From positions 7,384,501 through 7,448,500 of the forward strand of contig NC_081823.1 of NCBI RefSeq assembly GCF_030704535.1: a stretch of DNA of 64,000 bases. The letters run 5' to 3'. Positions 1-64,000 of the stretch are shown piece by piece. Each line of letters begins with the position of its first letter. The stretch's first letter is position 1. Source of the DNA: Vitis vinifera. Its lineage: Eukaryota > Streptophyta > Magnoliopsida > Vitales > Vitaceae. The translations under genes and the position numbers were made by a program. The notes beneath the pieces were generated by a model. That model did not search any database. It saw only the letters and a program-made list of their open reading frames with translations, and had not been told where the DNA came from.

Positions 1-559
1 ATAAAGTATTTTATTTGAGATTTAATTTCTAAAATTTTATTAAAAATATGTGGTAACAATTTTTTTATTAACATTAATTTATTTAAATAATTAAAATTAT
101 TAATAATTTATCTTATAAAATTAATTTTAATTTATAAAATATTAGAACTTTCTTAAAATTTTATATTATAGCAATTTTTTTGGGTAAAATTATATTTTTA
201 ATATTTTAAAATAAAAATATTTAAAATTAAATAAAATTGAAAGAACAAATATAAAAAAAATTAAAGAATGGAGTGATAATAATTTTTAAAATAGGATTAA
301 TGAGATAAATATAAAAAGTGTTAAAAATAAAAGGATAATATAAAATAAAATGATAATATACAAACATGGATGAAATCAGTCATCGGATCTTTAAAAATTC
401 AAATCTTCGAAATTTTCAAAATTTTCAAAAAAGTGGCAGAAAAAATCTCCGATTTATCACAATTTATCGGTCACCAATATTTCGACGATTTTTCGGATAT
501 TCCTCCGGTTTGGTACTCAAAATTCTGTTCATATTGGCAAAATATCACCGATAAAAACT
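1..559. other. AT-rich intergenic DNA
   Basis: This stretch is very A/T-rich with short homopolymer runs. I see no convincing gene, RNA or repeat boundary in it. The short open frames near 366-560 use nearly the same bases in two frames and look like chance. Confidence 0.6.
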
Positions 560-1015
560 GAAATTTCAATCCATGCTTGGGAGTATAGCATGAAAAAGCA
601 CCATTTGTACCGTACGTCAAAACGCGTCGTTGCAATCTCACCGTTTTGGTAGGAAGTAGGAACACATCAAAACGCATCGTTTTGTCCCGCACTCCTAAAA
701 ACGTTGCGTTTCATCTCTCCATTGGTCATTACCATCTTCCTCCCCTCCGCGGGCGCGAAAATCTCCGAATTCACCTTCTGCGAGGTAGTAGCATTCCTTG
801 AAATCATTTATTGATCGTTTAATCTCACATTAGACCTGTAGTTCTTGATAATATCAAATTGACCCATAAATTTCCTTTTATTTGATATATATATATATTT
901 ATTTGTTGAAATGCTAATTTGCAGTAGGGTTTCAGAGATTACTGCAAATTACTCAGAAGTATATTTTGAAGCTTGAACTGCAAGATATTGATGAAATATA
1001 ATTGAAAATTGAAAG
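560..1015 (+). promoter_or_regulatory. TAF6 promoter and 5' leader, with a likely leader intron
   Basis: The sequence becomes less A/T-rich and pyrimidine-rich (CTCTCC, CTTCCTCCCC) as plant leaders often are. A palindrome-like AAAACGCGTCGTT lies at 619-631. A plausible leader intron runs from 785 (GAG then GTAGTAGC) to 924 (TTTGCAG), leaving an untranslated exon upstream and the ATG at 1016 in the next exon. No TATA box is obvious, as is common for housekeeping genes. The leader intron is an inference from splice signals only. Confidence 0.45.
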
Positions 1016-4000
1016 ATGAGCATAGTGCCCAAAGAGACAATTGAGGTCATTGCACAAAGTATAGGAATTTCAAATTTCTCGCCCGATGTTGCTCCGGCTC
1101 TTGCAACCGATGTTGAGTACCGGGTGCGCGAAATCATGCAGGTAGCCACACAATTTGTGCGCTTACTCTCAAATTTGTACTCAATTTGCAGTTGTTTGTG
1201 TCACCCAATTTGCATAAATGCAGGAATTAGCCCTAGCTTGGTTCAAATTTGGTTTGGTAATGTCGTGGAGTAAGTGCATCAGCTGATGAATGTGAATATT
1301 TTTATTATGATGCAGGATTCTCTTTATTCAAACAGTCCCTTACCCTAATTTAGTATTCGTTTTAGGTGCAAGATGTTTGGAGTAATGTATTTTTTTTATT
1401 TTTTTGATAACCGTGGATGTCCGGCCAGCTTATGCGCATCTCGACTAATCCCACGGGCCCTGAAGTTAACGACCGGGTAAACCTCCAGTAGCCCTGAGGG
1501 GACTCGAACTGGTGACCACTGGGGAACAAACCCAAGGCCGGACCAACTGAGCTACCCCTCAGGGTTATGTTTGGAGTAATGTATTAAGACGAGGGGCATT
1601 TTGGTTTGTTCTTTTTGTTTTCCTTTTCCTTTTTTTCCTCTGGTTTGGATGTTCATTATGAGGGAAAAGTTTGTTTGCAAACCAGTGGACGGCTAATTAG
1701 GTTCTCACAACCCCAAAAATCTATCCAACTTGCTAATGGAGAGTTAAGGAACAAATCTTTTGGTTCTAACTCGTATAGCTCCAACCCTTCCAAAGATTTC
1801 AGTTACTTCCTTTCATAAACACTGAAATAAGCATAAAGGGACCATTTTTTATACTTTCTTATCCCTATGTACAAATATTCCTTGTCAAATGGTTGAAGTG
1901 TTCTTTTAAAGGAAACAATAAATTTTTGCATACCACAATTACAGGAGGCAATCAAATGCATGCGCCACTCAAAGAGGACTATCTTGACAGTAAATGATGT
2001 GGATAGTGCACTCAAGCTAAGAAATGTGGAGGTAAATCAACTATAAATTAGTTCTTTTTATGGATAAATTCTGATGTATGATTATTATGATAAGAGTGTC
2101 TTTCAGGCTTTAGTTTCGCTCTCTCCTTGTGTTCTTTCTTTGGAATCAAGTTAGTTATTTTGAGGAAGATTATAGATGTGTTTTTTTTGTACAAATGTAA
2201 TTTTTTCTACTACTAATGCTGAATGAATACAATTAGTTTCCTTGAAAAGATTCTCTTGGCAGGTTTTATATGCACACACTTGTGCTTCTTATCTAACGTT
2301 GTTGTTCACTTGTTTGTGCATATGCATCTGCAAGTGCCATGGAATTGTTTTATTAAGTGCATGTTTGGATACATTTTTTTATTTTTTTTATTTTTAAAAT
2401 AGGAAGTCTTATACAAAAAGTAGATACATGGCTTATGTATTTTGAAAGCACTTTTAAAATTTTTTAAATTTAAGGAAGTGGAAATTTTTTGCTTCTAATT
2501 GTTAAAATTTTGAAAAGAGTGTTTAAGAGCATGAGGTAAATTTCTGCTTTTTGTGTAACAGTTTTTATATTTTTTTATGGGAATTTCTACTTTTAAAAAT
2601 AAAAAACAGGAAGTATATCCAAACACCACATAAGTTTTATGTAGTTCATTTTTAATTTACCTTCTGAATTTCTGCCCACTTATGTATGTGTGCTCTTAAT
2701 GTTTCAGCCACTTTATGGCTTCACCTCTGGAGGTCCTAGGCAGTTTAAAAGAGCTGCTGGACATAAAGATTTGTTCTATGTTGATGACAAGGATGTAGAA
2801 TTTAAAGACGTAAGAAACTACTGATGATGTAAAATTGCCTTTAACTGTATTTGCTGAGTTACTTCCTGATGTTCCCATATATTGGCTGGTGCATGCAGTT
2901 GATTGAAGCACCCTTACCAAAAACACCTCTAGATACTGGAGTTATCACTCACTGGCTAGCTATTGAAGGAGTGCAACCTGCAATTTCTGAAAATGCTCCA
3001 ATTGAAGGTCTTTCTCTAAACTTAGATGCAGTATGATGATTGGAAAGAGGGCCTTACTGTATTAATTTTGGTTTTGATTGTAGAACTCCTTGGTTCCTAT
3101 CATATTGGTGCCTGCATATACTGAACTTAGATAATTCAGATGCTCTATTAAAACCTTTCTAAATCCTCCACAATCTGCTCTGCTTGTTTATTTTGTTAAT
3201 CCTAATTGGGAAGTGTTCTAGTGAACTGTGTCTCTTTCTGATTGCTACATGGATTGGCACTTTAATCTAATTTCCATATCAAAATTATCATGACTTGGTT
3301 TTAATTAATCTAGGCTAATCACCTTTGATTTGAAGATTCATTTTCCTATTACCGATCTATTAAATTGTTTTTATATTTTTATTGTAGCACTTGCTGTGCC
3401 TTCTGACAACAAAAAATCTGAATACAAAGAGGATGGGCTTCCTGTGGACACCAAATTACCTGTTAAGCATGTACTTTCAAGGGAGCTTCAGGTATAGTTT
3501 ACATGATGATATTTAAATGATTTTTGTTTTCATGGAACATTTCATGCCAAATAGATTACGTTGTTGTCTGTGCAGCTTTACTTTGACAAAATCAAAGAGC
3601 TTACCCTGAGTAGATCTGATTCTATCCTATTTAAAGAAGCATTAGTGAGCTTGGCAACAGACTCAGGAATTCATCCTTTAGTTCCTTATTTTACATATTT
3701 CATTGCTGATGAGGTAAGTCTTGAGGGCATATCTTGGATCTTGAGAACTACTAAAATATTTTGGGTTTAAATAACTTTTTATTGCTTATACTGACTTTAT
3801 TATTATTTTTTTTCCCAAAATTTCAGGTCACACGGAATTTGAATGATTTCTCTATCCTGTTTGCTTTGATGCGTGTTGCCCGTAGCCTTCTCCAAAACCA
3901 GCAAATACACATAGAACCTTATGTAAGTTCGGTTTATTTGATTGGGTATAAATGTGTACATTAATTATCAGGCCACTGTTTATTTGCCTGTACCATACTA

Positions 4001-7000
4001 CTGTCTCCTTGTGCAAACAAAAGCATGTACAAAAAAAATCAAAAGGGATCTATATGGATATGTGAAAGCTCAATGTTATAATGCTGCATTGTTGGAACCT
4101 CTTGGGCACTAATGCCTCCGAGTTTCTTGGTGCTGGCAGTGTAACTTAATGCTGTTGGCTTTTGAGAAGGCCTACATTGATTTACTTTTATCTATCTAAT
4201 GGGGTGTTTATTTCTTCAGCTACACCAATTGATGCCATCTATTATTACTTGCCTTGTTGCGAAAAGGTTGGGGAGTAGATTCTCTGACAACCACTGGGAG
4301 CTTAGAAGCTTCACAGCTAACCTGGTCGCTTCAGTATGCAAGAGGTGGGGATCTCTTTTCTGTTTTATTTAATGCACAGATGATATCGTAATCATCCCAA
4401 CTAAATGAAATCTTTCCTGTTTCAGTAAGTGGAAAATCAAATTGACTAGAATTCTCAATCAAGTCAAATCATTGTTTTGTCTAGACAATGTTTTGCTCTT
4501 TGGTATTTATGATATCCATCTTGAAAGTTTAGATTCTGCTTATGGAATACCTAGAGGGAGGGTGAACAGATAGTTCTTACTTTTTAGCCCAAATTTCTCT
4601 TTTTAAAATTTCCCTTAAAAAAAATTAGAGTTGAAGTAGAGAAATTTAATGGCACAAGGAGATAAAAGTTTACATGGAAAATTACCCACAAAGCCTCTCA
4701 CAGACTTTGTAGATGTAAAAACCATGGGGTTAAAAACCGTAGAACACAAATCCACTATTAAAAGAAAAGTACATAGATTGACTTGGCAGATGTTATCCAT
4801 AAGATTTACTCCCTAGTACCTACACTTGTCTTCACGTCAGTGATATAGCACCACACATGGTCCTAGTGGACTACCTCAACACCTGAGAGGGCGCAAATCC
4901 TCTTACAAACCTAAGAATGAAAATCACACAAATTTGAGAGTATTAGGATGTTGGAAAGGCTAATAATATTCTTTTGAATTTTGCATCAACATTCAAAAAG
5001 AATTTTAGGCATAGCATTGATAGAGATGAAGCCCTAGTGGACAAGATCCTAAGTTTTCAAAGACCAATTTTTAGAAGATGAAAAGAATTAAAACATATCA
5101 CAATTTTGAATTAGGAAAAATTTACTTTGAATGCTTGAGCGCTAGGTTTGAGTGCTTGAGCACTTGACTGGTTTTTTAATTAATTAATTAAAAAACCATT
5201 TTAGCTCAATTAAAAATCTGAAGTCCACTTTATGCCTATTTTAGTCAAATTAGCCTTTCGCGAATATTTCTATACTTGTGGCATTGGGGTTGATCATGCA
5301 GCAACCTTGAGTCTTCAATGGAGAGTAAGACATAGTATCCTGGAAAAGTCTTAAGGCAAGGTAAATGGAACAAAATTGTCAACTTAAACTAAGCAGCCTG
5401 ATGCACTAACACATTTGACAACTAAAAGGCTATCTAGACGGCCTATTAAGAAAAAGTAAAGCATCTAGATGAATACTAGCATTTTAATGTTGTGTTGCCT
5501 CCAAATTAATGGCAGATAATGACCTTAGAAAAAAATTGTTTGCATCTCGTGAAATTTTATTAAAAAAAAAGAAAAAATATTTGCAAGCAATAATATGTGG
5601 AAAATTAGATAAATATGTTGTTAAACTAGTATTAAAAATTTTCAGTATGGTGTGCTTTAAAGCTTCTGATTAAAAAGCTTTCCTTTTTGAGTTATTTGCC
5701 TTTTTTTTTTTACTTACATAATCCGCTTTCTCATTTGATTTTTTTTTTTTTTTTTCCCTATGAACATGGGCTGCATGTGTACACCCACATCCACTGGCTA
5801 TACGCTAAATAGATGCTTTGATGGGCATAAAGAATAGCATGGATTATGTGCTAAATTTATTTGTCCTTATGTTATGCATGCACATAATTGGATCATAAGG
5901 GTTGCCTGTTTTGCCCTTGACTAAATTCAGATGCCATGCACAAGCAGGTCACACATGTACAGATTAAAGAGATACTGAATCTCCATTTTTTTTCTTCTCA
6001 TCTTACAGACACTACACAAATATCTTATCAACTAAACTTTTGCAGATATGGGCATGTTTATCATAACCTCCAGCCACGTGTGACAAGGACTCTGCTCCAT
6101 GCTTTCTTGGACCCAACAAAAGCATTGCCTCAACATTATGGGGCAATTCAGGGGTTGGCAGCATTTGGACCCAGTGTGGTATCATCTATTCTCTTGCTTT
6201 TAGCATCAAAGGAGGAATGTTACAGCTGGATAAAGTGGCTGTTTTTTATTTTTAAAAAACATCAGTTTTTGTATTAAAGATATTAAGGATAACTTCTAAA
6301 AGCCCATTTACTCACAAGAAAGATATTTCTAGCACTAAATTTCTGCTAGATCCAAGGAGAAATTAAAAAAAAAAGGGAAGTTGAAGTCCTTATGTCCCAA
6401 AAACCTTTATTTTCACTGCAGATGCTCTAGTTTTGAGCTTTCACGACAACCCCTACATTTTCCTCAAATTTAACCTCTTCGACATTTTTTCACAGCCACA
6501 CTATAACTCCTATCACCCAAGTACCATTTAGCTTCCATTCGCTGAGTTTGTATGTGACTTTTTTGTCATTCTTTTTCATTTTTTTTAATTCATTCTTAGA
6601 ATCTCTCTTTGTTAGTTTTTCCCAATTTATGATGATTTTTTTTTGGGTAGGTTCGCTTGCTTATACTGCCTAATCTTGAGCCATACTTGCGACTTCTTGA
6701 GCCAGAAATGCAGCTTGAGAAGCAAAAGAATGGGATGAAGAGACATGAAGCCTGGCGTGTATATGGAGCCTTACTGGTGAGTTTGTTTCTAAATCTCTAG
6801 TTGGTTTAATTTGAAAGGAAGCCACTGAGATGGTGGCCATCAGTGGAGCTAACATGTCCACATACCTCCCAGTGTGCTGCTGGTACATGCATGTATGATC
6901 GGCTGAAGACATTCCCCAATTTGCTATCTCCGCCAACACGGGCCATCTTGAAGAGCAATAAAAAAATCTTGCCTACAAAACCAAGTATGACTTTTTGTTA

Positions 7001-7844
7001 CTTTCTTAATTGGGATCTGCATACATAACTACATGCATGGCATTTAGTTTATAAGAGAATGAACTGTATTTAGAAGAAGCTTTGAGGAATAACTTCTAGC
7101 TGCCAGCAGAACAGTTTCTAGTGTCAGGTTCAAATACTGAATAAAAGGCTTAAAAAAATGCATAAAAAAAAAGAGAAAAAAGAAGCGTGTGCCTAGATGG
7201 GGGGAAATTTTTTTTTTGTCTGGTGGTTGTGGTGTGTGGTTTGATGATGTTAGGCCAACTCTTAAGGTGTCATTGGAGGCAACTTCAATGGAGAATGATT
7301 TATGATAACAGTTGTTTGTAGTACTTTCACATGTTTTAATAGGGCAACATTTCACCCAAGAACCCAATGGTGATACATGCCCAATAAGCAATTGTTTCAC
7401 TAGATACTGATATTTAAATCTAATTTCTTTCTTCTCATCGGTTGCTCCAATTCTTTAGAAATCAATCCAGGCAAACGCAAAGCAAGCACAGATAACTTAA
7501 TGCAACAGCCACCGCTCAAGAAATTAGCAACAGATGGCTCAATGGGCGTTATGCCAATTAACTCCCTGGCAGTTGACAAGCAAGGGTTAACAGGAGGATT
7601 TTCTACTTCAACTGCTGTAGGAAGTTCTGATGTTGGTCTGTCATCAATGTCCCAGCAGTTAGCTAGTGAGAACATATCAGGAGGTAGAAGAGAGGTCGGT
7701 ACTCGAGCCCTAAAAGCATCAGCTGTTCTTGCTCAGGCTTGGAAGGATGTCAATGCTGGGCAATTGTCGGCGTCATTGTTTGAATATTTTGGTGAAAGTA
7801 TGTTTTGCTTCACTCCCTCACCTGAGTTGTCCCTGTTCTTGTAA
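1016..7844 (+). CDS. TAF6: TFIID subunit TAF6 (histone-fold protein)
   Basis: TAF6 is a core subunit of TFIID (and of SAGA-type complexes); it pairs with TAF9 through a histone fold to help place RNA polymerase II at promoters in the nucleus. I rebuilt 12 coding exons: 1016-1141, 1945-2031, 2708-2809, 2899-3007, 3388-3491, 3576-3713, 3827-3922, 4220-4344, 6046-6178, 6651-6776, 6873-6984, 7459-7844. All have GT-AG borders, phases agree, and the total of 1644 bp gives 547 aa, about the length of the Arabidopsis protein. Residues 1-75 form the TAF histone fold (starting MSIVPKETIEVIAQSIG). Roughly residues 175-390 match the HEAT-like TAF6 C-terminal domain (LPVKHVLSRELQLYF, HIEPYLHQLMPS, DNHWELR, TQHYGAIQGL-type segments). 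The tail is Ser/Gly-rich and poorly conserved. No break is seen. Intron 1 holds a SINE, intron 2 a MITE, and intron 8 a diverged dispersed repeat. Confidence 0.93.
1392..1566 (-). mobile_element. tRNA-derived SINE in TAF6 intron 1
   Basis: Read on the minus strand, the head carries a pol III A box (TAGCTCAGTTGG) and a B box (AGTTCGAGTCC) like a tRNA gene. A non-tRNA body of about 110 bp follows, ending in an A-rich tail next to 1392. Perfect 19-bp direct repeats, ATGTTTGGAGTAATGTATT, lie at 1373-1391 and 1567-1585 and are the target-site duplication. The perfect duplication suggests a fairly recent insertion. The body (GTGGGATTAGTCGAGATGCG and the following GGCCGGACA-like part) recalls Au-type plant SINEs, but that family name is from memory. 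The element is antisense to TAF6 and lies wholly within the intron. Confidence 0.88.
2357..2629. mobile_element. hAT-like MITE in TAF6 intron 2
   Basis: The left end reads GTGCATGTTTGGATACATTT and the right end, reversed, GTGGTGTTTGGATATACTTC. They form imperfect terminal inverted repeats around an A/T-rich core of about 230 bp without coding potential. The TGTTTGG-type end is typical of non-autonomous hAT elements. I do not see a clean 8-bp target duplication, so the exact ends are approximate. Confidence 0.5.
4545..5430. repeat. Diverged dispersed repeat in TAF6 intron 8
   Basis: The 1.7-kb intron 8 (4345-6045) contains a stretch that recurs in diverged form at about 19640-19925. Shared pieces include GTTGATCA followed by a CTTGTGTTTTCAA-like run, GTAAGACATA, AAGTC(C)TAAG and AATGGAAYAAAATT. 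It also has GTGCTTGAGCACTTGA and a palindromic AATTAATTAATT. No coding sequence is visible. It may be part of an old LTR element or a MITE; I cannot name the family. Confidence 0.45.
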
Positions 7845-8215
7845 TTAATCGAGAATCAATATCAATAGAGTTGTTTTGACAGGTCTTTAGTTTAAAATGG
7901 GAAGTTGTGCACTAGCATATAATCTTTACTAGAATTTATTTATATTTGTCTCAAAAAATCAATCTTTGCTTTATGAATTTTATAAAGATTGGTACTAGAT
8001 AACCTATTGTTAATATTTGAGGTTCCACTATGTGCAGCAAGTCCATCGATTTTCTTCTGTTTGGTAATAATAGATAAGCAACCACTCATATAAATACTAC
8101 AAAAGACAAATAAGAGAAGCAAATGCTACAAACCACAAAGGAAATGGCATCTAATGCAGACGAGCATCAAGATCATTACACGATCACATGGTACTTGAGA
8201 AAAAGGGGGAAAAGG
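7845..8215. other. Tail-to-tail spacer between TAF6 and FTSZ1
   Basis: These 371 bases separate the two stop codons and must hold both 3' untranslated regions and polyadenylation signals. AATAAA-like A/T-rich words occur, but no single site stands out. No further gene is visible. Confidence 0.6.
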
Positions 8216-11200
8216 TTAAAAGAAGAGCTTTCTAGAAGGCAACCGAGATGGAACAGCGGGAGGTGAGTTAGAGGATTTGAGGGGGATGGGTAGTCCTTTG
8301 TTTTCTTGACCTCCTGCTACTCTGTCCACTAGCTTTGCTGCCTTGGGGTCTGTTAGAAGTATCTTCTGGAAAGACTGGGAGAACCCGGTTGCAATTATAG
8401 TCACATGAATCTCCCCATTGTAGCGGTCGTCCACAACAGCTCCAAATATTATGTTAGCTGAAGGATCGGCCAGACTTGTAACAACCTGAATCATGGATAT
8501 GCAAATATTAGCATAAGAAAATGCAAGAAAACACAACCCCACAAAAGGACAATTTCAAATGATAGGTGCCAAAAAAAGCCACTATCAAATGGATGTTAAA
8601 CAATGCAACAAAAACTTTTAGTGTCATGCCTCGAAGAAGGAAATAGTTTGTGCAGGAAAAAATGAAACAAAGAGTGCAAGTCTTTGAAAACAAAGTCAAA
8701 CAGTCCCTCTCAGCTCCTAAAAGGTGATACCCTGATTTTGCATTGCCTTGTATGAATACTCTGTTTATGGGCTAGGTTAAATGTCTGGTTTTATGCAAAA
8801 TGTACTTGTTCCATAACTTGTTCTACCAGCAAATTTAAGAGGGAAGGGAACTGAAACAAAAATTCCATGATATTCAAACTACCTGAGACACTCTATTAAC
8901 TTCTTGCAAGGTTATGTCCTTTCCCCCAGTAATATTGTAGACAACACCTGTAGCAGATTGGATAGAGGATCCAATTAGAGGAGCCAAAGTTGCCTGTTCG
9001 GCTGCTTCTTCTGCACGGTTTTTGCTGGAAGAAACCCCCACTCCAAGCATTGCAGTTCCAGAGTCCTTCATGACTGCCTTTACATCTGCAAAATCAACAT
9101 TTACCAGCCCGGGTATCTGCAAAACAAGGACACGCTATTTTAAATTATATAGGATCAACAGCAAAGATAAACTTCAGTATTGGAAATTAATCAGGAAAAT
9201 ATCATAATAAATCAGTATACATAATGTCAACTGTGGATTAAATGTGAGTGGCTGCAGCATCCTGTGGGTACATCATGCTCATGACCTGCACCAGTCTTAT
9301 GTTTTATTCATATCCAAACAAGAGCAAGGGCCTATATCCACTATGGCCCTTGTAAAATGGTTGGGAAGCTAATTAGCTTTCAGCAAAAAATTAAAGAGGT
9401 TGGAACAGATTATAAAGTTAGTGAAAAGCAAAGAATGTTAAAACCGAAGGAAATGAGATTTCCAAAAATATTGTAGTTTTGGATTTTTTTGTGCATAATT
9501 TTGGGAAGAATTTCACATGATACATATGGTAGTATGCCAAAATACTGTTAGATAATTGGCTTGTTCAACATATGGTTGAAACTATCTAACAGGTGATATG
9601 TTAGGGTATGAGCTGATAATGCAGACCAAGTTCCCCAAGGACAAATGTAGCCCTATACAAATCACTCACTGTAATTATGTCTGAAATCCCTTGCACCCCT
9701 TGGCGCAAAACATCATCAGCAAGCAGGAAAGCATCCTGAAGAGGTGTCTGTTCATCGGCAATATCCAGCAGACGATCATTGGGAATTACTATTAGTGTGT
9801 CAACATTCTTTTGCAACTTTTCAATAGCCTCCAATGCCTAAAACAAAAGCAAATACAACACATGACTGTTTGGAACTCAATATAGTACAACATATTTGAT
9901 ACAGCTGCAAAATCATAAGCTTGAAACTTGGAATTAGAGGACATAAAGCTGATAAACAGTGCATCATCATTTAAAAAAAGTGCATGGCAGATCTTCAGGC
10001 AGACTTGAGATAAAAGATCCAAATAGAGGGAAGAAATCATTGACAAAGGGATAACTATGATTGAATAGTCTCTCATTGTACAACTAACTTGGGTTAAGTA
10101 TTATTAATTTTTCACTCACTTCAGGTCTACCTGTCAGTAACGGTTAGATAAAAAAATAGCAGTCATACAACTGAGACAGAGTTGCCTATATTTTGCATAT
10201 GTTTCATCTCAGCCAATTGTATCTAACAGGGGAAAAAAACAGATGATTATGCAGAAATGAAAGAACATGAGTTCAAAAGAACAACCAAAAAAAAGGGGAA
10301 ATGGGCATAATAGGTTTCAGGGGCAAAGGTCAAAGGTATGTTGAATTTCCCATTCTAACAATTTCAAGTTTCAAAATCTTGAAAATATCTGAAGGGGATG
10401 CGATGGTCACTTTTATTTCTAACTAGGAAATCATACCACCACTACCTATGGTTAGATAAAAAAATAGCAGTCACACAACTGAGACAGGGTTGTCTACATT
10501 TTGCATATGTTTCATCTCAGCCAATTCTATCTAATAGGGGAAAAGCAGATGATTATGCAGAAATGAAAGAATATGAATTCAAAAGAACAACAAAAAGGGG
10601 GGGGGGGGAGGGAGAAGGAAGAATAGAAACTCAGGGCCAAAGGTCACAGGTATGTTGAATTTTGCATTATAACAATTTCAAGTTTCAAAATCTCGAAAAT
10701 ATCTGAAGGGGATGTGATGGTCACTTTTATTTCTAAACTAGGAAATCATACCACCACTACCTATGTAAATAACCACCAAATTGAAAATGATATCACCACC
10801 TTGTGGAGTTACTAGAAGCTATGCACAATGCCATCCCCACCACTCCACTGTTTTCACCCCCACCACCATGACACTGCCAGTGGAACTAGTTACTCCACCG
10901 GCTGCATCAATGCCACTTTCACTGTCAACTGCTCCACTATAAATGCTTCTACAATCACCATCTTTCCAATCCTACTGATAGTATACACCCTGATAAGTCT
11001 TTTGTTTTTTGGCTGGTATCAGGCACTTTCAGAAAGGTGCCTTAATTTTCCATAGATTTTGTTTCTTTCAGTAAAAACAGAAAAAGAAAATCATAATCTA
11101 CTTTTGAAACATATCATAAACCTGGCTAATAGGCATGGCCATGGAGTCCGATACTTTGCATGGGACTGCCTAACCAAAACAAACAGAACACATTGTTCTT

Positions 11201-12529
11201 GATTTTATCCCAATAAGTATTTGTTAGAAATGCCTGTCATTTGGAAGTTAATTGTTACATATATAGTAAGACCAGACAAACAACAAAATAATTTCCCTTT
11301 GATTTCAAATAAAGACCAAAATGGCACCTGCCTGCAGTGATCTTTTACGTCCTTCAAAGCTGAAAGGGTAGGTGACCACCCCAACAGTCAAATAACCCGC
11401 TTCCTTAGATATTTGGGCAACAACTGGGGCAGCCCCAGAACCTGTACCCCCACCCATACCTGCTGTTATAAACACAAGATCTGAACCCTTGAGAGCATTT
11501 GCAATGGCTTCCTTTGATTCCTCAGCAGCCTGTTCCCCCAAAAGTGGATTCCCACCCGTACCTGCATCTCTATTAAGTGGTTTGAGTCAAAGGATACAAT
11601 ACAACCACAAGGTCCTCAACACATAAGAAAACAAAAGCAGCTATACCACCCATATAAAAGTTTGGGAATTGTTATACTAGCCGACCCAGGTACAATAATC
11701 TAGTGCTATAAGAGCTGTGCTCCCTCAAATATACAAATCTATATTCTAATACTTTAAATGGATAACATCTAAGATCATAGTGAGAGTGCCAGACCTAGTC
11801 CACGAGTCAAAAGTTCTCCAATTTGGAGAGGGTTCGAAGCCGCAGAGTGTAATAGAGCTTGAGAGTCTGTATTTATTGCATAGAAATCAACACCCTGAAT
11901 ATCAAACGGCAAGCAACATTAACATTAGTAATCTGTAGAAGCTAAGAAGGGAATAATTTCACGAACAATCATACAGAAAAAACACCAGAGCCTAACTCCA
12001 ATCAAAGAACGAAAAAAAAAACTTAAATCCTTCGTTGGGACCATAAACACATCAGACAATCTCCCAAAGAGTTGGAAATAACAAAGTGGCTTCCAGTAAA
12101 AACATCAATTTCTAGAAAGGGGGTTTCACTCACAATCTAACAAGAAAATGAAACGCAAACAATCGACAAATTTTTTTCATTATAACGGGCACGGAATAAC
12201 AGACCCAATCACCAAATATGGACAGGATATGATTCAAAATTTCAGTTGAAAGCAAATTCCACCTGTAATCCGCTTCCAATCATCCGATTAACGGCATTGT
12301 TGCCCCCACCACCGACACCCACAACCTTAATCTTAGCCGATTCCATGGGCGCAAACGAACAGCACACACCAAAACGGCGTCGTTTCCAAAGACTTCCCCG
12401 CGTATTTTTAGAGGAAAGGCACTTCCCAGGAGCAGCTGAAGAGAGTGCCTTGTGGGAGAACCCAGTAGAAATGGAGGAAGAGGAGGATGAGATGAACTCA
12501 TTGGGGTTTGTGAGCTGGAGAGTGGCCAT
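8216..12529 (-). CDS. FTSZ1: Plastid division GTPase FtsZ1
   Basis: FtsZ1 is a tubulin-like GTPase that co-assembles with FtsZ2 into the stromal Z ring that constricts chloroplasts. Six exons, in coding order: 12529-12263, 11894-11795, 11561-11332, 9837-9670, 9116-8883, 8485-8216. Phases agree and the 1269 bp encode 422 aa. Residues 1 to about 57 are Ser-rich and basic, as expected of a plastid transit peptide. The nucleotide-binding N-terminus follows ([16 protein letters not shown]), then the tubulin signature GGGTGSG at residues 159-165 and the catalytic T7-loop region NVDFADVK from residue 261. The C-terminus ends SRKLFF and lacks the ARC6-binding peptide of FtsZ2, which supports FtsZ1. 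The exon 3 donor is CAG followed by GCAGGTG: only this GC-AG splice gives ...RSLQ-ALEAIEK... in frame. No damage is seen. Confidence 0.95.
10142..10765. repeat. 308-bp tandem duplication in FTSZ1 intron 3
   Basis: Two head-to-tail copies begin GGTTAGATAAAAAAATAGCA at 10142 and 10450. They stay alignable to the shared end CACCACTACCTATG, at 10449 for copy 1 and 10765 for copy 2. The copies are clearly similar but not identical; the second contains a run of about 13 G. The array is wholly inside the 1.5-kb intron between exons 3 and 4. Confidence 0.9.
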
Positions 12530-14420
12530 TGAAAAAACCGGGCTCCAAATATCCGATGCTCCCTCTTTTCTTAGAGCGAGAGCGAGAGGGAGAGAGAGAG
12601 GTTTTAGGGTTTAAGAAATAAAGGTGGTTAGGAGAAACGCAAAAGATTGGGTGGACCCTTGTGCACCTTCATTCCTTCAAAACAAACCTTAGATTCCAAT
12701 CTTGAGCTCCCTTTTGTTCTTATTTTACTTTTTATCTCCAAAATGAATGTATATATATTTGTAAACTAAAGATAGAATGAAGAGAGAGAAATAGGAAACT
12801 TTGCTAAAAGGAAATAATAAAATATTAATGAAAGAAAAAAAAAATCCAATATTCTTAACAGGATAAGATTATTCCATCTCGTTAAAAATCTTATCGATTA
12901 TAAAATTCAATCGGACAAAACTTATAAATAGAAAAAAAAATAATTACCATATGATAACTTTCTCATTTATATACTTATTTTACGACATTATATTATTATT
13001 TTTATGTAATATTGTCAAATTATTTTGAATGGAGGATGATCTTCGTCATTCTCGAAAATGATAGACATTATATCTCAATTTGATATATTTGTGACTTGTT
13101 TGATGAATTACAAACATTTATTATCTACTTTAGTGATTGTTATGGTACCATAATACTGTCATATGCGGAAAAAAAAGTATTTTATTTGAGATGTGAGGAT
13201 TTAAAAAATAACTAACTATTTTTTAATATAATAATAGTTATTTTCATACCCCCTCTTCCCCCACTGCCAAAAAAAGAACAAAAAAAACTAGAAAAAGATA
13301 AGTATAGTGTGTGGTCTCTTGAATGTCATCATTGATATGTTTAGTTGCTCGAGTTAAAATAATTAATTATTTGCTAAAACAAAATAAAACTCTAATTTAA
13401 ATAAATAAAAACAAAAGTTGGAATGTAAAGTATTATTTATCAAATGGAAAAGCAACCCAATGGTTATCATTGGCCTGCATTTGCTGGAAGACCAAATGGC
13501 CTTTCGGGTTGATACAAAAACCTGCCAGTTCGTCTGGTTCCGCGATTTGACTGCTGATTTGGCCGGAAAATAGTTCAATTGGAAGCTGAGCCGCTCTTAA
13601 CTAGCGATCGGGGCCAAGTTTGAAAACATTGCACCGAAATCAATAAAGCTATGGAAAACTTCATAAGATTTCACATTCATAAATATAAATTGCGTATGCT
13701 GTAGGAGTTTAATAAAACTTAACACGAATTTGACCCAAATTATCCTATTTAATATTTCCATCGATTAATTTAATTATAACTTAATTTATATTTAACTCAT
13801 TTTGATTATTAAATATGAGAACCTAATTACTAAATAAGTTAAATAGGTTACGCAATGTGTTATATATTTAATAATTAAATGACATCTAAATTTATGTTTT
13901 CGACACAATTATTATTTTTGTCAGGTTTGGATTGACCTATGTAATATGATACCTAGGCTTTGATACAAACACAATCATCACCCACCAATGCAAATTGTAC
14001 TTAAATTGATTTAAGTCGATTTACCTAACACCCCACCCTCGTAGTGTTTGTTTTTGCATCCCCAATCCCCCATTTACAGAGCCAACATAAATCAATATCA
14101 AACAAGAACATGTTCAAAACTGTCAGTCGGCGGATGCCATTGAAGTACTCTATTTTCCATCGGGTCTGAGAATGACCAATGTACCTTTTTGAAATTGAAT
14201 AAGAGTTAGAATTATCATTCTCATTGCAAGTAAAAATCAAGCATAAATTTGAAATCAATTCGAAGCCCTATGCTTCAATTATAATTACATACAAATCCAA
14301 CATGATAAGGTACTACTGATTGATCCATGAGACCTGCAATGAGATATTCAGCAGAGAGCAATCAACAATCCATAACATTGGTTTACCAAGAGGGTTGCAT
14401 TGGCTCTTTCACAAAGCATT
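12530..14420. other. FTSZ1 promoter side and spacer to VHA-e
   Basis: Just upstream of the FTSZ1 start is a (GA)n-like stretch on the plus strand (12573-12602, CT-rich on the coding strand), a common feature of plant leaders. From about 12700 to 14000 the DNA is A/T-rich without a convincing gene. The last few hundred bases before 14421 should include the 3' untranslated region of the subunit e gene. The minus-strand open frames at 13363-13578 and 14025-14258 match nothing I recognise. Confidence 0.5.
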
Positions 14421-15861
14421 TCACTCCCCTTCACTAAGAATTGGGACTATGAGTGGATTCATCTGCGCAAGATAAACGATTGCCCACCTAACAATGCAAA
14501 AACAGCATACGGTAACTACAATGGTAAGAATGCAAGAAAGCAAGAACATCAACACAACAACATCATTCATCATTTCTGATTTAGTTTCAGAAAACTATCC
14601 AGTCCCAGAAATAGGGCACCTAGAAACCCCTCAGAGAGACAACAATGAAATGTTTTAAGGCTGAAACTGACAAGTATAATTAAATATCCATTAGTAGGCG
14701 ATTTAAACTTTATCTTTAACATCAACTTCCGTAATCCAGAGTCCAATTATTACTGAGAAAGAAAAAGAAACATCAATCAAACATGAACTTACATCATCCA
14801 ACAGCAAACAGTCGCTGTAATAACCAATGTTAGGTGCAATCTGCATCACAAAATGCAAGTCAGCTGTTTTGGAAACAATAAGAAGATGAATGTTTTTACA
14901 GATAATGACTGAACTGTTTAAGGAAGAACTAGCATGACCCAGAAATGCATGCAGGTTTTTCTGTATATTACAAAGAAAATCCACGGGTGAACGGCTGTAG
15001 AACTAGCATAATATAAATTATAGTTTTAGCTTATTTCATTTGTATAACTATGTTTCTCTCTCAAACAAAAGGTCATAAATCTATAAGGTTTCTACTTCAA
15101 TAATTTATCAAAAAAATAAAAAAATAAAAAGTTTCTACTTCAACTAGCTCACAGATGTCACATCATTAAAATTATCACAACCATTGGGGACTTAAAGATC
15201 AACTGCTACCTAGCCAATCTGCTCAAATCTAAGGCTATTGGACTTGCCTTCATCCTTTCTGTCTTTTCACCTACAAAGCTATATCCCTCATACTTAAGCA
15301 GTCTGGATTATGTTGTACATGAACAAACCATCCCAATCCCATTATCTATCCTGAAAAAAATGACATTCTTTTCTTTTACAAGAGGCAAATCAAGTAGCCC
15401 CGGTTTCCAGGACCAAGGAAAACAATTGATACATGATTCCTCTCCAAGGATTGTGTATCAGGTAAGCCTGAAAACCAAACAACATGTTCATGAGCAGGGG
15501 CCTGCCAGTTGAGCCGCCTGTAGAGTCAAAATCAAACCATCCTAATCTACTGCAATTTCTCACTTCTCATTAGTGTATACATTTCTTAATCCACAATTTT
15601 CTTTCCAATCATTCATCTTGGCAACTTCGGTTCAACAATGTTTCATTCATTTCTGGACTCCCTAACATTCTTATGAGAATCAAAGAGCATATTTTACATT
15701 ATTCAATGAGAACAAGGAAATTCAAGTATCACAGGCAGCTATATATATGGCGAGGAAGCATACAAATTTGCAGAAGGCCCTTTGTTGCAGCAGATTCTGG
15801 CACAAAAAGATGCGATGATTCCAGTAACAATGAAAATTAGGGTTGTTACAAAGAACCCCAT
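14421..15861 (-). CDS. VHA-e: V-type H+-ATPase subunit e (VHA-e)
   Basis: Subunit e (the counterpart of yeast Vma9) is a very small membrane protein of the Vo sector of the vacuolar/endosomal proton pump. Three exons, in coding order: 15861-15764, 14840-14793, 14487-14421. They join in phase to 213 bp, 70 aa plus stop. The protein starts [16 protein letters not shown] and continues [20 protein letters not shown]; the last exon ends [11 protein letters not shown]. Two hydrophobic membrane segments are visible, at about residues 4-22 and 34-56, with a Cys-rich loop between them. Length and sequence match plant VHA-e proteins closely. The gene lies upstream of FTSZ1 on the same strand but is a separate unit. 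The middle exon is only 48 bp, so simple open-frame searches miss the gene. Confidence 0.93.
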
Positions 15862-16300
15862 CTCGATCCGATCCCACCAACCGGCGATCACGGAATCCTA
15901 GTTTGAACTCGATTTCAGGTCCAAAAAACCCTAAATTCAAATGCAAATGCAAAATTACACGGAAAATCCTTAAAATTCTACTCTCGTCACAAACTGATAG
16001 AATCTTAAAACAACAGAAATCGCAATAATAAAATTTCACATTATTTTCTTTCCCTAAATTTTACGGAGGGTGAGAGAGAAGTGGAACCTCAAACTCCGGC
16101 GATCTGCGAAGCTCTCTCCGGCGTCGTTTTGGGGTCTCTCCGTATCTTACTATATTCATCCCATCTGTAGTACGACATGGGCCGAATGGAATCTCAAATA
16201 GGCCCAATACTAATTGGATTGGTCTTGAATGTATATGATAGGGATACAAACCGTCCCAATCCACCAAAAATTTTTGGGCCAAAGGTTAACCCCGCCTATG
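15862..16300 (-). promoter_or_regulatory. VHA-e 5' leader and promoter
   Basis: Reading away from the ATG, the minus strand shows AGGGTTTTTTGG, a C/T-rich leader (CTCTCACCCTCC) and CCCCAAAACGACGCCGG at 16134-16118. This last motif resembles the AAACG-CGTCGTT motif upstream of TAF6. No TATA box is clear. The leader limits are not defined by the sequence. Confidence 0.4.
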
Positions 16301-16460
16301 CGCCAGTCCTAGTCGGTCCAACTCGTTTAGATATGCAGTCTCTAGTTTAATTTTGGTGGGCTTGGGCACAGAGTTGGGCTTAGGTTTGGGGCGGCTTTAC
16401 CATATGCCATGTTTTTTTTTTTTTTTTCACGTTAGTAAGACCTTATTTGGACTGATTTTT

Positions 16461-16857
16461 AGGGTGTTTGGTAAAATTTAATACTTAATAACTTAAGTTG
16501 ATTTTAAGTTAAAATTGACTTAAAACTTATTACTTAATTTTTATTTTTAAGTATTAAGGTTATTTGATAAAATTAACTTAAAACTTATTATAAATCATCA
16601 AATTAATATATTTATCCTCATAAATTATAACTAAAACAAAGGAGGTCGAGTAACAATAAAGGTTGAAGAGTAGCAAAAGAGATAGTGGAGATAACTATGA
16701 TAAATGGGGTAAAAAGATAAAATAAAAATTATTATTATTATTATTTTTACTTTAAAACATCATTAAGTTATTTTACCAAATACACTTAATTTATTTAATG
16801 ATTTAAATTAAGTTATTAAGTCACTTTAAGTTATTTCGTTGGTTTACCAAACACTCA
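16461..16857. mobile_element. hAT-like MITE
   Basis: The left end reads AGGGTGTTTGGTAAAATTTA and the right end, reversed, GAGTGTTTGGTAAACCAACG. Both are followed by similar subterminal words built on ACTTAATAACTTAA. The 397-bp element has no coding capacity. The ends fit non-autonomous hAT elements. The flanking 8-mers are A/T-rich and only partly alike, so the target duplication is uncertain. Confidence 0.65.
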
Positions 16858-17039
16858 CTTATTTTAATAAGAGGTTAATTAATTTTGTTCAAAATATTAA
16901 CTTTAAAAAGAATTTAACATGAAAATTAAAAAAAATATAATTTTTTGTTTAGATGAATATGTTATCCAAATTATTGAAGATGTATGGATAATAAATATAC
17001 AAATAAATAAAGTAAGTAGAAAATTGGAACTCACAAATA

Positions 17040-17540
17040 AGATTGATCGAGGCTAGAGTTTGACTCTATGTCCTTAAAGACAAATTTGTTTTATTTAGGT
17101 ACTTACAATTTTTTGACAATCGTTTTACAGGATACAACGATCATTTTCTTGTGATAGTAATACTTCAAATCACAAGAAATAACGAATCACAAGAAATAAC
17201 GAATCACTTCGTAATTTGTATTATTTTATATACCAAATATTTGATAGAAAAGAGAAATGTCTAAACTTGAAACTAAAGAAGACTTGAAAGACAAAAAAGG
17301 TGAAAGAGTGACGAGAAAAGACGAATGAAAATGTCTTGGGTCCCTATTTATAGATTTGATGATGACTTTTAGAAGAGACGTGTCTTTAAAATACTAGACA
17401 CATCTTTTGAAGGTTCGTGTCATAAGACACCAAATACATTATTCGAAAGAGATTGTGTCTTTTAAATACAATACATCCTTTTAAAACCAGTTGTGTTTAT
17501 AAGAAACAACAATCTTCCCAAGAAAAAAAAAGTGAATTTC
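17040..17540 (-). mobile_element. Possible solo LTR of a retrotransposon (fossil)
   Basis: On the minus strand this stretch has the layout of a plant LTR promoter: ACACGTCTCTTCT, then a TATA box in TCTATAAATAGGGACC, then a pyrimidine-rich leader and a short direct repeat (GTGATTCGTTATTTCTT twice). Exact ends and a target duplication could not be fixed and no coding part adjoins it. Family unknown, probably Ty1/copia. Low confidence. Confidence 0.3.
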
Positions 17541-17819
17541 CATTCACCTATATAAATTCTAACAAAAAAATTACATTTTCCAGAATAGACAAGAAAACAA
17601 CATATAATTTCCTCCACAAATCTTAACCTCGATCAAAAAATTGTTTTCAATAGTAGTGTTATTATTATTATTATTTTTAAAGCAATGTTGACAATTTGAT
17701 TTTCAAATAAGGCACCCACCATATATGATTATCTTTGAATTCTGAGTTTGTATATTCTAGAAGGATATTTTGTTGTTTTTTGGGATCACCAAATACAAGA
17801 AAAATCAAAATAAAAAGGG

Positions 17820-18240
17820 AAAGAATAAGGTCATTTGTTTAGATTTCAAAGAAAACAAAAATTGGGTCCTAAAATATGTTTAGACAATTTTTTTCCATTT
17901 TCATTTTCTAGAAATCTAAATTTAGAAAATCCAAAAAATGAAAACATCAATTTGATTTTATTAAGACAAGTGTATATACACACAAATTTGGTTTATTTTT
18001 GGATTAAAAATTATTTATAAGTTGATATATTTTTATATTATAAACTAATTCATTTTAATTGACTTGCTTTGAGATAACATTTTAAAATAATAATGCAACT
18101 TTTTTGTTAAATGTATAAAATTACAAGATTTGTAAATACATCTTACAGTTGAGTACAAAATTATTAGACCTAGTCATTTTCTCAAGTATAAAAAATATGG
18201 GAAATTGGTTGAAGTGCACATAAACTCAAGTTCTTGAAAC
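17820..18240. repeat. Segment duplicated at about 48800-49200 and 49660-49760
   Basis: Long shared strings with the region upstream of the second glycine-rich gene include ATATGTTTAGACAAT, TTCTAGAAATCTAAATT, TGAAAACATCAATTTG, TTATTTATAAGTTGATATAT and AAACTAATTCATTTTAATTG, in the same order. It is non-coding. It looks like the edge of the same block duplication that copied the glycine-rich genes. Confidence 0.7.
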
Positions 18241-19639
18241 CTTCTCAATGAGCCCTTCAAGATTTAAGTAGTTGAAGCATGGTAATTAAGAAATGACTTA
18301 TTTGATTAATTAAAATTGATATTGAAAATGCAAATTTGAAAAAATGATGTTCATCTTTTCAAAATATGGAATGTGAACTCTTTTGGAGAAAATTACAATT
18401 TAACAAATTTTTAATCATCAATCTTTTTTTTTTTTTTTTAATAAAAAGTTTAAGAAGAAAAATATCAAAACAAGATTGTATGTGTAATTTTTTTTTATTA
18501 CGTAGAAGTTATTTTTTTCAAATATGAGGATTATTTCACCTGTTTTGATGAAATACTTTTCAAGAAATTTTTTAGGGAACTTTTAATACTAAAAATAAAA
18601 TAAAAAATCTTTATGAAAGGGCTTTGTGTCAATTGTTTTTTTATTTAAACAATATTATTTAAAAAATATCTTGATAAATAATATTTTATAAATATTATAA
18701 AAGTACGATACTTTTAAAACTATCTTTACAAAAAAGATTTATTGGTAATAGATATTGTAAGCTAATTTTGGGTCAAAATTCTCATCGTGTTCTCTTAACT
18801 CAATTAATTCAAATCCTCCCTCGAGCTTTTTGTTATTTCTAAAGTGTTTCTAAAATGGGTTGATTTAGTTTAGGTTTTATTAATTTATACTCTCATATTT
18901 TTCATCTTTGGAATACAACCCGAATTTCTTCTTGTGTAGATTAAAAAAAAAAAAAAGGTTGAGATCAAACTTCTATGAGCTTTAAATGTGTTTTAGAAGA
19001 AGAAAGTGAATACTTGAAGTTTGAAAGCACTAGGTAAGTAGTTTGGGAGAGGATTGACGGTTTGGACTAAATAAATCCTAATATTTAGTTAATTTTCTTC
19101 ATAATGAATAGTTTTGATCGCATGTAGCTTATGGTTTTTTTATCTATTTGGAAGTTTTCCACGTTAAATCTTGATGTTATGGTCTTTTTTCTTTTATCTC
19201 ATCCTTTCATTTGTTTATCTCACCTTTTGTGAAATTTTCATTAATTTAATATGTAGGTTGATTTAGGAAATGAGTTGAAATTGATTCATTTAATCTTTGG
19301 AATACTATGAAATATTTTTTAACATGTATTTTATGTTAATGGAAATGAGAGAATGCATTTTGAATATTTGAAATGCCTTGTATATCTTGGGTAGAGAGTG
19401 TTTACTCATTTTCATGATGAAAGTTTAAAAATCTAGATTAGGGAACACTTGGATATGGTGAATAAGTGTTAGAAATTTTTTTTAGCCCTAAGTTAATTAT
19501 TTTTAATTTTGAATAAAGAAATAAAAACCCTTTTTAGCATGATATTTATAGGATACAAATATTGAGTCGATTGAAACTAGAAATTTTAAAATAAAATCGA
19601 TTAAACCATGGAAATAAATAAAAATTATGGAATTGGGCG

Positions 19640-19990
19640 CCCTTAGGAGTGCTCCAAACAACACTTGAGTGCTCTCCACGATGCTTAAACACCCCTTTTT
19701 AAAAAACAATTTTAAAACAATTTTTCACTCAAATTAAAAACCTTCCATCCACTTCATGCCTAAATAAATCCAATTAACATTTTATGGATCTTTTTAGACT
19801 TAATTGTATCATTTTGGTTGATCACACAATGATCTTGTGTTTTCAACAAAAAGTAAGACATAATTTAAAGAAGTCCTAAGTGAGAATGAATGGAATAAAA
19901 TTACTAATTATATAAAAATACATAATCTATTGTACAAATTACATTCATTATCTTGTTGGGACAACGTTCAACATCTATTATTGCTTATTG
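19640..19990. repeat. Dispersed repeat related to TAF6 intron 8
   Basis: This is a diverged copy of the sequence described at 4545-5430, in the same orientation. No coding content or terminal repeats are evident. Family unknown. Confidence 0.4.
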
Positions 19991-20599
19991 GTAGGACCGA
20001 AAAAATATCAAATCAACCTAAATATCATAGAAGTAGTTAACATTTATAAAATACTATCTTCAATGGACATCTATTCAGCATCTCTAAACGCTATCCTTGA
20101 TTAAGATTCACATATAGGTATCATCATTTTCAATTTTTTTATATATATTTTTTCATATTTTATTTCTAAAAAGTAAAATCATCTTTTTAAAATGAGATTT
20201 TAGTATAAACAAAACTTATGAATTTGTTTAAAAACATAGGTAATTGTGAAAAAAGAAACTTGTATGGGTGAGAGCAAGTTTATATTATCAAATAAAATAC
20301 ATAACATTGATCCCATGGATTGAAGCTACAAAATACAAAAGGCATTTAGTGCGTTCACATGTGAATGTCAAGAACAAAGAGGAAAGCAAACAAAAGAGTA
20401 GTCATGAACGGTGGACTCTCTGTAAAGTAACTCCCAGACCTAACACATTATACGTAAGACATGACGTCCATTCTTAATATATAATCCATTTTCTTTACCA
20501 TCTCAAGCTGTGCAGGTTAATTTCATACTGCTTTACATCTTTCTTATTGACTTATTGTACACATTCTACCAACTAGTTAATGCGGTAGTCACTTATTGT

Positions 20600-20795
20600 A
20601 CACAAGGAACTGGGACGGGAGAGTGATGACGCAGGAGGGGACGTAACCATTCTACTGAGAAATTGGAATCAACCGGAGCAGTCGAGTGTCAGCTTTAAAT
20701 TCGAAGCTTGTCCTATACATGTCCTGTGGGACACCCCAATCTTCCTCTCTGTGATTCAGTGACGTGAGGAGGGACGTATGCAGAAACCGTTAAAC
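20600..20795. promoter_or_regulatory. ACGT-rich non-coding block, copy 1
   Basis: The block contains GTGATGACGCAGGAGGGGAC followed by GTAACC, then about 130 bp later GTGACGTGAGGAGGGACGTA. The same pair of motifs recurs at 23845-24080, 60940-61195 and 63660-63912, and the second half at 54755-54860. TGACG and ACGT cores are typical binding sites of plant bZIP factors. The block is about 0.85 kb upstream of the first glycine-rich gene. A regulatory role is an inference. Confidence 0.5.
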
Positions 20796-21039
20796 CTAAA
20801 TATTATTACATCATTGTAATTAAGTAGGAACGTGGGATATTCATATTGGGTAAAGTCAGTTTCAATTTAGAATGAAGATTTTAGAGGAATGGTGTCGTTA
20901 GAGAAACCATAAAGACTATAGAGAACCTCAAAACCACGATCCTGAAATTCTTCTCTCTTCTCCTGGTCATAGCTTCCAACCCCTCATCATGGGTCTGCAC
21001 TCCACATTTAGGATTCTATGCCAAAATTTTGAGTTAATA

Positions 21040-21641
21040 TGCAATCTTATCCAAAGTCATGTCCTGCCGACATTTTGGAGTATGTGGGGAACTGACAGAT
21101 GTTAATCTCTAGGCCTGAAATCGTAAATCTTTAGCTTTATGTCAACAAGAAGTAGCTTGATGAACATAACCCAAATCCCTGCAGATTCGTTCCTTGAGAC
21201 AGTGACGGATCCCCTAATACGTGGGTCCCTTTTTCTTATCAAGAAAAACATAGCACGTGGTTCCCTTCTGTGACTTCTTTGGTCAAAAGTTCTCAATCTA
21301 AATTCTTTGCAGTGCCACTGAGAAACAAGTATATCTCCACTAATTGTTTCCTCTGATTTAATTTGTCCATTACAGATAATGGCTGTTCAAAAGTTAGCCT
21401 ATTTGCCACGTCCCGGGGATTTCTATCTTAATCATATGAGACAAAATATTGACTGGCGTGGCAAAGTTAGCTCCGTGAACTTCCCAACTACGCAGCCTCT
21501 CGCACTCACTTACACTCGCACTAAAGTCTATAAATACCGAGTGCGTATTGCCTTTCCAATCCATCCAGCAGAGAAACAATATCTTTGAGAGTTACTTTTC
21601 AGTAGAAAGTCTTTCACCTCCTTTGCTTTTGTGTGAGAAAA
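21040..21641 (+). promoter_or_regulatory. Promoter of glycine-rich gene 1
   Basis: A TATA box (TATAAATA) lies at 21529-21536, about 110 bp before the ATG. GCCACGTCCC is at 21405-21414 and an ABRE-like GCACGTGG at about 21253. The whole region aligns with 51745-52330 upstream of gene 2, for example CTAATACGTGGGTCCCTTTT and GATTTAATTTGTCCATTACA. ABRE-like elements fit abscisic acid or stress control, which is an inference. Confidence 0.7.
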
Positions 21642-22039
21642 ATGGCTTACTCCAAGACTTTCCTTCTCATTGGCCTTCTCTTTGCTGTTGTTCTCATCCT
21701 GTCCTCTGAGGTTTCAGCTCGGGATCTAGCTGAAACATCCCAAACTCGTAAGTTAAATTTCTTTTAGTAGATGTAAATTAATGGCATGTTATGTGTTCAT
21801 ATAGAGATGCTTTATTAACTTATTTAAAGTAATAAATTTCGTTTTCTTAAATTATGGCAGAAGTGAGCGTGGAGGATGCGAAGTACGGTGGGTATGGACA
21901 CGGGTACGGCCACGGAAAAGGACATGGGTACCAAAAAGGACATGGGCATGGGCATGGGAAACCTGGTCATGGGGGACCTGGCCATCCACCTGGTCATGGT
22001 GGTGCTGGTGAGGATGTGGAAGAGGGGACGCAGAATTAG
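21642..22039 (+). CDS. Secreted glycine/histidine-rich protein 1 (GRP family)
   Basis: Two exons, 21642-21747 and 21861-22039 (phase 1, GT-AG), give 94 aa. Exon 1 encodes a signal peptide (MAYSKTFLLIGLLFAVVLIL, probable cleavage after SSEVSA) and the start of the mature chain (RDLAET). Exon 2 encodes an acidic entry (VSVEDAK), then about 40 residues of Gly with His, Tyr, Lys and Pro (GYGHGYGHGKGHG type), and an acidic tail (GAGEDVEEGTQN). This is the architecture of the plant GRP family (Pfam GRP), which includes stress-induced cell-wall and CORA-like proteins. The His-Gly repeats could bind metal ions, which is an inference. It is one of three paralogues in the window with identical intron placement, and it looks intact. 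Confidence 0.85.
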
Positions 22040-22467
22040 TGTAATCAATCCTTAATTATGTGGGCTACGCATGATTAGGGTGTGTTTTATGTAAGTTTAT
22101 GAAAGCGTGTGTATCAATAAGGCATGTGGGCTTAGGGTTACTCTCTAAGACCAGCATGGCTGTGTTGTAGCTTCTATGCTTAATATAATGCTTTTTCATG
22201 TGCTGTGCTAAAATGGAGTATGATGAATGCCGTCGGGTGATCTACCCTTTTTTTTTTTCTTGGGATTATATTATTTACTTCGGAGTAATTTTGTTGAGAT
22301 ATGATTTTGTGTAAATATACTTACCATCATTGGTTTCAAATTATATTAGTTTATACCCTCACCAACATACCCACCTCAAATCTTTACCTAAAATTGATCT
22401 AAAAACCTAAAATTTATCTAAAAAGTAAATTGTGAACATGCGAAATTTAAAACCAGCAACAACTTAG

Positions 22468-22782
22468 GCTATGTTTGGTTTTCGAAAAATTTGAGGAAAA
22501 TGTAAAGGAAAGAAAATAGAGAGGAAAAGTAAAAGGAAAGAAAAGGAAAATAAAAAATAGAGTTAAAGATAATAAATCATTTTTATTTGTTACTTTAAAT
22601 TTATATTATTTATTTTAATTTATCAATATAAAAATTAAATAATTTTAAAATATATAAGTTTTTAATTAATTTTAATTATATTTAATTTTCTTTGTAATAT
22701 TTTATAGGATAATTAAATATGAGAAAATCATTTTTTATCATTTTTTTTTTCTTTTGTACTTTTCGGGAACCAAACATAACTT
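22468..22782. mobile_element. hAT-like MITE, family shared with 60203-60525
   Basis: Terminal inverted repeats read GCTATGTTTGGTTTTCGAAA (left) and GTTATGTTTGGTTCCCGAAA (right, reversed). The flanks AACTTAG and ACTTTAG may be the decayed target duplication. Inside are GAGAAAAT-type purine-rich and A/T-rich sequences without coding potential. A second copy with the same internal order lies at 60203-60525. Confidence 0.65.
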
Positions 22783-23844
22783 TAGTGTATTTACACTCAA
22801 CCTTAAAAGTATAAATGAGATTAATTTTTATTTGGAATTATTGGAATTTGGATTTGAAAAGAAAGAAATTTTTTTTTTGAATTGAGAAAAAAATGAAGGT
22901 AAAAAGTATAATAACCAATTATATAGTTATAAAAAGAATTTGCATGGTAAAGCCTTTTATTGAGAGGTCTTAGTTTTCTTTGAGATATTTTAAGTTGAAG
23001 ATTATTGCAGTCAATCCTATTTTGTGGGTTATTTATATAAATTCATTGAAATTGTAGCTCGGGAGTAAATGAAATACAAATAGGATATGCATTCTCAGTC
23101 CTCTATTTAAGAAACCAAATGTAGTATAAAAAAAAATACTTATGCAATTTAATATAACAATAATACTTCCTATCCAACACTTAGTCCAAGAGTTACTTAT
23201 ATTCCCATTTTTATAAGTATACCAAATATAATTATTGTTGGTGCACAATGAATGATTACTCGATTTGGGTAGTTTTTTCCACTGGATTGGATGATTTTGT
23301 AAAAAACGAGTCGTTGGATGGTTGTTTTGGGCATCCTTCTTCAATGGTTAAGTTAGTTTGAGAATTTTTAAGGCAAATATTTTGTATGGGTTTAGAGTGT
23401 ATATCTTTATTTATTTTTAACGTTCGATGTTCTTTTATAATAGAGGCATCTTATAATGGTGTTTATATTTTATGATTATTATTTATTGTAGTTTTAGTGC
23501 ATGTTAGAGCATAACGATTTAGTCATTGGAAATGATTGATTATTTATATTATGAAATAATTACCTTTGAAATGACACATAATGATTGTATTTATATTTTT
23601 ACCATTGGAAAAATAATTATTGACTCTAATTTGGTTCTATGTTAGTCGGGCGATACAAGTTGTATCTAAATCATTAAATGATGAGATTTTGATTATTGAA
23701 TGTGAATAGAAATGGAGGTGATAAAAATTTAAAGGCATAAATAAATGGAATTAATGTATATAAAAAAAAAAGATTTGAAAATGGTTTAAGTGTTGGCATG
23801 CGAGGGTGTCCTTTGTTATCTAAGATCGATTTGAAGAGAATTGA

Positions 23845-24079
23845 GAGGTCGGTGGACATGAGGACAGATATGAGAATGACGTGAGATGGGACGTAATCAT
23901 TCAAGAGATATCATGTGAGTAGAAATTAGAATGTAGTGAACTTTGCCCATGCATATGGAGTTGAATTTTAAGCTCAAATCCAACACCTGTCACCCATGTG
24001 GCACTCTCAATTGACATAATAGTGTTGTGTTTTGGACTTGGTGACGTGTGGAGGGACGTACGTATACATGAATGGGCTG
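23845..24079. promoter_or_regulatory. ACGT-rich non-coding block, copy 2
   Basis: It has GGTGGACATGAGGACAGATA, GACGTGAGATGGGACGTAAT and then GTGACGTGTGGAGGGACGTA about 160 bp further on, matching the blocks at 20600, 60940 and 63660. It lies 1.8 kb downstream of gene 1, and the palindrome-array element is inserted directly at its end. Confidence 0.5.
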
Positions 24080-24082
24080 TTT

Positions 24083-27000
24083 CAGGGACTTTTCTCAATA
24101 GTATAGTAATTTAAAAAAGTTATGCTTAAATTATTATAGTAGAAGAAGTTATTACAAATATATGGTAGTTTTTGCCACATAGGAGAAAGGAGAGAGGAGA
24201 TAGGAGAGAGGGTGAACGGATAATTTTTTTTAAAAAAGGGAACTCGTCTCTTGAAGAGACGAGTTCCATGAAAAAAAAATATATATTTTTTAAAAAAAAT
24301 TCCTATTTACTCAAGGGAACTCGTCTCTTGACGAGTTCCATGAAAAAAGACAAGGGAAAGACGAGTTCCTAGGGAAAAAAAAATATTTTTTTTAAAATAT
24401 ATTTTTTATTTAAAAAAAATCCTAAATTAAATTATAAAAAAAATTTCCTAAAGGGAACTCGTCTCTTCAAGAGACAAGTTCCCATGTAAAAAAATTTTTT
24501 TTTTTTTTAAAATATATATATTTAAAAAAAAAAAATTTCCTTTTTTTTTAATTTGGGATTTTTTTAAAATAAAAAATATATTTAAAAAAAAAATATTTTT
24601 TTCCCATGGGAACTCGTCTCTTCAAGAGACGAGTTCCCTTTAGCAATTTTGAGAAATTGTTTTTTTTTTTTTAATATATATATATTTAAAAAAAATATTT
24701 TTTTTACATGGGAACTCGTCTCTTGAAGAGACGAGTTCCCTTTGGAATTGTTTTTTTTTTTTTTTTTTATTTGGGATTTTTTTTTAAAAAAAATATTTTT
24801 TTTACATGGGAACTCGTCTCTTGAAGAGACGAGTTCCCTTTGGAATTGTTTTTTTTTTTTTTTTTTTTATTTGGGATTTTTTTTTTTTAAAAAATATTTT
24901 TTTCCTATGGGAACTCGTCTCTTGAAGAGACGAGTTCCCTTTAGGATTTTTTATTTATTTAAATATATATATTTTTTTTACATGGGAACTCGTCTCTTCA
25001 AGAGACGAGTTCCCTTTAGCAATTTTGAGAAATTGTTTTTTTTTTTTTTTTAATATATATATATTTAAAAAAAAATATTTTTTTTACATGAAGAGACGAG
25101 TTCCCTTTGGAATTGTTTTTTTTTTTTTATTTTTTTATTTTTTTATTTGGGATTTTTTTTAAATAAAAAATATATTTTAAAAAAAAATATTTTTTTTCCC
25201 ATGGGAACTCGTCTCTTGAGTTTCCTTTAGGAATTTTTTTTTTTTAAAATATATATATATTTTTAAAAAAAATATTATTTTTACATGGGAACTCCCTTTA
25301 GGAATTTTGAGGAATTGTTTTTTTTTTTTTTTAATATATATATTTTAAAAAAAAAATATTTTTTTTTACATGGGAACTCGTCTCTTGAAGAGACGAGTTC
25401 CCTTTGGAATTGTTTTTATTTTTTTATTTTTTTTATTTTTATTTTTATTTTTAATTTGGGATTTTTTTAAATAAAAAATATATTTAAAAAAAAAAAATTT
25501 CCCAAGGGAACTCAGGAAATTTTTATTTTTTTTAAATATATATATTTTTAAAAAAAATATTTTTTTTTTACATGGGAACTCATCTCTTCAAGAGACGAGT
25601 TCCTTTGAGGAATTGTTTTTTTTTTTTTTTTTTAATATATACATTTAAAAAAAAAAATATTTTTTTTTTACATGGGAACTCGTCTCTTCAAGAGACGAGT
25701 TCCCTTTGGAATTGTTTTTTTTTTTTTTTTTAATTTTTTAATTTGGGATTTTTTAAATAAAAAATATATTTTAAAGAAGAGACGAGTTCCTTTAGGATTT
25801 TTTTTAAATAAAAAATATATTTAAAAATTTTTTTTTTTCCCATGGGAACTCGTCTCTTGAGTTCCCTTAGGAAATTTTTTTTTTTAAATATATATATTTA
25901 AAAAAAAAAAATATTTTTAAAAAAAAAAAATTTTTTTTTACATGGGAACTCGTCTCTTCAAGAGACGAGTTCCCTTTAGGAATTTTGAGGAATTGTTTTT
26001 TTTTTTTTTAATATATATATTTTAATTAGGAATTTTTTTTTTAAATATATATATTTTTTTAAAAAAAATATTTTTTTTTACATGGGAACTCGTCTCTTGA
26101 AGAGACGAGTTCCCTTTGGAATTGTTTTTTTTTTATTTTTTTTTTATTTTTTATTTTTTTATTTGGGATTTTTTTAAATAAAAAATATATTTAAAAAAAA
26201 AAATATTTTTTTTCCCAAAGGGAACTCGTCTCTTCAAGAGACGAGTTCCCTTTGGAATTGTTTTTTTTTTTTTTTTATTTTTTATTTTTTATTTTTTATT
26301 TGGGATTTTTTTAAATAAAAAATATATTTAAAAAAAAAAATATTTTTTTCCCAAAGGGAACTCGTCTCTTCAAGAGACGAGTTCCCTTTGGAATTGTTTT
26401 TTTTTTTTTTTTTTTTTAAATTTGGGATTTTTTTAAATAAAAAATATATTTTAAAAAAAAAATATTTTTTTTCCCATGGGAACTCGTCTGAAGTAGGAAT
26501 TTTTTTTTAAATATATATATTTTAAAAAAAAATATTTTTTTTTACATGGGAACTCGTCTTTTTTTTTTTTTTTTTTTTTAATTTAGGATTTTTTTTAAAT
26601 AAAAAATATATTTTAAAAAAAATATATTTTTTTTCCCATGGGAACTCATCTCTTGAAGAGACGAGTTCCCTTTAGGAATTTTTTTTTTATGGGATTATTT
26701 TTAAATAAAAAATATATTTAAAAAAAATATATATTTTTTTTCCCATGGGAACTCGTCTCTTCAAGAGACGAGTTCCCTTTAGTTCCAAATTGTTTTTTTT
26801 TTTTTTTTTAATTTGTGAATTTTTTAAAAATATATATATTTTTTTTAATGGGAACTCGTCTCTTGAAGAGACGAGTTTCCTTGAAGAATTGTCTTTTTTT
26901 TTTTTTTTAATTTGAGAATTTTTTTACAAATATATATATATATTTTTTCATGGAACTCGTCTCCTGAAGAGACGAGTTCCCTTAAGTAAATGGGAAATTT

Positions 27001-27248
27001 TCTTAAAAAAATATATATATTTTTTTTCATGGAACTCGTCTCTTCAAGAGACGAGTTCCCTTTTTAAAAAAAATTTATCGATTCACCCTTTCTCCTATCT
27101 CCTCTCTCCTCTCTCTCACCTTCTCTCCTATCTCCTTTCTCCTCTCTCCTATGTGGCAAAAACTACCATATATTTGTAATAACTTCTTCTACTACAATAA
27201 TTTAAGCATAACTTTTTTAAATTACTATATTATTGAGAAAAGTCCCTG
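24083..27248. mobile_element. Palindrome-array TIR element, non-autonomous
   Basis: Both ends begin CAGGGACTTTTCTCAATA and are inverted repeats of each other, with about 2 differences in the first 104 bp and weaker purine-rich similarity beyond. The flanks are TTT on both sides (24080-24082, 27249-27251), and the related site near 54850 lacks the element, so a 3-bp target duplication is likely. The interior has no gene. It holds about 28 copies of a 31-bp palindrome, GGGAACTCGTCTCTT, a central G or C, then the exact complement. About two-thirds are full and the others partial. Spacers of about 60-100 bp alternate T-runs, ATTTGGGATTTTTTT-like words and A-runs. The open frames across it are low-complexity chance. 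The 3-bp duplication hints at CACTA or PIF-like mobilisation; the superfamily is not settled. High end identity suggests fairly recent movement. Confidence 0.85.
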
Positions 27249-28880
27249 TTTCCAGTTTCCAACTATGTCATTAAAGGAAGGTTCATGATTTTTTTGGAAC
27301 TTTAAAATGATATGACAAACACAGCGTAGCATTTTTCTTAAAAGGAAATCCATATAAAACAATTTATATTTCTAATTACCAAATTCTTCGTACCAATATT
27401 TAGAGTGTTTGATAATAATTATAAAAAATATTTATACTTTTTTTAACACCAAAATTTTTTTATCTTTCACATATAAAAAAGTTAAAAATACTTTCTAAAA
27501 CTTTAATACATTCATTTTCATTTGAAGTGGGTAATCGAGGCAATGTTTGTCTTTTTCTTTTTGAATTGTTGCTATCTTTGAGTTAATCCTTTGGAGCCTC
27601 ATTCTACAGTATGAAGAGAAGAACAAGTAAAAGTGGTCCTCCATCAGTAAGTTATTAACAATTACCCAATGGCAAGGTGGGAAATTTGATAGGATAAAAA
27701 AAAAAATCCTTAAATGGACATTTCATTCATTTGAATAACATGGAAATGAAATCCCATGAGTGAAATTTTAATTCTTCCTAATTAGGGGTATTTTAATTCC
27801 ATAGTATAACTTATTTTTAAAATTACTTTTCAAAAATTAAAAAATTAAAGACCTTTTTAGATAAGTTATTTTTAAAATTAATTTTTATTTTGATTTTGTA
27901 AAACATACAAATTTTAGATTCAATTTATATAATATAAATTAAGGGTGCTTTTGACAATGACTCTAGGAAGCCTTTTTTTTTTAATCCTAAAATGTGTTTT
28001 TGAAAAAAAAATAATTAGGTGTTTGACAAATTTTAGGAAACACTTTTAAAAATTTGAAGAGTGTGTTTGACATTGATTTTATAAAATAATTTTTTTTTTT
28101 ACATTTTTAATACTTGAAAAATAAAATTTTTATAGTGTTAGAAAAATTAAAAGTGCCTCTTAGAATCACTACCAAATGGGGTCGAAAAATTACTTATAAT
28201 GTTTTTTTAGACAAACACTTGATAGATGATTATCCTAAAAACACTTTTAAAGAAAATACTTTCACTAAAAACATTTCTGAGTAGTAACATTAATTGATTT
28301 ATTTTGTTAAAAATAAATAATAATAATTTCCAATACTATTTATATGATTTTATAAATATTATAAAAATATGGATATTAACATATTATAAAAGCATAATTA
28401 ATTTATTTTGTTAAAAATAAAGAATAATTATTCAAAATTAATAATTGCTAATACTATTCTATTTTAAATAAATATAAAAACAAACAAAATTTAAAATTTT
28501 AAGTTATAAATGAGCTAAAATTTTCAATATGTATGCATTTATTACTTAATTATGAAGATGACATTGTGAATTATTTTATTTGATCTATAATTAATTAATT
28601 AATTATTTAAATTTTGAATTATTCTTAAAAAATTATATATATGTTTTAAATTCTTTAATAAATCTTATCATTTTTAAAAGCAAAGTAAAATAAAGAATTG
28701 TTCAATACAAAGTCTTGTTTAATTTGAAATTCATTGTTAGGAAAGAAAAAAAAATTCAGAAGAACAGTTCTCTATTTTACTTTGCTTTTAAAAATTGTGT
28801 TTAAAGAACAACAACCATATAGTGATATAAATTTTTAAAAACAATTTTGTTTTTAAATCACACGACCAAATAGGATTTTA
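27249..28880. repeat. AT-rich segment duplicated elsewhere in the window
   Basis: Bases 27255-27370 match 54865-54970 (TTTCCAACTA-GT-ATTAAAG, TTAAAATGATA-GACA). Bases 27540-27690 match 55085-55215 (AAGTTATTA-CAAT-ACC, GTGGGAAATTT). Bases 28280-28620 match 50850-51070 (GATTTATTTTGTTAAAAATA, GAAGATGACATT, ATCTATAATTAATTAAT). It is non-coding and records the block duplication around the glycine-rich genes. Confidence 0.65.
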
Positions 28881-29830
28881 TTACCGGGACCCCAGATCTT
28901 TCTGTTCTCATACCTTGGATCGTATAGGTGCATGTAAACTACTCTATGCCTTTAGATCTTATGTAATGGAAGCAAAAAATAAAATTTTAATATTCTAAGA
29001 TATAAAGAAAAGTCATTAGAAAACTTTACCTTTAATTTAAACGTTTTCAAATCAATTTCGCTCAATGAAGTTGAAGCTTGAACAGTTCGAAGGTCTCGTA
29101 CACCCAAGATTTTCCTCTCAATGACTCGAATTACGATCTTAACACTCCAAAGTGTAGGCTTTGGGAGGGAGGAATCCTAGGCTCTTTATCTTTAGAGGTA
29201 GAAGACGACTATCTTTCAAAGTGATGAAAACCCTAACTCCTAGGGGGTATTTATAGAGTTTCCTTATTAGGCTTAAGTGACTTGAGCCTACCAAGGCTTA
29301 AGTGACTTGAGCCTACCAAAGCTTAAGTCATTTAATTTAGTCTAAAATGGGTCCTAATTAATTAATTAACTATATATGTCTATTTAATTAATTAATTCGC
29401 ACATTTTAAAGAACTTGTTTGCTATTCCCTATGCAACCTTGCATAATTATCAAAATGCTCTTATGCACAAAAGTGAATTGAGAGTCAATCCAAACCTCAT
29501 AAACCGTACCACCATGATATATGAGCTCAGAGTGGGGATTATTGGGACCAATAGGAGTATTGATTTCCTCAAAATCCAAATATGAAGTTGATTCAATATT
29601 CCATTAAAGAGAATCAACCGCACTTTTAGTACCTTATATAAATATTAACGAGACAAAACTCAGGCTTGTGACTTACTATCCACTGTATGTAAACTTCTCA
29701 TGAACTGATGTTTGTAATTTAATAAGGTAGTATTATTATCTATCAAGATTGCCTCTATAATCCTTGAGTTATAGATCTCATTTATCATGTAATCAATTGA
29801 CATACTCTAACTCTAAGAAGTATATGTAAT
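28880..29830 (-). mobile_element. Possible solo LTR of a retrotransposon (fossil)
   Basis: On the minus strand the region reads like a long plant LTR: a TATA box in CTCTATAAATACCCCCTAGG, then GAGTTAGGGTTTTCATCAC and about 300 bp of leader-like sequence ending AAAGATCTGGGGTCCC. Upstream it has a direct repeat of GGTAGGCTCAAGTCACTTAA. No gag or pol sequence adjoins it. Ends and target duplication are not certain; the element is broken or reduced to an LTR. Confidence 0.4.
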
Positions 29831-30469
29831 GCCCTAAACCCAAGAGTAAAATCATAATTTAAAATAATAAATAATTTAATAAGGGTAAAAATGTCTTTTC
29901 TTATTTAAAATTCCTACGTATAAATTAAATATTTTTTATATTCTCTACTCAAAAAATCCTTTTACATGTAGATAGAAAATATCAAAGAGCGTAGGGTTTG
30001 AATATCAATTTTTCAGGTAAGATTTTAATTCTTAAATTAATATTTTATATTTGTTAATTAGTTTTAAACACTTTAGATATCTTTTTGGAAGATCTCAATC
30101 TAGATTATGGTTTGTTAAATTAATTTTTAGATCAAAAGACTGAAAATTTATGAATGTGGATTAATTTATGATGAAAATATGAAAATTTAGAAAATTTTAA
30201 TTGAATAGAAAAAAATGAATAAAAAATCAATGGAAGAAAAAAAATTTTAAAATTTTAAAATAAATAAATAAATTGTTTGTGGAGGCTTTAGATTGGAAAA
30301 AAAGAAAAGAAAAGAAAATGTGTAGATATATTTACCATGTGAAAAAAATAATAAAATAAATAAATAAATATAATGGGAGGCGTGTAGGTGGTTTTGTAGA
30401 ATGTTGTGGGATTAAAAAAATAAAATAAAATGAAATTGGAGGACACCTGTGTTGCCAAAGTGTTGAGTT
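29831..30469. other. AT-rich intergenic DNA left of the CACTA element
   Basis: It begins GTAATGCCCTAAACCCAAGA, a word that also begins some plant LTRs, but I could not find matching terminal repeats. No gene is seen. The bases GTT at 30467-30469 are the left target duplication of the CACTA element. Confidence 0.4.
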
Positions 30470-30720
30470 CACTATAAGAAAAAAGGGTAATAATGACGCT
30501 TTTTAGGCGTCAATAAATGTATACGATGACGCTTCTCGAAAGCGTCCTTTTCGCCTCTGTCAAGGAATGGGTGCAGGCAACCATGTCGCTTCTAGACAGC
30601 GTCATTGTTGATTGGTTTATATTAACACGTTAAAAAACGTCATTATTGATCTACCTATGTTAACACTTACACTAGCGCCAAGGAATGGCCAAAATATCAT
30701 TTGTCTATTTCGACGCTAAA
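30470..30720. repeat. CACTA left terminal and subterminal repeats
   Basis: After the terminal inverted repeat come short units on both strands: GACGCTTTTTAGGCGTC, GATGACGCTTCTCGAAAGCG, GTCGCTTCTAGACAGCGTCA, AACGTCATTATTGATC. They resemble the subterminal transposase-binding motifs known in CACTA elements. Confidence 0.7.
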
Positions 30721-31883
30721 AAAAGTGTCATCTTATGTGGATAATAATATTGAAAATCCCCTTGTTGAAATGATATATTTTGTATGTCCTGTTATATATA
30801 ATTTTGGCTGCATGATTATTTATAAAGTATTAAACAATAACTTCAATATTAATAACTACATCTTCCAAAAGAAATTGAATAAATTTGGGAATAATATAAT
30901 GATAAAGAACTAATGTCTACATAGTTAATTAATACGCAAATTTGTAAATGTATCAAAATATTTACAAGCATATTTTCCAACTTCAACATATATAAAACAA
31001 GTACACATGTACCAAAAAGCAAGGTCTCCAAATTCCTTATCAAAAATAATATTACAAGAAGAAGAAGAAGAAGCCAAAAGTATTTATAGCCAAAAGTATT
31101 TTTGTTTGGTAGCATATCCACTCCTGAACTTGAAATCTTTTACCTGTATACATTTAAAAAAAAAATAATAGAAGAAACAAATTATGTTTAGTTAATATAC
31201 ATGCAATGAAAGTTAAATCTAAATCTATAAATGGTCCATGAAAGAAGTGCAAATGAGAATAACTTGGTATTTAATGAGATGTTATGCTTCAATGAAGATG
31301 AAAAATTGTTTAATTTGATACTTGTTTATAAAATATTAAAATACTTTTTTAGTTCATTATTAAGTTAGAGGAAACAAGTTAGGCTTTCAATGGTATAAAT
31401 TCTACAATATGGAATGTAATATAATATTTTCTTATCTATGTCTAACATATCAAACTCATTTCTCAGAAATAAATATATGAATATACCAATAGGTATGGTT
31501 TATAATTAGTTTCAATCATAAATCATCATATCTAGTAATATAAGACATTTAATATTAACCATTTGCAAATGCCTTAATTTCTTCTTACAACTTTCCTATA
31601 TTACCAAATTTAGTTAACTAATAACATTCCATAAGGAAAAAAAGAGTATTAAACTAAAAATTAAAAGAGCATAACCAAGGCAATAGAAACCTACAAATCA
31701 TTGGTTAAATGTCATAATAACAACCATTCTAAAACTTGCCTTTATTTTCAATTCCAAAATTATAACCCAAATATAATAATTAACCCTACACAAAAAAAAG
31801 CTCTCTACCATCCCTCCATCCAACAACAACCTGTTGATGCAACAACAATAACTTCTCCATACAACAATAACAATTTCTCCATG

Positions 31884-31927
31884 TAACAACAACAACAACA
31901 ACAATAACAATAACAATAACAATAACA
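31884..31927. repeat. AAC/AATAAC microsatellite
   Basis: About six AAC units are followed by AATAAC-type units, inside the 3' part of the CACTA element. Several shorter ACA/ATA-rich tracts follow to about 32125. Open frames here encode poly-Leu or Asn-rich runs and are not genes. Confidence 0.8.
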
Positions 31928-32388
31928 TTGATGATCAATGGTGATAATTATATTAGTAATAATTTGATTTGTTTAGTCCAAACATATAACAATAACAACT
32001 TCTCTATGCAACAACAACAATAATAATGACAACATTGATGATCATGATATAATAATTTGATTTATTGAGTTCACAAATTATATGCTTCTTCTCCATACAA
32101 CAATAACAAAAATAACTTCTCCATGTAACAACATTGGTGATGATGTAATAATTTGATTTGTTATATTGAAATAGTTTATGTATAAAACTATTATATTCTA
32201 TCACTATGGAGGAAAAAATTACTTATCATGAGATGAGAACTTATGAGAATCGTCAAAATGTGATCTACAACTCTTACTGGACTGAAATGAGGGCATCTGC
32301 ATACATAAGATGGTAAATTAAAAAAATTAGTCCATTCAAGACTTCATTAATAATGAAAATCAAGCATTTTAGATGTTAATTTATACCT

Positions 32389-35300
32389 TCAGGCATGGGT
32401 AAGAATCAATTGAGTTGCCAACATAACCCACTCAGATCGTACTTCATTAAGCTCAACTTCACTATACGATTTTTTCCCTTTAAACTAATAATTAATTGTA
32501 CATACATGATGATTAGTTAAGTTAACAAAAAATTACTAAAGTATAGAAACTAATAAAATTTATTAATGAGTATATACATTTGTGGATAGGAGGCTTGGAT
32601 CAACAATTATATCTTTCATGTATCTCATCACATAATAACCACACTCCACACTTCCTAGTTGTCCTGGGCACTATAGGCACACATATGAATTATGGTACCA
32701 TAAAAACATTAATATTATGATGTTTTATGTCATTATTATCTAAGTGACAAAACATAAAACCATATTCAAATTTTAGGGTTGATATAAGTGGTCATATGAT
32801 ATATCTTACTCTAACCAAGTAACTTACCACTACTTTTACCCATGTCGGCTCCCTCTTTGATGATCTTTGTTTCTCTGGTGGATGAATTCGTAGTGCCCTA
32901 CATGGAAAAGAAAATTAACATTTTAGATACTATGCACTATATTCAAGTATGGAAATGAAGACACTTACATGTTAACAATTTCCTTAAGATCATCACATGG
33001 TTGCTTTTGCATCGGATCAAGGTAGTACGCAGTCATTGTCCTCATATCCAATGCCACCAAGACCCAGTGGAAACTATAATAGTACATTAGATATTATTTA
33101 GTAATTAGCATTGATTAAGCTATTTAACATTAAAAAAAAACTTAATATTTTTCATAACTTACTCAGGGTTATATGGAATAAAAATGTAGTCAGCACGCTT
33201 TGCATGCATTAAACGATTTGCAATCAACCTTGACCTATTTTCCTTTGTTGTCTCACCCATTCCAGCTTTAGAGACTAAAGCTGGATTGATAAAAGCAAAT
33301 CGTTCGGTGAGCCTTGCATTACTTAGCTTTTTCTGTAGGTGCCTGTTTAAATTCCACATACCTTGATAAGAAATGACCATTTTACTTTTATATATATATA
33401 AATTAACACACATTAGCAAGTTATAAAATTATTTACCATATATAATATATGACACAATTAGCCGACACTTTCTTAAATGAAATTATCATATCCATGTCTT
33501 CTTTCATAAGGAAGGTCTTAAAACTCTCGCCAAATACATCATTTGGGACCTCCACACCTTGTGCTTTCCCCTCATTTAGCATGAGACCTACTAATGCATC
33601 AAAATTGTTGATATCTTGAGGGTTTTCACCAATTTTCAAGTCATTTTCTGTTGTTTTTTGTCTTTTCCCTTTGTGAGATCCCTATAAAAGAAAGCACCAT
33701 GTTTTCAAATGATATACATATCTTTATAAACTATTTCAAATGAAAATAACACACCTTAATGAATTTAGTACTCAAATTGACTAAATGGGTTGGCCATAAA
33801 ACTTGGTAGCCCACTACCGCTCCAATTGTTGTAGCTTGTCCAGGAATGGGAATAGGAAGTGGTGTATTTGACTTATAGGGAGCATCCAAAACAACTAGGT
33901 AGTTGGGCCCACAATCCATTACAATTATTCCACCAGCCACTGTATTTTCTCTGGTCCCTACTGCTAACTCACATTTTCTTGCCTTCAAAAGTAAATTAAA
34001 TTGTTAATTTCAATATAAAAAAGAATCAATAAATGAAGTTTAAAGTGCATTGACTATGTTAGGGCTATATTTAAGACATAAAGTTACATATTTTATAAGT
34101 AATAGTTGTAGTGGAATAGAATATTACTAGTAGTAATTATGCTGTAATAGAATCTACCTAAAATGTAAGTATCAATCTAACAAAAATAAAAGCAATTGGA
34201 AGAAATTATTTATGAAAATTATCTAGGAATTTGTGACAATTACGTCATTGAACTAGGAAATGTAAACTAAAAATAACACACCTTCATGTGTGGTTCTATT
34301 TTCACAGGTAAGGTCTCCTCTTCAACTTTACGAATTGGTTTCTCCACTACTTCTGGTAGAAGCAACAGTTTTGATTTCATGTTGGAACTACTCACATCGG
34401 ATTGTGGTGTAGCAACTCCTATCTGAGATAGTCTCGCTAACACATCAGCCTCAAACTTAACTTGACGTTCTTGAGTTGCTTTTAAAATATCCCTCACAAC
34501 ACGTTCTGACATACTATTGAAATATCATCCAGGCGTGTAGTGCTTCCCTTTAGCTCGAACCCAACCAGTATACTCAGGAGTACCTAGTGCTTGAGAAAGT
34601 ATGTCATTGCTCCCACTATAGCTTATGCCACTCTCTTGAGACTCTTTTATCAATTCATCCTAAAACAAAAGGAAGTTATGAAGTTAACTTTCAAATAAGT
34701 AAAACCAAATAAGGTGTTTAAAGATGTGATTTTTGGGTACAAAATGTCTACTTACTATTTTTTCCATTACCGGTAGGACCACATCATCATAGTTGCCATC
34801 TTTTTTTTGCATTGCCCTCTTCCAAAGTAAACTTCTATCAATGCTTTCTATGGAGCCAGCTTCAATCATCTAATAGAAATGGAAAATTAAAGATAGTTAT
34901 TAGATGACACATGTGGTTTTATTTCTATTTTTTTGTCAGAAAAGAAACAATTAAGAAACCCATATAAAATATTCCTTCATTACTTATACAATCATATAAA
35001 ATTAAACCACAATAAGAACTAACAAAAACTTACCATCTCTTCTTCAAGTCCAGCATACCCTTTTCTACTTAGATGATGATTATATATATGCTTCTTTCTT
35101 CTCTGTTTTTGTACTTCCCTATATTCCTAAAAATTAAAATGGATGCTTAGTATATATATGTGGATGCATGTAGTATGTTTAATGTTAATTGTATTTGTAC
35201 CTGGAATTTTTCAGACAACCTAGTTTTCACAAAAATATTCCAATCTTCATCATCGATAAAATGATATTCAGCTGGTGGTTTCTTAAGAAGCTCTGGCTGA

Positions 35301-35759
35301 TCTTTGAAAGGAAGAATATGTTTCACAGTCAACGTGTTCTTAAAAGATCGAAAACATTTTCCCAATGTAAGCATACAATTCCTTCTACTTTTCTTGTCTA
35401 ATGTAAAAGCAATCTACAAATTATAAAGTCATTAGTTTCTCAAAATTTGAAAGAAATATAGAGATTGTAGAAAACTTATTTATGTTAAAAAAAAAAGTAA
35501 CCTCAATAGAGTCCCACAACTTATCCTTCAATTGTTCAGGGACATCTCGCCATGTGTTATATCTGATTGGTACCATCGTACGTGCCAATACACCTAAGTA
35601 GCTTGTTAGGTGCACAGAAGATTCTCCTACATAGATACCATCAACATTGTACTTTATGACCAACTTTATCCCTCTATTCCTATTCCTTATAATCATGGAT
35701 TTCCTTGTTGTCCCTCTATATTTTTTTTGTGAAGGGGTTTTCTCTTCCTTTGAATCCAT
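32389..35759 (-). CDS. CACTA second gene: Transposase_24-like with C-terminal Ulp1 protease domain
   Basis: This is a multi-exon minus-strand gene of the CACTA element. The first exon (from 35759, MDSKEEKTPSQKKYRGTTRK) and those at about 35412-35200 (LGKCFRSFKNTL, FIDDEDWNIFVKTRLSEKFQ), 35130-35030, 34870-34750 and 34660-34280 fit the plant Ptta/En-Spm transposase family. Later exons at about 33988-33760, 33680-33430 and 33390-33160 lead to a C48 (Ulp1-like) cysteine protease core. There the His is in FHWVLVALD (about 33075), the Asp in AYYLDPM, the Gln in CPGQLGSVE and the nucleophile Cys in ECGYYVMRYM (about 32650-32620). The last exon ends QLILTHA, stop at 32389. At least one in-frame stop lies in the exon near 34535. 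Exon borders are approximate. Such fusions are known in plant CACTA elements; the role of the protease in transposition is unclear. Confidence 0.72.
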
Positions 35760-36210
35760 GCCTATAACACATCAATGAGAAATGATAAGTATACCCATTA
35801 ATTGCAAGTAAAATTGAATTTTTTATAACATGAACTCATATTAGTAACATGAACATACTAGGAACATTTTACATGCTAGATAACAATATTCACATGTTGT
35901 CATGAAATATTTAAAAATAATAATAATAAAAACTTACTAGAAGATCCTCACCAAACTTTTTTCTTATGGAACTAGAAATCATAAGCTTTGAGCTGAGACA
36001 AATTGATATCCTTGTATTACCCTTTAGATCACTCTGAGATATGTGTATAATAATAATCATGAAATAGGGAATCAATAAATTTAGAGACATGATGAATTTA
36101 ATCCACTTAGAAAATAAATAAGCTATTTACTGAAATGCAGAATTTCAATATTAACAAGTTAATGGGATAGTTACAACCTTCATAACAAAACAACAAGGTC
36201 ATAAATTTAG

Positions 36211-39200
36211 TTACATAGAAGATTTGTTATCAATCCAGAATCCCTCACAGTCTCCTCGAATGCAAATGACATCAGAGTCATCCATTGTATCAAATGATTC
36301 AACTTGTGCCAAGGTGGTAATGAGAGGATGGTGTTCAATAGAATTATCCATGAAGTCATCAGAATCCTTTGCTGAAAATGAGAAGTCCCTTTCAGGAGTT
36401 GACAAAACAACTGACCATCTTGGATCAAGTTGGTTTTGTACATAGAATACTTGCTTGGCTTGGGAGGCTAAAATAAATGGATCTGATTTATGAGCCATCT
36501 TAGTGAAGTCAACTAATGTCAGCCCAAACTCATCAACTTTGATGCCGCTCTTATTATCAACCCAATTACATTTGAAAACTGGAATCCTAAACATGGTATA
36601 ATCAAGATCCCATATCTCAGTAATAATACCATAGAAACATAGCTCACTAAATACTGGATTCTTATCCTTGGCACTAGAAATTTGCATTGTTGTTGCTACA
36701 ATGCTAACTCCACTATTCTGGGTAACTCGTAACTCATCACGGTCTTTTGTGTTGTACTGACACCCATTTATAACATAGCCATGATACTTGGCCACGTAGT
36801 GGGTAGGACCATGTGCCATCCATCTTAAGGTTTCAGATATAGGTTCTTTGTCAGCAATGACAACTTCTACCTGTTTGAATGGACCATAGTTATTAATATT
36901 TTTTATGATAAGTGCTAAGAATGGTGCAATTTTTAGAATAAATTCAATACCTTTTTTCGCAACCAATGAGTGAATGTTCGCATGTGTTCTTCTTGTAGCC
37001 ACTTTTGTCTCTTAGATTGACGAGGATTGTTCAATTTCAACCATTTCATGTGTTCTCTATAAGATATGTATAAGAAAGTAACAATAAGTTTCCAAAATTA
37101 GTTTAAGTAATCTACACATAAAATCAAAATAGTTGACCCTTACTCGATATAAGGTTGGATGATAGTTGTATTTTCCAACACATAATGATGTGCTTGCAAC
37201 AAAAAATTACAATCAACTTCGGTGATATGACCTCCAGGAATAGGCGCCCCAACTTTATGGTCAACATTAGTGCTACTAGGAACTCCAATTGCATCCACAT
37301 TTGATAAGTACTCTGTACAAAATTCAATAGCTTCCTCTGCAATGTAGCATTCAACAATGCAACCTTCAGGGTGGTTACGGTTTCACACATAACCCTTTAA
37401 TACTTTCATGAACCTTTCAAATGGGTACATCCATCTAAAATAAACCGGTCCACAAAGTCTCACCTCTCTAACAAGATGAACCGTTAAATGAATCATGATA
37501 TCAAAGAAGGATGGCGGAAAGTACTTTTCAAGCAAGCGCAATGTCACAACAAGTTCATTTTGTAACTTATCCAATGTAGACACATCAACCACCTTCTTAC
37601 ATAAAGCATTGAAAAAAAGGCTCAATCTAGCAATAGCATGTCGTACATGCTTTGGCAAAAGTGATCGCAATGCCACTGGTAACAATTGTTGCATCAGTGT
37701 ATGATAATCATGAGACTTCAGGCCATAAAGGTTCAAATCTTCCATTGACACAAGATTTCTAAAGTTTGAGCAATACCCTTCAGGAACCTTTAACTCAGCT
37801 AAAGTTTGACAAAATACTTTCTTCTCCTTTCTAGACAATGTATAACATGCAAGCGGAAGGTAAGTTCGATTCGATTCAAACCTTAGTGCCAGTTTACACC
37901 TTAAGCCCATGTCCATAAGGTCCAGACGAGAATTGAGTCCATCTTTTGTCTTCCCTGGGATGTTAAGTAATGTACCAATGATGCTTTCACAAATATTTTT
38001 CTCAATGTGCATTACATCCAAATTATGACGAACATGCAAATATCTCCAATACTCAAGTTCAAAGAATATAGACTTTTTCTTCCAACAATTGGTATAAGTC
38101 ACATTGGATTTTTCATGTCTTCCCCTTTTTTTCCCCCATGAATTACAAATGACATTCATTTTCAATAGTATTTCCTCTCCACTTAATGGTTGTGGAGGTG
38201 ATCGAAACTCCTGCTCACCATTGAATGCCTTTCTATGTTTTCTAAAAGGATGATTGCATGGAAGAAAACGTCTGTGGCCTGTAAATGAGTTCTTTCTCCC
38301 ATGCTTTAACCTATGTGAATAGGTTTCCGGTCCATATATTGGACAAGCAAAATATCCTTTGACTATGCAACCAGATAAGTTTCCATATGCAGGAAAGTCA
38401 TTTATTATCCATAATAGAACAACCCTTAATGTAAAGACCCCTCTTTGATATGCATCATAAGCTTCTACCCCTATCTCCCACAAGGTTTTAAGGTCCTCAA
38501 TCAATGGTGCTAAATAGATATCTATGTCATTTCCAGGTTGTTGTGGACCCGATATTAACAAAGATAACATCATAAATTTTCTCTTCATGTACAACCACGG
38601 TGGAAGGTTATAAGTGATCATGACAACTAGCCAACAACTATACCTGCTGCTCAAAGAACTATGGGGATTTATGCCATCTGCTGAAATGACAAGTCTAAGG
38701 TTTCTAGGTTCTGCAGCAAAATCAGGCCATCTATGGTCAATTACCTTCCATGACGGCGAGTCGGATGGATGACGCATTTTTCCATCAAATTCTCCACCTT
38801 CTGCATGCCATATGAGGTCTTTTGCAATTTTTGAGGACCGAAACATTCTTTTAAATCGTGGGATAGGTGGAAAATACCACATTACTTTAGCAGGAACTCC
38901 TTTACTCTTTTTGCTTCCTCTTCTATTCACCTTCCACCTTGAAGCTCCACATGTAGGACATGAAGATGCATCTTTTAACTCATTCCTAAAAAGTATGCAA
39001 TCATTGGGACATGCATGTATTTTTTCATATTCCATTTCCAATGCATTCAATGTTTTTTTTGCTTCATACATAGACAATGGCAACTCATTGTTTACAGGCA
39101 ACATATCACCAAGTAAGCTTAATAGCTCGGAGAAGCTTTTATCAGACCACCCATATCTTCTTTTCAGATTGTATAATTTAACTAAAGTAGATAATTTGGT

Positions 39201-39611
39201 GAAGTTTTTGCAATCGAGATACAAAGGTTTTTCAGCATCTTCAAGCAACCTTTCAAATAATTTTGGATTAGCCTTACAATCATCTTATGCAGCTTCAACC
39301 ATTTCTACTGTATGATCCACATTACCAATATGAATTCTATCAAAACATTCAACCCTTGTAGTTAGGGGTCCACTACTTAGAGCTGCCTCCCCATGCCAAA
39401 ACCAAGTATGGTAACTTTGGTCAATTCCATAAAAGAATAGGTGTTCTCTAATCTTTTGAGGAGTATTGAAGATCAAATTTCCACACTATAGACATGGGCA
39501 TTTGATGGAGTTTTGATTTGCAGAATTTTGAACTGCAAATGAAATGAAATTTTCAACCCCATCCTCATAGTCTTTTGATCTTCTATCTTTTGACATCCAG
39601 GAACGATTCAT
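36211..39611 (-). pseudogene. CACTA TNP2-type transposase, decayed
   Basis: It starts MNRSWMSKDRRSKDYEDGVE at 39611, with the transposase-associated N-terminal Cys motif (KCPC...CGN). The TNP2 core (Transposase_21; GDMLPVNNELPLSMYEAKK, CPNDCILFRNE, DGINPH, ISGPQQPGNDIDIYLAPLIE, LDVMHIEKN) follows, then DUF4218 (FPPSFFDIMIHLTVHL, PFERFMK) and a C-terminal DUF4216-like part (VSIVATTMQISSAKDKNP, YVQNQLDPRWSVVL). Two introns, about 37139-37056 and 36945-36872, restore the reading. Three in-frame stops interrupt it: after CPCL (about 39485), after VEAA (about 39285) and after KGYV (about 37383). The last falls where relatives have Arg, a CGA to TGA change typical of methylated CpG decay. Otherwise it is full length, so the decay is recent. 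Confidence 0.88.
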
Positions 39612-42368
39612 TTGCCTATAATAGTTGAACACAATTCCTATATAGCAAACATAAGCAAACAATGGAAATGGAAAAGACTTAGAAAGTTACCTTTAGAAAA
39701 CACTCAAAACTTTCAGTTTCTCATTTGTGACATCCAAAATTTCTTTTAAACTTTCTATGGACAAACAATTAGGATTCAAGTGCAATAAAAAATTTGAACC
39801 TCATCCTTAATAAAAAAAATGATTAACAATATGACAATAGAACCTTTTGATGCATGTTTTTATGCCTTTTAACATGTCCATCATCCAAAATCAGGTAGTT
39901 GTTCCTATCCCATGTAGGAATACATAATCCCTATGTGTTAATTGCCAATATACTCAATTTCATTTTAAAGAAATTTTGGCAGCATTTCCCCATAGTTCTC
40001 CAAGTACACAAAATGAACAAGGTATAATATGTGACCTTGTTCAAATATGCACCCAAAGAACAAGAGGAAATACTACCAAAATTTCTAAAAAGTGAATTAA
40101 GCACAAGCAATTAACTTCATAGATATTATGTTTTCCTACACTGTCCAATCGGACAATTCAAACATCATTGCAAAAAAAATATCTTTATCACATTCTAGAC
40201 AATTTAAAAGTTGTCAACTTGAAAGTGGCTTAGGTAAAACCTTTTTCACCTTTGACAACTTAAATGTCTTTAGTATGTAATAAGAGAAACTTTTATCTTA
40301 CAATGATAGTTGAATGGGAACTCTAAGGTTTCATGCATGCATGTTTGATTAAAATTAAAACACAATTACTTATTGAATAATCTAATAATTATAAAACACC
40401 TAAAGTTGTTCCATAATTATTGCTATATTTCATCATTAAACAAGATTATTATGAGAAAGCATACGTATGGCCCATGATTTGCGAATCAAGTCACACCAGT
40501 CTATGTCATAGCCTTGGGTCAAAATTTGGGCCTTGGTATCAAACTAAGCTAGGGAATAACTCGTACAATTCAGGTACTCAATAAGATTTAAACAAAATTT
40601 AAAATAACGCTTCCATTATATTCTTTTGACCACCCAAAGTAAAAATGGTATTATGATTAAAATATGTTGGTTTGTATAAGGAAAAATAGTGTACCTTCCT
40701 CACTCTGTCTTTGTCTCAAGTCTTGCATCACACACCTCTCGTAGTCCAATGTAGGTCACTGTCTCTTAAAATATGTATATGCAAAACAAATAATAAATAA
40801 AGATATAAAATAAATCCATTAGTAGATATTAACAAATAAATACAAAATAAATTAAAATAAGAAATAAACTAAGAAGAAAAAACATATAAGTAAGAAAAAA
40901 AAGATTTTCACATGTGCAACAATGGTTAGATATTTTTAAAAATTTATAAAATTATTAAAATCAAACTATTTTAGTTATTATTTTTTTAAAATGGTAATTA
41001 ATACTCATATAAAATAAAATATATGCATGATGAGAAAGGTAAGAAGATTATTCCTTGTGCCCTTTTTCATTTGAGATTATGACTTTTGGTGATGACCTAA
41101 TGGTGGGTGAACCGTGAACCACACTATCTGACCCGGGTCAAGTCCTTAGGGCAAGAAAGATGACTGCAAGATGGGTAGAACTTAAACGAATGAGATAGAA
41201 AAGTCTGGTCTAAATTAAGGTGGCTTAACAATCCGTAATCATCTTGGTTAGGTTGTATCATATTGTGAAAGAGAAGTTACAGGCTAGGTCTTCAGCATCC
41301 AGCAATTCCACCCTTTGATTTTTCCAACATGTTGCACCATCTAATAATAATACCTATGATCCTATACCTTAGTTTTGATTCCTTATGTATACAAAGTATA
41401 TATGGTTACACTACATTAAAGTTATTTTTTTTCTCTAAAAAGTAATTAGTGTAAATTTTAAAAGTAGGCTAATATTCATTTTTTTTTTCACTTCTTATTT
41501 TTTGTTTTGAAAATAGAAAATAGTAACAACTCTTATACAAAATATTTTACTATTTTTTGTTTTTAAAATAGAAAGTTAGAAATTGCATTTTAAAAGCAAT
41601 ATTCTATTTCAATCCACACAAATGATACAAGTTTTGAAATATTCCATTACCATATTTTGAGTAATATTTTTAAAGGGTTAATTTAATTCATTTCCCCTCA
41701 AGATTTGACTAAATATAATGGCACCCGATAATATGAAATTTGAAGAAGTCCATATACTCTTCAAGTCTATAATTAGAAGTTCCTAGTAAGTTGTCACCCA
41801 TACTAATGAAATTTCTTGAGTCAACATTAATCTCGAACCTTTTTGCTACCTTCATTACCTATTTTGCCCCTTTACCACCTACTTAGTCCTCTTTACTTTG
41901 ACCATGTGTGTTTCTCTTACTTGCCCCTCTACTTTTATGAAAGAAGCATATAGAAGAAGCCCATTCAAGTTTTTAATTTTTCTTTGTTTGGATCATTCCT
42001 TGAAACCTTCTAAAATTTCCCTTGTACTTAGCCTCAACATTACAGGTCCAATAAAACTCTTATAAATAAAATTAAAAGTGTAATAAATATTATAAAATTA
42101 TTTTATTAAAAAAATTAATATATATATATATATTGTAATTATTAAATTATATAAAATCTTATTCAATAATAATATTGTGATATTTAATTATAATATGTTT
42201 AATTTTAAAATATATTTAATATTAAAATTATGATATATTTAATTAATATATTAGTGATATTAAAAACTTTTTACAATTTAATTAAATAAAAAAATTATTT
42301 ACATATAAAATAATTATAATTAATTTGTTGTTTAAAGGATTATTTTAATATTTTGTGTATATAAAAAC

Positions 42369-42372
<4 letters not shown>
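39612..42372. other. CACTA upstream non-coding region
   Basis: This lies 5' of the transposase inside the element. It is A/T-rich with mixed-composition islands (39850-40280, 41090-41350) in which I recognise nothing. It should include the transposase promoter, but no TATA box can be chosen with confidence. Confidence 0.45.

Positions 42373-42422
<50 letters not shown>
42373..42422. repeat. TA microsatellite
   Basis: About 24 uninterrupted TA units. Pure (TA)n tracts are highly mutable and prone to form cruciforms. Confidence 0.95.
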
Positions 42423-42424
<2 letters not shown>

Positions 42425-42493
42425 CATAAGGGTTTTGATTTCAACAAGGTATATTTTATTAAGTAAAGAAAGAAGGGCAGCTTCCTTGAACTT

Positions 42494-43044
42494 TCAATCC
42501 CAACTTGCAGATTTTACACCTTCGGCATCACAGGTATATTGAGGAGGACAAGGAAAAGTGCCATCAACGTATCCTAAGAGGTCGTTGCTAATTAAAACAG
42601 GGAGGAATTTATCTTTCCAGAGAAGATAGTTGGTGGAATCAAGTTTGATTGGTAATATTCGGTGCAGCAAGTAGAGTGGAAGAAGGCAGTGAATTCGAAA
42701 TAAAAACTGATAAGAATGTGACAAAGAAGAAGGAAGAACAAAAGGATATGATGGTGTAGAAAAATAAGAAGAAGAAAAGAATAGGGTGAAGGAATTTATT
42801 TGAGGAGAATAGGAGATGACAAAGTTGATACCTGAGTCAAGAAGGGAGGAAGAGCAGTGGTGGAGATGACAGATGGAGGTCCGGCAAGAGTGCTAGGAGG
42901 CAAGGACTTAAAAACCTGGGTCAACGACGATGCCGCTAAGGACGAAACTTGGCTGGGAATATCAATATGTGCAGCAGACAACAGAATAGATGATGTTTCA
43001 ATGGATGAGGAAATTTCAGCAGTGGAAGATGGTGTCGCAGCCAT
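42494..43044 (-). mobile_element. Copia-type gag-like fragment inside the CACTA element (fossil)
   Basis: Minus-strand translation gives a Ser/Thr/Pro-rich start (MAATPSSTAEISSS) and then a piece matching the N-terminal part of Ty1/copia gag proteins (KLDSTNYLLWKDKFLPVL, then LLGYVDGTFPCPP). Only this N-terminal part is present; there are no LTRs, protease or pol, so it is a broken remnant carried by the CACTA element. It could have been picked up from a gag-derived host gene instead. Confidence 0.6.
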
Positions 43045-43189
43045 GGCAGAGGAGATTAAGAGAGGATGCAGCAGGAAAGAAATTGCTAGAACAATGACAG
43101 CGGCAGGTTTAGAATCCTTTCAACACACCAAATTTAGAGTCAGACTTGACAGCCTTTCAAAGACGCGGAGGCATAGAATATTCTTGATT

Positions 43190-43369
43190 AAAATATGTGA
43201 GATCATAAGCACCAAGGAAATCAACGACCCCACCACAGCTATTGCCACTCTCCGCCTCTTCTTCCACGACTGCATGGTCGAAGGCTACGACACCTCAGTC
43301 CTCATCTTCTCCAACTCCTTCAACACCGCCCAGCACGACGCCGACATCAACCTCTCCCTCCCAGGCAAT
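43190..43369 (+). pseudogene. Captured fragment of a class III peroxidase gene
   Basis: About 60 residues read KICEIISTKEINDPTTA, then ATLRLFFHDCMVEGYDTSVL, then DADINLSLPGN. This is the distal-haem region of secreted plant peroxidases, with the distal Arg and His of RLFFHDC. The Cys usual in VEGCDASV is replaced by Tyr here, and no signal peptide, proximal His region or other exons are present, so it cannot be an active enzyme. It lies inside the CACTA element, opposite in strand to the transposase genes, and is best explained as gene-fragment capture (transduplication). The open frame extends back to 42857 only because it overlaps the gag-like piece on the other strand. Confidence 0.8.
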
Positions 43370-44479
43370 ACTGTATCAATACATCCAGATTGTACGAGTC
43401 TTGCCTCTCTAGTCATCAGTCATCATTCATGACTTTGTAGGAGGGATGAGGTAGACCAAACAAAGCCTTCGGATGGGCTCAAATCTAGCCACATCCAAGT
43501 TCCAAATTCCTATCCCCTAAAGTAAAATTTAAATTATTATTATTATTTACATTCTGTAGAAGTTTCTTCTTTAAATGAATTTTATTTTTGAGAAAACTTG
43601 CTATGGAAAGTCTGCATCTTGATTTCAACCGAGACAAACCCATATCTTTTGGACCTGGTGCCTCTCCCAATCCTTGACTGCCCAACAACTAAAATTCAAA
43701 CCCAAGCCCACCAAAGAAAATTTTAAAACACGTCATGCCTTTGCCAGTTGTTCCCCTCTCAATACCATTTAAAAATCCCCCATTCTGTAGCTTTCTCAAC
43801 TGCTGCAGTCGAACCTGTCTTCTCCTTGGTGTACGAACACGACACGTCCATACCTACAGGCGGTAGAGGCTACACCTCCTTTCCCACGCCCTTGTGCTGG
43901 TGCGTGAGCCACCCACCACATTACCCTCAAGCTCCATCCCGATCACCATGCTGGCTACTACATCTCCATGGCATTACACTAGGCAAAAACAAGGCGACAC
44001 TTCCCACCACAACTAAAAGGAGAAGCTGAAATTATACCTATTACAACTTGCAGCGTACCATACAACAACAAGAACAAAAAATGCACTGTATTTATTTGGG
44101 ATACCATTACCCTGATTTTCTCCTCCCAAAATAATTTCCCCATCTATGAAACAATAATATTAGATTTTTGGAACAATGAAAACCCTTCCATTTGTCTTCA
44201 TTTGTACTAATCTATTCAAGTTTGAGGAAAACAACATTACTTGAGAAAGAGATTTACCTGTAACTATGATGCTCTGTAGTAGATTTTGACAATGGTAACC
44301 TCCCATGCATGGAAGTTAGACATGGCCATTCCAACGGATTAGGGCATTTTAGTGGTGGACTTAGTGAGAGCTATAGGGTTTCGGGGTTTCTTCAGTTCTG
44401 AAATTGTGGAGGGAATGTCTGGCGGGTACTTGTAGAAAGGGAAAAACATTTAATTAATATATATATATATATACTATTA

Positions 44480-44729
44480 TTTAATGTCACCTAATATAAG
44501 TGCCATGAAATATCACAACTATGACACTGCTATAAAGTGTCATGGAATAACCAGTTATTCTTATAAGTGCCACAACAAGCAATGATACTTTAAATAAGCG
44601 CCATGAAATAAAAAAGCTAATATAAAAAATGACCCTTTTGAAAAAACGCCATTGTATATCCAAATATAATGATACTTTATGAAAGCGCCAATGATTAAAG
44701 CGTCATAATTTTCTATTTTTGTAGTAGTG
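44480..44729. repeat. CACTA right subterminal repeats and terminal repeat
   Basis: Repeated short units AGTGCCATGAAATA, AAGCGCCATGAAATA, AAAGTGTCATGGAATA and AAAGCGCCAATGATTAAAGC approach the terminal repeat ending TAGTAGTG at 44729. They mirror the GACGCTT/GCGTCA units at the left end. Confidence 0.7.
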
Positions 44730-46028
44730 GTTAGACATTGGAAAATATTGTATATATAAATATATTATTATAATAATAAAAATGAGAAGAAACATGAGGA
44801 TTACTATTTTAGTCTTAGGACTTTTGTGTGTAATGAAGATAGGAGGGTAATGAGTTGGTTATGCATTGAATTTGAAAATTAATAAAAATAATAATATTTA
44901 GTTTTAAGCTAACAAAGGAAATATTAGCAATAATAACAGTTTAGTGCAATAAATACAAAAACAATATATTTTTGAGAAATGTAGTTTAAAAATAATAACA
45001 ATAAATTAATGGAATTTGGAGGATAAATTTTGGAAAGAACCCAATTTTTAGAAGAATTTAAAAAATCACATGTTAAATTATTATTGATTAAGAAGTTAAA
45101 AATAATAGGTGACATAATATAGAAAATTTCAATCCCATCCTACTTATTTAAAATAATTATCATCCTCGTGCTAGTAAAAGAGAAAAGAAAAATAGAGTGG
45201 GGTGGGTATATGAATTTACCATATTAGTCTCACCTCACCCTGATTAAAGTCTTCTTTTCTAAATTAAATTTTAAAAAATTTAATTAAATAAATGTATTTT
45301 ATAAATAATTAAAATATTATAATTTTTATAACTTATTTTATTGCAAAGTAATTATTTTTATTATTTTATATGTATTAAAAATGGGGAAATAAAAAATTTA
45401 AATTAAATTATTTTTTGAAATTCATTTTATATATAATTAGGGTGAGATGGGATGAGACAAGGCAAAATCTGAAACTATCCTGCATTTAAAAAAAAAAAAA
45501 GAAAATCTCAAACTTGCCTCACGTTTAAAAAGAAAAAAAATCTCAAACTTGCTCATAACTTATTTATTTTAATTCCAAACCAATAAGGTGGGACGAGGGC
45601 CTGTAGCCATAGAAGACTTGTAGGGATTTTACCCGAAAAATCTCACTCTATTGTTATCGTACTCCTATCCAAGTTGATAGTCAACTTGTATACCTTGTTT
45701 TTTTTTTTTTTCAATATTCAAATAAATCACAATTTAATTTTAATGGTCTTTAAACTAAAAGTTCAATTAAATGAATTTTTTCGTGTCATTAGCTTTCACA
45801 ACCTCGTAAGTGCTAATAATATTCAATTTCAAATAATCATCAAAGTCTATACAACCATTTCTAAATCAAATGTTCTCATAGTTTATTTTCAACCAATCAA
45901 AGTATAATTAAATTACATATATCCAAATTCCCCAAATAAATACACATCTAATTTCCCCGTTGCTTGGTAGGAGGCCTTACACCCAACAGGGTTAACAAGT
46001 AATAATCAAAGACTAAAAATACATGAAA
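44730..46028. other. AT-rich intergenic DNA
   Basis: It starts with GTT, the right target duplication of the CACTA element, and ends with TGAAA at 46024-46028, the left duplication of the next element. In between it is A/T-rich with no gene that I can support. Confidence 0.55.
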
Positions 46029-48084
46029 TATTGTAAAATTATAAAGTGACATGAGAAGAAAACAAGAAAGAGAAATCAGAATGTAGGAAGAGAATAGAAT
46101 TTCATTAGAGGTATTTCCCTTTTATAGGGAGTCACAAAGAGATATACATCAATATGGATGATCATCCACAAGTTCCCATAATCCGATAAATTCTCATATT
46201 TTATAACACTCCCCTTTGGATGATCATAAGAATATGCCTCATTAAAACCTTACTAGGAAAAACCCCATGGGAAAAAACTTTAGTGAAGGAAAAATAGTAC
46301 ACTATTCTTTTGGATTACTATAACTACCTCGTTAAAAACCTTGCCAGTAAAACCCATTGGGACAAAACCTGGATGAAGGAAAAAAAAGTGCAGTATATCC
46401 ATATTATCATTCTCCCCCTCATGTAAACATGATTATGATTTCTTCAACATTTCAAATGGTAGATCTCTCAATCTTCATATTCCAAAGTCATACCTTAACT
46501 TTTTCAATGTGGTCAAAGGTAACACCTTTGTGAATAGATATGTTAGATTATTTCATGTATTCAAATAAAATAAATTTTCCTTCACTAAGGTTTTTTCCCA
46601 TGGAGTTTTTCTTAGTAAGGTTTTAATGAAGTATATTTTTAAGATCATCTAAGGGGGAGTGTTATAAAATATGAGAATTTATCAGATTATGGGAACTTGT
46701 GGATGATAATTCATATTGATGTACATCTTTTTACGAATCCCTATAAAAGGGAGATACCTCTAATGAAATTCTATTCTCTTCCTACATTCTGATTTTTTTT
46801 TCTTATTTTCTTCTCCTTTCACTTTATAATTTTATAACATGTTATCAGCACGACTAGTCTCTACAAAAGAAATAGAAATATTTTTCTCTATTCAGAAAAA
46901 TAACAAGATATTCTTTATTCTTTCTCACAAAAAGGTATGTGATAAACTTATATCATGATTTTCTATTTTATTACCTTTGATCTCTATTTTCATTTATTTT
47001 ATTTGAATATATAAATATATATAATCTCAATAACCGGAAGTTATGGGGTAAATTCATAACCAGAAGTTATAAAAATTATGTGCAATTCCTATAACCAGAA
47101 GTTATGAGGAAAAATTAGAAAATTACATATACATAACCAGAAGTTATGTATATGATCTCTAATTATTTATTTTTAATTATACGGTATAACTGAATGTTAT
47201 ACCAAACAATATTATATAGCTAGAAGGTATAAAATAAATAAATAAATAAATGTTCATAGCCTGATTATTTTGTCAGAATAAGAAAATATTTAAATTTGTA
47301 CATAACTTAGGCCATGATTATTTTGTCAGAACAAGAAAATATTTAAATTTGTACATAACTTAGGTCATGAACTGTTTTTTATATAAATTTATATATATCT
47401 TCAGGCTATGAACTATTTATTGTGTAGATTTGTGCATAACTTCGGGCTATGAACTTTCATTATGTAGATTTGTACATAACTTCAAGCTATGAACATTTAT
47501 GTATTTATTTACTTTATAGCTTCTGGCTATAATATTGTTTGGTATGACATCCAGTTATACCGTATAATTAAAAATAAATAATTAGAGATTATATACATAA
47601 CTTCTGATCATGTATTTGTAATTCTGTAATTTTTCTTCATAACTTCTGGTTATAGGAATTGCACATATTTTTCATAACTTCTGGTTATAAATTTACCCCA
47701 TAATTTATAATTTACCCCATAACTTCTGGTTATAGAGATTATACATATTTATGTATTCAAATAAAATAAATGAAAATAGAGATCAAAAGGTAATAAAATA
47801 GAAAATCATGATATAAGTTTATCACATACCTTTTTGTGAGAAAGAAGAGAGAAGATCTTTCTATTTTTTTGAATAGAGAAAAATCTTTCTATTTCTTTTG
47901 TAGAGACTAGTTGTGTTGATAACGTGTTGTAAACTTATAAAGTGAAAGGAGAAGAAAATAAGAAAGAGAAATCAAAATGTAGGAAGAGAATAAAATTTCA
48001 TTAGAGGTATAGGGAGTCACAAAGAGATATACATTGATCATTCACAAGTTTCCATAATCCGATAAATTCTCATATTTTATAACA
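46029..48084 (-). mobile_element. Short LTR element with an inverted internal LTR (fossil)
   Basis: Outer LTRs lie at 46029-46208 and 47928-48084, both in minus orientation. Identical 5-bp flanks TGAAA (46024-46028, 48085-48089) show that the whole unit inserted at once. A third LTR, in plus orientation, lies at 46660-46839. Polypurine tracts (AAGGGGGAG type) border the facing ends at about 46209-46217 and 46651-46659, and primer-site-like sequences (TTATCAGCACGA type) border 46840 and 47927. The stretches 46209-46310/46575-46659 and 46840-47390/47400-47927 are large inverted repeats; the second contains many ATAACCAGAAGTTAT-like units. There is no coding region, so it is non-autonomous. Family: Ty1/copia-like by LTR style, uncertain. 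The LTRs still resemble each other well, so it is of moderate age. Confidence 0.8.
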
Positions 48085-51000
48085 TGAAAATATTAATAAG
48101 ATATTTTATTTTATCCCGAATATGTATATATATATATATATATATCTTGGTAATTAATAAAAAAATACAAATGGACGTGAATACACCCAATCATACGATT
48201 CACTATTCTTCTTGGGGTTTCACCTAATGATATGTGTATGTAATCAAGTATACTCTCCATTTAGATTTTTCTCGGGTCTATTGTTATGTCTTTTATACTT
48301 GTGATCACGCTCTTTTCTTAATTTATCCTCTTATGTGACATTTCTTTTTTGTCTCTCATTTTTTTTTTTCCATTTTACACCACCTTTCCTCATTATATAT
48401 ATATATTCACACAATTATGATGCAAATATAATATATAATATGAAACTATTATTTTTAGAACATATTTTTATCTTTTAAATTGACTCCAAAATTTAAAAAT
48501 TCAATACACATTTTTTTTTTAATTCTCATGAATTAATGATCATTTCATTTTCCTCTAGCACTATTTTATCAACATCAATAAAAATATAATTTAAATAACA
48601 CTCATATACCAAATCACCCGTGGATATTACAAGTATTAACATATTTATTTCATGGCATAATATTTATAACTTTTTTCTTAAAAATATATTAAATAAATTT
48701 TTTTGGGATACATCGCCCTACCAAAAACTGCGAACCTAATCGTTATTTTTGAAATTGAGCTTTGTAGCCATATTCCCCAAATAAAAGGTGGTTTGTTTCA
48801 ACGAATTTCTGTTTTTATTTTCAAAGAAAACAAAAGGTAGGTTTTAAATATGTTTAGACAATGTTTTACCGGTTTTTGTTTTCTAGAAATCTAAATTCAG
48901 AAAATGGAAAAAAAAAAAATGAAAACATCAATTTGTTATTTTCAAAATTTTATTAAGAAAGGTGAAAACAATTTTAAAAAATATTCAAAACAAAGAAAAT
49001 AAAAATAAAAAAGACCTTATGGGATTGATCATAATATAAAAAAATAAATACAAATATTGTATATATAAAAAATATTAATATAAATAAAACATGAAATAAT
49101 AAGTAATGTATAAATATTTGGTTTATTTTTTGGATTAGAGATTATTTATAAGTTGATATATTTTTTGAATATAAACTAATTCATTTTAATTGATTAGTCA
49201 GAAGATTATTAGAATATTTTATTACATTATTTTAAAACAAAAATAATATAGTAAAGAAAATAAAAAAGAATAATGAACAAATACAAGGAAAGCGTGACTT
49301 TATAGTATATATGTTATAACACATAACATAAAAAATAATCATAATTATATAAAATTTTAATTATATTTAATTTCACAATTTTTAATAAAAACTTAAAATC
49401 AAAATTTTTTTTTGCAAATTTTATTTTTTAAAAGCAGATTTCATTTTTCTTAAACAAAATGTATTTTTTAAGAAAATAAAAAATAGAAAGTGAAAATTGT
49501 TTTGAAAAAATAAAAATTAGAAAAGCGTTTTTCAAATTAAATACAATCAATTAATTTCTTTTCTTTTCTTTTTTGTGAATGTAGATACATTATTGAGTCA
49601 TTAAATCTTGTGTTAAAGTGTAGTTTTTTTTTTTCATTTATTTTATTTTCTTGTTTATTATTGACTTGCTTCCGGATAACATCGAGAGTTGCAAATACAT
49701 CTTATGATTGAGTACAAATATTAGGTCTTGTCATTTTCTCAAGTAGGAAAAGATACGGGTGTTTCGATGAATTGAATTAATAGTGTTAGGACATTTGCTT
49801 TGTTTTTTTGGTTGATAATTTTGTTTCTTTTCATTATGATATATGATTTTTTTAAATAGTGACATTTGTAGATGATGACTTACTCTTTACTGAAGATTTG
49901 AGACTGTCGTTTAATTAATCGGATGGTTATATGTAAATTTGAAAAGATTTAAGTAAAGACAATTTTTTTATAAGTTAGAGTTAGATGGAAAGTTTTAAAA
50001 TTAAGTTAAAATATTTTAATTAATTTTTAAAAAGTTGAGATTTTAATTTTTTTTAAAAATCGGATGTTATCATTAGGAAAATGTCATAACTTATCCTACC
50101 ATTTTTGAAAGCTTTAAAAGGTTTTTTTTTTATAAATAATTATGGCTTGTTGAAGGGACCTACATCATCTCAGAGATTGAGATGAATTCAGTAGAGTACT
50201 CGAGGTATTGTGTCCCGAGGATGTAGGTGGTGGAAAGTAAGTGCAAGGTAAAACCAATTTTTATTTTTATTTTTTTTTGTTAAAAACTCTTAAGACGATG
50301 ATGATGTTATACATATGCATATTCAATAGATTCTGCATCATGAGCTCAAGCTGCTAGATGCTATGAATAGGTCAGGACTGTGGATGACATGTGTTTGACA
50401 CGTGGAAATGAAGAGTGAGGATGAGCATCCAATTATTTTTATCTTTAATTCCCATGTTTGAATAATTTAAATTATGATGGGAATGAATCAAAAAGTGATT
50501 CAAATGGAAATAAAATCTTACTTATAAGTAGGATTTCAATTCTCTCCAACTAGAGGTATTTTGATTTCTTAATGTAAGTTATTTTTAAAAATACTTTTTA
50601 AAAATTTAAAAACTAAACATTTAATTTTTTTGAATATGTTGTTTTTGAAAAGAAATTTTTAGTTTTATTTTGTAAAAAAAAATATTTTAAATTAAGATAA
50701 TATAATGTAAACTAAATTTAATTCATGTCTTATTAAAAAATAAAAATAAAAATAAATTAAAAAATAAATAGTTTTTAATAAATATGAATATTAATAAAAT
50801 AATAAAATCAGAAATGGTATATATTTTTTATAAATATTATAAATATATAGATATTAACATTAATTGATTTATTTTGTTAAAAATAAAGAATAGTTATTCA
50901 AAATTAATAATTTCTAATACTATCTATTTTAAATTAATATAAAAAAATAAAATTTAATTTTTTAAGGTATAAATGAGCCAAATTTTTTATTATATGCATA

Positions 51001-51744
51001 TATTTATAACCCAATTGTGAAGATGACATTCTAAATTATTTTATTTATCTATAATTAATTAATCAATTTTTTAAAATTCAAATTATTCTTAAAATTACAA
51101 GATTTATTAAAGAATTTATAGTATTAATTATGTCTATTATTTTTATAGTCATTATATATATATTTTTGAGTTTTAAATAATTTTTGAAATTATAAAACTT
51201 ATTAATAAATTCAATACAAATTCGATTTGAAATTCATATTTTCTACTAAAAAAATCGAAAGAATAATTCTCTATTTTATTTTATTTTTAAAAATTGTTTT
51301 TAAAAAATAACAATCAAATAGTGATATAAATTTTTTAAAAACAATTTTTTTTTTTAAATCATGCACCCAAATAAGTTTTTATTATTTAGAAAAAAAAAAC
51401 AAATTCCTAAGGATTTTTTCAAATGAAAATAAAAAATTACTTCAAACAACGTAGAATGTGAGATTTTTTTTATAAATAAAAATAAAAATAAAGAATTATT
51501 TTAAATCAGATATACAAATATTATTAATAATTCTTTTTTTTTTTTTCATTTTCATTCCTATTTTTATTTAACATTGAAATATAATCAAATTATCATTCCA
51601 ATCTTATATTCTTATATGCATGCAAACATAAAAATTAAAATTACCAAATTCATTCCTATCAATAGGGAATAGTAGTAAAACAAAATATTCATTTCCATTC
51701 CCATTCTTCGTTATGCGTACCAAACATGTCCTTATCTTACATAG
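48085..51744. other. AT-rich intergenic DNA with duplicated segments
   Basis: Bases 48800-49200 and 49660-49760 match 17820-18240. Bases 50440-51400 match parts of 27700-28870, with ATTTATTTTGTTAAAAATAAAG, split here as ATTTATTTTG and TTAAAAATAAAG, as a landmark. A (TA)n run lies at about 48125-48145. No gene is seen. Confidence 0.55.
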
Positions 51745-52330
51745 AATCTGGCCAACATTATAGGGCATGTGGGGATCGGGCAGATGTTAATTTGTTGGCC
51801 TGAAATTGGAAATCATCATCTTTATGTCACTAAGAAGTAACTTAATGAACCTAGCTCAAATCCATGCTATGTTCAGTACAAGACAGTGATGGTGCTAAAG
51901 ACGATAACCTAATACGTGGGTCCCTTTTGCCTATCAGGAAAAACATAACACATGCGTGCTTCCTGCGACTTCTTTCATGAAAACTTTTCAGTCTATTATC
52001 CTTCGCAGTGCCATTGAGAAACAAGTATCTCCACAAATTGGTTCCTCTGATTTAATTTGTCCATTACAGATAATGGCTGTTCAAGTTAGCCTATTTGCCA
52101 CGTCCCTGGGATTTCTGTCTTAATCATATAAGACAATATATTGAATGGGAAAGCGAAGCTACGTGAACTTCCCAACTACGTATGCAGCCTCTTGCACTCA
52201 CACTCACTCACACGAAAGTCTATAAATACCGAGTTCGTATTGCCCTTGCAATCCATCCAGCAGAGAAACATCTTTGAGAGTTTCCTTTATCAGTAGAGTC
52301 TTTCACCTCCTTTGCTTTTGTGTAGGAAAG
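51745..52330 (+). promoter_or_regulatory. Promoter of glycine-rich gene 2
   Basis: It is homologous to 21040-21641 along its whole length. The TATA box is at 52221-52228 (TATAAATA), GCCACGTCCC at 52097-52106 and CTAATACGTGGGTCCC at about 51909. It differs from gene 1 by many small changes, and the GCACGTGG site of gene 1 is changed here. Confidence 0.7.
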
Positions 52331-52691
52331 ATGGCTTACTCCAGGACTTTCCTTCTCCTTGGCCTTCTCTTTGCTGTTGTTCTCATCCTGTCCTCTGAGG
52401 TTTCAGGTCGGGAGCTAGCTGAAACAGCCGAAACTCGTAAGTTAAATTTCTTTCAACTACTTTTTCAGTAGAAATAATGGCAAGTTATATTATATGTTCA
52501 TATACATAGGGATAATTTTGTTTTCTTAAATTATGGCAGAAGTGATCAGCGTGGAAGATGAGAAGCACGATGGGTATGGACACGGACACGGGCACGGCCA
52601 CGGCCACGGAAAAGGACATGGGCATGGGAAACCTGGTCATGGTGGCGCCGGTGAGGATGTGGAAGACGAGACTGAGGGGGCTCAGAATTAG
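52331..52691 (+). CDS. Secreted glycine/histidine-rich protein 2 (GRP family)
   Basis: Exons 52331-52436 and 52540-52691 join in phase 1 to 85 aa. The signal peptide is MAYSRTFLLLGLLFAVVLIL with probable cleavage near SSEVSG, followed by RELAETAET. The mature part has VISVEDEKHDG, a run of Gly-His pairs (GYGHGHGHGHGHGKGHGHG) and an acidic tail (GEDVEDETEGAQN). Intron site, signal peptide and tail are shared with gene 1, but the Gly-rich core is shorter and almost purely Gly-His with Lys. It is probably a duplicate of gene 1, given the common promoter. Both exons are intact. Confidence 0.85.
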
Positions 52692-54754
52692 AGTAATCAA
52701 TCCTTAATTATGTGGGCCACGCATGATTAGGGTGGGTTTTATGTAAGATTATGAAAGCGTATATGTCAATAAGGCATGTGGGCTAAGGGGTACTCCCTTA
52801 GACCAGCATTGCTGCAGTTGTTAAATATGTAGGTCGGGACTTGTATCTTTTATTTCTCTATGTTTTTTATGTGCTAAATAAAGTATGATGAATGTTGTCT
52901 GGGGGTCCTACCCTTTTTACGTTGCATTATTTACTTGGAATTGCCCGGAATTTGGATTTGAAAGGGATTTTTTTTTTTTTTTTTTACTATGGTAGCATGC
53001 CCTTCAATTCTCATCGATGGCTTTTACATTTGCACCAATATAATATTAGTAATTTCAACTTTGAACATCAGTACTGTTTATTTATTTCATTTTTTAAGGA
53101 TTTTTTTTATTTTTTTATTTAATTTAAATCTCCTTGATTCCACTCCAATAAATGGTGCAACTTCATGACCAATATGAACCCACCCCTTTTCACCCTGTTC
53201 TTCCAAATATAATGCTTGAAAGTGAGTACTCCCATGGAATAAATTGGTTTCCAAAATCTCCATTTATTGAAAAAAACCACACACCCGAATTTTCATTTGG
53301 AAACTACCTCTCTCATGCACCTTTGAATTCAATAATCTTCTAACGTACTTTAAAATAAATATAGCTACTATCAATATTTTTAAAATCAGATCCATCATTG
53401 AATTGAAAAAGTTATCGATCCATGATTCACTAATCGAATCGATGGTTGAACCGTAGTCAAACCAATGATGTTATAAATATATAATTTATATTTATATATA
53501 ATTAAAAATAATTATAAAAAATAAACAAATGTATATAATTAAAAAATTTAACAATATTTTATTTTTTATATGAATTAAACTAAAAAAATTCTATACTTGC
53601 ATATGTAATATTAATAGATTAAATCATGATATATATGCTAATATTTCTAAATTTACTATTATATGTATGTAGTATTTATGATTTAATATTAAGAAGATAT
53701 ATATATCCTAAGATGAAATCAAATTTTATATGTCATTTTATCATTTAAAAATTATTAAGCTTATTTTACTATATGAATATTTTTATTTATTTCAAAATTT
53801 TATTTATTTATTAAAAAAATAATATGCAAATATATTTAACAACTGACTTGGGTTAAAAACACAATTAGGTAAGTGGTCGCTGGTTTCATTTTATATGCCC
53901 AGCTCGAATTTTAAGTGGCTGACGTAGGAGTCTTGGGAATGAAACAGAGCTGCAAAATGATGAAGGTGGGTTGCATGGACCCAAATCTTGAGATAAAGTT
54001 GGAAAAATGATGGGTTTATAGAAAAGGAAAAGATCGTTCAGTTCTCAAAAACCGGTCGGTCCACTGGTTTGGATGGTGCATCTGTCGGTTCATGTGATTT
54101 GATCCCGATCCAATGCTTCTAACGGTTTAACCGTTTAATCAGATTGGAACCATGATTGATCGACGATCTAATTGGTTAAATCGACGGACACAATCTGATT
54201 TTCAAAACCATGGTTATTACGATAAAAACATAAACATTCCTCGTTTTATTGTAATATTTGTTAGTAGATTAAGGTATTTAAATTAAGTTGATAATTTTGT
54301 TTCCTAATCTTGATTTAGAATTCTATGTATTTTTTATTTTTTATTTTTATGATTTACACTTCTATTAAGTAAGGTTATAAGATTCAGGAATAAAATCAAT
54401 TTCGAAAGAATTTCAAATGGAAAGTCTTTTTAAACTTAAAATATGATATCTTTTTAAATATTTCTAAAATTTAAATATTAATTGTATTCTTTTTAGTAAA
54501 ATATGATTTCTAAATCGATTAAAAGTTTACTAGAATATATATATATATATATGCCTACTAGAAGAGTTCTCTTCCAAGAATTCATGTACCTAAATTTTAT
54601 CTTAAATTTTAAGACTGTTTGTCTTTTTCTTGAGTTGGAAGACTTTGAATACATTTGACAATAATTTTTAAAAGTATTTATAGTGTTTCTAATATTTGAA
54701 AAATAAAAATTTTAAAGACCAAAAACACTTTTCCAAATTATTGCAAAATGCATT
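52692..54754. other. 3' side of gene 2 and AT-rich DNA
   Basis: The first 200 bases align with those after gene 1 (TAATCAATCCTTAATTATGT, GCATGATTAGGGTG) and should hold the 3' untranslated region. A terminal-inverted-repeat element at 53375-54213 is listed separately. Small open frames at 52892 and 53152 resemble nothing known. Confidence 0.5.
53375..54213. mobile_element. Diverged terminal-inverted-repeat element (MITE-like)
   Basis: The left part (TTTTTAAAATCAGATCCATC, later ATCCATGATTCACTAATCGA and GATGGTTGAACCG) is an imperfect inverted copy of the right part (CGGTTTAACCGTTTAATCAG, ATGATTGATCGACGATC, CTGATTTTCAAAACCA). The 840-bp unit is otherwise A/T-rich with no coding sequence. Ends of the TTTTGAAAA-CAGAT type occur in plant Mutator-like MITEs, but I cannot confirm the family. 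Confidence 0.5.
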
Positions 54755-54900
54755 CTTTGTGGCACTCTCAATTGAGGATGTTCTTTTTTGGATCGACTTG
54801 TTGACGTGAGGACTGAGGAGGGACGTATACATGCACTGTATAAGACATGGTTGGCTAATTCCAATTTCCAACTACGTTATTAAAGTGAGTGATTTTGGAA
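54755..54900. promoter_or_regulatory. ACGT-rich non-coding block, copy 3 (partial) and empty site
   Basis: It has GGCACTCTCAATTGAGGATG and GAGGAGGGACGTATACATG, matching 24001-24075 in order. Directly after it, GGCTAATTCCAATTTCCAAC corresponds to the joined flanks of the palindrome-array element (GGCTGTTT at 24075-24082, CCAGTTTCCAAC from 27252). So it shows the site without the insertion. Confidence 0.6.
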
Positions 54901-55217
54901 CCTTAAAATGATACGACAGACATAGTATAGCATTTTTTGTTAGAAGGATCGAAATCCATACATTCTATGACTTGTGAAATATGTTGGAGAGGGCTACCTA
55001 TTAATATTACTGCTAATATATAGTGTATATATGGTCCCCACCAGTACTTCAATTCTCTGAAAAAATGAAATCTAGCAAAACCACGTGAGGAAAAGCTTTC
55101 TCACTGTAGAACTTATCCAAACTTTTTCTTTGTTGCTATATTTGGTTTTTATCCTCCATCAACAAGTTATTAGCAATCAACCATTGGCTAAGTGGGAAAT
55201 TTACTAGGTTAAAAAAT

Positions 55218-57060
55218 CACTGCTACAAAAAATACATTCAATGACGGTCATTTCCTTGGCGCTGGTAAGAAACGTCAAGTTACGGGGATTTTTGATAATT
55301 TAAAATTAATTTTTTAAAATACAGTATAATAAAAACTATTTTCAAATCTATGATACTTTTTTGTCACTTTTAAAAGTGTATTTTAAAAAGACACTTTACA
55401 TCATTTTTATATAAATGATATACGTTTAAAACAATTGAATTTACATTGAAGGTGTCTCTGGAAGAGACAAGAGACACCTTCCATAATTTTTATATCAATA
55501 ACACATGTTAAAAATTTTGAATTTACATTAAAAGTGTCTCTTCAAGAGACACCTTTTATAATTTTACAAAATCAAATTTATATTAAAAGTGTCTTTTAAA
55601 TAGATATTTTCACAGTTTTCATATCAGTTGCATAATAAAAAATTGAATTTATACTAAAAATGTATTCTTAAGATATAATTTTTTACAATTTTACAAAATT
55701 AAATTTATATTAAAAGTGTATCTTGAATAGACACCTTCAATAATTCTTGCATCAGTCATCTATTGAAATAATTGAATTTATACTAAAAGTGCATTTTTAA
55801 AAAACACATTCCATAATTTCATAAAATTAAATTTATATTGAAAGATTATTCGTTCAAGAGACACTTTTAGTATAAATTTAATTTTTTTGATAGGTGATTA
55901 ATATAAAAATTGTGGAAATTATTTCTTCAAAAGACACATTTAGTATAAATTTAATTTTGTGGAATTGAATAGATTCCTTCAATGTAAATTCAATTTTTTT
56001 CACTGTGTAACTGATATGAAAATTATCAAAGATGTCTCTTCTAGAGACACCTTTAGTATTAATTTGATTTTATGGTATTGTGGAAATGATATTTCTTTAA
56101 TATAAATTCAATTTTTTTTAACGTGTATGACTAATAAAAAAATTATGAAAAAATATCTTTTGAAGAAACACCTTTAACATATATTTAATTTTATGGAATT
56201 ATAAAGTATGTCTCTTCAAGAGACACCTTTAGTGTAATTCATTTTTTTTGGGGAGAATTATGTTTTGGGGGTAGATGGGCTCTCAAATTAACAAAAGGTC
56301 CATATAACTCTTCAAATTGAGCCCAAGACCCAATGAAAGTATGGAAATTGAGTTGAAGGATATCATTCTTCAGTATTTACAAAAATACCCTTTGTTGATT
56401 TTGAAAAAAAAATTAATATTTTTGAAAAATACTTTTATTTAATTTAATATTTTTTATTTTATTTAATATTTAAAAAAATACTTTTATGTAATTTAATATT
56501 TTTAAAATACTTTTATTTAATTTAATAATTTTAAAAAATAAATTTATTTAATTTAATATTTTAAAAAAATATTTTAAAAAAAATATTTTAAAAAAAATAT
56601 TTAATTTAATATTTTTTTAAATACTTTAATTTAATTTAATATTTTTGAAAAAAAATTTATTTAATTTAATATTTTTAAAAACTACTTTTATTTAATTTAG
56701 TATTTTTGAAAAAAAAAATTATTTAACTTAATTTTATAAAATATTTTATATGTGTTTTTAAAGGGTATATTTGTCCGTTACTATTTCATATCCTTCAACT
56801 CAATTTGAAGAGTTACATGGACCCTTTATTAATTTGGGGCCCATCTACCCCCAAAAGATAATTCTCCCTTTTTTTTTTTTTTAACATTTATGGTTGATAT
56901 GAAAAATATATAAGGTATTTCTTTAAGAAACACATTTCAAAGTGGGAAAAAAATGCCGTAGATTTGAAATTATTTTTCAAACTACCATAGTTTAAGAATT
57001 ATTTTTTAAAGTACCGTTTTTTAAGAATTATTTTTTAAAATAGCTGTATAAGTTAAAAAA
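55218..57060. mobile_element. CACTA-type element remnant with small hairpins
   Basis: It starts CACTGCTACAAAAAATACAT and reaches CAATGACGG, like the ends of the 14.3-kb CACTA element. The next 1 kb has about five hairpins of the type GTGTCTCTTCAAGAGACACC (about 55450, 55530, 55850, 56030, 56210) between stretches similar to AATTTATATTAAAAGTG. No matching right terminal repeat is found. Similarity to the host block seen at 61730-61810 resumes after about 57060 (GGACTCA-AAAGAGTCTT), so the right end is lost or altered. No coding sequence. A MITE is nested in it at 56251-56868. Confidence 0.6.
56251..56868. mobile_element. MITE with about 100-bp inverted ends and an internal minisatellite
   Basis: Both ends read GGGAGAATTATSTTTTGGGG, followed by GTAGATGGG, then AACTCTTCAAATTGAG, in inverted orientation with few differences. 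The interior, about 56395-56760, is a degenerate tandem array of about 30-40 bp built on TTTATTTAATTTAATATTTT with A-rich linkers. There is no coding capacity. Mutator-like ends are possible but no clear target duplication can be read because the flanks are T-runs. Confidence 0.75.
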
Positions 57061-57528
57061 AGCCCCAAGTTACTGCAGGAAACACATTGAGGAGTCATGG
57101 ATGGTGGAAGTATAGCTTTGCTGCTCCTGGACTTTCTGGACAGTCCCTTTGGACTCACAAAAGAGTCTTCAGTCACTAAAGAGGACAGAAAATTCATATT
57201 GTTCGATTTGTGTCAAAATCCACTCGTAGAAAGTGGTTGTTGCATCGTTTTGGATCGCCATATAGATGGTTTTGATTCTTGTCTAATTTTCTATGATAGT
57301 AATTTTTCTTAAGTTTTCTTAGTCTCAAAAAGTGTTTATTTTATTTTATTTTTTTACAAATTATAAATAAAGTTTGAATGCCTTTGGATGGTTTATTTCT
57401 CAATTTTTATGCCAAATTTTTTGGTACATTTCTTAGGCAATATCATATGTTTATATATCATTAATTTGTTCTCTTAAACAAAATTTGTTGTCATAAATAG
57501 GAAGATTACGAATGTTTATGTAATTGCA

Positions 57529-58881
57529 TGTTAATATTAGAAGTTATTAATATATTTAGTTACTATATTATAATTATATATTTATTATTTAATTATTATA
57601 CTACAATTATTTTCTTTCTTTTTAGAAATAATGATAAATTAGTCTTTATTTTCTTTTATTAGACTTATTTAAATTGTAATTGTCTTATATTTATTTTAAA
57701 GAGAATTGATAATAAGAAATACCAAATTTTCTTTTCTTTTCTCTTTGAATCTTTTTTAGATTTTAACATGGTATTAAAGCCTAGTTTGACAGGAGGCCAT
57801 GAGTTCGAGCCACCTCTTCACATCTTTAATGAGACTTTTGATTTGTAATTTCATGAAAAAGAGTTTAATATCATACGTTGTTTTCGTATCTGTTTGATCG
57901 TGAGATATAATAATGGGTGTTTACATAATTCTTTTCGTGTTTGATCCTAATATTTGATTTTGTATTCATTTGTTCGATATAATCCAAATTCTATTTGTTG
58001 GATATGAATCCAAAATTCTGTCTATCTTTCTTTTTTCTATGTTGTTGAATATGAATTCAAATTATATTTGTTTCTATTTGTTATATATGAATTCAAATTC
58101 TCTTTGGCTTTGTCTTTTGGAAATGAATCCAAAATTTGTTAATCTTTTTTTCTTTTATTTCTCATTTTTCTATGGTTTTATGTCTTCTTCTATCTCTATT
58201 TATTGATTTCTCATTCCTTGATAAGTTTTATGTTGACTTCTATTTTTCTTTCTTTGATGGTTTAGTTTTGTGTCTTTTTTTTTTTCTTCCTTTTTTTTCC
58301 ATTATAGTTTTAGTTTTGTCTTATTGTACTTTTTCTTTGAACATATGCTTTTTCTATTCCTATCGAGTCTCATGGTGTCTTTGTGTTTGAGCTTGTTCAC
58401 ATTGGTCTTTTTTTGTGAATGATACAAATAATATCCATGCAAATATTGATATTTGACACTTCAATTAAACGGTGCAAAGCTCGATTGTTTGCTAAGAGAT
58501 TTTTTCAATAGTATGATTGTAAAGTTGTTTACCAAGTCATACTTATTTTCACATTTTTTTATTTTCGATTAAAAACTTTCAATACTTTTCGTAGTTGCAT
58601 TTTGAGCTTGTGAGGCGTGTTAGACGTTATTAATTAATATATTTAGTTACTATTTATAATTATATATTTAGTTACTATATTTATTTATTTAGTTATTATA
58701 TTAAAATTATTATTATTTTTTAAAATAAGAGTAAATTAGTCTTTATTTTATTTTATTAGACCTATTTAAATTGTAATAATGTTATATCTATTTTAAAGGG
58801 AATTCATAATAAAAAAATCTTAAATTTTCTTTCATTTCTCTTTTTTTTTTTTTCTTTTTTAATATTTTTTGAATTTCAACA
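57529..58881 (+). mobile_element. Small copia-like LTR element (fossil)
   Basis: Two similar LTRs, 57529-57768 and 58618-58881, run in the same orientation and both begin TGTTA and end AACA. Directly after the first comes TGGTATTAAAGC, close to the initiator-Met tRNA primer-binding site of plant copia elements. The internal part is only about 850 bp, T-rich with repeated TATGAATCCAAATT-like words and no recognisable gag or pol. It is either a TRIM-like short element or a strongly reduced copia copy. The LTRs differ clearly, so the element is old. Confidence 0.7.
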
Positions 58882-60202
58882 TGTAAAAGTCTTAAGCAAG
58901 CCAAGTTGTTCAAATTGTAATTATCTTTATTTCTTTGATCAATCACATTCCTAATATCTATAAAGACCATGAAATTATTATTTGATGAGATGGTTAGAGT
59001 GATGAGAGAAAGTGATCGGTTGTCATAAATTCATGTGGTCTTATCAACCCTACAGGAGACTAATGTTGGTTAATCATTTTCATTTGTCGTCTACGATGAG
59101 TCTTTAAATTCAAATTCATCTATTAATGTTGACAACTTCATCACATCCACCCACTCATTACTTTGCATAATCCCATCTCTCCTTTCGTTATTTCAAATAT
59201 TGCGTAGCACACTTTCTATATTTTTTTTTAATATAATTTTTTAGAGTCTTTTAATAAATCTTTTCGTTTCTTTCATAATGCCTCAATTTTTTTCAAATCA
59301 ATTTCTTTGTTGTAGTCTTTATTCAATAGATTCCATAAATTTTGAGAGTTGCCCTTGAATTGAGTTATTATTTATTGTTATGATTTTACTACAAAATTTA
59401 CAATTTCTTAATATTTTGCACATTTTTCTTGTGTCATAACTTTGATATTCCGACCCTTAATAGAAATTTCTAATCGTGACACCATATGTTGAGACGTACA
59501 CAGTTGTGATAATAATTTTTACTCAAAAAATATTTTATTTTATTGAACTTATTAACCAATCTATATTTATAATAAATTAATCATATTTATGTTATAAGTC
59601 TAATTCATAATTAAAATAAGACTTATAAATAACATTAAAAAAATTAAATAAATAATAAACTTGAAATTTTCCAAATTCCTAAAATTCTTTTGATTTTACT
59701 TCAGGTGGAATTAATATTTTCAATATGTTAAACTTATTAAAAAAATTCTAAAATTAAAGTTATAGTTAAGGAGGGTTTAAGCCTTGTTTGGGATGACATT
59801 TAGCTATTGCTAAACTAATTAATATTGTATTATTTTTATGTTTAAAAAAATAGTTAAATAAAAATTAGTTAAGAGTTTTATCCAAGTTAGGTCAGTCCTT
59901 TAAATGCTGGCTTTAGCTTTTGAAAAGCTCTCCCAAATAGGACTTAATAATAAGTGTCATTTTGGCAGGTTGCATGTTGAGTGGTATGAAGCCGCAAAGT
60001 AGGAAGATGATGGCGTTCACATTTGAATCATAAGAGTAAAGAACAGAGAATAAGTAGGTAAATTAATTATATTGTTCATTTGATCTTTTTATTTATTTAT
60101 TTATTTTTATAGATATAGAGTTATGACAAAAAAGGACAAAAAAAAAGTGATTTAAATGATACATACTTAATTATAGGTAATTTATCTATTGTTGGACCTT
60201 TA
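58882..60202. other. AT-rich intergenic DNA
   Basis: No gene is evident. Bases 59985-60055 resemble 20320-20400 upstream of the first glycine-rich gene, a trace of the block duplication. Confidence 0.5.
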
Positions 60203-60525
60203 ACCTATGTTTGATTCTCAAAAAATTTGAGAGAAAATGTATGTATATGAAAGAAAATAGAGAAGAAAAATAGTAAAAAAAAAATGAAGGAAAATAAAAT
60301 ATAGATTTAAAGTTAATAAATTAATTTTATTTACTACTTTAAATTTATTTAACTTAGTTTAACTCCTCATTTAAAAGATTAAATAATTTGAAAATATTTA
60401 AGTTTTTAGCTTATTTTAATTATATTTTATTTTCTTTTATGTTTTTTTATAGTACAATCAAATATAAGAAAATAATTTTTCTTATTATTTTTTTTTTCTT
60501 AGTATTTTTTAGGAATCAAATATAA
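60203..60525. mobile_element. hAT-like MITE, family shared with 22468-22782
   Basis: Ends read CTATGTTTGATTCTCAAAAA (left) and TTATATTTGATTCCTAAAAA (right, reversed), flanked by ACCTTTAA and ACCTTAAG, a likely decayed 8-bp duplication. The internal order (GAAAGAAAATAGAGA, ACTTTAAATTTATT, TATAAGAAAAT) matches the copy at 22468. Confidence 0.65.
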
Positions 60526-60939
60526 ACCTTAAGGAATAAAGGGTACTTGGTGTAACCTTAAAAATTTTAGTACTAATAATTCTAAAAAAACTTTTGGATA
60601 ACCAAATAATCTTTCATGGAGTTCCAAACCTCGGGTTACAACAATCAATATTGAATAAATTTGTAGTAACATCAAAAGAAGTTAATAAGAAATTAACATT
60701 AATGTTTAATTTTGATAATACCAAGAAAATAAAAATAATAAATGAGAAAGTAATTATATGGTTTGATAATGTGTCGATATTATGGTAGAGAGGAAATCAA
60801 TTCATTATATTTAAAGAAGTAATTACATTATTAAAACTCTCAAATCTACGTGAATAAATCTATTTTTATAACAAAATCTCATATATTTCTTAAAATTATG
60901 CATATGCATGTTGCTCGTGGAGGAATCTATCCAAATAAA

Positions 60940-61195
60940 TTAAGGTTGGTGGATACAAGACAAATATAAGTGACGTAAGACGGGACGTAATCAATCATCC
61001 AAGTGAAACCACGTGTGTGAACTGTGAAGCACAAGATTATGGGTTACTCACCCCTTCAACTTCATGTGGAGAAGAATTAATTTTGAATTTTATGCTCCAG
61101 CCCATGGCCTGAAACCTATTGGTCTCACTGTCAATGCTGTCCTTTTTCGAATTTGATGACGCGAGGAGGGACGTATGCGATGTACGGGACATGGT
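60940..61195. promoter_or_regulatory. ACGT-rich non-coding block, copy 4
   Basis: It has GGTTGGTGGATACAAGACAA, GTGACGTAAGACGGGACGTA and CCACGTGTGTG, then GATGACGCGAGGAGGGACGT and ATGCGATGTACGGGACATGG. It lies 1.3 kb upstream of gene 3. The order matches copies 2 and 5. Confidence 0.55.
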
Positions 61196-62233
61196 TATAT
61201 TATTATACCTTAATTATGTTCATTTGTACATTTACATATACAAACTTTTTCTTTTTTCTTTTCTTCTCTTAATTATTTATTTATTTTTTAGTTTTTATCT
61301 TTTACCTTTTTTCAGTTTTTTATTTTTTTATTTTTTTTATACAATTAGTATACCCTACAGACTTCCAAATCAAGAAATTAAAATTAATTTTGAGAATTAT
61401 TTTCATGAATAAAATCATATTTAGAAACTTAAATATAACACTATATACTTATTATATATAATACGAAGATTCTCAACATAATCCTTGTATTTTGAATTAT
61501 TAATTAAAACACTTTATCATAAAACACCTTAATTTTACTGTAAAAATAATTAATTTTTAGAGCAAATTTATAAAAAAAGAAAAAAGCTAGACATGTTCTT
61601 AAATTTTTAAGGATAACTAAAGGCTGACCAAATCCGGCAAAAGCACGTGAGAAAAAGCTTTCACAAGCAAAATCAATCTAAGGCGTTACCTTTATTGCTA
61701 TTTTTCCTTTTTATCCCAATGTAGGCAGTGAAGTAGAATTTTTCTGACTCTGGATTCTTTGGGCAGTCCCAAGATTTGGACTCAAAAGAGTCTTGGGTCA
61801 TGGGGAGAGGAGCCGAGCCTAAGGATTCATGTCAAGTTAAATTATTTGCAAAGCAGAAAGGTTAGACATTGGAAGCAAAAGGGCGGTGAGCACAGCTAGA
61901 AAAAGTGCTTTATCGACACATGCTTTTGTTAAAGAGCAATATCATATCTTTCCACGAGTTTAGACACTTTCCTTCTCTTAAATCATAATATGTGGATATC
62001 ACAAATATTACTTTACGTGTCACTGACTCAACCCCAGAAGTATCCACCAAAGATCTCTTTTTTAATCATAAGGCTTAATTAATAATTTAGTAAATTTAAT
62101 AATCATTTTTTTACAGATAATTCTTCATGGGAAACTCATGAAATGACATGTGAACTGTTTTGTGAATTGGGTATAGATTGATTATCTATAATTATAACCG
62201 AGGAAGCATGGAAACCCAGATTCAAACCGACAT

Positions 62234-62491
62234 GCCACGTCCCTCCAACTTCTTTAATGGTACGTGTGGTCACTTTATATTGACTCTCAAGCACCAGGAC
62301 AGACAGAGCCAAGTTGCATTCACATTACAAATCATTCAATCAGATCAGCAAATGGGCAATCAATATACCTCAAAGGTTCCTTTTTCTCCATCTATAAATA
62401 GGGGTTACTCACACTTCACTCATCCATCCCTCCAGCAAACAAGCTTCTTTTGAGTCTCTCATTGCTTCCCAGTTTTCATTCCCCTAAAGTA
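62234..62491 (+). promoter_or_regulatory. Core promoter of glycine-rich gene 3
   Basis: GCCACGTCCC is at 62234-62243 and a TATA box (TATAAATA) at 62393-62400, about 92 bp before the ATG. TACGTGTGGTCAC lies between. Outside these motifs the promoter is only weakly similar to those of genes 1 and 2, so this gene is the more distant paralogue. Confidence 0.65.
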
Positions 62492-62882
62492 ATGGCTTAC
62501 TCCAAGACGTTTCTCCTTCTGGGTCTTCTATTCGCTGTTGTCCTTATCCTCTCCTCTGAGGTGTCGGCCAGAGAGCTAGCCGAGGCTGCACATACCCGTG
62601 AGTTTCCCACTTTTTTTTACACACTTGTTATATCAATTTACAGCTGATGTACTGTGACTAATTCAACTAATCCAATTTTTTTTTTTTGTTCTAATGACAG
62701 AAGGGAGTGTGGAAGACGCTAAGTCCTGGGGACATGGGCATGGCCATGGACATGAACACGAGCATGGCCACTGGGGACATGAACATGGGCACGGCCATGG
62801 GCATGGGCATGGGCATGGACACCACGGCCATGGTGGTGCTGGTGAGACTGTGGAGAATGAAACTGAAGCTGGCGAGAATTAG
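62492..62882 (+). CDS. Secreted glycine/histidine-rich protein 3 (GRP family)
   Basis: Exons 62492-62597 and 62701-62882 join in phase 1 to 95 aa. The signal peptide is MAYSKTFLLLGLLFAVVLIL with probable cleavage after SSEVSA, then RELAEAAHT. The mature part has GSVEDAKSWG, then a long Gly-His and Glu-His run (GHGHGHGHEHEHGHWGHEHG and a further GHGHGH stretch) and an acidic tail (GETVENETEAGEN). It has the most His of the three, with alternating His that could chelate Cu, Zn or Ni; this is an inference from composition. The DNA is a GGGCATGGNCAT-like minisatellite, which explains length differences among paralogues. It looks intact. Confidence 0.85.
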
Positions 62883-63659
62883 ATAGCATTTCTAGCTGCT
62901 GTATTTTCACGCCCATGGGTGGAAGTAGGTTGTGTGGTTTATGTGAGTTTGTATGTGAATAAGGCATGTGCTTGTCAGTGGTTGCCACCAATGTTCCTCT
63001 AGGAAGATGGTTGTGTTGCTTTGACAAGATGTTAAAGCATGTGTGAAACTTGCAGATGTCAACTTAATTATTGTCCTGAAATTAGAACTTTTTCCAAGTC
63101 CTTTGTCTCTATAAGCAAAGTAAGCAAAATAAGTAAGGTAAAAGCAGAAAGATCAAACAGGATTTCTCTGCATAATTAAGTATCTCCATTGATCTTTTTT
63201 AAATGAAGACTAAATATTTGTGGGTTCAGACCTCTTTACAGGTATTTGTGGGTTCTTGATTTCATTGTTCCATATGCTCTTACTTCTCATTGAAAAAAAG
63301 TTTTAAGTTAAATTGATAATTAAATAATAAGTTTTAAGATAATAGAATTTAATTTAAAATTAATGATCTTAAATCATTAAATATTAAGCATGACCATATT
63401 AATCCCACCAAACAAAGTAGTTGGCCATATATGATTTGCGTTTACCCATAATTGAATATTGATTAAATCATGTTTAATATAGTGAAATACGTAGATAGAA
63501 ATGAACAAGTATAGTGATACAGCTTTGTTCTAATAGACATAACAAGGAAATGAATACAAATAGTATTTTCACCATCATATTGTACAAAATCAAATACGTG
63601 GGAGAATCCATCCAAAGGAGCAACACAACAGAGTTAGCGATAAGCTTGAAGAACACTTG
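62883..63659. other. 3' side of gene 3 and AT-rich DNA
   Basis: It begins with a probable 3' untranslated region sharing TGTGAATAAGGCATGTG-like sequence with the corresponding part of genes 1 and 2 (ATCAATAAGGCATGTGGGCT). The rest is A/T-rich with no gene seen. Confidence 0.5.
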
Positions 63660-63912
63660 TAAAGTTGGTGGACATAAGGACAAATATAAGATGACGTGAG
63701 AGGGGACATCATCATTTTTGTATCTGTCACGTGAGTAAAGTCGAGTCATAAAGAATGCTGCCCAATAGATGTAGGGCACCAGCCCATAAACTGCATGCAT
63801 ATGAAGTTGAATGTTAAAGCTCAACCCCAGCACCTATCAGCTATGGGTCGGTCACTCAATTTTTTGGGACTGGGTGAAGTGAGCAGGGACGTATGCGATG
63901 CATAGGACATGG
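63660..63912. promoter_or_regulatory. ACGT-rich non-coding block, copy 5
   Basis: It has AAGTTGGTGGACATAAGGAC, GATGACGTGAGAGGGGACAT and GTCACGTGAG, then GTGAAGTGAGCAGGGACGTA and TGCGATGCATAGGACATGGT. It is the closest relative of copy 4 and lies about 0.8 kb downstream of gene 3. Confidence 0.55.
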
Positions 63913-64000
63913 TTGGATATTAATTTGCATGAAATTTTTGAGCTCCAAGCCTGCAACTTGATATGGTAATATGTAAACACTGAAAAGGAAATGTTAAACT

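Follow-up and report, generated by a model that had tools for sequence, protein, structure and literature searches.

The palindrome-rich element at 24086–27245 of the window (the 64,000-nucleotide stretch of Vitis vinifera DNA analysed here, contig NC_081823.1, positions 7,384,501–7,448,500) is well supported as a non-autonomous member of a MuDR-type MULE family whose non-coding array forms its interior, and the origin of this odd stretch is largely resolved. Taken as a whole, our sequence-based account, which we hold to be probable, is that of a MuDR-type MULE array of putative docking sites for a dimeric transposon protein. A first-pass annotation had described a gene-free mobile element with near-identical ends, made mostly of palindromes; that observation is confirmed by the data below, and its interpretation is partly supported.

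The element is 3,160 bp long, bounded by a left terminal inverted repeat (TIR; 24086–24215, forward strand, beginning GGACTTTTCTCAATAGTA) and a right one (27116–27245, reverse strand). Including the outermost bases, the inverted arms 24083–24215 and 27116–27248 run to 133 nt at 96% complementarity; ~130 bp of these belong to the transposon proper, the outermost CAG/CTG of the stretch being part of the target-site duplication. This duplication is present in a 10/9 bp form, with CTGTTTCCAG on the right (27246–27255, 10 bp) and CTGTTTCAG on the left (24077–24085), where one base has been lost. No coding frame beyond low-complexity ORFs is present between the borders. A diverged duplicate of both flanks, lacking the element in the manner of an empty site, lies at 54758–54960 (forward strand; 73% and 76% identity over two pieces).

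The array is built on a core, GTCTCTTSAAGAGAC. At ≤2 mismatches the window has 24 matches to it, where chance predicts 0.04 for the whole window, and 19 of the 24 fall within the array. Arm remnants bring the count to 29 units, of which 19 have their full length and 10 are truncated, close to the initial estimate of about 28 copies with about 19 full; the description of these as perfect 31-bp palindromes holds for only 12 units, with 14 exact at 29 bp. The copy at 24608–24638 is one exact 31-bp example and contains the conserved 29-bp word GGAACTCGTCTCTTSAAGAGACGAGTTCC. The 29-bp palindrome is itself symmetric, and unit orientation can be read from the spacers. Units of ~100–136 bp are repeated into two inverted arms of unequal size: the first four units form a short left arm (24238–24486, reverse strand) with the ATG side of the spacer pointing inward, and the other 25 form a long right arm of opposite orientation (24600–27062, forward strand), mostly ~70–140 bp apart. 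Among 100 listed places in the genome, five two-armed arrays are found, and in all five the left units are all in + and the right units all in − orientation (88 units). The array is thus of fold-back design, with composite inverted arms of repeated modules in each of these five.

Searching the genome from which the window comes (495.6 Mb in 21 contigs; places are given as contig:position) recovers 499 occurrences of the exact 31-mer and 302 further occurrences of the 29-mer followed by ATGTA, with none for the reversed controls of either. These two sets are mutually exclusive, so the genome has at least 801 exact 29-bp palindromes. Palindrome counts and median spacing put the arrays at very roughly 0.04% of the genome. 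A 56-bp TIR pattern (≤3 mismatches) finds 86 + 70 = 156 similar ends (100 listed; reversed control 0), and 117 distinct listed TIR ends resolve into 38 paired elements of 1.4–14.3 kb. Leaving aside the window element, eight of ten elements with both ends in hand carry a perfect 10-bp duplication. A further element, on C18 (L047), keeps nine of the ten bases and then has a small junction deletion; the one copy of the ten tested without any target-site duplication is L038 (C5:1989965–1991444). Over 57 bp one flank of L038 is an inverted copy of the other, as though an inverted duplication had accompanied its insertion. An assembly artefact can be ruled out, because dozens of loci carry the array, eight of which have perfect duplications of their own.

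Some copies have histories of their own. At C5:2092845, 2200731 and 2308610 (L032, L025 and L031) one element recurs at ~108-kb steps; since the 1.5-kb right flanks at these steps are identical, a ~108-kb tandem segmental duplication carrying the element is suggested. L023 (C8:1430027–1433178) has a symmetric subfamily variant of the palindrome with arms GTCTTTT…AAAAGAC, and its array is bordered by unrelated sequence that we take to be LTR-like.

The window element lacks a transposase, and the family connection to one comes from longer relatives. Scoring 150 of 578 candidate matches to PF03108 (the MuDR DNA-binding domain) genome-wide places this domain inside two of the 38 TIR pairs of the window's type (type 1; expected 0.045, P 0.001). 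These are two of the four long pairs. In C9:1138168–1152452 the domain sits in an open frame of 585 aa, with the near TIR 4.4 kb away; in C14:23441667–23454804 the frame is 116 aa and the distance 4.3 kb. The C9 pair has its array at the right end (L030). From the layout of these two elements we predicted, before seeing the letters, that arrays would lie 2.6–4.4 kb upstream of other copies of that transposase, and both stretches inspected agree. Beside C9:1848438 (860-aa frame), C9:1844700–1845099 contains three palindromes in full and a fourth that is cut; beside C13:7422691, C13:7426300–7426499 holds one full and one cut. As arrays make up only ~0.04% of the genome (the very rough estimate above), two out of two is therefore not luck. 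At C7:151623 (860-aa frame) a type-1 palindrome lies 10.2 kb downstream, a distance comparable to that of the far TIR in the C9 pair (9.85 kb). The two TIR pairs and the two predicted arrays together argue that the palindrome arrays are the non-coding arrays of MuDR-type MULEs, placed upstream of the transposase in relatives that have one, and open transposase frames of 854 to 860 aa exist among the family copies.

The link is not universal. Fifteen of the scored PF03108 matches (150 of 578 candidates) cover domain range 4–67; all four of these at 47.9 bits are linked to type-1 sequence, as are five of the 15 overall. Nine of the 15 were inspected for type-1 sequence, the four unlinked ones by the ATGTA kind, and no palindrome of that kind lies within 10 kb of C3:205725, C3:19005991, C5:6255427 or C6:8416993. 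The other two long TIR pairs, on C3 and C8, contain no PF03108 match among the 150 of 578 scored; the 10.7-kb C3 pair has a non-coding middle free of palindromes, and in the 9.8-kb C8 pair unrelated sequence adjoins the array. For the MULE domain PF10551, 150 of 791 candidates were scored, and all of these matches are more than 20 kb away from the type-1 TIR ends; the thirty top MULE-domain loci have neither a palindrome nor a second TIR end, with one weak TIR-like match (L052).

A second, type-2 palindrome array at 55297–56249 of the window uses the same 15-bp core in a different setting, its word AGGTGTCTCTTSAAGAGACACCT being found near another MULE transposase subgroup. The type-1 word (29 bp) reads GGAACTC-GTCTCTTSAAGAGAC-GAGTTCC, and the type-2 word (23 bp) AGGT-GTCTCTTSAAGAGAC-ACCT. 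The type-2 palindrome occurs 203 times genome-wide (reversed control 0), and a search with the window copy gave 365 candidates, of which the 40 scored include copies that match their own reverse strand and are, like type 1, fold-back. PF03108 lies within 10 kb of six of 25 listed type-2 clusters (expected 0.154, P 1.6e-8), and in all six the palindromes are downstream of the domain, 4.5–6.9 kb away. The six linked matches constitute every PF03108 match of range 6–67 on contigs 1–4, where the palindrome list is complete; ten further matches of this range lie on other contigs, outside the comparison. PF10551 is present near one type-2 array, C3:10484459. With match range (4–67 versus 6–67) serving as a crude subgroup mark only, palindrome type appears to follow transposase subgroup, some of the related transposases tested having no palindrome of the ATGTA kind within 10 kb. 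With two outer arms for two transposase subgroups around a single core, it looks as if transposon protein and palindrome word co-evolve.

Beside the type-2 array, a CACTG end at 55218 was at first assumed to be the end of the type-2 element and was dropped after the genome search, because 28 of 39 other scored copies start at query 69–82 (55286–55299) and none before 68; it is a lone CACTA-type end (CACTGCTACAAAAAA) adjoining the array, for which no partner end was found in the window. On the other side, at 56251–56868, lies a ~0.6-kb element whose inverted ends are GGGAGAATTAT…/…ATAATTCTCCC and which has an internal 30-bp A/T tandem repeat; it has apparently inserted in the array and is a second short inverted-end element with a repeat interior.

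After dropping nine overlapping loci, we aligned 336 type-1 sites (≤7 mismatches) at 38 loci and took position and arm-change counts from 330 sites (≤5 mismatches). Positions 2–30 are almost invariant whereas 1 and 31 are loose: the consensus base is found in 226/330 sites at position 1, 315/330 at position 2 and 241/330 at position 31, giving a sharp conservation edge at 29 bp rather than 31 bp. This edge bears on the idea that the array is a neutral by-product, in which hairpin-prone, A/T-flanked units grow by replication slippage and their constancy reflects young copies from few sources. Unit number and spacing do vary, A/T tracts are long, and 10 of the 29 window units are truncated, several by deletions inside the hairpin; young copies also exist, C15:3294473 and C15:3300875 having identical 56-bp ends. 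Such a process does not sit easily with so abrupt a boundary, or with palindromes having diverged less than TIRs. Transitions at non-CpG C/G positions affect 93/3,300 palindrome sites (2.8%) versus 43/720 in TIRs (6.0%; 40 TIR ends, two duplicate loci dropped), and at CpG 51/1,320 versus 21/80, the latter TIR figure representing a single, partly subfamily-specific site. Nor does it account readily for palindrome type tracking transposase subgroup, with a common 15-bp core and differing outer arms, and we regard a neutral origin as unlikely. The contrast between palindromes (4.7% of sites differing) and their 8-bp flanks (35–37%) may itself be partly mutational, low-complexity spacers slipping easily.

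The arrays could instead act in folded form, serving as RNA hairpins (for example as small-RNA sources, of which maize Mu killer is an instance) or as extruded cruciforms. The chain of hairpins envisaged in the first-pass annotation is physically possible: each palindrome has a strong predicted fold (31-mer as single-stranded DNA, −15.3 kcal/mol, z −7.2), and read-through of the inverted arms would yield long double-stranded RNA. The changes seen in the arms are not compensatory overall, however. Pairs 2–15 change on one side, with 212 single changes and five compensatory doubles against 4.1 expected in the 330 sites, and no Rfam family reaches its gathering score. Pair 13/19 is the exception, with four symmetric doubles in three loci versus ~0.9 expected (by arithmetic from column counts), a small result that counts against the reading of the palindrome as a DNA word. 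On balance, a function for the folded form seems improbable. Local homogenization, whereby gene conversion or rolling amplification within each element keeps the arms identical (the process first proposed), is very unlikely. Across 31 elements, the within count excluding two segmental duplicates, palindromes differ at 1.315 of 28 sites within an element (1,894 pairs) and 1.308 between elements (5,922 pairs), a result at least equalled in 66 of 100 permutations, so there is no within-element excess of likeness. The 8-bp flanks differ slightly less within elements than between them (35.0% versus 37.4%; 0/100 permutations), from which it follows that the arrays probably grow locally. The sharp 29-bp edge, chance-level arm covariation and absence of within-element excess thus indicate that what is mainly kept is a 29-bp DNA word, one and the same across the whole family, and neither a hairpin nor a locally homogenized repeat. 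The idea that the palindrome arm derives from the TIR tip (GGGACTTTTCTC) by copying was also rejected, the likeness not being significant (p 0.13 and 0.05).

Placement among known elements follows from the ends, the duplications and the linked domain. MULE target-site duplications are standardly 8–11 bp (PMC6446971), and the family has 10-bp duplications, long TIRs and PF03108 in its transposase-bearing relatives. A CACTA element with subterminal sites of the TNPA type can practically be discounted. Its TNPA-bound arrays of subterminal motifs, which co-vary with the binding protein, are functionally analogous, but CACTA elements belong to another superfamily with 3-bp duplications and CACTA ends (PMC2613891); here the 10-bp duplications and ends GGACTTTTC refute membership, and the linked transposase domain is MuDR-type. 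The window does contain one CACTA element, of ~14.3 kb (30470–44729; ends CACTATAAG…/…TTTTTGTAGTAGTG, 3-bp duplication GTT), encoding Transposase_21 and DUF4218 at 37383–39248 and DUF4216 at 36211–37002, all on the reverse strand.

Among MULEs, a functional parallel is with the VANDAL elements, in which arrays of VANC motifs in non-coding DNA aid mobilization or counter silencing (PMC5735166, PMC10398659). Both systems have non-coding tandem arrays of a short word that expand and contract, the word varying among related families, and the unrelated AT9TSD1 also bears VANC6 motifs (PMC5735166, PMC10398659). VANC words are 8–9 bp and of single orientation, however, whereas the grape word is a 29-bp palindrome, and VANDALs have degenerate TIRs and DUF1985 proteins, in contrast to the long grape TIRs (PMC5735166, PMC10398659). 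DUF1985 gave 91 matches (150 of 157 candidates scored); once 15 neighbouring pieces had been dropped, 76 places were compared with the 117 type-1 TIR ends, and the nearest of them is 19,013 bp away. Ulp1 is likewise absent from type-1 TIR intervals among the matches listed. With neither domain listed in these intervals and with long TIRs, we do not claim VANDAL membership. VANDAL-like MULEs do exist elsewhere in this genome (for example, C7:16886642 and C6:3979620): DUF1985 is found within 12 kb of 16 of the 150 scored MULE-domain matches, several with Ulp1 between, and an 829-aa open frame is common to nine scored MULE-domain matches.

Fold-back MULEs are already known, FARE of Arabidopsis being one of this type. 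Like the grape family, these elements have inverted arms composed of repeated modules, vary in copy number and have rare relatives with a MULE transposase; published accounts of these elements do not, as far as they extend here, report the modules as arrays of one family-wide symmetric 29-bp word. In grapevine itself, MuDR-type MULEs have been grouped as 'Mutavine' families (Benjak 2008, PMC2528002), similar in their long TIRs in many families, MuDR-type transposases and many deleted copies, and different in that only 9-nt duplications are reported for them, versus 10 bp here. The main text of that survey has neither 'palindrom' nor 'subterminal' by word search (PMC2528002). Titles and opening lines of abstracts yielded no description of such palindrome arrays in a MULE, and GAGACGAGTTCCC was not found in the literature searched by sequence; it is quite possible that Repbase has an entry for the bare repeat. 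The initial statement that no named plant element has this design must accordingly be narrowed, as the superfamily is now assigned and transposase-bearing relatives carry the same array.

Returning to the reading that we prefer, the conserved word is a putative DNA-binding site, in the manner of the VANDAL/VANC arrays. The autonomous element would encode a dimeric DNA-binding protein, either the transposase itself or an accessory protein, for which the two-fold-symmetric 29-bp word is the putative docking site. This protein would occupy the many sites lying among A/T tracts, which are probably poor in nucleosomes, and its loading may help excision or keep the element from silencing. Copies rich in intact sites would be mobilized best, holding the word constant while spacers drift; the sister transposase subgroup would use a different outer arm around the shared 15-bp core. 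We think it possible, if somewhat short of probable, that two sister MuDR-type MULE subgroups have their own symmetric words, each read by a dimeric protein through the core plus a subgroup-specific outer arm, providing targeting or anti-silencing independent of DUF1985/VANC, with non-autonomous copies reduced to little more than docking sites.

This also identifies a repeat that appears to defy explanation when only the raw sequence is read. How transposons recognize their own DNA while escaping silencing is, in our judgement, an open question outside the Arabidopsis VANDALs. The grape family offers many natural candidate binding-site arrays and a pair of related words, one for each of two transposase subgroups, and its open frames of up to 860 aa make word and protein directly testable.
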